From the NCBI GenBank assembly GCA_947501275.1, contig CANMVD010000007.1:49570-113569 (forward strand): 64,000 bases of DNA, written 5' to 3'. The stretch comes from an uncultured Tateyamaria sp. (GTDB taxonomy: Bacteria; Pseudomonadota; Alphaproteobacteria; Rhodobacterales; Rhodobacteraceae). Under the pieces are notes generated by a model. It saw nothing but the letters and a program-made list of their open reading frames with translations, was not told where the DNA came from and made no database searches. The position numbers and the translations under genes were made by a program. This document shows, piece by piece, positions 1 to 64,000 of this stretch. Each line of letters starts with the position of its first letter. Positions within the stretch are counted from its first letter, which is position 1.

Positions 1-674
1 TCGACCATGATGCGCGCCACTGTTTGTAAAACGTGATCACCGGCCGCATGGCCGAATGTATCGTTAACAGCTTTGAACCAGTCGAGATCAATTTGCATGA
101 TCGCAAATTGTGTGCCCCATGCCGCATAACGCGACATGATATGTTCCATCGCGCGGCGGTTTTTCAAGCCGGTCAGCGTATCGGTAAAGGCTTGTTCCTC
201 AGCGGCAATCTTGGCTCCTTGCAAGCGCAGGTTCAGCTTTCGCGATGCCTCCATTGCGGCAGATTTCGCCTCAACCAGATACAGCATTTCGACGGCCAGA
301 TCCGTGGCCGCAAAATCTGCACTGGTCAGAGCATAATCGCTGACCGCATCCACAATCGATATCCCAAACGACAGATTGATAATGCACTGACCATCCTTCG
401 GACCGGGAACAAGGACTCCCTTGACTTCGGTTTGGGGGGCATCTCGCATCTGCAGGTGCAGCTTGACGCCTGCCGCGGCACGCAACTCGTCCATATCGGA
501 AATAGCGCGCGGTCGTTTGAGGTTAAAAATCTCAAGAAAACGACGCCCCTGCATTGGTGTATCAGGCCGCAGTTTTTGCACGGTCGGACCTGCGTGAATC
601 ACATGACCCGTTTCCGACAACACAAGGTGCATCGGACACAACACATCTAGGGCGGCTTGCATATCCTGTGTCAT
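1..674 (-). CDS. GGDEF-domain diguanylate cyclase associated with H-NOX (C-terminus cut by window edge)
   Basis: Minus-strand reading gives MTQDMQAALDVLCPMHLVLSETGHVIHAG...EEQAFTDTLTGLKNRRAMEHIMSRY...FAIMQIDLDWFKAVNDTFGHAAGDHVLQTVARIMV, typical of a GGDEF N-terminal half. The start overlaps the stop of the upstream H-NOX gene. Confidence 0.85.
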   Translation of the reverse strand, partial: MTQDMQAALDVLCPMHLVLSETGHVIHAGPTVQKLRPDTPMQGRRFLEIFNLKRPRAISDMDELRAAAGVKLHLQMRDAPQTEVKGVLVPGPKDGQCIINLSFGISIVDAVSDYALTSADFAATDLAVEMLYLVEAKSAAMEASRKLNLRLQGAKIAAEEQAFTDTLTGLKNRRAMEHIMSRYAAWGTQFAIMQIDLDWFKAVNDTFGHAAGDHVLQTVARIMV

Positions 675-1258
675 CCTGCCCGTGCTCCCAGATCAAAAAC
701 CCGACCTTCGGCGAATTCGGTTTCAATCAATGAGATTGAAATCACTTCCGTGCCTTGCCCACCACCTTGGTGGTCCAACACTGCAAGGGTGCCGTAGTCA
801 TCCGCCATGGTGCGCAAAATACCCATCATGACGTGACCATAGCCTGCGATCGGACAATCACAAACCAACGAAAACCGACCTGTCCCGTGTTCGCGCAACT
901 CGATCCGGGGCAGATTCAAATCCGATACGGCCAACCGGGCGCGATCCGGCAAGTCATCCAGTGAATGCAGAAACTCAACAAAGTTGACGCCCCCGAACCG
1001 CAGCAAGCGGCGCAACGCCTCGACCGTGGGATGGGACACAAGATAGGTACCAAGGTCTTCCATCAATTCGGGGCGAGGACGGTCCATAACCTGCGCCAAA
1101 GCATCCAGAATGCGCGGCGTCAGGTCGTCATCATAGATCAGCATCGCTTCGAAATCGACAAAGTCCAAATCGGCGACCTTTGTCGCATCCAGCCACTTTT
1201 CCTGACCATACGTATCCACCGCAAAACACTGGATTGCCCTATTGATTAGACCGTGCAT
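671..1258 (-). CDS. Heme NO/oxygen-binding (H-NOX) domain protein, divergent
   Basis: MHGLINRAIQCFAVDTYGQEKW... is the typical H-NOX N-terminus; about 195 aa, single domain, overlapping a GGDEF gene. Confidence 0.85.
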   Translation of the reverse strand: MHGLINRAIQCFAVDTYGQEKWLDATKVADLDFVDFEAMLIYDDDLTPRILDALAQVMDRPRPELMEDLGTYLVSHPTVEALRRLLRFGGVNFVEFLHSLDDLPDRARLAVSDLNLPRIELREHGTGRFSLVCDCPIAGYGHVMMGILRTMADDYGTLAVLDHQGGGQGTEVISISLIETEFAEGRVFDLGARAG

Positions 1259-1369
1259 CTTTTCACGCTTCCCAATTCCACCTGCGCAAAGTGACTCATG
1301 GCACCCTAAAATACCGCTAACATCGACAATTTGAGCTATTTTGACGTGTCCGTATGGCGCAGGCCGATC

Positions 1370-2932
1370 TTAGAAATCAGTGGGCGCACCGCCTTCCTGT
1401 TTGCGTCGCGCGACAAAGGCTTCCAGTTCTTCCCGGATTGCAACATCCATATGCGGAGCTTCGAAACTCGCGATGATGTCCTTGAACATTCCGTGCGCGC
1501 GTTCCGGCGTCCAGATCCCGCCCGCCACCTGCCAACCTTCAAAGTTTTTCCAGTCGCTCAGGAACGGCTGATAAAAAGCGGTCGTATAGCGATCCTGAGT
1601 GTGCTGAATACCAAAGAAATGTCCGTCATTTCCCACAGATTTGATCGCATCCAGCGCAATGTCATCCGGGCCAGTCGCTGTGATAGATGGGTCCATATAG
1701 CGCTGAATCTGCTGCAAAATTTCGCAATCCATGATAAATTTTTCAGGCGACGCAATCAGCCCACCCTCAAGCCACCCCGCGGCATGGTACACCATGTTTG
1801 TGCCTGACTGCACCGCCGCCCACAGCGAATTGGACGTCTCCCACATCGCCTGCCCGTCCGGCACGTTGGCAGCACACACACCCGAAGACCGCATCGGCAA
1901 GCGGTAAAAGCGGGCTAACTGTCCTGTCATTTGCGTTGCACGCATGTATTCAGGTGTCCCAAAGGCGGGGGCACCCGATTTCATGTCCACGTTCGAGGTA
2001 AACGTGCCAATGGCACAGGGTGCACCGGGGCGGACATATTGAAACAGCGCAATGGCACACAAAGCCTCGGCAATGGACTGCGCCACAGCGCCTGCCATCG
2101 TCACAGGGGCCATCGCACCGGCCAAGGTAAAGGGCGTCACAACAACCGCCTGACCCCGGCGCACCATGCGCAAACAGCCATCAATCATCGGGTGGTCATG
2201 TTTCAGGGGCGAGGTCGAATTGATGTTGGTGTACATGCGCGGCGTCGCTTCGAACTCGGCATCCGTCAGACCACCCGCGATGCGCACCATCTCCATCACA
2301 TCCTCAACCCGCTCTTTGCCAAGCGAATAGGCGTGCATGACCTTGTCGGTCAGCGTCAGCTTGTCATAAACCACATCCAAATGACGCACCGAGGCGTGGA
2401 TATCGACAGGTTCCACCGGATAGCCGCCCGCGAAATGGATGCAGTTGAAATACTGGGTGAGCTTGAGCAGATTGGCGCACATCTCGCGGTTGCCGGGCAC
2501 CTTGGTGCCGATTTCCATATCGAAATAATTGGGCGGTGAAGACACATTGCCAAAGGTCAGGTTCTTGCCGCCAATGGTGATTTTACGGGCCTCGTTGCGC
2601 GGAGTCAGGGTGAACTCGGACGGTGCCTTGCCCACCATCTCCATCACAAAGTCCCGGTCCATAAAGACGATGTCGCCTTCGATCTTGCAGCCCGCCTCGC
2701 TTAGAATGCCCAAGGCTTCCTCGTTCAGGAACTGCACGCCAATTTCTTCGAGGATGCGCATGGCACCGTCATGAATGGCCTCAACCCCTTCGGGACGCAG
2801 GGGCTCCACTGGCGGATCAATCATCACAGGCGGGTTCCACGGCATCTGATCAATCACAGTGCTGCCGCGCCGCGCCGCCGCCCCTGCCCGGCCGCCACCA
2901 CGTGTCCTGCGCTTACTTGCTACCTCAGCCAT
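1370..2932 (-). CDS. Trimethylamine methyltransferase (MttB) superfamily protein, non-pyrrolysine type
   Basis: 520 aa ORF without internal TAG; MttB-like segments such as RILEEIGVQFLNEEAL, TNINSTSPLKHDHPMIDG and TPFTLAGAMAPVTMAGA. Confidence 0.85.
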   Translation of the reverse strand: MAEVASKRRTRGGGRAGAAARRGSTVIDQMPWNPPVMIDPPVEPLRPEGVEAIHDGAMRILEEIGVQFLNEEALGILSEAGCKIEGDIVFMDRDFVMEMVGKAPSEFTLTPRNEARKITIGGKNLTFGNVSSPPNYFDMEIGTKVPGNREMCANLLKLTQYFNCIHFAGGYPVEPVDIHASVRHLDVVYDKLTLTDKVMHAYSLGKERVEDVMEMVRIAGGLTDAEFEATPRMYTNINSTSPLKHDHPMIDGCLRMVRRGQAVVVTPFTLAGAMAPVTMAGAVAQSIAEALCAIALFQYVRPGAPCAIGTFTSNVDMKSGAPAFGTPEYMRATQMTGQLARFYRLPMRSSGVCAANVPDGQAMWETSNSLWAAVQSGTNMVYHAAGWLEGGLIASPEKFIMDCEILQQIQRYMDPSITATGPDDIALDAIKSVGNDGHFFGIQHTQDRYTTAFYQPFLSDWKNFEGWQVAGGIWTPERAHGMFKDIIASFEAPHMDVAIREELEAFVARRKQEGGAPTDF

Positions 2933-3038
2933 GTCATTTCCCCTTTGCGTGCTTGGCCCTCATCTTGCGGGCGCTGCACGCGGGCACACCTGTCCGTTTG
3001 CGACGGCATTGGTCGTTTTTACCGGGTGGCGCGGGCGC

Positions 3039-3752
3039 TTATCCCTGCGTCTGGGTGTCCAACCATGCAGGGATATGGCCGATATCGGGCAATACAGCAT
3101 CCGCATAAGGGGCCAGAACTGCCGCTTCGGCCAATCCGGTTAGCACCGCAAGGGTCCGCATTCCCGCAGCATGACCTGCGCGCAAATCGTGCAAACTGTC
3201 CCCCACCATGACGACAGTCTCGGGGGCGAGATTTGTGGCTTTGCAAAATCCAAGCAACTGGCCGGGGCCGGGTTTGGCGCCATGACCGCTGTTCGACCCG
3301 GCAATGAAATCAAACAGCTCCGTCACGCCCGCGCTCGCCAGATGGGCCAGTGCCGGGGCTTCGGCATCATTGGTCGCAACGCCCAGTTTCAATCCACGCG
3401 CGCGCAAACCCGCAAGGAATGGGGGCAGAGGCACGGCTTCGGCCTGAGGGGCACGCGCAGCTTCGTCATTGAGTACGTGCAGCATCTGATCTGCAGACAA
3501 TTTGGGAAACTGCGGGGCCAATGCACCACCAATTTCGTCTGGCGTGCCGGCAATCACAACGCTGTCGTTGGCGAAAGTACGGGTTTCGAGGTCAAATCCG
3601 ATGGCCGCCCCAGCACGGGCTGCAAGTGCATGGTCGCCCTCTGCGGCGCGCAGCAAAAAGGCAGCAGCCCACGCCTCCCAGGTCGTGTGAAAATCAAAAA
3701 GGGTGCCGTCCTTGTCGAACACGACCCCCAAAACCGGATGATTCACGTCCAA
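3039..3752 (-). CDS. HAD-IA family hydrolase (phosphoglycolate phosphatase-like)
   Basis: FDKDGTLFDF motif I, ATNDAEAPA, MVGDSLHDLRAGHAAGM motif. Confidence 0.85.
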   Translation of the reverse strand: MDVNHPVLGVVFDKDGTLFDFHTTWEAWAAAFLLRAAEGDHALAARAGAAIGFDLETRTFANDSVVIAGTPDEIGGALAPQFPKLSADQMLHVLNDEAARAPQAEAVPLPPFLAGLRARGLKLGVATNDAEAPALAHLASAGVTELFDFIAGSNSGHGAKPGPGQLLGFCKATNLAPETVVMVGDSLHDLRAGHAAGMRTLAVLTGLAEAAVLAPYADAVLPDIGHIPAWLDTQTQG

Positions 3753-4027
3753 TGCACCTGACCTCCGCCGGGCAGCATGGCGCGCGCCTGCATTGGTTTT
3801 TCATAGGACAAACCGGCGCCGTCACACATCTGCGTCACCCACGCATCATCCATCATCACAAAGTCCAGCACAGCCCCCAAAAAGGCCGGATCCATTGCGC
3901 CAGCGCGCACATCAGACTCGCTTGCCCCCGTCGAACCAAGGAATACCGGAAGCAATTCTTCGTTGCCCGCCAACCATGTTAGCGCCGTCAGTCCGATAAC
4001 CTCGGCGGATTCTTGCGACATTGCCAT
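3743..4027 (-). CDS. DUF3572 family protein
   Basis: 94 aa; ALTWLAGNEELLPVFLGSTGAS...FLGAVLDFVMMDD resembles the DUF3572 family; overlaps the start of the HAD gene. Confidence 0.7.
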   Translation of the reverse strand: MAMSQESAEVIGLTALTWLAGNEELLPVFLGSTGASESDVRAGAMDPAFLGAVLDFVMMDDAWVTQMCDGAGLSYEKPMQARAMLPGGGQVHWT

Positions 4028-4100
4028 TCAAATCCACCTTTGCAGCCCGTTGGAAACCCTTTGTTAACCTAAACCAACAAAAAACGAATGCACGGACTTT

Positions 4101-5519
4101 GTGGAAAATTGGAAGGGCATGATGCACGGGACAGTCTTGGTCATTGATCCAATTGCCACCAACCGCATTGGCCTGCGGGTCAAACTGGCGGCCAGCCACT
4201 ATCATGTGGTGCAAGCCAGCAGCATCGCCGAGGCGATTCGGGTGATCGGCAAAACACCCCCGGAACTGATCTTGAGCGCGGTGAACCTGCCCGATGGTCC
4301 GCCCTCCCGGCTTTTGGCACGGCTGCGCAGGACAAAGATCTGTGGCAAGGTCCCGATCATCGCTCTCAGTTGTGCGCAGGATCCGCAGGAACGTCTGGCC
4401 ATGCTGACGCTTGGCTTTGATGACGTACTTGAAAAACCGGTAGATGATCGCCTGCTGCTGGCGCGTGCACGCAGCCTGATGCGGGCCTATGCCTCTGCAA
4501 TGGAATGGAAACTGCGCGATGGCACATCGCGCGCCTTGGGCTTTGCCGAGGTGAATGCGCAATTTGCGCCCGCCCGGCAGGTCAAGCTGGTGGCCCATGA
4601 CACAGAGCGCCGCGATGCGCTGGCCAAGGATCTGATGCCACAAATGCACGCCCAGCTGCACACATGTCACCCCGGACATGTTGTGCATGGCGACGAGGAC
4701 GACACCGCGCCGGATGCCTTTGTCTTGGTTGTCGAACCGGGGCGTGAGGCTGAAATGCTGGGCCTGCTGGCCACCATTCGAAGCCACGCCAATACGCGCC
4801 ACAGTGCGGTTTTGCTGGTCCAGACCGAAGACAACCCACAACTTGCAGCACAGTTACTGGATATGGGCGCCAATGATCTGATGCCCGAAAATGCCGAAAC
4901 GGCAGAGCTGGCGCTGCGGCTGGACACATTGCTGGCCCGCAAGAAAGTGGCTGACGCCTTGCGAGACACGGTGCGAAACGGGATCGAAGCCGCAGTGATC
5001 GACCCGCTCACCGGGCTGCACAACCGTCGCTACGCCATGCCCCATCTCACCCGTATCGCAGAGCGAGCCAATGTCACGGGCAAACCCTTTGCCGTGATGA
5101 TCGCTGACATGGACCATTTCAAGTCGGTGAACGACCGTTTTGGCCATGCTGCGGGGGACGCCGTACTGATAGAAACGGCGCAACGTCTCAAGGCAAATGT
5201 CCGCGGTATTGATCTTGTCGCGCGGATCGGCGGCGAAGAGTTCCTGATTGTTCTGCCCGCCATTGGACTGAGCAATGCGAAAAAAGCGGCGCTGCGCCTA
5301 TGCCGCGAAGTGCGCAACAAGCCCATTGCTGTGCCCGGAAGCGAAGCGGCAGTGACAGCAACCGTTTCGATCGGGATGATCGTTTATGACCCGACAATGC
5401 CGCCCTCATCTGGTCTTCCATTGACGGCCGCAGCTCTGCTGGATCGGGCCGACCGGGCGCTGTATGACGCCAAAGCCGAAGGGCGTAACCGGGTGATGCT
5501 CAGCCGCCCTGCGGCTTAA
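4101..5519 (+). CDS. pleD: PleD-like response regulator/diguanylate cyclase (two REC-like regions plus GGDEF)
   Basis: N-terminal REC-like fold, C-terminal DPLTGLHNRRY...IADMDHFKSVND...RIGGEEF. RGID I-site lies 5 residues before GGEEF. Start may be the internal ATG at 4122. Confidence 0.85.
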   Translation: MENWKGMMHGTVLVIDPIATNRIGLRVKLAASHYHVVQASSIAEAIRVIGKTPPELILSAVNLPDGPPSRLLARLRRTKICGKVPIIALSCAQDPQERLAMLTLGFDDVLEKPVDDRLLLARARSLMRAYASAMEWKLRDGTSRALGFAEVNAQFAPARQVKLVAHDTERRDALAKDLMPQMHAQLHTCHPGHVVHGDEDDTAPDAFVLVVEPGREAEMLGLLATIRSHANTRHSAVLLVQTEDNPQLAAQLLDMGANDLMPENAETAELALRLDTLLARKKVADALRDTVRNGIEAAVIDPLTGLHNRRYAMPHLTRIAERANVTGKPFAVMIADMDHFKSVNDRFGHAAGDAVLIETAQRLKANVRGIDLVARIGGEEFLIVLPAIGLSNAKKAALRLCREVRNKPIAVPGSEAAVTATVSIGMIVYDPTMPPSSGLPLTAAALLDRADRALYDAKAEGRNRVMLSRPAA

Positions 5520-5562
5520 GGTTATGGTTCATCTAACAGCCATAAGACTCTGATTAAAAAGA

Positions 5563-6063
5563 TTAGTATCTCGAATTCCCTTCACGCTTCTTGCCACGTT
5601 TCGGCCCACGCTTCAGAATATCCTCAACGGTATCCGCATAGGCTTCGCGCTCGCTCGCGCTCATGTCTTCGACCTTTTTCAGCCATTCGACCTGCGCGCG
5701 GCGTTGAACGGCACTGACACCTTCAGCCTGACGGGCAAGGACAGCTTCGACCGCGGCGCGATCCATGGGATCAGCACGCAGAGCGACAAGCATGTCGTTG
5801 AAATGCGCCCGACGATCAGCGCGCGAGGGCAAGGACGGATCCTCGCGAACGGCCTTAAAAATGGCGCGACGCGACTCGCGCTCAAGTGCAATCACATAAG
5901 GCATCGCGTAGCCCAACCCCGGACCAGCCCCGCGCATCGGGCCATCACTGCGCAGCACGAAACCACCCACAAGGCCTACGATCCCGAGGTTGAGGGCCAA
6001 GGACAGGCCGAGCAGCACCTTGACCCAGACGGGGCAGCGCCGTTTTTGTGTCTGATCGCTCAT
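5563..6063 (-). CDS. Periplasmic heavy-metal sensor/CpxP-like membrane-anchored protein
   Basis: N-terminal TM helix followed by an Arg/Glu-rich helical region; directly downstream of the anti-sigma/sigma pair on the same strand. Confidence 0.6.
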   Translation of the reverse strand: MSDQTQKRRCPVWVKVLLGLSLALNLGIVGLVGGFVLRSDGPMRGAGPGLGYAMPYVIALERESRRAIFKAVREDPSLPSRADRRAHFNDMLVALRADPMDRAAVEAVLARQAEGVSAVQRRAQVEWLKKVEDMSASEREAYADTVEDILKRGPKRGKKREGNSRY

Positions 6064-6072
6064 GTCGGTCCC

Positions 6073-6438
6073 TTACCCTTCTTCCAGATCCCAACCATAG
6101 GCGGTCAGGCCGATGTCGGTGTCGTAAAACATGTCCAGGCCGGTCATCCAGTACAGATCGGATGGCTCACCGCCCAAGGCCCCAAGGCCAATGGCAAATC
6201 CTGTCGCCGTGGCAGCGACCAGACCGCCAACCGACATCCAGCCTCCAAGCCCTTCGAGCATCTGGCGCCACAAAGACACCGGTGTAGCCATCACGGCACC
6301 GGGCGCGGGTTGGGCCGCCAAGGCATCCTCAAGGACACGCGCCATCAGGTCGGCTGGCGTGTCCGCAGCAGGGGCATCGCCAACATCATCCAGTAGCTTG
6401 TCCAGCCACATCTCTTTGTCATCATCGGCGTGCATCAT
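6073..6438 (-). CDS. Small membrane protein, putative anti-sigma factor
   Basis: 121 aa, acidic N-terminus and a central hydrophobic segment; next to the ECF sigma gene. Confidence 0.5.
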   Translation of the reverse strand: MMHADDDKEMWLDKLLDDVGDAPAADTPADLMARVLEDALAAQPAPGAVMATPVSLWRQMLEGLGGWMSVGGLVAATATGFAIGLGALGGEPSDLYWMTGLDMFYDTDIGLTAYGWDLEEG

Positions 6439-6441
6439 ACA

Positions 6442-7032
6442 TCATCCTTCATAACCAAGGGCCTCTGCCTGCCCTTTCAACGCTGCGGCAAGGGCGCGCT
6501 TGCCCCGTGCCGTCAGGCTTTCAACCGCCTCGACACTGATCCCGAGCCGCTCTGCGATCTCGGGGTTCGTTGCCCCCTCAAAGTGGCGCAGCACCACGGC
6601 CAGCCGCTGCCGTTCCGGCAATCCGGCCAAGGCCTGCGCGAGGGCATCGCGCCTTGCATCATTCAGCATCCGCGCTTCCGGCGACGGCGCATCATCGGCA
6701 GGCTCGCTCACCGCGTCCAGATCAACCGTGCGCTTTGGTCGCTTGCGCAATCGGTCGGTGCACAGATTTGACACAACCCGGTAAAGCCACGTCGTGACCT
6801 TGGCCTCGCCAGTGCGCCATTCGGGCGCGATGCGCCACAACCGCATCATGGCCTCCTGGGCCACATCTTCCGCCTCGGCCCCATCCCCAAGCAAACGCGC
6901 GGCCTGTGCATGGACACGCGGAACCAGTCGCGTGGTCAGACGACGGGCCGCATCTGCGTCGCCACGGGCATAGCGCGCCAGCAATTCCGCATCGTCAAGC
7001 GTTTGGTCCTGTCCATCCAAGGGCATCGTCAT
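6442..7032 (-). CDS. ECF-family RNA polymerase sigma factor
   Basis: AARLLGDGAEAEDVAQEAMMRLWRIAPEW (region 2) and LPERQRLAVVLRHFEGATNPEIAERLGISVEAVESLTARGKRAL (region 4). Confidence 0.92.
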   Translation of the reverse strand: MTMPLDGQDQTLDDAELLARYARGDADAARRLTTRLVPRVHAQAARLLGDGAEAEDVAQEAMMRLWRIAPEWRTGEAKVTTWLYRVVSNLCTDRLRKRPKRTVDLDAVSEPADDAPSPEARMLNDARRDALAQALAGLPERQRLAVVLRHFEGATNPEIAERLGISVEAVESLTARGKRALAAALKGQAEALGYEG

Positions 7033-7102
7033 CCTGCGGGGCTATCGCGCCCCTGCCCCCTTTCACAAGGGGCAGAGGCAGGTTCTGCTCGATCCTGTCG
7101 GA

Positions 7103-7582
7103 TCAATCGGCGGCGGGCTTGTCACCACGCTTGCCACGTTTGCCGCGGAAATTCTCGCGAGCTTCGTCGAATTCGGCCTGTGTGATGGTGCCGCTACCGT
7201 CTGCATCAATGCGCTCAAACATCCGGCCCAGATCGCGTCCACCCCGACGGCCACCTTTGCGGCCCTCAGACATTTCCTCGCGGGACAACTCGCCATCCTC
7301 GTTTGCATCCAGATGCTCGATCATTCGTGCGGCCCGTGTCTTGGCGCGCTCGGAACCGCGGGCTTCCAACTCCGCTTGGCTCAATGCGCCGTTGCCATCC
7401 GTGTCTGCCGCGTCAAAGCGGGCCTGCGCTGCATTTTGCAACTCTGTCTGAGTCAACTCGCCGTTGCCATCCAGATCAAGCGTTGAAAAGTCGGGGCCGC
7501 CGCGTTCCTTGGCCACAACACCCAACGTGGATGCCGCAACCGCAGCAGCTGCAACTGTCAGCAGGATTGATGTACGTTTCAT
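7103..7582 (-). CDS. Secreted EF-hand calcium-binding protein
   Basis: Signal peptide MKRTSILLTVAAAAVAAS plus repeated EF-hand loops (DLDGNGELTQTE, DTDGNGALSQAE, DANEDGELSREE, DADGSGTITQAE). Confidence 0.88.
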   Translation of the reverse strand: MKRTSILLTVAAAAVAASTLGVVAKERGGPDFSTLDLDGNGELTQTELQNAAQARFDAADTDGNGALSQAELEARGSERAKTRAARMIEHLDANEDGELSREEMSEGRKGGRRGGRDLGRMFERIDADGSGTITQAEFDEARENFRGKRGKRGDKPAAD

Positions 7583-7795
7583 GTCGTATACTCCGTTTTG
7601 CCTCATGGACGCCGTTCTTGGCGCCTGATGCATCTCAAACGGGCGGGGTTGAAAATTCCGTCGCAAATAATTTCAAAAAAGTTTTGCGACTCATCCAAAC
7701 AGCGTCCAGCGCGACATCGGGACGCAAGGACATGTTGCGACATTCCAATGCGCGCGCACAAAGGCCATGTAACTGGCACAGTCGAAGGATAGCCC

Positions 7796-8266
7796 ATGCG
7801 ACACGACCAGATCGTCAAAGACACCAGCACACAATCCACCATGGATCATACACATGGTCACACAGGTCCAGAGCCGGCCTCAGAGGCCGCCAATGACACG
7901 GGCGAGCGGGCAATCTGGCCTTCAATGCGCCGTGGCTGGCGCAATAAATGTCCGCGCTGTGGCAATGGCTCTCTACTCAAGGGATATCTGACCGTCGCCA
8001 AAAGCTGCCCGGTGTGCAAACTCGATTACTCGCATCACCGCGCGGATGATGGGCCGGCCTATCTGACAATCCTGATTGTCGGGCACCTGATGGCCCCCTT
8101 GTTGCACGTTGTTTTCGTGACATGGCGACCAGAGCCGTTGATCCTGTTTACGATCTTTGCAGTTGGCTGCGTTGCGCTGTCACTTTACCTTCTGCCCAGA
8201 TTGAAAGGGACCATCGTAGGGTTCCAATGGGCGCGCGGTATGGGCGGATTTGCCACTCACGGCTGA
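7796..8266 (+). CDS. DUF983 family protein
   Basis: GWRNKCPRCGNGSLLKGYLTVAKSCPVCKLDYSHHRADDGPAY, zinc-ribbon-like motif plus TM helices. Confidence 0.85.
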   Translation: MRHDQIVKDTSTQSTMDHTHGHTGPEPASEAANDTGERAIWPSMRRGWRNKCPRCGNGSLLKGYLTVAKSCPVCKLDYSHHRADDGPAYLTILIVGHLMAPLLHVVFVTWRPEPLILFTIFAVGCVALSLYLLPRLKGTIVGFQWARGMGGFATHG

Positions 8267-8308
8267 CACACACCAGCCACTGCGCTAAATTCAAAGACAG
8301 CAGGCGAC

Positions 8309-9043
8309 GTGAGCGAGACACCCCCAATGCAACCCGGCGCACCGAAAAACGGCGCAATTGATAAAACGCAAGTCCGCGACGCCAGTACGGTGATCGTGCT
8401 GCGCGATCGCGACACAACACCCAAGATCCTGATGGGGCAACGTGGGGCCAGAGCCGCGTTCATGCCCAACAAATTCGTCTTTCCCGGCGGGGCCGTGGAT
8501 GCAGGTGATCACAAGGTGACGCTGGGCTCACCCCTCGCCGCACCCAATGCAGAACGTCTGGGCGCAGACAGTCGCCCCGGCATGGGGAGTGGACTGGCCG
8601 CCGCCGCTATCCGCGAATTGTTCGAGGAAACGGGCCAGGTGCTTGGCATACCGGGGCCATGGGCGGACACGCCTGCCGATTGGCAGGACTTTGCCGCCAC
8701 GGGCCATCTCCCACATGCCGCACCGCTGCAATTTGTATTCCGCGCCCTGACGCCGCCGGGCCGTCCACGACGCTTTGATGCACGGTTTTTTCTGGTGGAT
8801 GCGGACGACCTGAGCTCTGACCTCGATGATTTTGAGGCTGCCTCGGATGAGCTATCACACCTGCAATGGGTGGCTCTGCACGCGGCACGCAGTTTTGACA
8901 TGCCCTTTATCACCGAAGTCGTGCTGAGCGAGATCGAAGCGCGTGTCACGGATCGCGCCCCACCGGCCAGCGTGCCTTTCTTCAAGAACAATGACGAAGA
9001 AAGTCTGTTTTTGCGCCTGCGCGGACACGCGCCGCAGGAATAG
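8309..9043 (+). CDS. NUDIX hydrolase
   Basis: FPGGAVDAGD ... AAIRELFEETGQ Nudix box. Confidence 0.85.
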   Translation: MSETPPMQPGAPKNGAIDKTQVRDASTVIVLRDRDTTPKILMGQRGARAAFMPNKFVFPGGAVDAGDHKVTLGSPLAAPNAERLGADSRPGMGSGLAAAAIRELFEETGQVLGIPGPWADTPADWQDFAATGHLPHAAPLQFVFRALTPPGRPRRFDARFFLVDADDLSSDLDDFEAASDELSHLQWVALHAARSFDMPFITEVVLSEIEARVTDRAPPASVPFFKNNDEESLFLRLRGHAPQE

Positions 9044-9063
9044 CGGACAAAAAGCGCCCGGCG

Positions 9064-9966
9064 TCAGATCACCAGCACCAGCCCCAGGATCGACGCAAGC
9101 AAAACACCCATACCGATCCACTCGCGCAAGGTGATGGCCTCGCGGAAAATCACGACGCTGACCAAGGCGCTGAAGATCAACTCGACCTGTCCTACCGCGT
9201 TCACATATCCCGCACTTTGCAGGGTGTAGGCCGTGAACCAGCAGAATGACCCGGCCATCGACATCAGGCCAACCCAAATTGCGACACGACGCGCAGCCCA
9301 AACCGCTCGCACCTGCCCCGGATCGCGCCAACGCAGCCAAAAGATCATCGCCACGGTTTGCATCGCTGTCACGGCCGCCAATGTCAGCCCGGCCCGCGCC
9401 AAAGGATCATCCAGCCCAAGGCTCAGCGTCGCACCTCGATAGCTGACGCCAGACACCGCAAACAACACGCCCGACGCAAGACCAAGGCCAACGGCCCGGT
9501 TGGCCATATCCCGCCAACGCGCGCTCTTCAGATCAGGCGGCGCGGACAACAACAGCACCCCAAACAGCCCCAAAGCAATCGCCGCCAACGCCCAGACAGT
9601 TGCCGCATCTCCAAGAACAACCCAGCCCACGATCACTGATTGCATGACTTCGGTTTTCTTGAACGTGATCCCAACGGCAAAATTGCGGGCCTTGAACAAC
9701 AACACAACGCAGACCGTGGCAAGGATCTGGGCCAATCCGCCCACAGCGCCATAGATCCAAAAATGCGCCGGCACCGGCGGGACGGTTTGCCTCGTTGCCA
9801 GCAGATAGGATGTGATCAACACCGCCACCAAAGGGGCGGAATACATGAACCGGGCAAGCGTCGCACCTCCAGCACTCAACGTGCCAAGCGACAACTGGCG
9901 TTGTAGCATGAACCGCAACGTCTGAAAGAAAGCCGCCGCCAGTGTGATCGGGATCCAAAGGGTCAT
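9064..9966 (-). CDS. DMT-superfamily (EamA) transporter
   Basis: About 300 aa, roughly 10 hydrophobic segments, EamA-like. Confidence 0.8.
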   Translation of the reverse strand: MTLWIPITLAAAFFQTLRFMLQRQLSLGTLSAGGATLARFMYSAPLVAVLITSYLLATRQTVPPVPAHFWIYGAVGGLAQILATVCVVLLFKARNFAVGITFKKTEVMQSVIVGWVVLGDAATVWALAAIALGLFGVLLLSAPPDLKSARWRDMANRAVGLGLASGVLFAVSGVSYRGATLSLGLDDPLARAGLTLAAVTAMQTVAMIFWLRWRDPGQVRAVWAARRVAIWVGLMSMAGSFCWFTAYTLQSAGYVNAVGQVELIFSALVSVVIFREAITLREWIGMGVLLASILGLVLVI

Positions 9967-9972
9967 GCCCCT

Positions 9973-10938
9973 CTATCTGCGATCGCTCCCCAAAGGACCA
10001 GAGGGCCGCGCCCACAACGGATGGGCCACCGGATCCTTGGCACGCAGGAAGTGATGGGCAAACACATCGCGATACGAGCCATAGCGGTAGCCGTCATTGC
10101 ACCCAAGATAACGTGTCAAATTGCTACGATAAAGCGTGGGCAATTGGTACCACGGCACCTTGGGATGCATATGGTGCACCACATGGAGGTTGTTGTTCAA
10201 AAACAAAAAGGCCAGCAGACCGCGATCCTCAATGATCACAGTGCGACCGCGAACTTTCTCATGCGCCTGATGCTCCAGAAAGGTGCGGATCTTGAGGATC
10301 GATAGGGCCGCATAGGCGCATATCAGGTAAAGCCACACAGGCATCGCAGACAGCGCCACCAGCCCGGTCACGAGGGCCACTCCCGGCACATGCCAAAGCC
10401 AACCGCGCATAACCTGCCCGTCGCCCGCTTTGATCGCCGCCCAATCCGACCGCATGAAAAAAACCTGTCCAATCACAGGGCCCACGATCATGCGCCCCAG
10501 CAACGTGTTGTTGTACATCAGCACCTTACGCTGCCATCCCGGCAGGCGCTGCCACACGGCCGGGTCCAGATAATTCGTCTCGGGATCGTCATAGGGATCG
10601 GTCAGATTGGCATCCTGATGGTGCGCGAGATGGGTGTCCCGGAACCGCAGATAGGGAATGAACAGGCCGGGGTTGATCCAGACCAGCGCCTCACTTGCCC
10701 GGCGCGACGGGAACGGGTGACCATGCAGCACTTCGTGGGTCAGCGATGCATGCAACACCAGCGCCAGCACTGTTACAACAGCCGCAACACCCGGCGCATG
10801 TGCCGCCATAACCGTCAAACCCAGACCGAGCGCGAGGATACAGGCCAGAAACAAAAGCAACGTACCCCACTCCGTGCGGGCCGGGCGGTCTTTGGGCAAT
10901 CGGCGTGAGGAAGCAACAGGTGGCAAGTCGGAGGTCAT
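9973..10938 (-). CDS. Membrane fatty acid desaturase
   Basis: His boxes HEVLHGH, HLAHH and HVVHHMHP. Confidence 0.87.
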   Translation of the reverse strand: MTSDLPPVASSRRLPKDRPARTEWGTLLLFLACILALGLGLTVMAAHAPGVAAVVTVLALVLHASLTHEVLHGHPFPSRRASEALVWINPGLFIPYLRFRDTHLAHHQDANLTDPYDDPETNYLDPAVWQRLPGWQRKVLMYNNTLLGRMIVGPVIGQVFFMRSDWAAIKAGDGQVMRGWLWHVPGVALVTGLVALSAMPVWLYLICAYAALSILKIRTFLEHQAHEKVRGRTVIIEDRGLLAFLFLNNNLHVVHHMHPKVPWYQLPTLYRSNLTRYLGCNDGYRYGSYRDVFAHHFLRAKDPVAHPLWARPSGPLGSDRR

Positions 10939-11020
10939 ACGGCAACGTAGAGCCCCGCCCCTACGTTGCGCAGGTCGAAAATTGTTAACAAGGCCAGCAA
11001 TCTGTGATTTAGATCAACAG

Positions 11021-11881
11021 ATGCAAGATATTATCGACAAGCGAGACCGGGCCGCCCAATTCCGCACCCGCCTCAACCGCGCAATGCAGGACCAGAACGT
11101 CAGCCAAAGCGCGTTGGCGCGACGGATCAACTCGGATCGCTCCACCATCTCGCAGGCGCTTACCGATGACGGCACCCGACTGCCCGGCGCACATGTGATC
11201 GGCGCCTGTGCGCAAGCCCTGGGAGTGTCCGCTGACTGGTTGCTGGGCTTGTCAGACCGCCCTGAAAGTGCCGCCGCCCTGAGCGCTGCTGCACTGTCAC
11301 TCACCCATGCACCACGCGCCCTGATCGACGAACGGATCTTTGGCTGGCACCAGGAGGCCGCAGGCTACAAGATCCGCCATGTCCCGGCCGTTTTGCCCGA
11401 CATGCTGAAGACTCAAGCCATGCTGGAATGGGAGTACAGACCCCACCTGGGACGCACAACGACGCAAGCCATCAACGCCTCACGGGATCGGCTTAACTGG
11501 ATGCGCGCTGCACAATCAGACTACGAAATCGCCATGCCACTGTACGAAGTCCACAGCTTTGCCGCAGGGACAGGCTATTATGGTGATCTGCCTGCAGACG
11601 TGCGGGTCGAACAGCTTGATCAACTGCACAGCCTCAGCACACAGCTTTACCCAAGGCTGCGGCTCTACCTTTTTGACCAACGCAAACTCTATTCCGCACC
11701 CATCACGATTTTCGGCCCATTGCTCGCCGTTCTCTATACAGGTGGTCACTATTTGGCATTCCGCGACCGCGAGCGGATCGAAACGCTGTCACTGCACTTT
11801 GACGAACTGGTGCGCCAGGCCGCTTTTACAGCGCGCGACATGCCCGACCACTTCGCAGAGCTGCGCAGCAGGATCCGGTAA
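11021..11881 (+). CDS. XRE-type helix-turn-helix transcriptional regulator
   Basis: SQSALARRINSDRSTISQAL N-terminal HTH; divergent from the desaturase. ATG at 11021 preferred over the longer ORF. Confidence 0.8.
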   Translation: MQDIIDKRDRAAQFRTRLNRAMQDQNVSQSALARRINSDRSTISQALTDDGTRLPGAHVIGACAQALGVSADWLLGLSDRPESAAALSAAALSLTHAPRALIDERIFGWHQEAAGYKIRHVPAVLPDMLKTQAMLEWEYRPHLGRTTTQAINASRDRLNWMRAAQSDYEIAMPLYEVHSFAAGTGYYGDLPADVRVEQLDQLHSLSTQLYPRLRLYLFDQRKLYSAPITIFGPLLAVLYTGGHYLAFRDRERIETLSLHFDELVRQAAFTARDMPDHFAELRSRIR

Positions 11882-11963
11882 CACTGCACCAGATCGCGAC
11901 CAGACAAAAGGGTCGGCGGGCGGGCGCATTTGCCGTCAGGCAAACAGACCGGCCCCGCCCCTT

Positions 11964-13439
11964 CTAGGGCCGTTGGCCCACCGCGCGCCCAGCCCCGTCC
12001 GGCAAAGGCAGATCGGCATGTGCCGCAGCCACACGCTCCAGCGCCGCAACAATCCGAGGCGCAGGATCAGATGGTCGGCGCGTCTCCAAACTGACATGCA
12101 ACAAGAAGTGCTCGCCCGTCGCCAAAACCCGGTCCCCTTCCACCATTTCATGAAACAGATGCATCTTCTTGCCCGCACCCGCCAGCACCTGCGTGCGCAC
12201 CTCAATCACTGCGCCCGCATGCACTTCATCGACATGGCGGATATGGGTTTCGGCGGTGAAATAGCTGCCCCCGGTCGCAATGTAATCCGCATCACAGCCA
12301 ATCATTTCCATGAAACGGTCCGTTGCATCACCGAAGGCCTGCAAATACTTGGCCTCATTCATGTGACCATTGTAGTCGGTCCAATCCAAAGGCACGGCCC
12401 TGCGCACTGTCAAAAGCGGCGCGGACACATCTTCCAGATCGACGATCCGGACGCCCAATGGCGTGCCTGCACGCAGCTGCGCCTCGTGGGCATTCATCAC
12501 CGCCCCCGCACCCCAGTCATTCAGCTTCAGCGCGCGCATCATGCCAACAAGGTTGTCATCACGGGCCCGCAACATCTCCGGGATACTCATATGCCCCGAC
12601 TGCACGTCTGACTGCCCCGCGATCAGATCGACCAGTTCGTCGGTAAATTCCGGCACATCCATCAACTTGGTCCACGGCCACTGCAAGGCCGGGCCAAACT
12701 GTGCCATGAAATGACGCATGCCCGCCTCACCTCCGGCAGTGCGATAGGTGTCAAACAACCCCATCTGCGCCCAGCGGATGCCAAAGCCCATGCGGATGGC
12801 CTCGTCAATCTCATGCGTCGTGGCCACGCCGTCCTTGACCAACCACAGGGCCTCGCGCCACACCGCTTCCAGAAAACGATCCGCAATGTGGGCGTCGATC
12901 TCTTTGCGCACACGTAAGGGGTAATGGCCCACCGACCGCAAGATGCCCTCGGCTTTCTCCACCAGCACCGGATCCGTCGCATCCGACGGCACAACTTCGA
13001 TCAATGGCATCAGGTAAACCGGGTTAAAGGGATGACAGACCATGATCTGTCCGGGGCGCACCGCCCCCGCTTGCAATTCGGACGGCTTGAACCCCGACGT
13101 GGATGACCCGATCACCGCATCCGCAGGACACGAAGCCTGCACATCCGCCAACACCTTGTGCTTGATCGCAAGGCGCTCCGGCACACTTTCCTGCACCCAA
13201 TCAACACCGGCGACAGCCTCGGCCAAGTCTACATGAAAGCTCAAAGTCCCCTCAGGCGGCAAAGCCACATCGGTAAGGCTCGGCAAGGCCCGTCGCGCCT
13301 GATGCAAAACCGGGGCCAGTTTGGCGTCAGCTTTCGGATCCGGGTCAAACACCCGCACGTCCCAGCCGTTCAGCAAAAATCGCGCTGCCCAGCCTCCGCC
13401 AATCACTCCGCCCCCGATGATAGCAGCCGTCTTCGTCAT
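11964..13439 (-). CDS. Carnitine 3-dehydrogenase fused to a hotdog thioesterase domain
   Basis: Rossmann motif AAIIGGGVIGGGWAARF, 3-HCDH fold, C-terminal hotdog VPLDWTDYNGHMNEAKYLQAF; next to a BKACE gene and a GlxA-type regulator. Confidence 0.85.
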   Translation of the reverse strand: MTKTAAIIGGGVIGGGWAARFLLNGWDVRVFDPDPKADAKLAPVLHQARRALPSLTDVALPPEGTLSFHVDLAEAVAGVDWVQESVPERLAIKHKVLADVQASCPADAVIGSSTSGFKPSELQAGAVRPGQIMVCHPFNPVYLMPLIEVVPSDATDPVLVEKAEGILRSVGHYPLRVRKEIDAHIADRFLEAVWREALWLVKDGVATTHEIDEAIRMGFGIRWAQMGLFDTYRTAGGEAGMRHFMAQFGPALQWPWTKLMDVPEFTDELVDLIAGQSDVQSGHMSIPEMLRARDDNLVGMMRALKLNDWGAGAVMNAHEAQLRAGTPLGVRIVDLEDVSAPLLTVRRAVPLDWTDYNGHMNEAKYLQAFGDATDRFMEMIGCDADYIATGGSYFTAETHIRHVDEVHAGAVIEVRTQVLAGAGKKMHLFHEMVEGDRVLATGEHFLLHVSLETRRPSDPAPRIVAALERVAAAHADLPLPDGAGRAVGQRP

Positions 13440-13475
13440 TGTTTTCTCTCCTGATCGACGCACTAGCAATGCGCC

Positions 13476-14033
13476 TTAGGGGGTCTCACCCAAGCGGCTC
13501 AGATCCCATCCATAAAATTCCAGAATTTGTCGGGCCGCCTTGACCCGATCCTGCGATCCACCCGCACGACGATCCAATATCGCACCATGACTGCCCGACG
13601 CCGTGCCCAGCGCAGCGGTGCGAAAATCCGCATCCACCCACATCACAACCAACGGCTCACCGCCCGCAACAGGGCGCAACACACCAGGCGCTTCGACTTC
13701 GTAAGCATCAGGTGGACACGCAACACAGGATCGATCCTGAACGACCAGATCCGCAGTCGCCCCCTCTAGCGAAAAAGTCGGCGCAGCAGTCTGCGGCGCA
13801 CCAAAGGAGGCAACCACATGCCAGTCACCGGCAAAACGGGTCGCATCAAACCGGGTCGTTGCACCGATGGGAGCCGTGGGATTGCGAAACGGGATCGGGC
13901 TGTCACTGGCGACAGGTGCCTGCACATCGCATGCCGCCAGCATCAGCGCCGCGGCACATCCCAGTGCGGATGCACCGACGCGATCCAAGATCTGCGTATA
14001 CTCTGCGTATAGCCTGTGCAGACCCGATCTCAC
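13476..14033 (-). CDS. Lipocalin-like lipoprotein
   Basis: Lipobox-like ALMLAACD; TRFAGDWHVVASFG; ATGA-type overlap with the upstream BKACE gene. Confidence 0.65.
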   Translation of the reverse strand: MRSGLHRLYAEYTQILDRVGASALGCAAALMLAACDVQAPVASDSPIPFRNPTAPIGATTRFDATRFAGDWHVVASFGAPQTAAPTFSLEGATADLVVQDRSCVACPPDAYEVEAPGVLRPVAGGEPLVVMWVDADFRTAALGTASGSHGAILDRRAGGSQDRVKAARQILEFYGWDLSRLGETP

Positions 14034-14941
14034 CCCTTGGGCGCCCGTTTCACGAGGCCCAGTTTCTCGCGCACCTCCGCTGGCCCGATCACCCGCGCAC
14101 CCATGTTTTCGATGATTGACCCGGCCCGCTCAACCAATTGCCAGTTCTCGGCCAGTACACCCTTGTCGAGCCACAGATTGTCTTCCAACCCAACGCGTAC
14201 ATTGCCGCCAGCCAACACAGCCGCGGCCACGTAGGCCATCTGATTACGGCCCAGCGAAAACGCGGAAAAGGTCCAGTCGTCGGGCACATTGTTGACCATC
14301 GCCATAAAGGTATTGAGATCATCTGGCGCGCCCCACGGCACCCCCATACACAGCTGAACCAACGCCGGCGCGTCTAACACGCCATCCGCAACCAGTTGTT
14401 TTGCATACCATAAATGGCCTGTGTCAAAGGCCTCGATCTCGGGTTTTACCCCCAACTCGGTCATCATGCGGCCCATGGTTGTCAACATGCCGGGCGTGTT
14501 GGTCATCACGTAATCGGCCTCGGCAAAGTTCATGGTGCCACAATCAAGCGTGCACATCTCGGGCAGGCATTCAGCCACATGGGCGACCCGTTCCGCCGCG
14601 CTGACCATGTCGGTTCCGGCAGCAAGCGGAAGCGGCGCATCTGGCCCGGCAAAGACCATATCCCCCCCCATCCCCGCTGTCAGGTTCAACACCACATCAA
14701 CGTCAGCTTCCCGGATACGATCCGTAACCTCCCGATAATAGGCGAGATCCCGACTTGGCGCGCCGGTCTCCGGGTCACGTACATGGCAGTGCACAACCGC
14801 CGCACCCGCCTTGGCCGCTGCAATCGCAGACCTCGCAATCTGTTCGGGACTGCGCGGCACATGCGGGCTGCGATCCTGCGTTCCACCCGATCCCGTCACT
14901 GCGCAGGTGATAAAGACCTCTCGGTTCATGGTCAGGGGCAT
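14030..14941 (-). CDS. BKACE/DUF849 beta-keto acid cleavage enzyme (probable 3-dehydrocarnitine cleavage)
   Basis: EVFITCAVTGSGGTQDRSPHVPRSPEQIA...AAVVHCHVRDPETGAPSRD, BKACE signature; in the carnitine cassette. Confidence 0.87.
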   Translation of the reverse strand: MPLTMNREVFITCAVTGSGGTQDRSPHVPRSPEQIARSAIAAAKAGAAVVHCHVRDPETGAPSRDLAYYREVTDRIREADVDVVLNLTAGMGGDMVFAGPDAPLPLAAGTDMVSAAERVAHVAECLPEMCTLDCGTMNFAEADYVMTNTPGMLTTMGRMMTELGVKPEIEAFDTGHLWYAKQLVADGVLDAPALVQLCMGVPWGAPDDLNTFMAMVNNVPDDWTFSAFSLGRNQMAYVAAAVLAGGNVRVGLEDNLWLDKGVLAENWQLVERAGSIIENMGARVIGPAEVREKLGLVKRAPKG

Positions 14942-15025
14942 GGCTCTCTCTTCTTCAGGTTTGGCTTGCGTTTATCAGCAGTTTGACATTCCTTTCCGCT
15001 GAAACTTTGCAAAAAGCGCAAATAA

Positions 15026-15961
15026 ATGACAAAAGTCGCAATTCTTGTGCTGAATGACACCAACACACTGTCGCTGGCTGCCGCAGTGGACCCGTTGCGC
15101 GCCGCCAACCGTCAGGCCGGTCGGGCCATGTTTGACTGGCACTTTGCCACCCCCACGGACGCAGCCGTCACCCTGACCAGCGGGCTGACTGTGCCACCCG
15201 CCCCGCTGCACCGCGCTGTGTCATGTGAGGTGCTGGTGCTTGTCGCAAGCTTTCAAGCCGCGCAACAATCCACACCGGACCTGCAACGCAGCGTGCGACG
15301 TTTGGCTCGGGGCGGCACAATTGTCATGGCCATTGACGGCGGCGCTTGGGTGGCGGCAAAGGCTGGCCTTCTTGATGGCCTAGAGGCGACAACCCATTGG
15401 GAAGATTTGGACATCCTCGCATCTCACTTCCCGGATATTCTGTTGCGGAATGCAAGATATGTGGTCTCTGACCGATGCTGGACAAGTGGCGGCGCGGCGC
15501 CAGCCCTCGACATGATGCTGCATCTGATCAGACACATTCATGGTGCGAAAATTGCAGCCAAAGTTGCAGCCAGCTTTATCCACACGGCTCAGCGGGCCCC
15601 AACAGACCCCCAGATCAAACACCCTCCACCGCTGCAACACTCAACGATCACAGCGCGGGCGCATCAATTGATGGAGGACAACCTCGCAACACCCCTGCCC
15701 ATCCCGGACATCGCAAAACGGCTCAACCGGAGCACACGCAGCCTGCAACAACACTTTCGCTCCACGTTGGGTATAACCGCCAAGGCGCATTACCTCGCAT
15801 TGCGGCTCAGCGAGGCACATCGCCTGCTGACACAAACTCAGATTGGATTGCAGGACATCGCGCTGACGACAGGGTTTGCGACGCAATCCAGCCTCGCCAG
15901 AGCCTTCAAATCGGCCTACGGCATGGCGCCAAGGCAAGCGCGGCTGACCCGGTTCAATTGA
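15026..15961 (+). CDS. GlxA/CdhR-type transcriptional regulator (DJ-1/PfpI plus AraC HTH)
   Basis: N-terminal class-I GATase-like domain and C-terminal AraC HTH (IPDIAKRLNRSTRSLQQHFRSTLG); divergent from the carnitine genes. Confidence 0.88.
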   Translation: MTKVAILVLNDTNTLSLAAAVDPLRAANRQAGRAMFDWHFATPTDAAVTLTSGLTVPPAPLHRAVSCEVLVLVASFQAAQQSTPDLQRSVRRLARGGTIVMAIDGGAWVAAKAGLLDGLEATTHWEDLDILASHFPDILLRNARYVVSDRCWTSGGAAPALDMMLHLIRHIHGAKIAAKVAASFIHTAQRAPTDPQIKHPPPLQHSTITARAHQLMEDNLATPLPIPDIAKRLNRSTRSLQQHFRSTLGITAKAHYLALRLSEAHRLLTQTQIGLQDIALTTGFATQSSLARAFKSAYGMAPRQARLTRFN

Positions 15962-16079
15962 CGAACAAAACGACGTGGTACGGGGTCGGCCCGCCCCAAT
16001 GTCCCTTCCCCCGAGGGGAAGGTCAGGCAGGGGGTCACCGGCGCATCGCGTGCGCGTCAGCGCGCTGTAAGATCACGGC

Positions 16080-17123
16080 TCAAAACGGCATCGGATGCGC
16101 TCGGTGCGCAGCGTCAATGTCTGACATGACGTCTTGCGACAACGTCAATTCCGATGCGCCAATGGCCACATCCAACTGCGCAACGCTGGTCGCTCCGAAG
16201 ATCACAGACGCCATGAACGGACGCGTCATGGCCCAGGCCAGTGCCATTTGCGATGGATCAAGACCATGGCGTGCCGCAATATCCAGATAAGCGCCGACCG
16301 CTTCGAATGCGCGTTGCGTCTTGCGCCCGCCCAAATCGGCATTCAAAGACAATCGCGACCCGTCCGGAACCGCACCATCTTGATACTTGCCCGTCAAAAG
16401 ACCTGTCGCGAGCGGAGAAAACGACAACAAGCCAATGTCTTCGTTCACACTCAGTTCCGCAAGATCCGTGTCATAGAGACGGCAGAGCAACGAATACTCG
16501 TTCTGGATTGTCGCCACACGCGGCCCACCTGTGCGAGCAGCCGAGGCCAGCCACTCCGTTGTCCCCCACGCACTTTCATTGGACAAACCAAACGCGCGTA
16601 TTACACCGCGCTGCACCTGATCCTGCAAGGCGCCCATGCAATCATCCATGTTCTGGCGGACCTCATCCGGCTTTTGCGCAGATGGATCATATGTCCAGTT
16701 TTGGCGGAACATATAACTCCCGCGATTGGGCCAGTGAAATTGGTAAAGATCAATGTAATCCGTGTTCAAGCGCCGCAATGAGCCCTCGATTGCGCTGGCA
16801 ATGCTCTCGGACGTGATGGGGGCTCCATTGCGGACATGGCGCATTCCGGCCCCAGACACCTTTGTCGCCAAGACCACGTTGTTGCGCCGCCGTACCCGTT
16901 CAAACCACAATCCTATGATACGCTCAGTGCGTCCGATCGTCTCTGCACTGATGGGATTGACGGGATACATTTCCGCGGTATCGACAAAGTTGATACCGGC
17001 ATCCAGCGCGCGCTCAATCTGTGCATGTCCCTCTTCTGCTGTGTTTTGGGTTCCCCATGTCATTGATCCCAGACACAGGGCCGAAACGTCGATCCCTGTG
17101 CGACCGAGTGTGCGCCGTTCCAT
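16080..17123 (-). CDS. Aldo/keto reductase
   Basis: RTLGRTGIDVSALCLGSMTWG...AGINFVDTAEMYP; DYIDLYQFHWP. Confidence 0.9.
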   Translation of the reverse strand: MERRTLGRTGIDVSALCLGSMTWGTQNTAEEGHAQIERALDAGINFVDTAEMYPVNPISAETIGRTERIIGLWFERVRRRNNVVLATKVSGAGMRHVRNGAPITSESIASAIEGSLRRLNTDYIDLYQFHWPNRGSYMFRQNWTYDPSAQKPDEVRQNMDDCMGALQDQVQRGVIRAFGLSNESAWGTTEWLASAARTGGPRVATIQNEYSLLCRLYDTDLAELSVNEDIGLLSFSPLATGLLTGKYQDGAVPDGSRLSLNADLGGRKTQRAFEAVGAYLDIAARHGLDPSQMALAWAMTRPFMASVIFGATSVAQLDVAIGASELTLSQDVMSDIDAAHRAHPMPF

Positions 17124-17216
17124 GCAAGTCTTCTCCGTCTTTAAACCCGGGTCAGCCTAACGGGGAAACTAGGACCTGCAAGTGAACAGGGTATGAATTT
17201 CAAATTCACAGCTTGA

Positions 17217-17231
17217 GAACAAAAGATGAAC
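17217..17231 (+). promoter_or_regulatory. Alphaproteobacterial LexA/SOS box GAAC-N7-GAAC
   Basis: Exact gaacaaaagatgaac, 16 nt upstream of the ATG of the imuA-like gene. Confidence 0.8.
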
Positions 17232-17247
17232 ACTCTAGAATTGTCTC

Positions 17248-17886
17248 ATGCCTGTTCCCACCTCTCTGCTGCAACACACCAAAACACGCGCCACCTGCGG
17301 CCTGCCGCTTCTGCCCCATGCCTCAGAGCATGGCGCGGGGCCCGATCTTTCGCGGGGCCGTGTCCATGAGCTGTGCGGTCCCGCCCGGCATCGCCTCGCG
17401 CTGTGGCTTGTGGCCCAGACCACGGGACCCGTGCTGTGGATTGCACCTGATTGGGGGGCCGACCGGCTCAATCCATGCGGCCTTATGCCCTTTGTCGACC
17501 CTGCCCGCCTGATCCTTGTGCACCCCAAACGGGCCGAAGATGTGTTATGGAGTATGGAAGAAGTGTTGCGATCGGGCGCTGTGGCGCTCGCCATCGCCGA
17601 TCTGCCCGGCCTGCCCGCCCTAACGCCTGTGCGACGCATGCATCTGGCCGCAGAGGCTGGCGGCGCATCCGGCCCTGCCCCACTTGGATTACTGCTGACA
17701 CCGGGCATGGGAGGGGCACAGGGCGTCGAAAGCCGCTGGCACCTGTCTGCGGATCACTGCGGCAAACCCGGCAAATGGCGGCTCACACGGTTGCGTGCAC
17801 GTATGGCCCCCGAGCACAGTTGGCAGGTCACACGGCAAAAGGGACACCCCCTGCCCCGCATCACGCAAAGCATCAAGGTTGCGTGA
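17248..17886 (+). CDS. imuA: ImuA-like (RecA/SulA-related) translesion mutasome protein
   Basis: [44 protein letters not shown]..., ImuA-like pattern; preceded by an SOS box. Confidence 0.7.
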
Positions 17887-17951
17887 GAACTGGATGGAAT
17901 CCCGAGCCTGCGTGTTACCTCTGCATCAACGGCTCGAAAAAGGAACCCATC

Positions 17952-18551
17952 ATGCACCGCCGTCACATGCTCGCCCTCACGTTCGCCGCCCTCGCACAGC
18001 CTGCGCTGACCAGAACTGCATTTGCAGCCCCCACGCCCTACAAATTGGCGCGCGCCGGGGCGAGCATCACCTACACCTTCACGCTCAACGGCAATCCGGT
18101 CAAAGGAACCGTGCCGGTAAACCGCGCAGATCTGGTAATAGATCCGGGCAACCTCGCTGCCTCGACCGCCGATGTCACCGCTGATGTACGGCGCGCACGC
18201 ACCGGTTTGATCTTTGCCACCGAGGCGCTGAAATCCAAGGGCGTATTGGACGCTCAGGGCTTCCCACAGGCGCGTTTCACATCCACCAAGGTGATCCTTG
18301 GCCCAGGCGGGCGCATTTCCAACGGTGCGGCCCTTGAGGGGCGGCTGACCCTGCGCGGGGTCACGCGCCCCGTACGTTTTGATACCAACCTGTATCGCGC
18401 ACCGGGCAGTGCTGCCGATGATCTGAGCGCACTCAGTGTCCATCTGAAGGGGCGTGTGAACCGGCGCGATTTTGGCGCAAACGGCTATGGTGACATCGTC
18501 GCTGACACTGTTGGTATCGACATCAAAGCAGAAATCAGCACCACCCGCTAA
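17952..18551 (+). CDS. YceI family periplasmic protein
   Basis: Signal peptide plus YKLARAGASITYTFTLNGNPVKGTVP...LEGRLTLRGVTRPVRFD YceI core. Confidence 0.88.
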   Translation: MHRRHMLALTFAALAQPALTRTAFAAPTPYKLARAGASITYTFTLNGNPVKGTVPVNRADLVIDPGNLAASTADVTADVRRARTGLIFATEALKSKGVLDAQGFPQARFTSTKVILGPGGRISNGAALEGRLTLRGVTRPVRFDTNLYRAPGSAADDLSALSVHLKGRVNRRDFGANGYGDIVADTVGIDIKAEISTTR

Positions 18552-18617
18552 AAACGACGCGACTTCGTCGATTAACCGCTAGGCATGGCTGGCCCGACCC
18601 GTCACGGTGAGGCCACC

Positions 18618-19844
18618 ATGCGCATGCTGATTTCATTTGCCGCCCTGTTCCTGTCTGTTGTTCTTATGCAGCTCAGCTCGGGGGCATTGGGGCCTTTGGA
18701 TGCGCTGTCCGGTCTCGCGCTCGAATTTTCCCGCCAAGAGATCGGGCTTTTGGGATCGGCACATTTCCTTGGGTTTTTCATAGGATGCTGGTGGGCACCA
18801 CGCCTGATGGGCAGTGTCGGACACTCCCGCGCCTTTGCAGCATTTACAGCCGCAGGCGCCATTGGACTGCTGGCGCACATGCTGATCGTGGATTCTGTGG
18901 CATGGGCCGTGATGCGGGTCGCTTCGGGCCTGTGTGTGGCGGGGTGCTATACCGTGATCGAAGCCTGGCTACAGGCCAAAGTCACCAATGAAACACGTGG
19001 GCGGGCCATGGGTATTTACCGCGTGATCGACATGGGTGCATCGCTGGCAGCGCAACTGATGATCGGTGTTCTCGAACCGGCGAGTTACGTCAGCTACAAC
19101 ATTCTGGCCATTGTGTGCTGCGCAGCGCTTCTGCCTCTGACTCTGACCAAGGTGAAACAACCCGACACGCCCTCGGCCCCACGCCTGCGCCCGCGGCTTG
19201 CGGCACAACGCTCTCCATTGGCAGCTGCCGGAGTCGTGGTTGCCGCCCTGTCCAGCGCCTCTTTTCGCATGGTCGGCCCAATTTACGGACAGGATGTCGG
19301 TCTCAGTCCAAGCCAGATTGCATGGTTCATGGCCGCCTTTGTGTTAGGAGGGGCTGTGGCGCAATACCCCGTCGGGTGGCTGGCAGACAAATACGACAGA
19401 AGGTGGGTGCTGATCTGGCTGTCTGTCGCCGCCATGGTCAGCTGCGGCATTTCTGCAGGCTCCGGCGGCTTGGGCACTGCAGGCATCATGCTGACCGCAG
19501 GGTTGTTCGGGCTGACGACATTTCCGATCTATTCCGTGGCTGCCGCCCACGCACATGACTTTGCGGACAGTTCCGAACGGGTGGAGTTATCCGCTGCCCT
19601 CATGTTCTACTTTGCGCTTGGGGCAATTGCAGCGCCGTTTACAGCGTCAGCCTTGATCGAAGCATTTGGACCGCCCGCACTGTTTGGCATGGTTGCCCTT
19701 GGGCATGGGGCATTGGTCGTGTTCGGTCTGGCGCGCATGCGTGCACGGGCGGCCCCAACCGAGCGGACACGCTACGTTTATGCACCACGCACGTCTTTCC
19801 TGATCGGGCGATTGACAGGACGCACGCGCGAACGGGACGACTAA
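18618..19844 (+). CDS. MFS transporter
   Basis: About 12 hydrophobic segments; MFS loop motif [11 protein letters not shown]. Confidence 0.85.
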
Positions 19845-19903
19845 CCCTTCCCCCCTCCGGCCCACGCTGCTACACGGGCGCGACTTTCGCCAAAGGCTCT
19901 GAC

Positions 19904-21616
19904 ATGCAGCGACACCTCATCACCTCGGCCATTCCCTACATCAACGGGATCAAGCATCTGGGCAACCTGATTGGCAGCCAATTGCCCGCTGACCTCTATG
20001 CCCGCTTTCAACGCGCGCGCGGCAACGAAGTCTTGTTCCTCTGCGCAACCGACGAACACGGCACACCTGCCGAACTGGCCGCCGCCAAGGCAGGCAAACC
20101 TGTCGCCGAATATTGCGCAGAGATGCACGCGGTTCAGGCCCGCATCGCCGATGGGTTCGGTCTGTCATTTGATCACTTTGGGCGTTCGTCCTCGCCGCAA
20201 AACCACACGCTGACGCAGCACTTTGCCGGACGGCTGGCCGATGCTGGATTGATAAGCGAAGTGTCTGAAAAACAAGTCTATTCCAACGCCGACGGGCGGT
20301 ACTTGCCAGATCGCTATATCGAGGGCACCTGCCCCAATTGCGCCTATGACAAAGCCCGCGGCGATCAGTGCGAAAACTGCACCAAGCAGTTGGATCCCAC
20401 TGACCTGATCGAACCACGTTCCGCCATTTCCGGCTCGACAGATCTGGAAGTGCGCGAGACCAAGCATCTTTACCTGCGCCAATCCGCATTGAAAGATGAT
20501 CTGGACGCATGGATCGACAGCAAGAAAGACTGGCCGGTTCTGACAACTTCCATCGCCAAGAAGTGGTTGCATGATGGCGACGGTCTTCAGGATCGCGGCA
20601 TCACGCGGGATCTTGACTGGGGCATCCCCGTGCGCCGCGGCGATGCGGACTGGCCGGGGATGGAGGGCAAGGTGTTCTACGTCTGGTTTGACGCGCCCAT
20701 CGAATACATCGCCTGTGCCGGTGAATGGGCAGACGCCCAAGACGGAGCCAATTGGGAACGGTGGTGGCGCACGGACAAGGGCGCGGATGATGTGCGCTAC
20801 ACCCAGTTTATGGGCAAGGACAACGTCCCCTTCCATACGCTCAGTTTTCCAGCCACGATCCTGGGATCAGGCGAGCCGTGGAAGATGGTCGATCACCTCA
20901 AGTCCTTTAACTATCTCAATTATGACGGTGGGCAGTTCTCGACCAGTCAGGGCCGTGGCATTTTCATGGATCAGGCGCTGGAACTGCTGCCCGCGGACTA
21001 TTGGCGCTGGTGGCTGTTGTCCAACTGTCCTGAAACCTCTGACTCCGAGTTCACATGGGAGCTGTTCCAGCAGGGAGTGAACAAGGACCTTGCAGATGTG
21101 CTTGGCAATTTCGTCAGTCGTGTGACCAAGTTCTGCCGCTCGAAATTCGGCGAAGCCGTGCCGTCTGGCGGCAGTTATGGCCCCAGAGAAGACGCGTTGA
21201 TCGCTGATCTTGATGCGCGTGTTGCGCGCTATATGGCGATGATGGAAGCCATGGAGGTGCGCAAGTCCGCACAAGAGTTGCGCGCCATCTGGGCGGCGGG
21301 CAACGAATATCTGCAAGCCGCAGCGCCGTGGAGCACCATCAAGGAAGATACCGACACTGCGGCGATGCAGATCCGGCTGGGCTTGAACTTGATCGGACTA
21401 TACGCGGTTTTGTCGTCCCCTTTTATTCCGGGTGCAAGCAAACAAATGGCTGACGCACTGGGTATGGCGGACATTCCGTGGCCGTCTGACATTCGAATTG
21501 CGGTTGAAGCAATTGATGCCGGACATGAATTCAGTGTGCCGGAAAATCTGTTTGCGAAAATCAGCGACGAAGACCGCGCAGGCTGGGAAGCACGATTTGC
21601 AGGTATTCGGAGCTGA
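19904..21616 (+). CDS. metG: Methionyl-tRNA synthetase
   Basis: [21 protein letters not shown]-like motif, zinc knuckle [32 protein letters not shown]-like motif. Confidence 0.95.
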
Positions 21617-22156
21617 CTAAACAATAGCAAGGCAATTAGTGATGCTGCCTCTGGGCATACCGGACTGGGTCGTTGATTGGGACACATCGCAACTTGGCGG
21701 TTAGGCATCGCTGCGCCGGATCGACACTCAAAAAGCCTGCCAAGCCTCTGAAATCTTGCAACACAGGCGTTCAGATGGATTCTTCTGGACGGGTCGGCGC
21801 CAAGCCTGAGATGTTGGTCCCCCATTTGCGCGCTTAGTTGGTGACCGAGCGGCTGAGCATTTCAGGTTTCGCCAATCAGGATGTCCGTGCCACCAAGGAT
21901 CTGTGCACGTTCCGCGCAATGCGATGCCAAGCGTTTTGTGTAGTACACTTGCACACGATCAGACCAATCGGGCCGAATTCAACGTTCCTTTCGCTCCAAA
22001 AATGTCTGCGGCACGGACATTAAAACGGTTCTCACACCCAACTGCCCCATCAACTTATCGACATGAGTTTTCGACGAGGACATTTTGAGGGCAACCCAAT
22101 CCGCAGCCTTGGCAGGTTGCCTGTGTCTCTCCTTCGTTACTCCGTTACACCATCCC

Positions 22157-24736
22157 TCAGAATTCTTCCCAGCCCGAGGCGTCAGACAACTCATCGTGAT
22201 CCATATCAATTGCTGCGGACCCCATTGTCCGCCTCACGGAAACAGGCTTTGGTTGTTGAACATCGGACACCCGGTCAAGCCGTTCTATGTTAAGGCTGTC
22301 GCCAAGCTCAAAGCGCTCAACGGCTGATGCCAATGCATCTGTTTCGCTGGTCAATGCGTGGCTCGCCGCAGTGGTTTCTTCGAACATTGCCGCGTTTTGC
22401 TGTGTGACCTGATCCAATTCGTTCATGGCCATGTTGATTTCGTTCAATCCTGCAGACTGTTGCCGTGCAGATGTGGCAATGTCGGCAACTCTGGTTGAAA
22501 TATCCGCGACAGATGAAACGATCGATGCAAGTGCAGTTCCTGTGCGATCCACCAAATCGACACCCTCCTGAACCTGTTCGCTTGATGTCGAAATCAACGT
22601 ATTGATTTCACGAGCCGCTTCGGACGAACGCTGCGCAAGCGCGCGCACTTCGGTTGCCACAACAGCGAACCCGCGCCCTGCTTCTCCGGCACGCGCAGCT
22701 TCAACACCTGCATTCAGCGCAAGCAGGTTGGTCTGGAAGGCAATATCGTCGATCACTGACGTGATTTTTGAAATCTCTTGCGACGACGTTTTGATCCCGT
22801 CCATGGCAGTCACGGCCTGCCTGGCGATTTCGCCCCCCTCTTCAGCGTTGGACTGTGCATTGGCAGACATAGTACTGGCTGCATCCGCGCCCTCCGCAGC
22901 GGATCGTACAGAGGTCGTTAACTCATCAAGCGCGGAAGCCGTTTCTTCCAATGTGGCTGCCTGTTTTTCCGTCCGACGCGACAGGTCATCAGCTGCGCTG
23001 TTGATCTCCAAGGTCTCGCTCCTAATGGAACTCACATTGCGGGTCACCGCACCCACCGCTTCACGCAACCCGAGGACAGCAGAATTGAAATCCTGTCGCA
23101 GGGATTCGTAGTCATCCGGGAACTGCGTGGTAATGTCCGAAGACAGGTCTCCCACAGACAGTATTTGCAGCGCGTTCCCCAATGCTTCGACAACCTGCTT
23201 CTGTTCTTGTGCGGCTTGCTCCTGCGCGGATTGTGTCGCCCGCAATTTTACTTCGGCCTCTGTGATGTCTGAGGCCAAAAGAATATACCGTTCGATACTG
23301 CCGTCCTCAGCACCAACAAACACAAACCCACCGTCCAGGACGACAGACGTGCCATCGCGTGCCTCTATATCGATTTTCCCATGGATCGGTTCACCATTCA
23401 TAACGCTGTCGACAATGGATCCAGAGACCACCGCATCAGACTGCATACCGCTCAGGACGCTTTGGAGTGTCAATTTTTCTGCCTGATCACCATCCAACCC
23501 CAATCGCTGCGCGGCGACAGCGTTCAGCGACGAGCATGTTCCTGACTGGTTAAACTCAATGCGCAATTGGGTCTGATCAATTCCATTGAGAACAGCAGCG
23601 TTGCGTTGCGAAACAGTTCTGTCGCTCCACCCGACAACCGCGCCAATCAAACGGGATTGGCTATCGAATGCACAATTCACTTTGATACGGATGTGGTGAT
23701 CGGCAATCCTACATGTCACGCCGGTATCATCATTGGTTTCGTCCAGCGCGTTGCAGGAACCCAGCACACCGGACAAAACTGAGAGTTTACTGAGGTCAGC
23801 ACCGATGTAAGTCTTTCCAGAAACACCGGGCCAAGACGTTTCAAGGTCTTCTGCAAGTGTGTCCAACAGGGTCTGGCAGGCCGGGTTGATGAAAGTGACT
23901 TTAAAATCCTCGTCAACCATCATCATTGGCGCAGCGGAGCCTTCAAATGCAGCGCTTTTGAAGGCACTTTCGCGCTGCGCATTCTTTGCTGCGGTCAAAG
24001 CCAGCCGGAAATCCTCCAACTGGCGCGCCATCATGCCAACTTCATCCGTCCGTTTTGCGTAGGGAATCTTTGTGTCGTACTTTTGTTGCGCGACCTCACT
24101 CATGGCATCACCAAGCCGGCGCAAGGGCCGGGACATGCCAATGTTCAGGAACACAAAGATACCAACAAGGGCCAGCGCAAAGATGGCCGCCACGATGGAC
24201 AGTTCTCCAATCAACGACTGGATGACGGTGGTCATTTTCGCCTCGGGGTTCCAGCGGGTTACCACGGCCCCTGCAACGCTTTGATCATTGCCAAACAGGG
24301 TTGGCACCGCAACGGTCAGGCGGTCGGCTGACAATTCGCGCTGTCCAGATGCAATCGCCGCCTGAGCCAAGGTCACTGCAGCATCCGTCTCTGCTGGGGC
24401 ATCGTGGTTGTCAAACAAAACCACATCCGTGGTGTTCAAGACCAGAGCACCGGACACATCGCGGCTTGCTGTGCTCATCAAGCCCACCATCAGCGTTTCA
24501 ATTGCGGCCTCGTTTCCAAATTTGACCGACCCACCCAATTGTACTGCCAAAAGCTCAGTCACATCGACGGCACGCGACGAGAACGCATTGATCACAGTGG
24601 CTTTTTTGGCGCGAATATCCATAAAGACGAGGAGCGCGACTACAACAAGCGTCATCAGACCTGCAAATAACGTGGATTTCACCAAAAGACTGTTCAATTT
24701 CTGCAGAAAACCGAATGGCGGTCTTGAATTGCGCAT
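22157..24736 (-). CDS. Methyl-accepting chemotaxis protein with HAMP and PAS-like domains
   Basis: N-terminal TM, HAMP, MCP hairpin [43 protein letters not shown]-terminal GWEEF pentapeptide. Confidence 0.95.
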
Positions 24737-24945
24737 GTCATATCACCTGTACTTGAACGAACCTGGCCCATTGGGCCGGAGGCTCCTGACTAGGCAGCGT
24801 GATAGGGCAATGAACTTACTTCGGAATTAACGTCAGGCTTCAAGTCGCGTTTGACAGTGCACAAATCCGAATTTTCCACTAAAATCTGTGTCGGGCCATC
24901 GCGAGAGCGACAGTTTTGAACACCAATCGACCCAACAAGAAATGA

Positions 24946-25031
24946 TGGTGCGGGCGGTGGGACTCGAACCCACACGGGCATACGCCCTCCAGATTTTAAG
25001 TCTGGTATGTCTACCATTCCATCACGCCCGC
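24946..25031 (-). tRNA. tRNA-Leu (anticodon TAA)
   Basis: Reverse complement GCGGGCGTGATGG...CAGACTTAAAATCTG...GGTTCGAGTCCCACCGCCCGCACCA folds as a class II tRNA with loop CTTAAAA; acceptor arms complementary; encoded CCA. Confidence 0.95.
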
Positions 25032-25076
25032 GCCCCACCTTGTTAGGCAATGCGCCGGCACACCTCAACCCTGCGA

Positions 25077-25631
25077 TTACAGTTCTTGGTCCACGGGCCC
25101 CAGCGGTGCACCTGGTGCCACCAATGCGCGCTCGGACAGCCAGGGATTGTTCGCAAGTGCTTCGAGCATCTGCGCCCGCGCTTGGGGAATTTCACCAAGG
25201 TTCATCAGCGTCAAAGCACGACCGGATTGCGCGCCAACATGATCGGGCGCAAGCTGCAATGTAAGGTCGAGATCTACCAGAGCAGCGGCGAAATCCTCTC
25301 GCAGAAAGCTGACAAAGGCACGTTGGTTATAGCCCTCTGCATAATCCGGGCAGTACGTAACAAGCGCATCAAAACTGTCATAGGCGCCTGCAAAATCGAA
25401 ATTGGCGCGTTGCCGCATACCCTGATCCAGAACTTCTTGGGCCGCGGCGTCAGGCGCATCCAACCACAACGTCCACATCTGCTGTGACAAGGGTTGGGCT
25501 GTGCGTTCGTCGGGCGCTGCGCGCACAGCCTCAAAAAGCGCCGACAATTCTACAGAGTGATCAGGCGCAGTCGGGCAGTCCTCTGCAAAGGCTGGCGCGG
25601 CGAGGAAGGCAAAGAAAACAGCATATTTCAT
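25077..25631 (-). CDS. Secreted tetratricopeptide-repeat protein
   Basis: Signal peptide; TPR-like AYDSFDALVTYCPDYAEGYNQRAFVSFLREDFAAALVDLDLTLQLAPDHVGA. Confidence 0.8.
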   Translation of the reverse strand: MKYAVFFAFLAAPAFAEDCPTAPDHSVELSALFEAVRAAPDERTAQPLSQQMWTLWLDAPDAAAQEVLDQGMRQRANFDFAGAYDSFDALVTYCPDYAEGYNQRAFVSFLREDFAAALVDLDLTLQLAPDHVGAQSGRALTLMNLGEIPQARAQMLEALANNPWLSERALVAPGAPLGPVDQEL

Positions 25632-25669
25632 GTCAACAAGAATGCGTTGCGCGCGGTGCAGGTCAAGGC

Positions 25670-26194
25670 TTAGGGCGCGAAATCCGGTATCATCACTTCT
25701 TTTACAGCCTCCATGGCCACAAACGTCGATGTCGCCGCCACGTGGGGCAATCCAGAAACAGTCTCGCCAAGAAATGCTCGGTAATCGGTCATGTCCCGTG
25801 TACGCACCTTGAGCAGGTAGTCAAAATTTCCGGCAATCATATGGGCTTGTTCGATCTGCGGCACGCGGCACACTGCCGCGTTAAAAGCTGTCAACGCCGC
25901 TTCGCGCGTGTCGCTCAACCGCACTTCCACAAATGCAACGTGATCCAGACCAAGAGTGATCGGATCCAACAAAGCACGGTAACCTTTGATCACACCGCTG
26001 GTTTCCAGGCGGCGCAAACGTGCCTGCGTTGGTGACTTGGACAGCCCAATACGTGTTGCCAGATCCGTAATCGAAATACGGGCATCCACAGCCAATGCAG
26101 CCAGAATCGCTTGATCCAACCGGTCCAGCTTTGGCGGTTCAATCGCCTGCTGAGCGGGTCTATTTTTGCCAACTTGTTCTGCCATGTCCGTCAT
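25670..26194 (-). CDS. putR: Lrp/AsnC family regulator, probable PutR
   Basis: LDRLDQAILAALAVDARISITDLATRIGLSKSPTQARLRRLETSGVIKGY; divergent from putA. Confidence 0.87.
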   Translation of the reverse strand: MTDMAEQVGKNRPAQQAIEPPKLDRLDQAILAALAVDARISITDLATRIGLSKSPTQARLRRLETSGVIKGYRALLDPITLGLDHVAFVEVRLSDTREAALTAFNAAVCRVPQIEQAHMIAGNFDYLLKVRTRDMTDYRAFLGETVSGLPHVAATSTFVAMEAVKEVMIPDFAP

Positions 26195-26255
26195 CTTTGA
26201 TGAATTTGTCTGTCACTCCTCTGATATACTGCACAAAATGCAAAAGGAAACCGAT

Positions 26256-29200
26256 ATGGCGCGAGACACAGCAGATCAGGCAGCCTTGTTCATGGACGAG
26301 GGTATGTATGACGACCCCGATGTCGTGTTGCACGACCTGATCGCGAAAGCGCAGCTTTCCGAGGCAGATCGCACAGCAATAAGCGCCGCAGCGGCCGAAA
26401 TGGTCACGGCGTTGCGCACCGGTGCAGCACCTGGATTGATGGAAGTGTTCCTTGCGGAATACGGGCTGTCCACCGACGAGGGTGTTGCCCTGATGTGCCT
26501 AGCCGAAGCCCTGCTGCGTGTTCCGGATGCGGATACAATTGATGCGCTGATCGAGGACAAGATCGCACCATCCGACTGGGGGCGGCATATGGGCCGCTCG
26601 ACTTCAAGTCTGGTGAACGCATCCACATGGGCACTGATGCTGACGGGCCGGGTGCTGGACAATGAGCAGCCCGGTCCGATTGGGCATTTACGCGGCGCCA
26701 TCAAACGATTGGGAGAGCCGGTAATCCGAACCGCCGTCAGTCGCGCAATGAAAGAAATGGGGCGGCAATTCGTTCTGGGTGAAGACATCACCGCCGCAAT
26801 GAAACGCGCCGCTGGTATGGAAGAAAAAGGGTTTACTTACTCCTACGACATGCTCGGAGAAGCGGCCATTACGGATGCTGATGCGCGGCGCTATCATCTG
26901 AGCTATTCGCGTGCGATTTCGGCGATTGCGCAGGCCTGCACACATGACGACATCCGCGAGAATCCGGGCATCTCGGTCAAACTATCAGCGTTACATCCCC
27001 GCTATGAACGCGCCCAGGAAGACCGCGTGATGCGCGATCTTGTCCCACGCCTTCGCTCTCTTGCGATGCTCGCAAAATCCGCGGGCATGGGGCTTAATGT
27101 TGATGCAGAGGAAGCTGACCGCCTGTCCCTTTCGCTACAAGTGATCGACGCCGTTCTCGGCGATGACGCGCTGAGCGGTTGGGACGGATTTGGCATCGTT
27201 GTGCAGGCCTACGGGCTGCGCGCGGGAAAAGCGATTGATGCCATTTATGACATGGCAGAACGGCACGACCGGCGCATCATGGTGCGGCTGGTCAAGGGCG
27301 CCTATTGGGACACGGAAATCAAGCGGGCTCAGGTGCTTGGCGTCAAAGGCTTTCCCGTCTTCACCCGCAAGGCAGCAACTGACGTCGCCTACATCGCGCA
27401 TGCACGCACGCTGTTGGGGATGACGGACCGGATCTATCCGCAATTTGCGACACATAACGCCCACACGGTTGCGGCTGTTCTACATATGGCGGGCGATCAA
27501 CCGTTTGAATTTCAGCGGTTGCACGGCATGGGAGAGGCGCTGCACACCGACGTTTTGCGAAAGAACAACACACGCTGCCGTATCTATGCACCTGTCGGAG
27601 CGCACCGAGATCTGCTCGCGTATCTAGTGCGGCGCCTGCTGGAAAACGGGGCCAACTCCAGCTTTGTGAACCAGATTGTCGACGAAGACGTCTCGCCGGA
27701 AACAGTTGCTGCCGATCCCTTTGCTGCACTGAGTGAAGCACCAATTGTGCTGCCAGACGGCCCGGCCCTTTTTCAGCCGCAGCGAGAAAATTCGCGCGGG
27801 TTTGACCTGACCCATGTTCCGACCCTGACAGACATAGAGACCGCCCGCGCCCCCTTTGCCAAGACCCAGTGGACTGCCAAACCGCTGACGGTAACGCCCT
27901 GCGACGGCACGGTTTTCTCAATCATTAACCCTGCAGTCCCATCTGACACTGTAGGCGCATGCGCTTCGACACCACATGATCAGGTGGCGCAGATATTCGA
28001 GGACGCATCACCTTGGCAGGCGCGGGCAGATGAACGCAGCCGCATCCTGAATGCAGCAGCGGATCTATATGAAACGCATTTTGGTGAAATCTTTGCGCTG
28101 TTGGCGCGCGAAGCGGGCAAAACCCAACTTGATGCCGTTGCAGAATTGCGCGAGGCGGTGGATTTCCTGCGATACTACGCAACCCAAGCCAACGATACAC
28201 CCTGCGCCGGCACATATCTGTGCATCTCGCCATGGAACTTTCCATTGGCGATTTTCACCGGGCAAATCTGTGCGGCGCTGGCTGCGGGCAATGCTGTTGT
28301 GGCCAAGCCGGCCGATCACACTCCCCTGATCGCGTACCTTGCCATACAGCTTATGCATGAGGCGGGCGTACCGCGCGCCGCGCTGCAATTGCTCCCCGGC
28401 GATGGCAGCCTTGGGGCGGCTTTGACCGCTCACGGACCTGACGGTGTCGCGTTCACCGGATCGACAGCCACCGCCCAGCGCATCCGCGCCAGCCTTGCAA
28501 AAACCGGCAAACCCGGCACGCCTTTGATTGCGGAGACCGGCGGCATTAACGCCATGATTGTCGACAGCACGGCCCTGCCAGAGCAGGCGGTGCGCAGCAT
28601 CATCGAAAGCGCGTTCCAATCAGCTGGTCAACGCTGCTCAGCACTGCGTTGCCTTTACGTTCAAAAAGACATCGCTCCGGGCTTTCTGGATATGCTCACC
28701 GGCGCGATGGATGCGCTCGAAATCGGTGTGCCTTGGCACCTGAGTACAGACATAGGCCCTGTCATTGATGAAACCGCACGAAGCGGAATTGAAAGACATA
28801 TCGCACAGGCCCGCGGCGAAGGGCGCGTTCTGCATCAACTCAAAACCCCACAAGCCGGCACCTATGTTGCCCCGACCTTGATCCGGATCGACGGCATCCG
28901 GGCATTGCAGCGGGAAATCTTTGGGCCGGTGCTGCATGTCGCGACCTTCGCAGCCCAAGACCTCGACACCGTGATCGACGACATCAATGCGACGGGATAC
29001 GGGCTGACCTTTGGGCTGCACACGCGGATCGACGATCGGGTGCAGCATGTCAGTGACCGAGTGCACGCCGGGAATATCTACGTCAATCGCAACCAGATCG
29101 GGGCCATTGTCGGCAGCCAGCCCTTTGGCGGCATGGGGCTCTCCGGCACCGGGCCAAAGGCGGGTGGGCCCGACTATATCACCCGGTTTCGCGCACCGCT

Positions 29201-29663
29201 TTCAGCGCCTTCCGCCGGAAACTGGGCGACATCTGCACCGTTGCCATCGCTGCCAGAAGCGGCCGAACATTCCGCTACGCCTCAGCCCCTGCCCGGTCCC
29301 ACGGGTGAATCAAATGTGCTGACGCATCTTGCCCGCCCAGCGCTGCTTTGTGCCGGGCCGGGTGTTGACACCGCCGCGGCACAGGCCAAAGCCGTGCGTG
29401 TACTTGGTGGGCAGGCAGTTGTCGCAACAGGAGCGCTCGACCCTGACGAACTGAGGACAGGCCCGGATTACGGCGGTGTTTTGTGGTGGGGCGATGCGGA
29501 AACAGCCCGCAGCCTTGACCAAAGCCTTGCCAAACGAACCGGTGCCATCATTCCGCTGATCACCGCTCAACCCGATATAGGCCATGTCATGCACGAACAA
29601 CATGTCTGCGTGGACACCACCGCCTCTGGTGGCAATGCGGACCTATTGGGCAAGGCGATGTAG
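26256..29663 (+). CDS. putA: Bifunctional proline dehydrogenase/L-glutamate gamma-semialdehyde dehydrogenase
   Basis: PRODH domain (RLVKGAYWDTEIKRAQVLG) plus ALDH domain (ETGGINAMIVDSTALPEQ, SAFQSAGQRCSALR). Confidence 0.95.
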   Translation: MARDTADQAALFMDEGMYDDPDVVLHDLIAKAQLSEADRTAISAAAAEMVTALRTGAAPGLMEVFLAEYGLSTDEGVALMCLAEALLRVPDADTIDALIEDKIAPSDWGRHMGRSTSSLVNASTWALMLTGRVLDNEQPGPIGHLRGAIKRLGEPVIRTAVSRAMKEMGRQFVLGEDITAAMKRAAGMEEKGFTYSYDMLGEAAITDADARRYHLSYSRAISAIAQACTHDDIRENPGISVKLSALHPRYERAQEDRVMRDLVPRLRSLAMLAKSAGMGLNVDAEEADRLSLSLQVIDAVLGDDALSGWDGFGIVVQAYGLRAGKAIDAIYDMAERHDRRIMVRLVKGAYWDTEIKRAQVLGVKGFPVFTRKAATDVAYIAHARTLLGMTDRIYPQFATHNAHTVAAVLHMAGDQPFEFQRLHGMGEALHTDVLRKNNTRCRIYAPVGAHRDLLAYLVRRLLENGANSSFVNQIVDEDVSPETVAADPFAALSEAPIVLPDGPALFQPQRENSRGFDLTHVPTLTDIETARAPFAKTQWTAKPLTVTPCDGTVFSIINPAVPSDTVGACASTPHDQVAQIFEDASPWQARADERSRILNAAADLYETHFGEIFALLAREAGKTQLDAVAELREAVDFLRYYATQANDTPCAGTYLCISPWNFPLAIFTGQICAALAAGNAVVAKPADHTPLIAYLAIQLMHEAGVPRAALQLLPGDGSLGAALTAHGPDGVAFTGSTATAQRIRASLAKTGKPGTPLIAETGGINAMIVDSTALPEQAVRSIIESAFQSAGQRCSALRCLYVQKDIAPGFLDMLTGAMDALEIGVPWHLSTDIGPVIDETARSGIERHIAQARGEGRVLHQLKTPQAGTYVAPTLIRIDGIRALQREIFGPVLHVATFAAQDLDTVIDDINATGYGLTFGLHTRIDDRVQHVSDRVHAGNIYVNRNQIGAIVGSQPFGGMGLSGTGPKAGGPDYITRFRAPLSAPSAGNWATSAPLPSLPEAAEHSATPQPLPGPTGESNVLTHLARPALLCAGPGVDTAAAQAKAVRVLGGQAVVATGALDPDELRTGPDYGGVLWWGDAETARSLDQSLAKRTGAIIPLITAQPDIGHVMHEQHVCVDTTASGGNADLLGKAM

Positions 29664-29699
29664 ACGCTCGACCGCAACGCACAGGCGACGACCTGCTTG

Positions 29700-29725
29700 A
29701 CGCTCCGCGCGCAATCGCGGAGCGT
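29700..29725 (+). promoter_or_regulatory. Perfect 10-bp hairpin overlapping the rhomboid Shine-Dalgarno region
   Basis: acgctccgcg-cgcaat-cgcggagcgt; GGAG in the 3' arm, ATG at 29732. Confidence 0.55.
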
Positions 29726-29731
29726 GGCGTC

Positions 29732-30466
29732 ATGTTTCCGATCCGTGATCACAACCCGTCCGGGCGCACGCCCTATGTCACCTGGGCGCTCATGGCGATC
29801 AATATCGTCGTGTTTCTCAGCTATGTGGGTCTGTTCAGTGATCCACGCGCCCTCAATGGCTTTTTCTTTACGTTCGCGGCGATCCCGGCGCGGATCACGT
29901 CGGGCGAAGGGTTCGAAACTCTGATCACATCCATGTTCCTGCACGGCGGCTGGATGCATCTGTTGGGCAATATGCTGTTCCTCTACATATTCGGGGACAA
30001 TGTCGAAGATGAGATGGGCCACCTGCCCTTTCTTGGGTTCTACCTGGGGACAGGGATCATCGCAGGGCTGATCCATATCGGGTCAGCGCCCGGCTCAATG
30101 GTGCCGACTGTCGGCGCATCCGGAGCCATCGCGGGTGTCATGGGCGGGTACCTGTTGCTGTTTCCCAAGGCACGCGTCGATATTCTGTTGATCTTTATCG
30201 TGTTTTTCAAAGTCTTTCCGATCCCCGCATGGATCATGCTGGCGCTGTGGTTCGGCCTGCAGTTCCTCGGTGGGCTTGGGTCAAACCCGAACGATGGCGG
30301 GGTTGCCTATTGGGCACATGCAGGTGGATTCATTGCGGGTCTGGCACTGACATTGCCACTTTGGCTCAAACGCGGCGGCACAGCCTTCTGGCGCAACCAC
30401 GACGGGCACCCACCACACCCCGAAGCGCAATACAGCCCATCCCGAATACCCAAGCTGAAGCGATAG
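29732..30466 (+). CDS. Rhomboid family intramembrane serine protease
   Basis: VGASGAIAGVMGGY (catalytic GASG) and YWAHAGGFIAG (catalytic His). Confidence 0.93.
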   Translation: MFPIRDHNPSGRTPYVTWALMAINIVVFLSYVGLFSDPRALNGFFFTFAAIPARITSGEGFETLITSMFLHGGWMHLLGNMLFLYIFGDNVEDEMGHLPFLGFYLGTGIIAGLIHIGSAPGSMVPTVGASGAIAGVMGGYLLLFPKARVDILLIFIVFFKVFPIPAWIMLALWFGLQFLGGLGSNPNDGGVAYWAHAGGFIAGLALTLPLWLKRGGTAFWRNHDGHPPHPEAQYSPSRIPKLKR

Positions 30467-30546
30467 GCGCTCCAGAACTGCTTGATACCAAATCAGAGTA
30501 GTGTCTGGCCGCGTCAGCGGTCAGTCCTTTGGATCACGCAACGACG

Positions 30547-31332
30547 CTAGGCGCGAATGATCTTGGCAAGCGGTGCAAACATGTTTTCGTTTGCACAAAT
30601 GATCTCGCCGTCTTCCAGAATGTCGCCACCCACAGTCAACGGTTCAACGAACCCGCCCGCTTCCCGCACAATCAGCGATCCAGCAGCAATGTCCCACGCA
30701 TTCAAACGACGCTCCCAGTACCCGTCATAGCGCCCAGCCGCGACATAGGCCAAATCCAGCGCTGCCGCTCCAAAACGGCGCACGCCAGCACAGACAGGCA
30801 TGATCCGTGCCAGCTCCTGCAGTGTTTCGGGCAGATCGGAGCGCCCACCAAAAGGCAAACCAGTCGAGAACAGGCACTCGATCATGGACCGGCGGCCAGA
30901 CACCCGCAGCCGCGTGTCGTTCATAAAGGCACCCTGCCCCTTTTCAGCAAAAAACATTTCGTCTTTTGAAGGGTCATATACCACACCCGCAACGACTTGC
31001 CCCTTGTGCTCAAGCGCAATCGAAACCGCCCAATGCGGCAAGCCGTGCAAAAAGTTCGTGGTGCCATCCAGCGGATCGACAATCCAACGGCGCGTCGGGT
31101 CTTCGCCATCCGCTTCGCCACCCTCTTCGGCCAACCACCCATAGGTGGGGCGCGCCGTGCGCAGCTCTTCGCGAATGATCTCCTCGGCAGCGACATCCGC
31201 CTTGGACACAAAATCGCCCGCCCCCTTCATGGACACCTGCAGGTTCTCAACCTCGCGGAAATCCTTGGTAAGCGAACGACCAGCCTTGCGGGCGGCTTTG
31301 ATCATGACGTTAAGATTTGCGCTGCCCTGCAT
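30547..31332 (-). CDS. Inositol monophosphatase family protein
   Basis: WIVDPLDGTTNFLHGLPHWAVSIAL and WDIAAGSLIVREAGG. Confidence 0.93.
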   Translation of the reverse strand: MQGSANLNVMIKAARKAGRSLTKDFREVENLQVSMKGAGDFVSKADVAAEEIIREELRTARPTYGWLAEEGGEADGEDPTRRWIVDPLDGTTNFLHGLPHWAVSIALEHKGQVVAGVVYDPSKDEMFFAEKGQGAFMNDTRLRVSGRRSMIECLFSTGLPFGGRSDLPETLQELARIMPVCAGVRRFGAAALDLAYVAAGRYDGYWERRLNAWDIAAGSLIVREAGGFVEPLTVGGDILEDGEIICANENMFAPLAKIIRA

Positions 31333-31723
31333 GGCGATGCTCCGAATGGGAATGGATCAAGAGGGCGCTATACGCCCGCATGACGCGCTTGCCAAGCGTC
31401 CGTTGTGTAGCATGCAGAAAGCGGATTCAATCCAAGCGTAGTTTTCGCCTCCAACGGTTCTGATCTCAGCGAATATTGAACGCAATTGCACGCAGGCGCG
31501 TCACAAATCACATATGCCGCATGAATGGCTGTTTGGGTCACAACGGTCACGTCAGCACCCGAGTTTCCAGATCGTTTTTCACAACTCACGCACATGACAA
31601 ACCGCCCCATGAAAATGCCGCGCGAAAGACACCAAGCCGTGTCGAAAAAGCTCGTTTCCAAAGAACCATTTAATTTCAGGGGGTTTTCAGGTATGCTTCA
31701 CCCATTGATTAATGGGGGATACG

Positions 31724-32491
31724 ATGAAAACTGCTTTACTTGCGCTCTTACTTGCCGGCACTGCCGGTGCATCATTGGCGGCGACTGTGCCGGAAGTCGT
31801 GCCATATTCAGGAAGCTTTGACGAAAGCAGCATTGCCACGCAAGACGGCCTGCCTGCTGGCGATTTTGACACGCTTGGAGGTGTCGATCAGGTCGGCCTG
31901 TTCCGTCTTGTCGAAGGCACCAATACATTTTCTGGGTCGATCTTTTCTCCATCAGACCCCGCAGATGTTTTTCTGATCGAAATCCTGTCGGGGTTTCAAC
32001 TGGTCAGTGCCAGTTTGAACTGGGCGACCAATCTGCCCGGCCTTCAGGCGCCTGATATCTTCAATACCCCACCCGGGTTCTTGCAACAAAACACGTTCAA
32101 CCTGCCAGCGGGCGGCGTCACCCCCAGTTGGACACTGGAAGAAAGCGACCCGGACCCGACAATTTTCTCACTGACCGGGATCGAGGCTGGCATGGTCGGA
32201 TCGACCTTTGATGTCGCACCAAGGGATTACGACGCCCCCGGATTCACAGCACGTGGACCCGGCGTGTATTCATCCATTTTTGACGCAGGCACGTCCTGTG
32301 CCCAAAACTATGTTCCGGTGTTCCCAGGAGTTTCCGCGCAATGTGTTGACGGGTTGGATTACACTCTGTCTTTTGTGGTCGAAGCGACAACGCCACCACC
32401 CGCACCTGTACCGTTGCCTGCGGGCGGTGCGTTGCTCATTGGTGGCTTGGGTCTGTTTGCAGCGCTGCGGCGGCGCAAGACGAGCCACTAA
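31724..32491 (+). CDS. VPLPA-CTERM sorting-signal secreted protein
   Basis: Signal peptide MKTALLALLLAGTAGASLAA and C-terminal APVPLPAGGALLIGGLGLFAALRRRKTSH (VPLPA, TM, Arg cluster). Confidence 0.9.
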   Translation: MKTALLALLLAGTAGASLAATVPEVVPYSGSFDESSIATQDGLPAGDFDTLGGVDQVGLFRLVEGTNTFSGSIFSPSDPADVFLIEILSGFQLVSASLNWATNLPGLQAPDIFNTPPGFLQQNTFNLPAGGVTPSWTLEESDPDPTIFSLTGIEAGMVGSTFDVAPRDYDAPGFTARGPGVYSSIFDAGTSCAQNYVPVFPGVSAQCVDGLDYTLSFVVEATTPPPAPVPLPAGGALLIGGLGLFAALRRRKTSH

Positions 32492-32499
32492 CGGACAAG

Positions 32500-33405
32500 C
32501 TATACCGTTTGCAGCTTGCGCGCTTCTATGCGCGCAAGCTCTATCAGCCTTTGCATATAAGGCTTGTCGCGATCATCGCTGCGCACGGCAGCATAGAGAC
32601 GGCGTGTCAGTCCGTGCTCCGTCAAAGGCCGGGTGACATAATCGCTGGAGTACTTCACTTCGCGCACAACCCAGTCCGGCAAGACGGATACGCCACGGTT
32701 TGAGGCAACCAGCAACAGAATAACAGCCGTCAATTCCGCTTGACGCACCGCCGCCGGCTCCACTTTGGCCGGGATCAGCAGCTGGGAAAACACATCCAAT
32801 CGCGCGCGTTCGACAGGGTAAGTGATCAAAGTTTGGTCGCGAAAATCGCGGGCTTCGACAAAGGGCTTCCGGGCCAATGGATGGGCGCTGGCTGCGACAA
32901 AAACAGGACTGTAATCAAAGAGCTCCACGAACTCGACACCCGGAAGGTCCTCAGGATCTGAAGACACAACAAGGTCGACCTCCTCCTTCATCAACGCTGG
33001 CAGAGCGTCAAAAGCCAGACCGGGGCGGATGTCTACATCAACGTCTGCCCAGTTACGCCGAAACACTTCCAGAACCGGAAACAGCCACTCGAAACAGGCG
33101 TGACATTCAATGGCGATATGCAACCGGCCCGACGATCCATCCCGCAATGCCGAAAACTCCGCCTGAATGGCTTCGACTTGTGGCAAGATCTGCTCTGCCA
33201 GGCGCAGCAACCGCATTCCAGCCGCCGACAGTTTGAGTGGTTTTGATCGCCGCACGAACAATTCGACACCTGCCTGATCTTCCAGCCCTTTCACTTGGTG
33301 GCTAAGCGCAGATTGCGTGATGTGCAGCTGATCTGCCGCCCGCGCGAGCCCGCCCGCTTCATGAATCGCCTTGATGGTGCGCAAGTGACGGAACTCGATA
33401 TGCAC
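32500..33405 (-). CDS. metR: LysR-family regulator MetR
   Basis: LysR HTH GGLARAADQLHITQSALSHQVKGLE; divergent from metF with a MetR box between. GTG start (MHIEFRHL) preferred because the upstream ATG overlaps the box. Confidence 0.82.
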   Translation of the reverse strand: MHIEFRHLRTIKAIHEAGGLARAADQLHITQSALSHQVKGLEDQAGVELFVRRSKPLKLSAAGMRLLRLAEQILPQVEAIQAEFSALRDGSSGRLHIAIECHACFEWLFPVLEVFRRNWADVDVDIRPGLAFDALPALMKEEVDLVVSSDPEDLPGVEFVELFDYSPVFVAASAHPLARKPFVEARDFRDQTLITYPVERARLDVFSQLLIPAKVEPAAVRQAELTAVILLLVASNRGVSVLPDWVVREVKYSSDYVTRPLTEHGLTRRLYAAVRSDDRDKPYMQRLIELARIEARKLQTV

Positions 33406-33433
33406 GTACACCTCATGTTTATGTTGAGTGTTA

Positions 33434-33446
33434 TGAATTTGCTTCA
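33434..33446. promoter_or_regulatory. MetR box TGAA-N5-TTCA
   Basis: Exact tgaatttgcttca in the metR/metF divergent intergenic region. Confidence 0.75.
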
Positions 33447-33496
33447 TGATACAAAGAGCGGCATACCGGACACAACCCTAAAACAGGACACCCGCC

Positions 33497-34366
33497 ATGC
33501 CCGTCTCACTGCCTGCTCTTTCTTTTGAAACTTTTCCGCCCAAGTCTCTTGATGCCTCTTTCCACCTTTGGGACACGGTCAAGGCGCTCAGCCCCCTTGC
33601 GCCCAGATTTGTATCCGTCACCTATGGTGCCGGAGGATCAACACAGGCATTGACCCAAGAGGCCGCGCAGACGTTGCACAAGACTTCGGGTTTAAAGGTT
33701 GCAGCGCACCTCACCTGCACGGGGCAAAGCCGCGCACAAGTGCTTGCGACAGCGCAAAACTACGCGCGCGCAGGGATCAAGGATATCGTCGCGCTGCGCG
33801 GGGACGGTGCTGGAGGTCCCCATTTTGAAGCGCACCCAGACGGTTTCCCAGACAGCGTCGCACTTGTGGCCGCATTGGCAAAGCTCAACACATTCAACAT
33901 TCGGGTCGGCGCCTATCCTGACAGCCACCCCGACGCGGCCTCCACCGCGCAAAACATTGATTGGCTCAAAGCGAAAATCGACGCGGGCGCAAGTGAGGCA
34001 CTGACCCAGTTCTTCTTTGAAGCAGACGGCTTCCTGCGTTTCCGGGATGCGTGCGCGGACGCGGGCATTGCAGCCCCAATTACACCCGGCATTCTACCCG
34101 TCGCAAACTGGACGCGGGTCAAATCCTTCGCGCAACGCTGCGGCGCACACGTGCCCGCTGCAACCGCTGCCGCATTCGAGCGTGCTGACCGGGATGAGCG
34201 CTCTGAATTGTTTGCACTGACCCATTGCGCGGATTTATGTGACACATTGCTGAGCGAAGGGGTTGATGCGCTGCATTTCTACACACTGAACCGGCCGGAC
34301 CTGACCCTCAAAACCTGCCGGGCGCTTGGGCTTGTTCCTGCACCCGCGATCCGAAACGTTGCATAA
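33497..34366 (+). CDS. metF: Methylenetetrahydrofolate reductase
   Basis: LSFETFPPKS...FVSVTYGAGGST...HLTCTGQSRAQV. Confidence 0.93.
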   Translation: MPVSLPALSFETFPPKSLDASFHLWDTVKALSPLAPRFVSVTYGAGGSTQALTQEAAQTLHKTSGLKVAAHLTCTGQSRAQVLATAQNYARAGIKDIVALRGDGAGGPHFEAHPDGFPDSVALVAALAKLNTFNIRVGAYPDSHPDAASTAQNIDWLKAKIDAGASEALTQFFFEADGFLRFRDACADAGIAAPITPGILPVANWTRVKSFAQRCGAHVPAATAAAFERADRDERSELFALTHCADLCDTLLSEGVDALHFYTLNRPDLTLKTCRALGLVPAPAIRNVA

Positions 34367-34421
34367 CACGCAGGACCACCTGAACTTTAGGGCGGCATTT
34401 AAGCAATCCGGTGAAAGGCAC

Positions 34422-34437
34422 TAGACCGATTGGTCTG
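34422..34437. promoter_or_regulatory. TetR/NemR-like operator TAGACC-N4-GGTCT(G)
   Basis: tagaccgattggtctg, near-perfect palindrome about 40 nt upstream of the thioesterase ATG. Confidence 0.5.
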
Positions 34438-34477
34438 GTTGGCTTACCGTTCGTTGACGCAACGACCGGAGCCGCCC

Positions 34478-34960
34478 ATGCAAACCCGCGCACTTTCGCC
34501 CGCAGACCTGCCCAGCCAAGACACGATCCTGTCGATGTCGGGGCTTGAATTCATGCAAGGGATCCTGACAGGCGCGGTGCCAGGACCACCCATCGGCACG
34601 ACGATGGGCTACGCATTGCACAAGGTAGCGGACGGAGAGGTGACCTTTCGCGGCACACCAGAATTCAACGTCACCAATCCCATGGGTACGGTGCACGGTG
34701 GCTGGTATGGCACGCTGCTGGACAGCGCCATGGCTTGCGCTGTCATGACCAAAGTGCCACGCGGCGCGGTCTACACAACGCTGGAATACAAGATCAACGT
34801 CACCCGCGCGATCCCACTGGGCATGACAATCGATTGCACCGGCAAGATCGAACACGCGGGCCGTTCAACCGGTGTTGCAACGGGCGAAATCAGAGGCGTG
34901 GATGACGGCAAGCTCTATGCCACCGGATCAACAACCTGCATTATCATGACGATGCGCTGA
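34478..34960 (+). CDS. PaaI-family hotdog thioesterase
   Basis: NPMGTVHGGWYGTLLDSAMACAVMT hotdog signature. Confidence 0.88.
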   Translation: MQTRALSPADLPSQDTILSMSGLEFMQGILTGAVPGPPIGTTMGYALHKVADGEVTFRGTPEFNVTNPMGTVHGGWYGTLLDSAMACAVMTKVPRGAVYTTLEYKINVTRAIPLGMTIDCTGKIEHAGRSTGVATGEIRGVDDGKLYATGSTTCIIMTMR

Positions 34961-34998
34961 ATGGGACGGTGGGCGGGGCGACTGTGATCCCTACAGGA

Positions 34999-36084
34999 TC
35001 ACAGAGCGTCCGACCCCGTCCGCGCCGTTCCAATGGACCACCAAGGCGCGCGCTCTGGTGCCTCGGCAACAGACGGGTGAATACGCTCTGATGGATCAAG
35101 CCCCACCTTGCGTTCCCTGCGGGTGATAAACCATCGACCAAAGCCGACAAATGTCCCGATCGACGGGGCCGATGGATCCTGATCAAAGCGCGCGCGCCAA
35201 CCGGATGGCAGCGGCAAACCGCAAGCTTCCGCCTGCTCCAACATCCAGACCAATGGAATGTTGGCCAGTGGCCGGGCCCAGTCGCGCCCCGACAGATGCC
35301 CACCTATGTCGCCGTGCACGCCACGGAACCACATTTGAACCAGATGCCCGTCCCAATCCTCTCGCGTGTCCCACATCACCGGCGCATAAGCGACGCGGGT
35401 CTCATTGTAGGCCAGCGCGTGATATCCGTGCTTTACGGATTTGCCCAAAGCGTGGTTGTGAAATGCATGGCGCGGTGCACTCAGACGCCACAGGACAGGC
35501 ATGTTCAGACCCAAGGATTTAACCGTGTCCCAAACACCCGTCATCTCGATCTCAATCTCCGCGTGGCAATGCGTATCCGCAAAGACGCGCGCAGCATCGC
35601 TGTCCGGGGAACATTCATAATGGCGGTAAACGTCGCGAATGTTGCGCTCGGTTGCAGCTTCCGCACGCAACAGACCCACACGGTCTATGATGCCGGCAAG
35701 CGAACGTACCGCGTAGGCGCCGCGCGAATATCCCAACAGGAAAATGCGGTCTCCGGGCCGGTAACGCGAGGCAAGGTAACCATAGGCGCGGCGGATCTGA
35801 CGGTTGATGCCACGGCCAAAGATCACATCACCCGCCTGCCGCCAATTCGACCACTGCAACCCCGGTTCGTAATATAGCGAAACCTCGGTCCCCATTTCCC
35901 GCAGCAGCTTTGCGGCAAGTCCCGCATTGCTTTCCTGCCCGTCTTCCATCGTGGACATGGTGCCGTCGATGATGATCACATGAATGGTCGAACCGCGCAC
36001 AGGCGGCGCGGCTTCTGGCAAGCCTTTTCCGAACCGGCTTTGTAGCCAGTTCGAAATGCTTTTATTCAGCCGCGATAGCACCAT
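34999..36084 (-). CDS. DUF2235 domain alpha/beta-hydrolase-like protein
   Basis: IIIDGTMSTMEDGQ, FLLGYSRGAYAVRSLAGII (GxSxG), GVWDTVKSLG, GVHGDIGG. Confidence 0.87.
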   Translation of the reverse strand: MVLSRLNKSISNWLQSRFGKGLPEAAPPVRGSTIHVIIIDGTMSTMEDGQESNAGLAAKLLREMGTEVSLYYEPGLQWSNWRQAGDVIFGRGINRQIRRAYGYLASRYRPGDRIFLLGYSRGAYAVRSLAGIIDRVGLLRAEAATERNIRDVYRHYECSPDSDAARVFADTHCHAEIEIEMTGVWDTVKSLGLNMPVLWRLSAPRHAFHNHALGKSVKHGYHALAYNETRVAYAPVMWDTREDWDGHLVQMWFRGVHGDIGGHLSGRDWARPLANIPLVWMLEQAEACGLPLPSGWRARFDQDPSAPSIGTFVGFGRWFITRRERKVGLDPSERIHPSVAEAPERAPWWSIGTARTGSDAL

Positions 36085-38359
36085 CCTTCAGCAGGTCCCA
36101 AACGTTCATCGGCGTAAATGGCATATCAGCCTGGCGCACGCCACGCTCCCACAGCGCATCCTGCACCGCATTGGCCACCGCTGCCAACGCCCCGACTGTC
36201 CCTGCCTCGCCACACCCCTTCATCCCCATGATGTTGGCCGTCGACGGTACTGGTTCAGACGTAAACCCAATCATGGGAACGTCGTCAGCGCGGGGCAAGG
36301 CATAGTCCATGAACGTTGCCGTGAGAAGCTGGCCATCCTCATCGAACTGCACCTGCTCTGTCAGAGCTTGCCCAATACCCTGAACGACACCACCATGGAC
36401 CTGTCCCTTGGCCAGCATCGGGTTGATAAGATTGCCAAAATCATCAACGACCGTATAGCGATCCACCGTTGTCACGCCAGTGTCAGGGTCAATCACAACT
36501 TCCGTGATGTGACAACCATTGGGGAAACTGCGCGCCTCAAGTTTGACGCGTTGTTCATGCACCATGAGATCATCGCGCCCTTTGTCACGGGCCATCTCGG
36601 CAACGTCCAGCATGGTGGGTGTCTCGTTTGATCCCTCAATGCGGAAACGTTCGTCGTCAAAGGAAATCTCGGCAGCGGGCACGCCCGTCTCTTCACTCAG
36701 GAAAGCCGAAAAAGCTTCGGTCAGCGCTGCAACCGTGTAAAGCGTGGCGTTGTTCTGCACCGTAACCGAACGGGACCCCCCTGTGCCCCCACCCTGCTTG
36801 ATGCGGTCGCTGTCGCCTTGGATTACGTCGATCCTGTCGACCGGAATACCGGTTTGGTCGCTCAAAAACTGGGCATAGACTGTCTCGTGTCCCTGCCCGT
36901 TGGACTGTGTGCCCACATAGATGTTCACGCGACCACCTTCGGCAAATTCGACCTTGGTCGTCTCCGCCGGGTCGCCCAGAATACTTTCGATATAGTAACA
37001 CAAACCCAGCCCGCGCAGCAGGCCACGATCCGCATCTGCCGCCTTGCGCGTGGCAAATCCAGCAATGTCGGCTTCTTCTTCGGCCCGGCTCAGCACCTTG
37101 TCGAAATCGCCAACATCATAGGTTTCGCCCACGGTCGTGGCATAGGGAAACTGGTGCGGTTTGATAAAGTTGATACGTCGCAACTCCAACGGGTCAACGC
37201 CGAGTTCGCGCGCGGCCCGGTCCATGGCACGCTCAAGAATATAGATTGCCTCGGGGCGGCCTGCCCCGCGATAGGCATCAACCTGGGTCGTGTTTGTGTA
37301 ATAGCCAATCGAACGCAGATAGGTTGTCTGCACATCGTAAACTCCCATCAGAACGCGCGAAAACAACTGCGTCTGGATGGCTTGGGCAAATTGCGAGTTA
37401 TAGGCGCCCATGTTGGCCTTGTTGACCACACGGTAGGCAATAATCTTGTTGTTTTCATCGAAGGCCAGTTCCGTCAACGACGTCAGATCGCGGCCGGCAT
37501 TGTCGCTCAGCATGGCTTCGGTCCGCTCGGACATCCAACGCACGGGGCGGCCCAGATCGCGTGCGGCATGGGCCAGCACGAAATATTCGGGATACATCAT
37601 CCCCTTCATCCCAAAGCCGCCGCCGGTGTCAGGGTTGGTCACGCGGATCATCTCCGCATCTACATTGAGTGCCTTGGCCAGTTGGTCCTTGGGCCCCCAG
37701 ACCCCTTGCCCGTTGATCGCCACATGAAAGCGGTCGCCCTCCATCTCAGCGAAGCACCCGCGCGGTTCCATCGAATTGACGATAACCCGGTTGTCCCCGA
37801 CATCGAGGCTGACAACCTTGGCGGCCTTTTCAAAAACAGCGGCGCAGGCAGCCTCGTCACCCATTTCCCAGTCATATGCAACATTATCGGGCGCTTCGGA
37901 GTGAACCGTTTCGCCGCCTGCCTCGATATCCATCTTTGCGGGCAGGTCATCGTAGTCAAACATGATCATCTCAGCCGCATCGCGCGCTTGCGCCATAGTC
38001 TCGGCCACGATGAAGGCCACAGGCTCTCCCACGAAACGCACACGGTTGCGCGCCAAGATCGGGCGCTCGGGGTCTGCCCCTTGGGTGCCGTCCCGGTTGG
38101 GCATGGTTGCGCCCTGCATGGCGACGTTCATGCCTGCGGCTTCGAGATCGGCAAGAGTGTAGACAGCATGCACACCGGGCGCCGCGCGCGCCTCACTCAC
38201 ATCCAGATCAGAGATCACGGCATGGGCCACGGGAGAACGGAACACATAGGACTGCAGCGCGTTTGCAGGCGCGATGTCATCCACATAGCGCCCTTCCCCG
38301 GTCAAAAACCGAACATCTTCGCGGCGGGTGACAGATTGGCTTTTACCGAATTTTTCCAT
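36062..38359 (-). CDS. Xanthine dehydrogenase/CO dehydrogenase-family molybdopterin-binding large subunit (form II CoxL-like)
   Basis: REDVRFLTGEGRYVDDI, AYRGAGRPEAIYILERAMD, GTQSNGQGHETVYAQ, GCGEAGTVGA. Confidence 0.9.
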   Translation of the reverse strand: MEKFGKSQSVTRREDVRFLTGEGRYVDDIAPANALQSYVFRSPVAHAVISDLDVSEARAAPGVHAVYTLADLEAAGMNVAMQGATMPNRDGTQGADPERPILARNRVRFVGEPVAFIVAETMAQARDAAEMIMFDYDDLPAKMDIEAGGETVHSEAPDNVAYDWEMGDEAACAAVFEKAAKVVSLDVGDNRVIVNSMEPRGCFAEMEGDRFHVAINGQGVWGPKDQLAKALNVDAEMIRVTNPDTGGGFGMKGMMYPEYFVLAHAARDLGRPVRWMSERTEAMLSDNAGRDLTSLTELAFDENNKIIAYRVVNKANMGAYNSQFAQAIQTQLFSRVLMGVYDVQTTYLRSIGYYTNTTQVDAYRGAGRPEAIYILERAMDRAARELGVDPLELRRINFIKPHQFPYATTVGETYDVGDFDKVLSRAEEEADIAGFATRKAADADRGLLRGLGLCYYIESILGDPAETTKVEFAEGGRVNIYVGTQSNGQGHETVYAQFLSDQTGIPVDRIDVIQGDSDRIKQGGGTGGSRSVTVQNNATLYTVAALTEAFSAFLSEETGVPAAEISFDDERFRIEGSNETPTMLDVAEMARDKGRDDLMVHEQRVKLEARSFPNGCHITEVVIDPDTGVTTVDRYTVVDDFGNLINPMLAKGQVHGGVVQGIGQALTEQVQFDEDGQLLTATFMDYALPRADDVPMIGFTSEPVPSTANIMGMKGCGEAGTVGALAAVANAVQDALWERGVRQADMPFTPMNVWDLLKDGAIAAE

Positions 38360-38440
38360 GGGAAGGCTCCTGAGGCTGGAGGGGGCATCGTTGGATGCGA
38401 ACCTAGCGGTTAGAGGGCAAGTGTCCAGAGCCAGAAACGA

Positions 38441-39199
38441 CTAGGACTTGGCTACGGACGGCACAGTTCCGGCCTGCGCCCGAGGTCCAACATCCCCAAC
38501 CCACCATGCGCGTCCCTTTGCCCCGCGAAAGATATCGACCTGCGACTGCGGCGGATAGGCCTCGTACCTGTTGCGTTTGCCCGACGCGAGGCTCGTCCCC
38601 TCAACGCCGTTTTGATCCACCCACTTCAGTCGATACAACCGGCCGGTATTTATGCGCGTGACGCTCACATCCAAAACGGTGACACGCTCTTGCGCTCCGA
38701 ATTTGCGCGCCCGTACGGCGTCCACGGCCCGCCCGCCTTTCCACCACAAAAGCACAAGCGTCACCACACCCAAAACGAGGGCAATCCACCGCATCGCGCG
38801 ACCGGACTCCATCGTTGATCCAATCTGGAATTCCACCCGGTCCGGACGCTCCGGCAAATAGCGTACCCTACGCGACGTGCCGACCAGGGACTCTTCGTAG
38901 AGGCGTCGCGACACCTTGCGCCGCATCTCTCGTGGGTGTCCTTCGACATCATAACGGAACAACACGCTATACTCGGTCTTGGTGCGATCATTGCTTCGGA
39001 CACGCCGCGTGCTGCGGTCCATGATCTCGGCGCGGCTCACAACGCCCTGCGCCTCAAACGCCAACCCTTCATAGAGCGCGCCAAAACTGGCAATGCTCAT
39101 GACCACAGTGACGCTGCCAACAATCAGCGGCATCACCCCGCCCGTGCGCCACAACATCCCCCAAAATCCCGGACGTGGCCCGTGCGTAAAATCTCTCAT
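38441..39199 (-). CDS. DUF3592 domain membrane protein
   Basis: Two TM regions with YSVLFRYDVEGHPREMRRKVS...VRYLPERPDRVEF pattern. Confidence 0.7.
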   Translation of the reverse strand: MRDFTHGPRPGFWGMLWRTGGVMPLIVGSVTVVMSIASFGALYEGLAFEAQGVVSRAEIMDRSTRRVRSNDRTKTEYSVLFRYDVEGHPREMRRKVSRRLYEESLVGTSRRVRYLPERPDRVEFQIGSTMESGRAMRWIALVLGVVTLVLLWWKGGRAVDAVRARKFGAQERVTVLDVSVTRINTGRLYRLKWVDQNGVEGTSLASGKRNRYEAYPPQSQVDIFRGAKGRAWWVGDVGPRAQAGTVPSVAKS

Positions 39200-39298
39200 A
39201 CCGGGCAAGTTAAAGCAGTCGGTGGGGTGCCAAAACCCCCTTTCCTTCACCTCGCGCGGGGGCTATTTCACAGCGCAACTCATCAAAGGACCGCAGCC

Positions 39299-42200
39299 AT
39301 GGGCTTGGGAAAATTCAACGCCGCCGAAGTTGAAGCACGCATTTACGCCGATTGGGAAGCTGCGGGCTGTTTTGCCGCTGGCGCCAACGCGCGCACGGAC
39401 GCCGCCACCTATTCCGTCATGATCCCCCCGCCCAATGTCACAGGCGTCCTGCACATCGGGCACGCCTTCAACAACACGTTGCAGGACATCATGGTGCGCT
39501 GGCACCGGATGCGTGGGTTTGACACGCTCTGGCAGCCCGGCACAGACCACGCCGGCATCGCCACACAGATGGTGGTGGAACGGCGTCTGGCCGAAACCCA
39601 ACAACCCTCGCGCACCGAATTGGGGCGCGAGGCCTTCACCGCCAAGATCTGGGACTGGAAGGCCGAAAGCGGCGGCACAATCGTGTCCCAACTCAAGCGC
39701 CTTGGTGCATCCTGTGACTGGTCGCGCGAGGCCTTCACCATGTCCGGCGCCCCCGGTGCGCCGGACGGCGAAGGCGGAAATTTCCACGATGCCGTCATCA
39801 AGGTCTTTGTCGAGATGTACAACAAGGGCCTGATCTATCGCGGCAAGCGACTGGTCAACTGGGACCCGCATTTCGAAACCGCCATCTCCGATCTTGAGGT
39901 CGAGAATATCGAGACCCCGGGCCATATGTGGCACTTCAAATACCCGCTCGCGGGTGGGGCGACATATGAGTATGTCGAAAAGGATGAAGACGGCAACGAG
40001 ACGCTGCGCGAGACCCGCGACTATATCTCGATCGCGACGACCCGTCCCGAAACCATGCTGGGCGACGGAGCTGTAGCCGTGCATCCATCGGATGAACGCT
40101 ACGCCCCAATCATCGGAAAACTCTGCGAAATTCCTGTTGGCCCGAAAGAGCATCGCCGCCTGATCCCGATCATCACGGATGAATACCCGGACAAGGATTT
40201 CGGCTCGGGCGCGGTGAAGATCACCGGGGCGCATGACTTCAACGACTATCAGGTCGCCAAACGCGGCAACATCCCGATGTACAACCTGATGGACACGAAG
40301 GCCGCAATGCGCGCCGACGGCAAACCCTACGCCGAAGAGGCCGCCGTGGCCCAAGCCATCGCCAATGGCGAACAGGAATTCGACGAGGCGATGATTGCCG
40401 CGATGAACCTTGTGCCCGAAGAGTACCGGGGCCTCACCCGCGAAGAGGCTCGCACACGTGTGGTCGCCGACATCACCGCCGAGGGCAACGCGGTCATGGT
40501 GCCCAACCCGGATTACGACGCAGAAGCCGAGGCCGATCCCGAGCGTAGGGTGGGCAATCTGCCCACCATCCCTCACGTCGAAAACAAACCGATCATGCAG
40601 CCCTTCGGCGACCGCTCCAAAGTTGTGATCGAGCCCCTGCTCACCGACCAATGGTTCGTCGACACCGACAAGATCGTCGGCCCGGCGCTGGACGCTGTCC
40701 GAAACGGCGACGTCAAGATCATCCCTGAAAGTGGCGAGAAGGTTTATTATCACTGGCTCGAAAACATCGAGCCATGGTGCATCTCGCGCCAGCTGTGGTG
40801 GGGCCACCAGATTCCGGTTTGGTATGGGCCGACCTTGGACGAACTCCGAGCTTGTCCTGAAAATACAGGCAGAACGATGCACAACCTTTCAGGAGGCAAA
40901 TACTTCATCGGCCCTACCGAAACCGCTGTTCGCCACCAGGCACAAGATTACTATGGCGACGCATACGACGTCGGTTTCTATTTCGATGGTTTAGACGAAA
41001 CGCAGGAACTCTCTGACCACCAACCTGCTTACCGCTATGGTACTAGCCAATCGTTCCCGCTATTTGATGAAAACAAGGAAACCTTCTACGCATCGAAACC
41101 TTATGCGCAACTGACCCGCGACCCCGACGTCCTTGACACTTGGTTCTCCTCCGGCCTATGGCCCATCGGCACCCTCGGTTGGCCAGACGACACAGACGCA
41201 CTCAAAAAGTACTTCCCCACCTCCGACCTCATCACAGGTCAGGACATCCTATTCTTCTGGGTGGCGCGCATGATGATGATGCAACTGGCCGTGGTGGACG
41301 AAAAACCCTTCGACACCGTCTATCTCCACGGCCTTGTGCGCGACGCCAAGGGCAAGAAGATGAGCAAATCCACCGGCAACGTCGTCGACCCGCTGGATCT
41401 GATCGACGAATACGGTGCCGACGCGCTGCGCTTTGCCTCTGCGGCCATGGCCTCGCTTGGCGGCACGCTCAAACTCGACACGCAGCGCATCGCAGGCTAC
41501 CGCAATTTCGGCACCAAACTCTGGAACGCCGCTAGCTACGGCGAGATGCGCGGCACCTTTGACATTCCCCACACAGACGCAATTCCGGACACGACCCATC
41601 CGCTCAACCGCTGGATCAAGGGCGAGTTGGCCAAGACCCGCGAGACGGTGGATCAGGCCCTTGCCGACTACCGCTTTAACGACGCGGCCAGCGCGCTTTA
41701 TGCGTTCACATGGAACACGTTCTGCGACTGGTATCTGGAATTCACAAAACCCATCTTCGACGAAGGCACCCCGGAAGACATCGCGGAAACCAAGGCCACA
41801 TATGCTTGGGCGCTGGACCAGTGCCTGATCCTGCTGCATCCCATCATGCCCTTCATCACCGAAGAACTCTGGGGGCAAAAAGCGCGCCCCAAACAGCTGA
41901 TCCATGCGGATTGGCCGACCTATGGCACCGATATGGTGGACGCAGAGGCCGACGCAGAACTGAACTGGGTGATCAGGTTGATCGAATCCATCCGCTCGGC
42001 CCGCGCGCAGATGCACGTGAACGCAGGGGCCTATGTGCCGCTGGTGGTGAAGGGGTTCGAAGACACGGCCAAAGCCGCCTACACGCGCAATGAGGCGTTG
42101 ATCAAACGCTTTGCGCGTCTGGAGTCGCTGACGGAAGTTGATGATTTCCCCAAGGGCACCGTCGCGCTTGCCATATCGGGCGGCACGTTTGGCCTGCCCC

Positions 42201-42424
42201 TCGCAGATGTCATCGATGTTGCGGAAGAGATCGCGCGGCTCGAAAAGACGTTGCAGAAACTCGGCAAGGAGTTGGGTGGCCTGCGCGGACGCCTCAAGAA
42301 CCCGAAATTCGCCGAAAGCGCCCCGGCCGAGGTGGTCGAAGAGACCAAAGCCAACCTTGCCTTGCGCGAAGAGGAAGAAAGCAAGCTCAACGAGGCCCTG
42401 ACCCGTCTTCAGGAACTCGGCTAA
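39299..42424 (+). CDS. valS: Valyl-tRNA synthetase
   Basis: PPPNVTGVLHIGHAFNNTLQD HIGH region, GKKMSKSTGNVVDP KMSKS, C-terminal coiled coil. Confidence 0.96.
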   Translation: MGLGKFNAAEVEARIYADWEAAGCFAAGANARTDAATYSVMIPPPNVTGVLHIGHAFNNTLQDIMVRWHRMRGFDTLWQPGTDHAGIATQMVVERRLAETQQPSRTELGREAFTAKIWDWKAESGGTIVSQLKRLGASCDWSREAFTMSGAPGAPDGEGGNFHDAVIKVFVEMYNKGLIYRGKRLVNWDPHFETAISDLEVENIETPGHMWHFKYPLAGGATYEYVEKDEDGNETLRETRDYISIATTRPETMLGDGAVAVHPSDERYAPIIGKLCEIPVGPKEHRRLIPIITDEYPDKDFGSGAVKITGAHDFNDYQVAKRGNIPMYNLMDTKAAMRADGKPYAEEAAVAQAIANGEQEFDEAMIAAMNLVPEEYRGLTREEARTRVVADITAEGNAVMVPNPDYDAEAEADPERRVGNLPTIPHVENKPIMQPFGDRSKVVIEPLLTDQWFVDTDKIVGPALDAVRNGDVKIIPESGEKVYYHWLENIEPWCISRQLWWGHQIPVWYGPTLDELRACPENTGRTMHNLSGGKYFIGPTETAVRHQAQDYYGDAYDVGFYFDGLDETQELSDHQPAYRYGTSQSFPLFDENKETFYASKPYAQLTRDPDVLDTWFSSGLWPIGTLGWPDDTDALKKYFPTSDLITGQDILFFWVARMMMMQLAVVDEKPFDTVYLHGLVRDAKGKKMSKSTGNVVDPLDLIDEYGADALRFASAAMASLGGTLKLDTQRIAGYRNFGTKLWNAASYGEMRGTFDIPHTDAIPDTTHPLNRWIKGELAKTRETVDQALADYRFNDAASALYAFTWNTFCDWYLEFTKPIFDEGTPEDIAETKATYAWALDQCLILLHPIMPFITEELWGQKARPKQLIHADWPTYGTDMVDAEADAELNWVIRLIESIRSARAQMHVNAGAYVPLVVKGFEDTAKAAYTRNEALIKRFARLESLTEVDDFPKGTVALAISGGTFGLPLADVIDVAEEIARLEKTLQKLGKELGGLRGRLKNPKFAESAPAEVVEETKANLALREEEESKLNEALTRLQELG

Positions 42425-42539
42425 CTCAAGCAACGCAACACCAACAGGCTGGCCCGGGGTCACATACGTCAGGTTTTTTGGGCCGGGCCACTTGCGATGC
42501 AATGTGGTCGGTTCTGCCGGACCGTGATAAGATGGCGTT

Positions 42540-42866
42540 ATGCTACGCGCGCTCAGATCTCTGGTGGAACGCCAGATTGCCAAGACACGTGCGTCCGGAG
42601 GGCTGTCCGGCCTGAACGGCGAAGGCAAGCCATTGCCAAAACGCGCATCGGACCAAGATGCCGCCCAAGCCGCAGGATTGGGTATCATGGCCGAGGCGGG
42701 CGTTGTCCCCGAAGAGTTTCCCTTGAAGCAACAGTTGCTGGAGGCAAGGGCGCAGTACGCGGCTTTGAAAAACGAGTGTGAAAAGCGTGCACAGTCCGCG
42801 CGCATCGCGGATCTGGAATTGCGCTACAATATTGCCCGTGAAGCGCGTCAGAAGTTCCTCAGCTAG
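42540..42866 (+). CDS. DUF1992 (DnaJ-homologue-associated) protein
   Basis: VERQIAKTRASGGLSGLNGEGKPLPKR matches the DUF1992 pattern. Confidence 0.75.
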   Translation: MLRALRSLVERQIAKTRASGGLSGLNGEGKPLPKRASDQDAAQAAGLGIMAEAGVVPEEFPLKQQLLEARAQYAALKNECEKRAQSARIADLELRYNIAREARQKFLS

Positions 42867-42985
42867 AGCGTTTTCGGAACGGCCTTGATCGCCCATTCTC
42901 GCCTGCAATCAAAGGCGTATTCGGGTGAAGTGACGCGAAATGTCGCAAACGGTCCCAGACGGGCGATTGCGATGGCGTGCTGCGA

Positions 42986-43780
42986 TCATTTGAACACAGG
43001 TGCACGTTTGGCGAAGGTCGCTGCGACCACTTCCATCTGCTCTGGCGTGCCCATCAATGCGGCCTGTGCCCGGCTTTCTTCCAGCAAAACATCACTTGGA
43101 CCATGCGTATCTGCATAAGAAATCAACGACTTGGCCGCGCGCAATGCTGCCGGAGACTTCAAAGCCAGCTCACCCGCCATCTCCATCGCAGCCGCCAGCG
43201 GATCCTCGGCCAATTCGGTGACCAGCCCCCAGGTTTCTGCGCGACCTGCATCCACGGGGGCGGCGGTATACGTCAGGCGGCGCAGCACGTCACTGCGCAC
43301 AAGGCGCGGCAACAACACCATTCCCCCCATATCAGGCACAATGCCCCATTTCAGTTCCATTACGGCAAATCGCGCGTCAGGGGCTGCAATACGGATATCA
43401 GCCCCCAAGGCCAGTTGCAGGCCAGCGCCATAGCAAACACCATGCACTGCCGCGATCACCGGCATCGGGCATCGCGTCCACACCATCGCAACTTCCTGCC
43501 ATTGGTTCGTCGTGCCTTGGCCATGGCTGCGCGGCATCAGCAATTCGACCGGGTCTTTGCCAATCATGGCCCCAAGGCCACCGATATCGATGCCCGCACA
43601 GAAGCCCTTGCCCGCTGCGGAAATGACGCACACCCGCGCGTCAGACGCAGACACCTCATTGCCGGCTGCGATGATCGCATCAATCATCGCCTGATCCACT
43701 GCGTTCATTTTGTCTGCGCGGTTCAGGCGCACATGGGCAATGTGATTTTCATAGCTTACGAGAACACGGGGGTCGGACAT
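42986..43780 (-). CDS. Enoyl-CoA hydratase/isomerase
   Basis: VRLNRADKMNAVDQAM...GKGFCAGIDIGGL...AVHGVCYGAGLQLALGADIRIAAPDARF. Confidence 0.92.
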   Translation of the reverse strand: MSDPRVLVSYENHIAHVRLNRADKMNAVDQAMIDAIIAAGNEVSASDARVCVISAAGKGFCAGIDIGGLGAMIGKDPVELLMPRSHGQGTTNQWQEVAMVWTRCPMPVIAAVHGVCYGAGLQLALGADIRIAAPDARFAVMELKWGIVPDMGGMVLLPRLVRSDVLRRLTYTAAPVDAGRAETWGLVTELAEDPLAAAMEMAGELALKSPAALRAAKSLISYADTHGPSDVLLEESRAQAALMGTPEQMEVVAATFAKRAPVFK

Positions 43781-43853
43781 GGACGGCGCTCCTTATATGT
43801 GCGTCAATCAGACCCCGAACCGCGCCGCAATTCCACAAGAACGTGAGGGCAAT

Positions 43854-44021
43854 TCAGGGAACCATCCGTTCAACCGCGCGCATCATGCCCAAACCTTTGT
43901 CATAGACAAGGGTCAGAATGGGGCGACCACGAGACGTCGCCACCGCTGCCAAGGGGGCCATGCGCACGGCCCCGGCGGCAGCCATCGTCACCAAAAACCC
44001 ACGCCGCGATACATCAGTCAT
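43854..44021 (-). CDS. 55-aa Tat-signal microprotein
   Basis: Reading gives MTDVSRRGFLVTMAAAGAVRMAPLAAVATSRGRPILTLVYDKGLGMMRAVERMVP*; SRRGFL twin-arginine motif; not in the supplied ORF track. Confidence 0.65.
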   Translation of the reverse strand: MTDVSRRGFLVTMAAAGAVRMAPLAAVATSRGRPILTLVYDKGLGMMRAVERMVP

Positions 44022-44119
44022 TGCGCACTCTCCTACTTGCGAACGATTCTCAATATAGGCACGGATGGGACAAAACCCAAATCTTGCCCCGCCCGCGGTG
44101 CCACGATACGCCTAGAGGC

Positions 44120-45235
44120 ATGACAAATTTTCGCCTGACACCGCTTGCCGCCGCCCTGCCCTCAACCGTGCCTTTTGTTGGCCCTGAAACACAAGAACGC
44201 GCCCGCGACGCGGCATTTCGGGCCCGTCTTGGGGCCAATGAATCCGTTTTCGGGGCTTCTCCAATGGCACTTGAGGCGCTCACCGCGGCAGATCACTGGA
44301 AATATGGTGACCCCGAAAACCACGATCTTCGCCACGCCTTGGCGGCGCATCATGGCATTGCGCCAGACCGGATCGTGGTTGGAGAGGGTATTGATGGGCT
44401 GCTGGGGTATCTGGTGCGCCTGTTCGTGGCGCCGGGGGACACTGTGGTCACCTCTGACGGGGCTTATCCCACATTCAACTACCACGTGGCCGGATTTGGC
44501 GGCACGCTGCACAAAGTCCCCTATCGGGAGGATCACGAGGACCCAAGCGCCCTTTTCGCCCAAGCGCGCGCAGTGGATGCAAAACTTGTCTACCTAGCGA
44601 ATCCCGACAATCCGATGGGAACATGGCACAGTGCCGGGACGCTGAGCGCCGCGCTTGAGGAATTGCCACACGGCGCTGTCCTGATACTGGACGAGGCCTA
44701 TATCGAGTGTGCACCGGACAGGACTGCTCTGCCTCTGACGCTGGATGATCCGCGCGTCATCAGGATGCGTACATTCTCCAAGGTATACGGATTGGCGGGT
44801 GCGCGGATTGGCTATGCAATCGGTGCGCCTGATCTGATCACGGCCTTCAACAAGGTGCGCAACCATTTTGGCGTGAACCGGGGTGCGCAAGCAGCCGCGT
44901 TGGCCGCTCTAGATGACCAGGCGCATATGACAAAAGTTGCGGGCGAAATAAGCGCCGCACGGGACAGGCTTGCGGAGATCGCGCGGCAAAACGGCCTGAC
45001 GTCCTTACCTTCGGCGGCAAATTTTGTTGCCATAGATTGCGGTCGGGACGGCGCATATGCCAAGGCCGTGCTGGATGCCATGATCGCACAAGGTATCTTT
45101 GTGCGCATGCCTTTTGCGGCTCCGCAAAACCGCTGCATCCGCATCAGCTGTGGGATGGCCGGCGACATGGACGCCGTCGCCGCTGCTCTGCCCAAGGCGC
45201 TGGATGCCGCACACGTTACTGTCAAAAGGGGCTGA
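44120..45235 (+). CDS. PLP-dependent aminotransferase, histidinol-phosphate aminotransferase-like
   Basis: RLGANESVFGASP, LANPDNPMGTWHS, RTFSKVYGLAGARIGYAIG (PLP Lys). Confidence 0.9.
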   Translation: MTNFRLTPLAAALPSTVPFVGPETQERARDAAFRARLGANESVFGASPMALEALTAADHWKYGDPENHDLRHALAAHHGIAPDRIVVGEGIDGLLGYLVRLFVAPGDTVVTSDGAYPTFNYHVAGFGGTLHKVPYREDHEDPSALFAQARAVDAKLVYLANPDNPMGTWHSAGTLSAALEELPHGAVLILDEAYIECAPDRTALPLTLDDPRVIRMRTFSKVYGLAGARIGYAIGAPDLITAFNKVRNHFGVNRGAQAAALAALDDQAHMTKVAGEISAARDRLAEIARQNGLTSLPSAANFVAIDCGRDGAYAKAVLDAMIAQGIFVRMPFAAPQNRCIRISCGMAGDMDAVAAALPKALDAAHVTVKRG

Positions 45236-45289
45236 CAGACGAAATTGCCGCGATATACTTTTACCGCTCGGTAATATTGCACTTGTAGC

Positions 45290-45520
45290 GTGGCAGACAT
45301 GCGAAATGACGAACAACCGCAACGCGCGCCGAATTATACCTCCGCCTGCATTGTGATGTTTGGCGTCAATGTCACGTGGATCCTTGTCGCGATCTGGGCA
45401 TTTTGGGGATTGGTGGCGGCGATGTTACTGGCGTTGGGGTTGAACCATTTGATGGACCGCGTGCGTGTCTGGGCGGATGCCCGGGCCGCAGCGTCAATCC
45501 GAAGAGGCAAACAGATCTAG
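45290..45520 (+). CDS. Small hydrophobic protein of unknown function
   Basis: 76 aa with two TM segments following the aminotransferase. Confidence 0.45.
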   Translation: MADMRNDEQPQRAPNYTSACIVMFGVNVTWILVAIWAFWGLVAAMLLALGLNHLMDRVRVWADARAAASIRRGKQI

Positions 45521-45707
45521 CGTCGCGGTTGGGAAAATGCCGCAGATAGCCCGGGCAATCTGAACGGTTCGTTCAACAACAAAAGCAAGACACTGTATTT
45601 CGGACACGGAGAAAGTGACGCTTTTGAGCTTCATCGAATTGGATCGATAAAGGACGGAGCTGCAGCACGCGCGGCATGCCAGAACACAGACTATGAGGAA
45701 TACGACT

Positions 45708-45740
45708 GGCGGCTACTGTGCGTAGCGCACAATAGCCGCC
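45708..45740. terminator. Hairpin between convergent genes, candidate bidirectional terminator
   Basis: ggcggctactgtgcg-tag-cgcacaatagccgcc, 15-bp stem with one mismatch; no clear T-run. Confidence 0.5.
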
Positions 45741-45752
45741 TCCGCAAAACCC

Positions 45753-46961
45753 TTACACCCGTCCGATCACGCTTGCCGCTGCGTCCAGCGCACCTGTGCC
45801 ATGGGGGATATCAAGCGCAGTCAGTCCCGCCTCGATTCCTCCCAATAAACCGAGGACCATGTGACCGTTGACATGCCCCATGTGCCCAAGGCGAAAAAAC
45901 CCATGCCATGCCGGGTCACCCGGAGGGGCCATGCCCAGTCCAATACCAAGGGTCAGACCCAAATGCGTCTCGACCCAGTCGCGTAAGGCGGACCCATATG
46001 GCGCAGGTAAACGCAGGGCCGTCACGGCTGTGCTGCGGTGCGCAGCATCCGCCACGTTCAATTCCAGACCTCCAGGGACGCTCCAATGCGCGCACGCGGT
46101 CCAAATCGCCCGGGCAAGCAGGTCATGGCGGTGCCAGACGTTCTCGATGCCTTCAGCGTGGATCATGTCGAGCGCTGTGCGCAGCCCATAGAGATGGTGC
46201 GTCGGTGCGGTCCCGTTCCAGTACATGAAAAACTCTTCGGGATTGGCGCGCGGCACCCAGTCCCAATACCGACTGACACGATCCATCTTGGCTCGGACAC
46301 CGGCAGCCTTGTCGTTGAAGAACACAAAAGCCATGCCGGGTGGCACCATTAGCCCCTTTTGACACCCTGTCACCATCACATCGACGCCCCAGGCGTCCAT
46401 CTCAAAGCGGTCGCACCCCAGGGAGGCGATGCAATCGGCCATCAAGAGGGCGGGATGGTTGGTGTCATCAAGTGCCGCCCGCAGGCCCGCAATGTCGTTG
46501 CGCACGGATGAAGACGTATCCACATGCACGGCAAGAACCGCCTTGATCTTGTGGCCGGTGTCGGCACGCAACGCGTCGGCAACCCGAGCCGCATCAATTG
46601 GTGTGCGTTTACCAAAGTCGATAATTCGGGTTTCAGCGCCGAGGCCCTCAGCCATGTCGGCCCAGCCGTGCCCAAAGCGCCCTGTGGCGGGCACCAGAAC
46701 GGTGTCACCCGGCGCAATCGTGTTGGCCAGCGCCGCTTCCCACGCGGCGTGCCCATTGCCAATATACATTGCAACATGCCCGGCGGTGCGGGCCACCGCC
46801 TTGAGATCGGGCACAAGGCTCGCGGCAATGTCAATCAGTTCACCCGCGTAAATGTTTGGCGCGCCGCGATGCATCGCCTGCAATACTGCATCGGGCATGA
46901 CCGAAGGCCCGGGAATGGCGAGATAGTCACGCCCATGGCGCGCAATTGGACGGGTCGTCAT
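45753..46961 (-). CDS. Alanine-glyoxylate/serine-glyoxylate aminotransferase family protein
   Basis: YLAIPGPSVMPDAVLQAMHRGAPNIYAGE; MVTGCQKGLMVPPGMAFV PLP Lys region. Confidence 0.9.
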   Translation of the reverse strand: MTTRPIARHGRDYLAIPGPSVMPDAVLQAMHRGAPNIYAGELIDIAASLVPDLKAVARTAGHVAMYIGNGHAAWEAALANTIAPGDTVLVPATGRFGHGWADMAEGLGAETRIIDFGKRTPIDAARVADALRADTGHKIKAVLAVHVDTSSSVRNDIAGLRAALDDTNHPALLMADCIASLGCDRFEMDAWGVDVMVTGCQKGLMVPPGMAFVFFNDKAAGVRAKMDRVSRYWDWVPRANPEEFFMYWNGTAPTHHLYGLRTALDMIHAEGIENVWHRHDLLARAIWTACAHWSVPGGLELNVADAAHRSTAVTALRLPAPYGSALRDWVETHLGLTLGIGLGMAPPGDPAWHGFFRLGHMGHVNGHMVLGLLGGIEAGLTALDIPHGTGALDAAASVIGRV

Positions 46962-47144
46962 GTGGTGAGGCTCCAGTAGATAGAGGCATGTCTGCGTTGG
47001 TTGCTGCACCCTAGCGCGCTGCGATGCGGCGTCAATCTGTCCGCAGCCAAGTCGTCATGCAGAAGCGCAACGCGAGATAACAGCGCAGACTTGCCCCAAC
47101 ACGATGGGCGGGGTACACCTTGCCTCCGAGTTTCCAAACGGAGC

Positions 47145-49046
47145 ATGGCAGTCCCTGCCCCTTGCCGCAACGTGAGCACACCCAACTCTCCTGACACGCC
47201 CCCCGCCGCCTCCGGCCCATTGCTGCGCTGGCTTTGGCATGGCTACCTGAAACGGCACACCGGGGTGATGCTGATCGCGCTGGCCTTCATGGTGCTGGAA
47301 GGGTCCATGCTGGGCGCTTTGAGCTGGATGATGCAGCCCATGTTCGACGACGTGTTTGTGGGCGGCAACACATCCATGCTGATCTGGGTTGGCATTGTGT
47401 TGGTTGGTATCTTCCTTGTGCGCGCCTTTTCGTCCGTGGTTCAGAAAGTGCTGCTGACACGGGTTGCCCTCAAGACCGCAGCGGCAATGCGTTTTGACTT
47501 GCTCGACCGCATGATGTTGCAGGACGGGACCTTTCATCAGGATCACCCGCCCGGGTTTCTTATTCAGCGGGTGCAGTCGGACGTTGACGCGGTTGGGCAG
47601 GTCTGGCGGGCCGTTATCACCGGTGCGGGGCGCGATCTGATCGGTTTGTTTGTCCTGTTGGGCGTCGCCATCAGTGTGGACTGGGTCTGGGCCTTGCTGG
47701 CGCTTGTCGGGATTCCGCTTTTGGTGCTGCCGGCTGCAGCCGCCCAAAACTACGTGCGCAAGTATGCACGCTCTGCCCGCGACATCGGCGCCTACCTGTC
47801 GACCCGGCTTGATGAAGTGTTCCACGGCATCGTGCAGATCAAGCTCAATGCGCTCGAGGATTACCAATCCCAGCAATACCGCAGCCTGACCAAGCGCTTT
47901 ATCTCGACCGAGACACGGGCCGCCTTTGGTGGCGCCGCAATCCCGGCGATGATCGACATCGTTTCCGGCATCGGGTTCATGGCCGTGATCCTGTATGGCG
48001 GGCGCGAGATTATTGCAGGCGACAAGACGATTGGCGAATTCATGACCTTCTTCACGGCCATGGGATTTGCCTTTGACCCCATGCGTCGATTGGGTGCGAT
48101 CTCTGGCCTGTGGCAGGCCGCGGCAGCGGCGATCGAGCGGGTCAAGGAACTGCTGGACGCGCCGTTGATGCTGACATCGCCGGACAATCCAGTTGCGGCC
48201 CCCACGGGCACGCCGGATATCGTGCTCGACAATGTGACGCTGAGATATGGGGAAACCCAGGTGTTGCATGCGCTGTCCTTGCGCGCCGCGCCCGGCGAGA
48301 CAACGGCGCTGGTTGGTGCCTCCGGGGCCGGAAAATCCACGATTTTCAATCTGTTGACGCGACTGGTGGACCCGCAGGAAGGCGCCGTGCGCGTTGGAGG
48401 CGTCACCACCACCGAGATGGGCATCGAAGATCTGCGCGAGCTTTATTCGGTCGTCACCCAGGAGGCTCTGCTGTTTGACGAAACGTTGCGCGAAAACATC
48501 CTGCTTGGGCGCACGGATGTCAGTGATCAGACGCTTCAGGACGTATTGGACGCCGCCCACGTGTCCGACTTTGTCAGCAATCTGCCTGACGGACTGGACA
48601 CCAAGGTGGGGCCACGCGGCTCGGCGCTTTCTGGCGGGCAGCGCCAGCGCGTCGTGATTGCGCGAGCCCTGCTGCGCAACACCCCCATCCTGCTGCTCGA
48701 CGAGGCGACGTCGGCCCTTGATGCTCAATCCGAAAAGGTGGTGCAAACTGCGCTGGATCGTTTGTCCGAAGGGCGCACAACACTGGTGATCGCGCACAGG
48801 CTGTCCACAATCCGAGAGGCGGACAAGATCATCGTGATGGACCGTGGCGAGGTCAAAGATACCGGTACGCACGAAGAGTTGTTGGAGCGCGGCGGCATCT
48901 ATGCGGATTTGTATCGCCTCCAGTTTCAGGATGGTAAAACCCTGATCGACACGACAGTCACCCGCTCGCTTGGCCGGGACGTCAGCTTTTCCAGTGAGGC
49001 CGGGCCGAGCCTGATGTCGCGTCTGCGCAACCGCCTGTTCGGATAG
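47145..49046 (+). CDS. MsbA-like ABC transporter, fused permease and ATPase
   Basis: TM domain plus Walker A GASGAGKST, signature LSGGQRQRVVIARAL, Walker B ILLLDEATSALD. Confidence 0.93.
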   Translation: MAVPAPCRNVSTPNSPDTPPAASGPLLRWLWHGYLKRHTGVMLIALAFMVLEGSMLGALSWMMQPMFDDVFVGGNTSMLIWVGIVLVGIFLVRAFSSVVQKVLLTRVALKTAAAMRFDLLDRMMLQDGTFHQDHPPGFLIQRVQSDVDAVGQVWRAVITGAGRDLIGLFVLLGVAISVDWVWALLALVGIPLLVLPAAAAQNYVRKYARSARDIGAYLSTRLDEVFHGIVQIKLNALEDYQSQQYRSLTKRFISTETRAAFGGAAIPAMIDIVSGIGFMAVILYGGREIIAGDKTIGEFMTFFTAMGFAFDPMRRLGAISGLWQAAAAAIERVKELLDAPLMLTSPDNPVAAPTGTPDIVLDNVTLRYGETQVLHALSLRAAPGETTALVGASGAGKSTIFNLLTRLVDPQEGAVRVGGVTTTEMGIEDLRELYSVVTQEALLFDETLRENILLGRTDVSDQTLQDVLDAAHVSDFVSNLPDGLDTKVGPRGSALSGGQRQRVVIARALLRNTPILLLDEATSALDAQSEKVVQTALDRLSEGRTTLVIAHRLSTIREADKIIVMDRGEVKDTGTHEELLERGGIYADLYRLQFQDGKTLIDTTVTRSLGRDVSFSSEAGPSLMSRLRNRLFG

Positions 49047-49052
49047 CTTGAT

Positions 49053-49721
49053 TTAACGGCGGTAGCGCGCGGCCAGTGTCTGCGGATCAGCACCGGCAAA
49101 GTAGCGCAGCAACAGCCCCAAATTCCGCGCGCCGCGCCGTATCCACCCTTGAGCACGATACTTGCCCGCGCTGGTCACGGCCTCCCATTGAAGGGGCACA
49201 AGATGGCCCCTGAGAGCGCGTGCCATGGCGACATCTTCCATCAAAGCGATATCGCGATATCCTCCCACACGATCATAAAGGGAGCGTGGCACCAACAGAC
49301 CTTGGTCGCCGTAAGGCAACCCAAAGAGACGCGCGCGCAGGTTGGCCCAAGCCGCCACGACCCGACCGCCTCGATCAAATTTCAACTGAAAATACGCAGC
49401 ATCATCGCGCTGGATATGCGCAGCAACAGCGCCAACCCAACCCGGCGCAAGTTGCGTGTCGGCGTGCAGCACCAAGAGCCAATTCCCCTTTGCATCCGCA
49501 CACCCCCGGCGCAGCTGCCCACCACGCGATGCTGCCCCGCGCACGATGTTGGCCCCCCACGCATCGGCAATTTCGCACGTTTCATCATCCGAGCCACCAT
49601 CAGAGACCATCACTTCGGCGATCAGCCCCGCTTCGACCCCTTCCATCAAGGCAGTCAGGCATCCTGGCAGGTCGGACGCTGCATTGAGCGTGGGGATTAC
49701 AACAGACAGTGGCGCGGCCAT
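49053..49721 (-). CDS. Family 2 glycosyltransferase (TIGR04283-like)
   Basis: LSVVIPTLNAASDLPGCLTAL...EVMVSDGGSDDETCEIA. Confidence 0.88.
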   Translation of the reverse strand: MAAPLSVVIPTLNAASDLPGCLTALMEGVEAGLIAEVMVSDGGSDDETCEIADAWGANIVRGAASRGGQLRRGCADAKGNWLLVLHADTQLAPGWVGAVAAHIQRDDAAYFQLKFDRGGRVVAAWANLRARLFGLPYGDQGLLVPRSLYDRVGGYRDIALMEDVAMARALRGHLVPLQWEAVTSAGKYRAQGWIRRGARNLGLLLRYFAGADPQTLAARYRR

Positions 49722-49789
49722 GGCCGATCCTCTTTTGTTCGGGCGGGGCGCTGCTATATGACAAAGGAGCGCGCAAAAGGAAATGCCAC

Positions 49790-50536
49790 ATGTCTCATCG
49801 CCACATCTTTCGTCTTACAGGTTCTGATACGCGGGCATTTCTGCAAGGGCTTGTCACCAATGATGTCGACAAGATCGACAACGGCCTTGTCTACGCAGCC
49901 CTGCTGACGCCGCAGGGCAAGTACATGGCCGACTTCTTTCTGTGCGCGGATGGGCAAGACGTGCTGCTGGACGCCCATGCAGATCAGGCCGCCATGCTTA
50001 GGCAACGGCTGGCCATGTACAAGCTGCGCGCAGACGTCGTAATCGCGGACGCCGAGTTGCACATGCATCGCGGCGTCGGCGATGTGCCACAGGACGGGTT
50101 TGCCGATCCGCGCAACTCAGCACTGGGGTGGCGCGCCTACCGCGACGAGCCCCAAACCGATGACACCACCGACTGGACAGCCCTCCGCGTGGCGAATCTT
50201 GTGCCTGAAACCGGTGTCGAACTGACCCCGGACACCTTTATTCTAGAGGCCCGGTTTGAGGCACTGAACGGCGTTGATTTCCGCAAGGGATGTTATGTCG
50301 GACAGGAAGTCACGGCGCGGATGAAACACAAGACGACATTGCGCAAAGGGCTCGCGCAGGTCAGCCTTGATGGATCCGCTGAGACTGGTACTGACATCAC
50401 CGCTGACGGGAAAGTTGCTGGCACGTTGCTGAGCCAGTCGGGCGAAAAGGCCATTGCATATCTTCGTTTTGACCGCGCCAAAGGACCGATGGCAGCGGGT
50501 GACGCAACCGTTCTGTGGAGCGAAAGCGAAGGATGA
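49790..50536 (+). CDS. ygfZ: Folate-binding protein YgfZ
   Basis: KGCYVGQEVTARMKHKTTLRKGL is the YgfZ signature. Confidence 0.92.
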   Translation: MSHRHIFRLTGSDTRAFLQGLVTNDVDKIDNGLVYAALLTPQGKYMADFFLCADGQDVLLDAHADQAAMLRQRLAMYKLRADVVIADAELHMHRGVGDVPQDGFADPRNSALGWRAYRDEPQTDDTTDWTALRVANLVPETGVELTPDTFILEARFEALNGVDFRKGCYVGQEVTARMKHKTTLRKGLAQVSLDGSAETGTDITADGKVAGTLLSQSGEKAIAYLRFDRAKGPMAAGDATVLWSESEG

Positions 50537-50621
50537 CGCAGTTCGCCGCAGACTTCCGATCCGGCCATGTGCAATGTTGCTGCCGGATCAGCCGCTGAGA
50601 ACCAATGCGGCCCAGTCGCCT

Positions 50622-51185
50622 TTAGGCACGTTCAGAGTATTCCATCGTCTCGGTGTTCACGACGATGTCCTCATCCTGACCGACAAATGGCGGCACCATC
50701 ACCTTGACGCCGTTGTCCAGAATGGCGGGCTTGAACGAATTGGCAGCCGTTTGGCCTTTCACAACCGGCTCAGTCTCGACAATTTTGCAGACGACCTTTT
50801 GGGGCACGGTCGCGTTCAATGCCTCGGCTTCGTAGAACTCGACCACAATTGTCATACCGTCCTGCAAGAACGGGCGCCGTTCGCCGAGGATCTCGGCAGG
50901 CAATTCGATCTGTTCGTACGTATCGGCGTCCATAAAGACGAGCATTCCGTCATTCTCATAAAGGAACTGCTGGTCCTTTTGTTCCAGACGCACTCGCTCG
51001 ACCTTGTCGGCGCTGCGAAAGCGTTCATTCAGCTTGGAGCCATTGCGCAAATTGCGCAATTCCACCTGAGCAAAGGCACCGCCCTTGCCCGGTTTGACAT
51101 GATCGACTTTTACAGCCGCCCACAGCCCGTCATTGTGCTCGAGCACGTTTCCGGGGCGGATCTCGTTTCCGTTAATTTTAGGCAT
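50622..51185 (-). CDS. efp: Elongation factor P
   Basis: [46 protein letters not shown]; 187 aa. Confidence 0.95.
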
Positions 51186-51405
51186 GTGACAAAACCATGG
51201 CAAAAGGTTGATGAAAAGTTGACGCCCCCTATATCTCGGGGATGGGCGCCCTGCAAGACAACGACATCCTGTGCTGCACCTGCGGCAAGCTATGCACTGA
51301 ACGCAAAGGTGCCATGCAAATTCAGGGTATCCGAATCGGAGCATATGCGCCATAAGGAACGCCACGCCGAAAACACAAGAGCAAGAATAAAAGGAAGGAC
51401 GACGA

Positions 51406-51726
51406 ATGAAAGACTTCGTTGACGGCACTGCCTTTAACAACGAACAAGGCAATCGTGCACGTAAACTGTTTGCAGCCGTTGTGTTGGCTGCTTTGGACGA
51501 CGCCATTGCGGATGACAAGAAGTATGGCAACGGTCCTGAACAAATCGCCCGCTGGGCGCGCTCCCGCGATGGGCGCGAAGTGTTGAGCTGCGCGGGCATT
51601 GACCCCAATGAACGTGTTGTTCAAGGATTGATGGAATTCGTTGGCAAAGGTGTACGCACATCTGTCGCCCTCAGCCGCGAAGAATCCGAACGGCGCAATG
51701 CCGCGCAACAGGCCGAAGCTGCCTGA
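51406..51726 (+). CDS. Conserved hypothetical protein (DUF6280-like)
   Basis: 106 aa; own upstream region and strong terminator. Confidence 0.65.
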
Positions 51727-51755
51727 GTGCATCACACATAGACTGCCAGAAAAAG

Positions 51756-51781
51756 ACGCGCCCAGAAGGGCGCGTTTTTTT
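51756..51781 (+). terminator. Rho-independent terminator
   Basis: acgcgccc-agaa-gggcgcgt followed by a T-run. Confidence 0.92.
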
Positions 51782-51808
51782 GTTGTGCAGGATTGGTTCC
51801 GGCAGGCT

Positions 51809-52387
51809 TCAGCTGTCAGTGAAAAAGAAAAGCCACTGTCGCACAACCCACAGTTCCATCACCAACAGCGGCAGTGCGATCAGCCAAACCCATAGCGCAA
51901 ATTTGCGCATCCACAGAACCACAACAGCCATCACACACAGCGCGGCCTCAATCGGGGCAACCCACCCTGCACCATGATCCCTATCCCAATAGCTGAGCGG
52001 GCTTTCAAAAACCCACCAGCTGATGGGCCAGAAATGCGGGCGTCCATCATCGTGATGCAGTGGCATATCCAAACACAGGTGCAAGATTGCAGCACCCGTT
52101 AACGCAATCGCCCACTGAGAACGTCGCCATACCGCCAGCCCTAACAAGAGCCCCCAGACAATGAACGAGTTATCGATTGCAAAGACAGTCTGCCAACTAT
52201 CTGAGAAATAAAGCTCGTTAAATACGCGTTGTGGCGAAATTCCGAGCACAAACAAAGCTGTACCCGCCATCAGGTACAGCGACAGATCAGGAAGCAAAGC
52301 GCCTGCAAAAGCAGCTAGAATGACTTTGGATTGCGCAGGCCTGCCAAATGCAGCAGCGCCGATCAACAGATGCGCAGGCGTGTTCAC
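51809..52387 (-). CDS. YdjM/DUF457-like membrane protein (metal-dependent hydrolase family)
   Basis: HLLIGAAAFG...GALLPDLSLYL...HLCLDMPLHHDDGRPHFWPISWW. Confidence 0.65.
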   Translation of the reverse strand: MNTPAHLLIGAAAFGRPAQSKVILAAFAGALLPDLSLYLMAGTALFVLGISPQRVFNELYFSDSWQTVFAIDNSFIVWGLLLGLAVWRRSQWAIALTGAAILHLCLDMPLHHDDGRPHFWPISWWVFESPLSYWDRDHGAGWVAPIEAALCVMAVVVLWMRKFALWVWLIALPLLVMELWVVRQWLFFFTDS

Positions 52388-52429
52388 AGCGACCGCAGCA
52401 AAGCGCGCAATCGCAACCCTGCCAAATCC

Positions 52430-53566
52430 TTATTCCAGCTCTTGTGCCGCGATGGCGCGGTGGATTTCGCGGCGCACAAGTTTGCGCACATTGCGCGTGA
52501 TCCGCTCGCCCAGAGCACCCTGAAGTTCTTGGCGCACAATATCTGCCACCAGATCACGCAACGTATCTTCGTCCAACACATCCTCTTCGCCAGGAAAAAG
52601 CTGCGCTGACTGTTCGGGTTTGGGCGTCTCGCCAGCCTCTTCGGACGTTTGTGCGGCTGCCATAAACGGTTCGACATTCTCTGCCGTATTTGTCGCCAGA
52701 AGTTCGGCTTCGATGTCATCATCTGGTGCCACATAAGCATCCAGCGATTCCGGCGCGATCACCTCTTCGGCGTCTTCCACTCTGATCGCCTCATTTACTT
52801 CGGGCGCCTCGACACTGTCGGAGACATGGTCGGACATCTGTTCATCGTCGACGTCTTCAAACGCGTCAACGTCATCTTCGGCATCCACCCAATCCATCGT
52901 GGGGGCATCCGTGCCAGCATAAGCATCCGTACCGGCATCATCAGGTTCCCACTGATCGCTACGTCCCGCGATCAATGTTTCAAGTGCCGCAATCTTGGCG
53001 CTGAGGGTCTGAGCGCCATACGCGCTATATGGCGCTGCATCACGGCGAATGACGGTTTCGTCTGCACCATCTTGCGGCTGATCCGAAGCCGCAGGCGCGT
53101 CATCCGCGTCCATGCTCTGTGCATCGGCGTGGTCGTCGGCATCCGCTGGCGCGCCTTGCACCTCAGGCTCGGTAAGAGCCGTCAGCACGACATCGCTGTC
53201 GTCATCACCGTCCTCAAAGGATGCGGCATAGGGCGCTGTTTCGCCGTGTTCCTCTTCCAGAACGGGCTCGGATTCATGTGCGGCCCACGCCGCGTCAACG
53301 CCCGCATCTTCGGGCTCTGCGGCATGATCTTCTTCTGTCTCGTCCATGTGGTCAGAAGATTCGCCATCAAGCGCACCCTCTTCGTCTGACCAGTCATCGC
53401 CTGAGTCCGGTGTTTCATCCGTGACGCGCAACGACGGTGTCAGCACCAAACGGTCATTCGCGGGTTGTTCTTCCGCCTTTTGATCCGCGCGTTTGTCGTC
53501 GGATACAAGTCTGCGGATAGACGACAAAACGTCCTCCACCTCGGTGTTGGTCATGGGATCTGACAT
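52430..53566 (-). CDS. PopZ-like (DUF2497-type) acidic, low-complexity protein
   Basis: N-terminal TEVEDVLSSIRRLVSDD, about 270-residue Asp/Glu/Ala-rich linker, C-terminal TLRDLVADIVRQELQGALGERITRNVRKLVRREIHRAIAAQELE. Confidence 0.6.
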   Translation of the reverse strand: MSDPMTNTEVEDVLSSIRRLVSDDKRADQKAEEQPANDRLVLTPSLRVTDETPDSGDDWSDEEGALDGESSDHMDETEEDHAAEPEDAGVDAAWAAHESEPVLEEEHGETAPYAASFEDGDDDSDVVLTALTEPEVQGAPADADDHADAQSMDADDAPAASDQPQDGADETVIRRDAAPYSAYGAQTLSAKIAALETLIAGRSDQWEPDDAGTDAYAGTDAPTMDWVDAEDDVDAFEDVDDEQMSDHVSDSVEAPEVNEAIRVEDAEEVIAPESLDAYVAPDDDIEAELLATNTAENVEPFMAAAQTSEEAGETPKPEQSAQLFPGEEDVLDEDTLRDLVADIVRQELQGALGERITRNVRKLVRREIHRAIAAQELE

Positions 53567-53642
53567 GTCAATCTTACCACTCTAGCCTCAGCCGCATGTG
53601 TACCATGCCGGATGAGAGTCGCACAACAGGGTGCTGAAAACC

Positions 53643-55070
53643 TTAATCGTTTGGTGTAAGAGACCGAATGATGCGATCCAATTGCTTGCCTTGCTTGGAA
53701 AGCTTGATGGGTCCGTCTTTCACCAGATTATAATAGGCTTCCGGGTCATATATCTGCACAGGAAGGCGCAACCGTTCAGCCGTCAACAGGCCCATAGATT
53801 CTAAAACAGCGTAGGCTGCGATGTATTGATCCGCCTGCGCAGAGATCCGATTGGTTTCCGCATCCAACAGATTTTGCTCCGCATCCAGCACATCAAGGGT
53901 GGTGCGCGCGCCAAGCGTCGCTTCTTCCCGCACGCCCTGAAAAGCCACGCGTGCGGCACGGATCTGGCGTTCAGACGCAGCAAGGCTTGCCCTTGCAGCC
54001 TGCAGATCGGAAATAGCGTTCACAACATCCTGCGCCACGCCATGACGTACATTATGCAAGTTGCCACGGGCCGCGTCACGATTGGCAAGCGCGCCACGTT
54101 CCTGCGAATACAATTGTCCGCCACGATAGATCGGGCCTGTCGCCTCGATGCTGACGGACCCGATAGAAGAGGAATCTGTGCTGCCAAACTCTTCGGTGAC
54201 GCCGAGCGAACCGTTCAGGGAAATTGTTGGTAGCATGTCCTGACCAGCGGCGACCGCAATCAGTTCAGACGCGGCAACCTGCCGTTGGGCCTGCACCAAC
54301 TCAGGGTGGGTACGCACAGCAACCGCCTGCGCCGTTGCAACATTGGTTTCAGTTTTTGGCAAACGCGGCAAGCCCGTCAGACGGCCGGGCGGGCTGCCAA
54401 CGACATTGGTGTATTCCGCCTGCGCTTGGATCAGATCACGCTGAGACGACGCAAGGTTGCTACGCGCTTGAGCGACTGCAGCTTCGGCAAGGGAAACATC
54501 AGTGCGAGTCACTTCACCCACTTCAAATCGATCCTGTGCCGCGCGCAATTCTTCGTTCAAAAGACGCAGGTTGTTGCGGCTCAAGGCGACAAATTCCTGC
54601 TGGCGGATCACATTGAAATAGGCGCCGGCCGCCTGAAGCAGAACCAGTTGCTCTATGTTCAGCAATTGCGCCCGCGTAGCAAGAACAGTCTCTTTGCTGG
54701 CCTCGACGCGAGACCGGTCTGCCCCTCCGTCATAGATCTGAAGCGACGCGGCAATGCCCAGTGAGACAGACGTTTGCCCGATATCGACCAAGCGCCCTCC
54801 GCTCGCTCCGGAGCGAGAATCACCAAATTGGCGGGTGACGTCACCGCTCCAGTTGATGATGGGTTTGAGGAGGGACGCGGCCGTGACCACATCTTCGTCA
54901 GCGGCACGCAGCAAAGCGCGGTTCTGATCCAGCAACCCGCTGTGATTATAAGCTCCGACAAGGGCATCGCCCAGTGACGACGCGTGGGCACTGGCAGCCG
55001 CGAGGCTTGCAACCAAAGATACGCTTGCCATTAGCTTGCGTGCAATTGTCGTCACTGTTCGTCCTGTCAT
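53643..55070 (-). CDS. tolC: TolC family outer membrane efflux protein
   Basis: Signal peptide; SLGDALVGAYNHSGLLDQNRALLRAADEDV; TLDVLDAEQNLLDAETNRISAQADQYIAAYAVLESMG. Confidence 0.93.
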   Translation of the reverse strand: MTGRTVTTIARKLMASVSLVASLAAASAHASSLGDALVGAYNHSGLLDQNRALLRAADEDVVTAASLLKPIINWSGDVTRQFGDSRSGASGGRLVDIGQTSVSLGIAASLQIYDGGADRSRVEASKETVLATRAQLLNIEQLVLLQAAGAYFNVIRQQEFVALSRNNLRLLNEELRAAQDRFEVGEVTRTDVSLAEAAVAQARSNLASSQRDLIQAQAEYTNVVGSPPGRLTGLPRLPKTETNVATAQAVAVRTHPELVQAQRQVAASELIAVAAGQDMLPTISLNGSLGVTEEFGSTDSSSIGSVSIEATGPIYRGGQLYSQERGALANRDAARGNLHNVRHGVAQDVVNAISDLQAARASLAASERQIRAARVAFQGVREEATLGARTTLDVLDAEQNLLDAETNRISAQADQYIAAYAVLESMGLLTAERLRLPVQIYDPEAYYNLVKDGPIKLSKQGKQLDRIIRSLTPND

Positions 55071-55117
55071 CAGCCCTGCCCTACATCCATGTCGTTTCCT
55101 GCACAGCGATTTGGCGC

Positions 55118-55771
55118 CTACAGCTGAAACTTGTCGTGTCTTTCAAATCCGTTCATGACCGGAGCACCCGCGTTGAACGCCCTGCGCCAAGACATGCGAT
55201 TGTCCAGCATATATCCGATGCGCACTTCACCCAAGGCGCCGTCGACAAACAGCGCCGCAATGCGCCCGCCGTCTTTCAGTTGCGTCAAGATCGCTTCCGG
55301 GATGTGGCTGACGCCACCTTGCAAAACGATCACGTCATAGGGTCCGTGCTCTGCTGCGCCCTCTCCGAGAGGCCCAACATGCGTGATCACATTATCGGCG
55401 CCGGCATCCATCAGGGCTGTCTGTGCGTCGGCGGCCAGCGCTTCGTCTTCTTCCAAAGCTACAACCGCCTGGGCCATGCGGGCAATCACCGCCGATGAAT
55501 ACCCGTAGCCCGAGCCGATATCGAGCACCAACTCATCAGGGGCCACATCCAAGGCATCCAACATTTTGGCCAACGTGCGTGGTTCCAGCATCACGCGACG
55601 CCCGCCCAGATCAAGGTTTTCACCCATATAGGCAGCTTCACGCAACGTTGAGGGCACAAAGTCCTCGCGCTTGATGCTCAACATCGCGTCAATAATCGGA
55701 AATTTGGTTACATCCGACGGCCTGACTTGCGTGTCGACCATTATCGTGCGGCGGGCGGTGAAGTCTGTCAT
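55118..55771 (-). CDS. pcm: Protein-L-isoaspartate O-methyltransferase family
   Basis: LVLDIGSGYGYSSAVIARMAQAVVALEED SAM-binding motif; PCMT fold. Confidence 0.88.
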   Translation of the reverse strand: MTDFTARRTIMVDTQVRPSDVTKFPIIDAMLSIKREDFVPSTLREAAYMGENLDLGGRRVMLEPRTLAKMLDALDVAPDELVLDIGSGYGYSSAVIARMAQAVVALEEDEALAADAQTALMDAGADNVITHVGPLGEGAAEHGPYDVIVLQGGVSHIPEAILTQLKDGGRIAALFVDGALGEVRIGYMLDNRMSWRRAFNAGAPVMNGFERHDKFQL

Positions 55772-55926
55772 TGCAACTAAACTCGTTCGTTCAGAATCCT
55801 TGTGTACCCATGTGCCATAGAATTAGAAACTGAGCAACGTGGCAAAAGGCTCTAACACCATCTCAACACAGCCCGCCCCTTGCGCGTGGTCAAAGGATAA
55901 GCTATCGCCAACCCCGCACCATAGCA

Positions 55927-56000
55927 GGCGAGTTGGCGGAGTGGTGACGCAGCGGATTGCAAATCCGTATACACCGGTTCGATTCCGGTACTCGCCTCCA
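55927..56000 (+). tRNA. tRNA-Cys (anticodon GCA)
   Basis: GGCGAGTTGGCGGAGTGGTGACGCAGCGGATTGCAAATCCGTATACACCGGTTCGATTCCGGTACTCGCCTCCA; cloverleaf-compatible, encoded CCA. Confidence 0.95.
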
Positions 56001-56030
56001 ATAAAATCAATGAGTTATGAATTTCTGCTG

Positions 56031-57098
56031 TCATGGGGTATCACCTCTAGTATCAGTTTCTTGCTTTGTGCTCGTTTCGTTCAATAGCTGCTCCCATAGC
56101 ATTCTTTTCTCTGCAGCGGTTTTGGCGCGCATAATCTGACGTGCAAAACCCGCATATTTGATCACCATTTTCTTAGTTTTGTGACCGCTGTAACTCATGA
56201 TCTCGTCATCATCACAACCTGCCCAAGCCAGCTCCATAACACCGCGATAGCGCATGGCATGTAAATCATGCGCCAAAACGCCGAGGCGCTTGCGCTCAGC
56301 GCGCATAACGCGAGCGATCTTGTGATAACTCATGGGTGAACCGTCTTCGTTGGCCAATATTGGACGATCTGGCTTAGCTTTTTCGCCAAGTGCAGCTTTC
56401 AAAGCATCAAGTTGAGCAATAAGATTTGGTGTACAGGGAAGTTGAAGTTCCACTCCCGTTTTATTCTGGGTCAAATCGAGGTTCTTGTCTTTATAGTGTA
56501 ACCAAGTGAAACCGTTTAAGTCTCCTGGTCGTTGGACAGTACCCACCCCGAGCTCAAAAATGAGCATTGGCAATTCACTTGCGTTGTTTCGCCAAGTCTC
56601 GACGGCCACATCTGTCCACGGAATGTGTGGTTTTTTCCTGTCGTCAGGAACTCGCAAGCGTTCGATTCCTGCGGCTGGGTTTTCGTGAAGCCAACCTTTT
56701 CGCCTCGCTAATTTCGCCAGCAACGTTACCGCTACAGGAATGTAGTTTGCGAAATTGACTCGGTGGGCATTCTTGTCCATCGCATTATAGATGTCGGCTG
56801 CCGTGAGCCTTGCAACGTCTCGCTGGCCAATTTTTTTATCCAGGTAAATGAAGGACTTCTCCAAGTCCTCTCGGTAACGCTGCTCATAACCTGCCCATTT
56901 GTCCGTCTTTCGAAATTCTTCGATCAGTACGGACCAAGACCGCTTCGACACATGGCGTTTGCCGCGCAGTATTTCCCAATACTCGTCGTCGAACGCTTGT
57001 GTGCCTGCATCCGCGTGAATTCGGTAGTACTGCCCGCCTTTGCGAACATACCAACGGCCACTTGGGTGTTGCCAAAGGTACTTCTTTCGGCTCACCAA
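56031..57098 (-). CDS. int: Tyrosine recombinase/integrase
   Basis: Catalytic residues visible: GTVQRPGDL (R), HDLHAMRYRG (HxxR), GHKTKKMVIKYA (H...Y); adjacent to tRNA-Cys. Confidence 0.93.
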   Translation of the reverse strand: MVSRKKYLWQHPSGRWYVRKGGQYYRIHADAGTQAFDDEYWEILRGKRHVSKRSWSVLIEEFRKTDKWAGYEQRYREDLEKSFIYLDKKIGQRDVARLTAADIYNAMDKNAHRVNFANYIPVAVTLLAKLARRKGWLHENPAAGIERLRVPDDRKKPHIPWTDVAVETWRNNASELPMLIFELGVGTVQRPGDLNGFTWLHYKDKNLDLTQNKTGVELQLPCTPNLIAQLDALKAALGEKAKPDRPILANEDGSPMSYHKIARVMRAERKRLGVLAHDLHAMRYRGVMELAWAGCDDDEIMSYSGHKTKKMVIKYAGFARQIMRAKTAAEKRMLWEQLLNETSTKQETDTRGDTP

Positions 57099-57298
57099 GA
57101 AATCTCCTCGTGTCCGTCAACGAGCTCACCAGATACAATCAACTCCAGGAGCTTGGTGTCCCACCGCTTCTCTCCAGCGATAATCCTGGCATCTGGCAAA
57201 TGACCAGATTCAACGCCTGCTCTGAATTCAGGAACGGACATGTCGAGTAGTTGAGCTGCCGTACTTTCCTTAGCCGCGAGTGGAACATACCGTGCCAT
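57092..57298 (-). CDS. Small HTH/excisionase-like DNA-binding protein
   Basis: STAAQLLDMSVPEFRAGVESGHLPDARIIAGEKRWDTKLLE, MerR/Xis-like winged helix pattern; overlaps the int start. Confidence 0.6.
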   Translation of the reverse strand: MARYVPLAAKESTAAQLLDMSVPEFRAGVESGHLPDARIIAGEKRWDTKLLELIVSGELVDGHEEISW

Positions 57299-57307
57299 AC
57301 TATACCC

Positions 57308-57520
57308 TCAGCGCTTTTCCGGCGTGTCCCGCAGCGGTTCGACCGTGTTCGCGGTGAGGTATTCTTCCATCGCGCCAACCGGTAACAGATAAAGCCCACC
57401 GACTTTGATGTGTTTAACCTCTTTGCTTCGGATCAACCGACGCACACGGGCTAACGGCCAACCTAAGCGAAGAGCAACCTCGGCTGGGCTTTCGTACTCT
57501 TGGTTGCGCGCTGTCTCCAT
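57308..57520 (-). CDS. Excisionase-family (HTH_17-like) DNA-binding protein
   Basis: YESPAEVALRLGWPLARVRRLIRSKEVKHIKVGGLYLLPVGAMEEYL. Confidence 0.72.
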   Translation of the reverse strand: METARNQEYESPAEVALRLGWPLARVRRLIRSKEVKHIKVGGLYLLPVGAMEEYLTANTVEPLRDTPEKR

Positions 57521-57596
57521 TTGGGCACTCCCTGCAACTGTTGGCTCACGAGATGTATCCGAGTACAATCAACACGAATCTAAACATCTGAGTTAT

Positions 57597-57616
57597 TTGT
57601 ATCCTATAAGATACAA
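57597..57616. promoter_or_regulatory. Perfect inverted repeat, candidate operator of the divergent XRE/excisionase promoters
   Basis: ttgtatc-ctataa-gatacaa, 26 nt upstream of the XRE ATG. Confidence 0.65.
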
Positions 57617-57641
57617 TGTGTAAACTAGGTAAACAAAAAGT

Positions 57642-58064
57642 ATGAACAGCATCGGCGAACGCATCGAAGTGGTCAGAAACAAAAGCGGTCTTTCACAAGA
57701 AGCGTTTGCAGAAACTTTGGGTATAAGCCGCAACTCATATTTCAAGTACATCCGAGGGCACCGAGCCATCCCATCTGATGTGTTTTCCGCGATCCTTGAG
57801 AAGTACGGCACTCACCCAGCATGGCTCCATGAGGGTGACGAGGGCCTTACGAACCGCACAACATCCCTTCTCGATGAGATGAAGCACATACTTCAAGCAG
57901 TTGACAATCGCGCTGAGGAACGGGGCCTTGCCATCGATTTTGATAAAAGATGGCTGATAGCCTGCCGGATTTGCGTTGAGCGCGTCATGGCTGCGAAGCA
58001 AAGCGAAGATGTGCCAGAGGTCGCCGTTGCTGAAATCGACAATTGGCTGGAGGTGGCACAATGA
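57642..58064 (+). CDS. XRE-family HTH regulator
   Basis: IGERIEVVRNKSGLSQEAFAETLGISRNSYFKYIRGHRAIPSD. Confidence 0.87.
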   Translation: MNSIGERIEVVRNKSGLSQEAFAETLGISRNSYFKYIRGHRAIPSDVFSAILEKYGTHPAWLHEGDEGLTNRTTSLLDEMKHILQAVDNRAEERGLAIDFDKRWLIACRICVERVMAAKQSEDVPEVAVAEIDNWLEVAQ

Positions 58065-58402
58065 AAAGCCCGCTCCAAATCCCACCGGGGCTCTCCGACG
58101 AAGAAATCGACCAGCTCATGGATCCGCTCCTGTCGATCGAGGAACGTCAGTCGGCGTGGTGCGAGAAACCTTTAAGCGTTCAAGCACGGAAGGTGCAGGA
58201 GCGTTGGAAAGGCGCGCTGCGCGGGCCGTTCCAACTCGGCCTTGCCTCATGTGGAATGGCGATCATCGCGCTGACCGTTGCAACCTTTTCAGACACTTGG
58301 CGGCTGGCTGGCATCACGGCCTTCCTGCTTTGGTACCCCATGATGTTTTACGTCCTGCGTGAAATGCATCGCCTAAGCCGGTTGCGCGTTAACGAGATTT
58401 GA
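58061..58402 (+). CDS. Small two-TM membrane protein
   Basis: MKSPLQIPPGLSDEEIDQLMDPLLS...; ATGA overlap with the XRE stop; two hydrophobic segments. Confidence 0.65.
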   Translation: MKSPLQIPPGLSDEEIDQLMDPLLSIEERQSAWCEKPLSVQARKVQERWKGALRGPFQLGLASCGMAIIALTVATFSDTWRLAGITAFLLWYPMMFYVLREMHRLSRLRVNEI

Positions 58403-58442
58403 GACCGACGCATTTTGCGCCCAATAAGAAAGACAAGAGCAG

Positions 58443-60077
58443 ATGCCCACCCTACGCTGGTTGACCAGAGATGACGATGTAAGAGCCGCCGAGAAGGTAC
58501 CTTACCGCCTTTTAGAGGAAGTGCCGAAACTGGGTTATGGCGACCGGGACGCAGGCAATATGCTGATCCAGGGCGATAACCTGGAGGCATTGAAGGCCCT
58601 GCTGCCCTACTACGCGGGCCAGGTGAAGTGCGTCTATATAGACCCGCCATTCAACACCGGCCAAGCATTCGAACACTATGACGACAACCTGGAGCACTCA
58701 ATCTGGCTCGGGATGATGGTTCCCCGAATGCAGCTTGTTCATGAACTCTTAGCGCCGGGTGGGACAGTGGCTGTCCATCTTGATGACGAAGAGCTCGCCT
58801 ATTTTATTGTGATAATGGACGAGATTTTTGGGCGCGCGAACAGGGTGAACTTAGCGACTTTCGTTCAAGGAGCTGCAGTTGGACATAAATCAATCAACCC
58901 AGGCCTGGTTACCGTCACAAACTACGTTCTTATGTACGCTAAGGACAAATCTGAGGCATGGGCCCCTTATCGCGTCTTTAAAGGAAGGGAACGCGACAAA
59001 CGATATTCATCGTTCATCGAGAACTATGACGAGCCGTATAAAGGCTGGAAGCTGGTCCCACTAACCAGAGCCTTTGCGGCCAGTAACGAGATGAAAGTAA
59101 CTGAGCATAAAAAGACACTCGGGGATGAGTATGAGAATGCGCTAAACGAGTTTGTCATTGAGAACTCGCACCGCGTTGTACAGCCCGTTTCTCCTGACTA
59201 CAATGCCGTCGGTCAGGAAACCCGCGACATGATCGGCTTGTCATTGCAGGAACCAGATCGCCTTTTCCTACAAGAGCGGGAAAATCACCCCGATATCTAC
59301 CTTCAGAACGGCAAGCGATGGCTATTTTATCGTGGAAAACTCAAAGAAATCGACGGTCAGCTCATTGCTGGAGAGCCGTTGACCAATCTTTGGGACGACC
59401 TTCGGTCGAACAACCTGCACAACGAAGGACAAGTCAAATTCCCAAAGAGCAAGAAGCCTGAAGCGCTCGTCAAGCGTGTGTTTGAGCTCTTTTCCGAACC
59501 AGGGGACCTTGTGCTGGATAGCTTTCTTGGATCAGGAACGACTGCCGCTGTGGCACACAAAATGAACCGGAAATGGATTGGAATCGAGCGAGGCGACCAC
59601 GCTGTAACGCACTGTGCGCCGCGTCTACAAAAGGTTATCGATGGGGAGATCGGCGGCATCTCTAAGGCCGTCAAATGGCAAGGCGGCGGCGGCTTCCGAT
59701 TCTACCGGCTTGGCCCGCCCGTGTTCGACGAAAATGGCTCTATCCAGCCCGATATCCGCTTCCCCGTGCTGGCCGCGCACATCTGGTTTGCCGAAACCGG
59801 CATGCCATGGTCCGAACCCGATAGGCTGACACCCTTTATTGGCAGTGACGACGGTCACGGCTATGCGCTGCTCTACAACGGCATTCTCGGCGACAAATCG
59901 GTCAGCGGCGGCAACGTACTGACCCGCAAGACACTTGCTGTGATCCGCGCGGCGCAGGGCGATTTCATCGGCCCACTCACCGTTTATGGCGAGCGCACCG
60001 CGCTGTCAGAGGCGACACTGAAGGCCGAACGGATAGAATTCAAACAAACCCCTTATGATGTGAAGGCACGCAAATGA
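58443..60077 (+). CDS. mod: Type III restriction-modification DNA (N6-adenine) methyltransferase, Mod subunit
   Basis: VYIDPPFNTG (DPPY motif) precedes DSFLGSGTTAAVA (FxGxG), beta-class order; directly followed by res. Confidence 0.92.
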   Translation: MPTLRWLTRDDDVRAAEKVPYRLLEEVPKLGYGDRDAGNMLIQGDNLEALKALLPYYAGQVKCVYIDPPFNTGQAFEHYDDNLEHSIWLGMMVPRMQLVHELLAPGGTVAVHLDDEELAYFIVIMDEIFGRANRVNLATFVQGAAVGHKSINPGLVTVTNYVLMYAKDKSEAWAPYRVFKGRERDKRYSSFIENYDEPYKGWKLVPLTRAFAASNEMKVTEHKKTLGDEYENALNEFVIENSHRVVQPVSPDYNAVGQETRDMIGLSLQEPDRLFLQERENHPDIYLQNGKRWLFYRGKLKEIDGQLIAGEPLTNLWDDLRSNNLHNEGQVKFPKSKKPEALVKRVFELFSEPGDLVLDSFLGSGTTAAVAHKMNRKWIGIERGDHAVTHCAPRLQKVIDGEIGGISKAVKWQGGGGFRFYRLGPPVFDENGSIQPDIRFPVLAAHIWFAETGMPWSEPDRLTPFIGSDDGHGYALLYNGILGDKSVSGGNVLTRKTLAVIRAAQGDFIGPLTVYGERTALSEATLKAERIEFKQTPYDVKARK

Positions 60078-62734
60078 AGCTGAAGGATTATCAGAAGGCG
60101 TCCCTCGCCACCCTGCGCGCGTTTTTTGAAAAGGCCCGCGTCACCGGCCCCAAAGTGGCTTATGAGACGCTGACCGCCGAACCAGAGCTGCGCGACCGTC
60201 TGCGCGGGTATGCAGCAGGCTACAAGCCCGTTAAGGGGCTGGATGACGTGCCTTACGTTTGCTTGCGCTTACCAACGGGTGGCGGCAAGACAATCTTGGC
60301 GTCGCACTCCATCACGATTGCCAAGGATGCATGGATCGAAAAGGATTTCCCTGTTGTTCTGTGGCTGGTGCCGACGAATACGATCCGCCTACAAACTGCC
60401 GAAGCGCTGAAGAACCCCAAGCACCCTTATCGCCAAGTGCTTGACGAGGCGTTCGAAGGCCGTGTGCGCGTGTTCGATATCGGTGATTTCACCCAGCTCA
60501 CACCGCACGATATGCGGTCGAACCTGTGTGTCGTCGTCGGGACCATTCAAGCGCTGCGGCAGAGCAAAACCGACAAGTACCACGTCTACCGTCACCACGA
60601 GATGCTTGAGCCGCATTTCAGTTCTGTCTCGCCAAACGCGCCGGGATTGGAGCGCAACGATGACGGACCGTGGAAGGGCGACATCAAGTTCAGCTTCGCC
60701 AACCTGATGCACCTTCACCGCCCGCTGGTCATAATGGACGAAGCGCACAAAGCCGGATCGGACCTGAGCCAGCTTGTCTATGAACGTATCAACCCCGCCG
60801 CGTTGATCGAGTTCACCGCCACGCCCAAAGGATTCAACAACATCCTCCATTCGGTCTCGGCACAGGAGCTGAAGGATGAAGAAATGATCAAGATGCCCGT
60901 CGTTCTTGACGAGGCAGAGACGTGGCAGGGAGCGGTTAATTCCGCGATCCTGAAGCGCGCTGAGTTGCAAGAATGGGCCGACAAGGACCGTGAGGGCTAC
61001 ATTCGGCCAATCGTTCTGTTTCAGGCGCAGAAGAAAAACGAAGAAGTTACTGTAGAAGTTCTCAAGAAGCACTTGATCGAGAACGAAAATATTGACGAGG
61101 ACAAAATCGCCGTTGCAACGGGTTCCCAGCGGGAATTGGATGGGATCGATCTGTTTAAGCCCGACTGCAAGATCGAGTATGTGATCACCATTGAGGCGCT
61201 GAAAGAGGGCTGGGATTGTTCCTTCGCTTACGTGTTCTGTTCCGTCGCCAACATTCGGAGCTCGACCGACGCCGAGCAGCTTTTGGGCCGAGTGTTGCGG
61301 ATGCCCTATGCAACCCGACGCAAAGCCCCTGCCCTGAACAAGTCCTATGCTCGCTTGGTATCCAAACGCTTTGCCGAAGCCGCAAACAATTTGCGCGACA
61401 AGTTGGTGGATATGGGCTTTGAGGAAAGCGAAGCCGAGGCCAATATCGAAGCTGAACAGCCGGAGCTTTTGGATGGTCTTTTCGGACACCAAGCCCGCCG
61501 CCGCCCTACATTATCGGTCGAAGTGGACGCAACACCCGAGGTGCGCCATGCCATCTCAACAATTGCGCCTGGCACCATCAAGGTTTCAGCCAGTGAAGAC
61601 GGCAAGACAGTCATTGACCTGATCGGTGTTCCTAAACCAAGCGTCGAGAAAGTACTGTACGAGCGCACCCCGGCCAACCTGCATGGTGTCTTGCGTGAGA
61701 AGATCGAGGAGTTCAAATCCAAGAACGCCGATGAGATCGCGCCATCGCACAAGGGTGAGACTTTCGTCATCCCGCGCCTCATGGTCCATGTGCAGGGAGA
61801 TCTCGTGTTTGGTGATACCGATCTACTTATGGAGTATCATGATTGGTCGCTGTCCGATCATCCCGCCCGGCTGGAGCCGTCTGAATTTGACATCGTTGAG
61901 ACCACCAACACTTTTGAAATCGACCTTGATGGCAACCGCTTATTGATTGCATCAGGTGACAGTTCCGACCAGTTGACGATGGACGTTGATGTCGAAGACT
62001 GGACACCTGCGAGCCTCGTGCGATGGCTGGATGGGAAAGTACGAGACCAGCGAATTGGCCAGCCCGAAATGTTGGCTTGGCTAGGCGATGTCGTCACCTA
62101 TCTCAACCGTGACCGCAAATTACCCTTGGCCCAGCTCATGCGTTGCAAATTCATCCTTGCACGCAAGCTGGACGAGAAGCTCAAAGGTTTCCGTCAGGCG
62201 GAGCGGAACAAGGTCTATCAGATGAACCTTTTCGCCCCAGAGGCGCGTTTGGAGGTATCGTTCGATGACGGCTTCAAATTCTTCGATGAAATGTATGCCG
62301 AAGTGCCCAAGTATCGAGGAACAAAGTTTGCCTTCCGCAACCATTTCATGGGCCGCGATGAAGTACCTGCTTTCGACGGCAAGGAGGGTGGTGAAGAGGA
62401 GCAGTGCGCCCTAGTGATCGATGGGTTGCCCGGCCTAAAACATTGGACCCGCAATGTTAGCCGTCACCGGAATTCGTTCTCGCTCCCGACTTCCACCGAC
62501 AAATTCTATCCAGATTTCGTTGCTGAGATGAATGATGGCCGGTTGCTCGTGGTTGAGTACAAAGGTCAGGACCGAACCCCGGAAGAGAGCCGAGATTCGC
62601 GGGAAAAGGACCAGATCGGCCAGGAATGGGCGAAGGCGTCTGACGGCAAGGCTGTGTTTGTTATGGCAACCATTGAGAACAAAGATGCGGGTGGAATGCG
62701 ACAGACCATCTTGGATGCGTTGAAACTGATTTAG
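60074..62734 (+). CDS. res: Type III restriction enzyme, Res subunit (DEAH helicase plus PD-(D/E)xK nuclease)
   Basis: LPTGGGKTILA Walker A, IMDEAHKAG DEAH, EFTATPKG, C-terminal PDFVAEMNDGRLLVVEYKG; ATGA overlap with mod. Confidence 0.93.
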   Translation: MKLKDYQKASLATLRAFFEKARVTGPKVAYETLTAEPELRDRLRGYAAGYKPVKGLDDVPYVCLRLPTGGGKTILASHSITIAKDAWIEKDFPVVLWLVPTNTIRLQTAEALKNPKHPYRQVLDEAFEGRVRVFDIGDFTQLTPHDMRSNLCVVVGTIQALRQSKTDKYHVYRHHEMLEPHFSSVSPNAPGLERNDDGPWKGDIKFSFANLMHLHRPLVIMDEAHKAGSDLSQLVYERINPAALIEFTATPKGFNNILHSVSAQELKDEEMIKMPVVLDEAETWQGAVNSAILKRAELQEWADKDREGYIRPIVLFQAQKKNEEVTVEVLKKHLIENENIDEDKIAVATGSQRELDGIDLFKPDCKIEYVITIEALKEGWDCSFAYVFCSVANIRSSTDAEQLLGRVLRMPYATRRKAPALNKSYARLVSKRFAEAANNLRDKLVDMGFEESEAEANIEAEQPELLDGLFGHQARRRPTLSVEVDATPEVRHAISTIAPGTIKVSASEDGKTVIDLIGVPKPSVEKVLYERTPANLHGVLREKIEEFKSKNADEIAPSHKGETFVIPRLMVHVQGDLVFGDTDLLMEYHDWSLSDHPARLEPSEFDIVETTNTFEIDLDGNRLLIASGDSSDQLTMDVDVEDWTPASLVRWLDGKVRDQRIGQPEMLAWLGDVVTYLNRDRKLPLAQLMRCKFILARKLDEKLKGFRQAERNKVYQMNLFAPEARLEVSFDDGFKFFDEMYAEVPKYRGTKFAFRNHFMGRDEVPAFDGKEGGEEEQCALVIDGLPGLKHWTRNVSRHRNSFSLPTSTDKFYPDFVAEMNDGRLLVVEYKGQDRTPEESRDSREKDQIGQEWAKASDGKAVFVMATIENKDAGGMRQTILDALKLI

Positions 62735-62793
62735 ACCCTGTGAATTTAAGCAACAAATTATGATGGGTGGCTGAAGCCGCCAATGAGGAAGAC

Positions 62794-63963
62794 ATGACAG
62801 ACGTTCTAAAACTGAACCTTCAGAATTGCTATGGAATAGGCAAACTGGAAGCAGAACTCGAGTTCAACCATAAAGGCTTCGCAATTTATGCGCCGAACGG
62901 CGTAATGAAGACCTCTTTCGCCAGAACAATGACCGACCTGTCCCAAGGGAAGTCTCCAAGCGACCTAGCATTCCCGGATCGCGATAGCATTTTCGAAGTA
63001 TCACTTAACGATGAACCCATTGTTAAAGAAGAGATATTTGTGGTTCAGTCTTACGATGAGAAGTATGCTTCCAGCGAAGTCTCGACGTTACTTGCCAATT
63101 CTGACTTGAAGCAACGATATGAAGACGTCCACCGTTCTATCGGCGAGGCCAAAAAAGAAGTCGATAGGAGCCTAAAACGCTCATCTGGGTTCGGCGAGAA
63201 GTCGCGCGAAAACCTCGATCCGATCATCAAAGAAATTTTTGGGGAGAACTACTATGACGCCCTTCTCGGCTTAGAAGGTGAATTGAGCGAGACCAGTCTC
63301 AGCAGCCTTGCAGACGCTAACTACAAGATCCTCTTCGACCCGAAAGTACTGCAGCTGCTGGCGGATGAAACCGTTGGCGAAGCAGTTGCGGATTTCGCGC
63401 AAAAGTATGATGAAATAACCGAGACATCACCGATTTTGCGACGGAATTTTCAGTATCACAATGCCACTGACGTACAGCAACAGCTTGCCTCGAACAACTT
63501 CTTTGACGCAGGGCACACTATAAGTCTAGCGGACGAAACCAGCCTTGAAAAAACAGAGTTTTCTTCAAACGAAGAACTTCGCGACATAATAGAAGCTGAA
63601 AAGCAGCGAGTATTCGAAGATGATGGCATAAAGAAAAGGTTTGATGCGTTTAACGCTAAAATCAAGAACAAGGAACTCCAAGCATTTCGTGATTACATCA
63701 CTGAAAACAAACACCTTATTCCAGAGCTGGAAGATCGCGATGCCTTTAAAAGAAAGTTATGGATGCAGTATCTTTTGCAGGCTCAAGTCCCATATGCCGA
63801 ACTCATTTCCAAATATCGGAGTGGTCAGGCCGAGCTCGAAAGCATCATAGCTGAAGCCGATGCTAGCCGAGGTGATTGGGACGACGTGATTGCGGATTTC
63901 AATCGCCGTTTCCTTTATCTTCCGTGTCCGTCGTCAGGGGTTTTGGGACCAATGGCGGCCTGA
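62794..63963 (+). CDS. AAA/SMC-like ATPase, apparently truncated
   Basis: N-terminal NCYGIGKLEAELEFNHKGFAIYAPNGVMKTSFARTM (P-loop-like), coiled-coil-rich middle, no Walker B or signature before the stop; abrupt change after FNRRFLYLP. Confidence 0.7.
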   Translation: MTDVLKLNLQNCYGIGKLEAELEFNHKGFAIYAPNGVMKTSFARTMTDLSQGKSPSDLAFPDRDSIFEVSLNDEPIVKEEIFVVQSYDEKYASSEVSTLLANSDLKQRYEDVHRSIGEAKKEVDRSLKRSSGFGEKSRENLDPIIKEIFGENYYDALLGLEGELSETSLSSLADANYKILFDPKVLQLLADETVGEAVADFAQKYDEITETSPILRRNFQYHNATDVQQQLASNNFFDAGHTISLADETSLEKTEFSSNEELRDIIEAEKQRVFEDDGIKKRFDAFNAKIKNKELQAFRDYITENKHLIPELEDRDAFKRKLWMQYLLQAQVPYAELISKYRSGQAELESIIAEADASRGDWDDVIADFNRRFLYLPCPSSGVLGPMAA

Positions 63964-64000
63964 ACTAAGCAAGAGTTTGGCTCATCTTGTTGGATTGATT

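Follow-up and report, generated by a model that had tools for sequence, protein, structure and literature searches.

A type III restriction-modification operon on a tRNA-Cys island, followed by a PDC-S46-type ATPase gene apparently interrupted by an IS3-family element

Cleavage by type III restriction-modification (R-M) systems requires ATP and two inversely oriented sites, and methylation is placed on one strand. The textbook restriction guardian, PrrC, is tied to R-M systems of another type, type Ic. It is silenced by EcoprrI and released once T4 blocks restriction (PMC3874168, PMC12707154), and ABC-HEPN proteins are recurrent R-M neighbors (PMC3710099). RloC, an AAA_13 protein, is a stand-alone ABC-HEPN anticodon nuclease, and Septu (PtuAB) consists of an ABC ATPase and an HNH nuclease gene. 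PADLOC also contains candidate families with the prefix PDC, which a passage of PMC12988326 citing Payne 2024 describes as predicted by their embedding within known systems; a search of the open-access literature found no experimental report under the name PDC-S46. Here we describe a type III operon that is followed by part of a PDC-S46 gene.

The locus lies in a 64,000-nucleotide stretch of DNA from an uncultured Tateyamaria sp. (G000:C7:49570-113569; hereafter, the window). The features that concern us are the following:

55927-56000, plus strand: tRNA-Cys(GCA), found with ARAGORN; its 3′ half is the likely island attachment site
56031-57098, minus strand: tyrosine-recombinase integrase of the island (Pfam Phage_integrase, E 9e-11)
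57308-57568, minus strand: excisionase-like HTH protein (NCBIfam TIGR01764, above cut-off)
57642-58064, plus strand: XRE-type HTH regulator, a possible control protein (Pfam HTH_3, E 2e-12; weak match to PADLOC Control_protein, E 5e-5)
58443-60077, plus strand: mod, type III DNA methyltransferase, 544 aa (PADLOC MTase_III PDLC03644, 1-542/542, E 1e-130)
60074-62734, plus strand: res, type III restriction endonuclease/helicase, 886 aa (PADLOC REase_III PDLC03650, 2-893/898, E 5e-177)
62794-63924, plus strand: 5′ fragment of a PDC-S46-type ABC ATPase gene, 377 codons (PADLOC PDLC05023, E 1e-108, profile 3-370/719)
63925-64000, plus strand: end of an IS3-family insertion sequence, interrupting the ATPase gene; an identical repeat stands at several contig ends

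Coordinates and PADLOC matches agree with the original prediction of a type III operon in which mod and res overlap by ATGA, the start of res lying inside the mod stop. A motif check found DPPF and FLGSGT in Mod, and the order DPPF before FxGxG is that of a beta-class methyltransferase of the type III family. In Res it found PTGGGKT (Walker A), DEAH, QLLGRVLR and a C-terminal PD-(E)xK, and the resulting architecture, an SF2 helicase with a C-terminal PD-ExK nuclease, places the protein in type III. Since all core motifs are present, both genes look intact, and the pair is predicted to be a complete type III R-M system. Its gene order, overlap and motifs are those of ordinary type III systems such as EcoP15I, from which the window locus differs only by the extra ATPase gene downstream. 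That gene starts at a homologue-supported ATG (62794) on the same strand, 59 nt from the res stop, much as first described.

By its profile match, the ATPase gene is an instance of PDC-S46, although the window copy holds only the N-terminal half; an intact relative (P0001) covers positions 2-717 of the 719 (E 1e-240). The fragment comprises 377 of about 735 codons and is 87% identical to an intact 735-aa protein of Allgaiera indica. Because PADLOC already contains this family as an embedded candidate, the earlier suggestion of an undescribed system loses support, and the present additions are the truncation, its setting in an island and a recurrent coupling to type III operons. On sequence grounds, the window locus is best read as a new instance of a catalogued candidate that has degenerated at this site.

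PDC-S46 was detected in 7 of 397 genomes of the same family, the window genome included, in 5/399 genomes of the phylum, and in many phyla, archaea among them. Its neighbors include type I R-M genes (hsdMSR; loci L052, L069, L078, L102 and L106) and type II methyltransferases or systems, with gene calls in the relatives' loci made mechanically. In Roseobacter plasmids the gene stands directly after sngC of SngABC (Shango) and before a CoiA-like gene, yet it is not a Shango component, and no sng genes lie next to the window fragment. Judged by these neighborhoods, PDC-S46 is widespread and promiscuous, with partners among type I, II and III R-M systems and Shango, and the specific tie to type III that had been supposed is not borne out. 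As a separate observation, SngABC, PDC-S46 and the CoiA-like nuclease gene form a five-gene co-directional cassette on three Roseobacter conjugative plasmids (L009, L010 and L011).

Intact mod-res-S46 triplets, for which a neighborhood search had been proposed, were found at four loci (L064, L066, L073 and L112, in Methylobacillus, Rheinheimera and two others). The order is res-mod-S46 at L092, and S46-mod-res in Colwellia (L079) and in G788, a genome from the unbiased phylum sample. An earlier R-M enrichment count took its seeds from these same loci and was circular; it was replaced by one in which type III res seeds were chosen independently of S46. Type III res accounts for 7 of the 558 genes within 3.5 kb of PDC-S46 and for none of the 400 beyond 6 kb (one-sided p 0.022), so that the idea of ATPase enrichment near type III genes withstood the count, a result also compatible with defense-island clustering. 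Type III-linked members are scattered in the PDC-S46 tree, with five changes against the other labelled groups, at least three of them on well-supported branches; the ten changes counted against all tree rows are an upper bound, since some contigs are too short to show neighbors. Coupling to type III operons has apparently occurred repeatedly and separately, and the intact three-gene arrangement in unrelated bacteria suggests that such systems pick up the ATPase as a mobile add-on. It is an infrequent one: another res class occurs in 36 of 399 phylum genomes, and PDC-S46 adjoins it in one of the 36 (G788). The composite system first envisaged is thus upheld as to its parts, a type III operon with an SMC/Rad50-type ABC ATPase of a defense-candidate family, and loses ground as a unit, with the ATPase truncated here and PDC-S46 lying downstream of the same mod-res module at 0 of 20 loci in the same family, four of which are cut short by a contig end, inside res or no more than about 2.9 kb from it.

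We think it rather probable that the window holds an island-borne mod-res system with an IS-cut PDC-S46 gene, and that intact PDC-S46 serves restriction systems as a second-line abortive-infection effector. The gene would have been acquired directly behind res and later cut in two by an IS3-family insertion. Intact copies may plug into differing restriction systems. The ATPase head would sense infection, whether from DNA ends, from nucleotide pools or from an R-M complex that has been blocked, and would then release a C-terminal domain whose activity is most likely that of an RNase; translation would stop, much as it does with PrrC and EcoprrI. Because PDC-S46 has a PrrC-like layout and the same kind of neighbors, its likeliest function is that of a guardian-like effector. 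PrrC with EcoprrI, a type Ic R-M system with an anticodon nuclease, is likewise an R-M-encoded ABC ATPase with a C-terminal effector domain; it differs in that the partner here is type III, the Pfam AAA_13 match of PDC-S46 is sub-threshold, and the HEPN fold is only putative. The likeness to RloC lies in a Rad50-like head, a length of about 735-830 aa and frequent location away from R-M genes, whereas the Cys pair C287/C290 of the AAA_13 alignment has no conserved counterpart in PDC-S46, and intact relatives score 20 and 22 bits against Pfam AAA_13, below the cut-off of 36. Intact cassettes such as those of Methylobacillus gramineus and Rheinheimera baltica bear on whether guardians exist for type III restriction as well, and on the target of the C-terminal domain.

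A lesser but real possibility is that PDC-S46 is an independent single-gene defense system of defense islands, co-transcribed with R-M genes through the chance of insertion and functionally unconnected to mod and res. Many family members have no detected R-M neighbor, so a working link with R-M is not required; the mixture of partners, the scatter of type III-linked members in the tree and the fact that most type III systems lack PDC-S46 also fit an independent system. It accounts less readily for the arrangement of the coupled genes: all seven of the nearby type III res genes are on the PDC-S46 strand, often within 100 nt, in Methylobacillus (L064) nothing but the trio is inserted between rarA and serS, and in Colwellia and G788 PDC-S46 is part of a conserved operon.

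The structure of intact PDC-S46 bears on how such a guardian-like effector might work. In an AlphaFold2 model of a Ruegeria relative (pLDDT 87) the ABC head is of SMC/Rad50 type, with SMC/Rad50 among its Foldseek matches; this head is shared with PrrC and RloC, and the window copy retains only its first half. The helical insert in the model is short, and the description of the protein as a coiled-coil ATPase was therefore overstated, as no long coiled coil is present. Comparison by hhalign relates PDC-S46 to AAA_13 proteins (97%, E 1e-11), and a search by sequence found no relatives of solved structure. In the model the C-terminal domain (500-735, pLDDT 88) consists almost entirely of helices. 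Foldseek gave no significant match for it, the best HEPN-fold hits having probabilities of 0.85, 0.30 and 0.09 and E-values of 0.6-2.3; the weak hits 2q00, HepT 6m6u and Las1 7y16 are proteins that we take to have the HEPN fold. A viral fold library likewise returned nothing significant for the domain. Among 62 homologues, R554, N555, H582, K640, R648, E652, Q672, H706 and a TPxxIHxNxFMxEPxxD block are invariant, so that an R-x3-E motif and a His are conserved, as in PrrC. From this we infer RNase activity, a claim that rests on residue patterns, given that no structure matched the domain significantly and that there are two competing R-x3-E...H sets; at the level of the domain, hhalign against AAA_13 C-termini was of low confidence and did not single out the equivalent set.

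An unlikely alternative is that PDC-S46 acts on DNA as a sensor-nuclease partner in the style of Septu, PARIS or Lamassu, its ABC head binding DNA ends, and the cutting of DNA or the recruitment of an effector falling to the C-terminal domain or to a partner protein. The defense matches of the ABC head point in that direction, being a retron-associated ATPase (retron Ec83 and retron IA complexes), PARIS AriA and Lamassu LmuB. The clusters of neighboring genes argue otherwise, as they contain no recurrent nuclease partner, and a C-terminal domain so large and invariant suggests that the effector is built in. A guardian-like role for PDC-S46 could also be put in a stronger form, which we advance tentatively as a possibility: a guardian module that would be mobile, would differ from PrrC and RloC and would have a C-terminal effector of its own. 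It would plug into type I, II and III systems and Shango and would give type III systems a backup suicide arm when restriction is blocked.

The suspicion that the window copy of the ATPase might be broken was correct. Its reading frame runs from the ATG to a stop at 63961-63963, homology to relatives ceases at codon 377, and the final 12 of its 389 codons are IS sequence, which supplies the in-frame stop. The sequence from 63925, TGTCCGTCGTCAGG..., recurs elsewhere in the genome, on contigs that mostly end about 77 bp into it, and in plasmids of Sulfitobacter and Ruegeria (Roseobacter) the same sequence occurs where annotated IS3 transposase genes end. As read from the contig, then, the gene is disrupted by an IS3-family element; the last base of the window is the contig end, and therefore nothing is visible beyond the IS end. 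A frameshift was rejected as the cause of the break, the frame being clean up to the IS end. Contigs C10 and C18, considered as the continuation of the gene, each terminate in this IS end without carrying the C-terminal half. The fragment has a Walker A motif (APNGVMKTS), and a motif check found no ABC signature (LSxGE), Walker B, H-loop or C-terminal domain in it. With these parts gone and the other half not found in the assembly, the window copy is very probably inactive. A working composite system is accordingly not shown at this locus; the type III pair of this genome probably acts alone, its effector broken, and the window exemplifies the decay of such an add-on beside a type III system that has been retained.

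It is very improbable that the assembly created the junction and that the cell has an intact gene. The contig does terminate within a repeat, where short-read assemblies break, but the junction runs from unique sequence through about 76 bp of the IS, and the missing half had no second place in the 99.98% complete assembly when a full-length relative was used as query (E up to 10). Least credible of all is a live short protein or mod-res regulator made from the fragment in this strain, for although the 389-codon frame is open and closed in frame by the IS, the missing ABC signature, Walker B and H-loop are invariant in all 62 homologues.

The mod-res pair is carried by a predicted integrative island adjoining the tRNA-Cys gene. 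A 47-bp repeat of the 3′ half of that gene occurs on contig C10, about 9.4 kb from the C10 end that bears the same IS end; because of this attachment-like repeat and the shared IS end, the right part of the island probably lies on C10. The corresponding segment (G000:C10:78772-88164, L183) encodes a 1222-aa nSTAND1 protein and other ORFs, which lie between the repeat and the IS3 end. A sister island occurs in genome G211 (L147), where the integrase is 85%, the excisionase-like and HTH proteins 94%, and res 97% identical to those in the window, and mod only 55%. A swap of Mod's target-recognition part would be expected to leave such a pair, a 97% identical res beside a 55% identical mod. Past res, the sequence of the sister island diverges within about 60 nt, and PDC-S46 is absent from it.

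At one of the 20 same-family loci (L156:7413-9752, in the relative G357), an AAA_13 ATPase (PrrC/RloC-type, PDC-S06) stands behind a homologous mod-res pair in place of PDC-S46, and the position behind res resembles an effector slot. On a Methylocystis plasmid (L171:1590-6343), a PaeR7I-type type II R-M system is directly followed by an AAA_13 ATPase. The Colwellia locus (L079:4856-19004) and that of G788 (L220) share a seven-gene order of WYL regulator, SNF2-type helicase, DUF4391, S46, mod, res and GmrSD (HEC-06-like), an arrangement that may be described as a multi-layer restriction operon.
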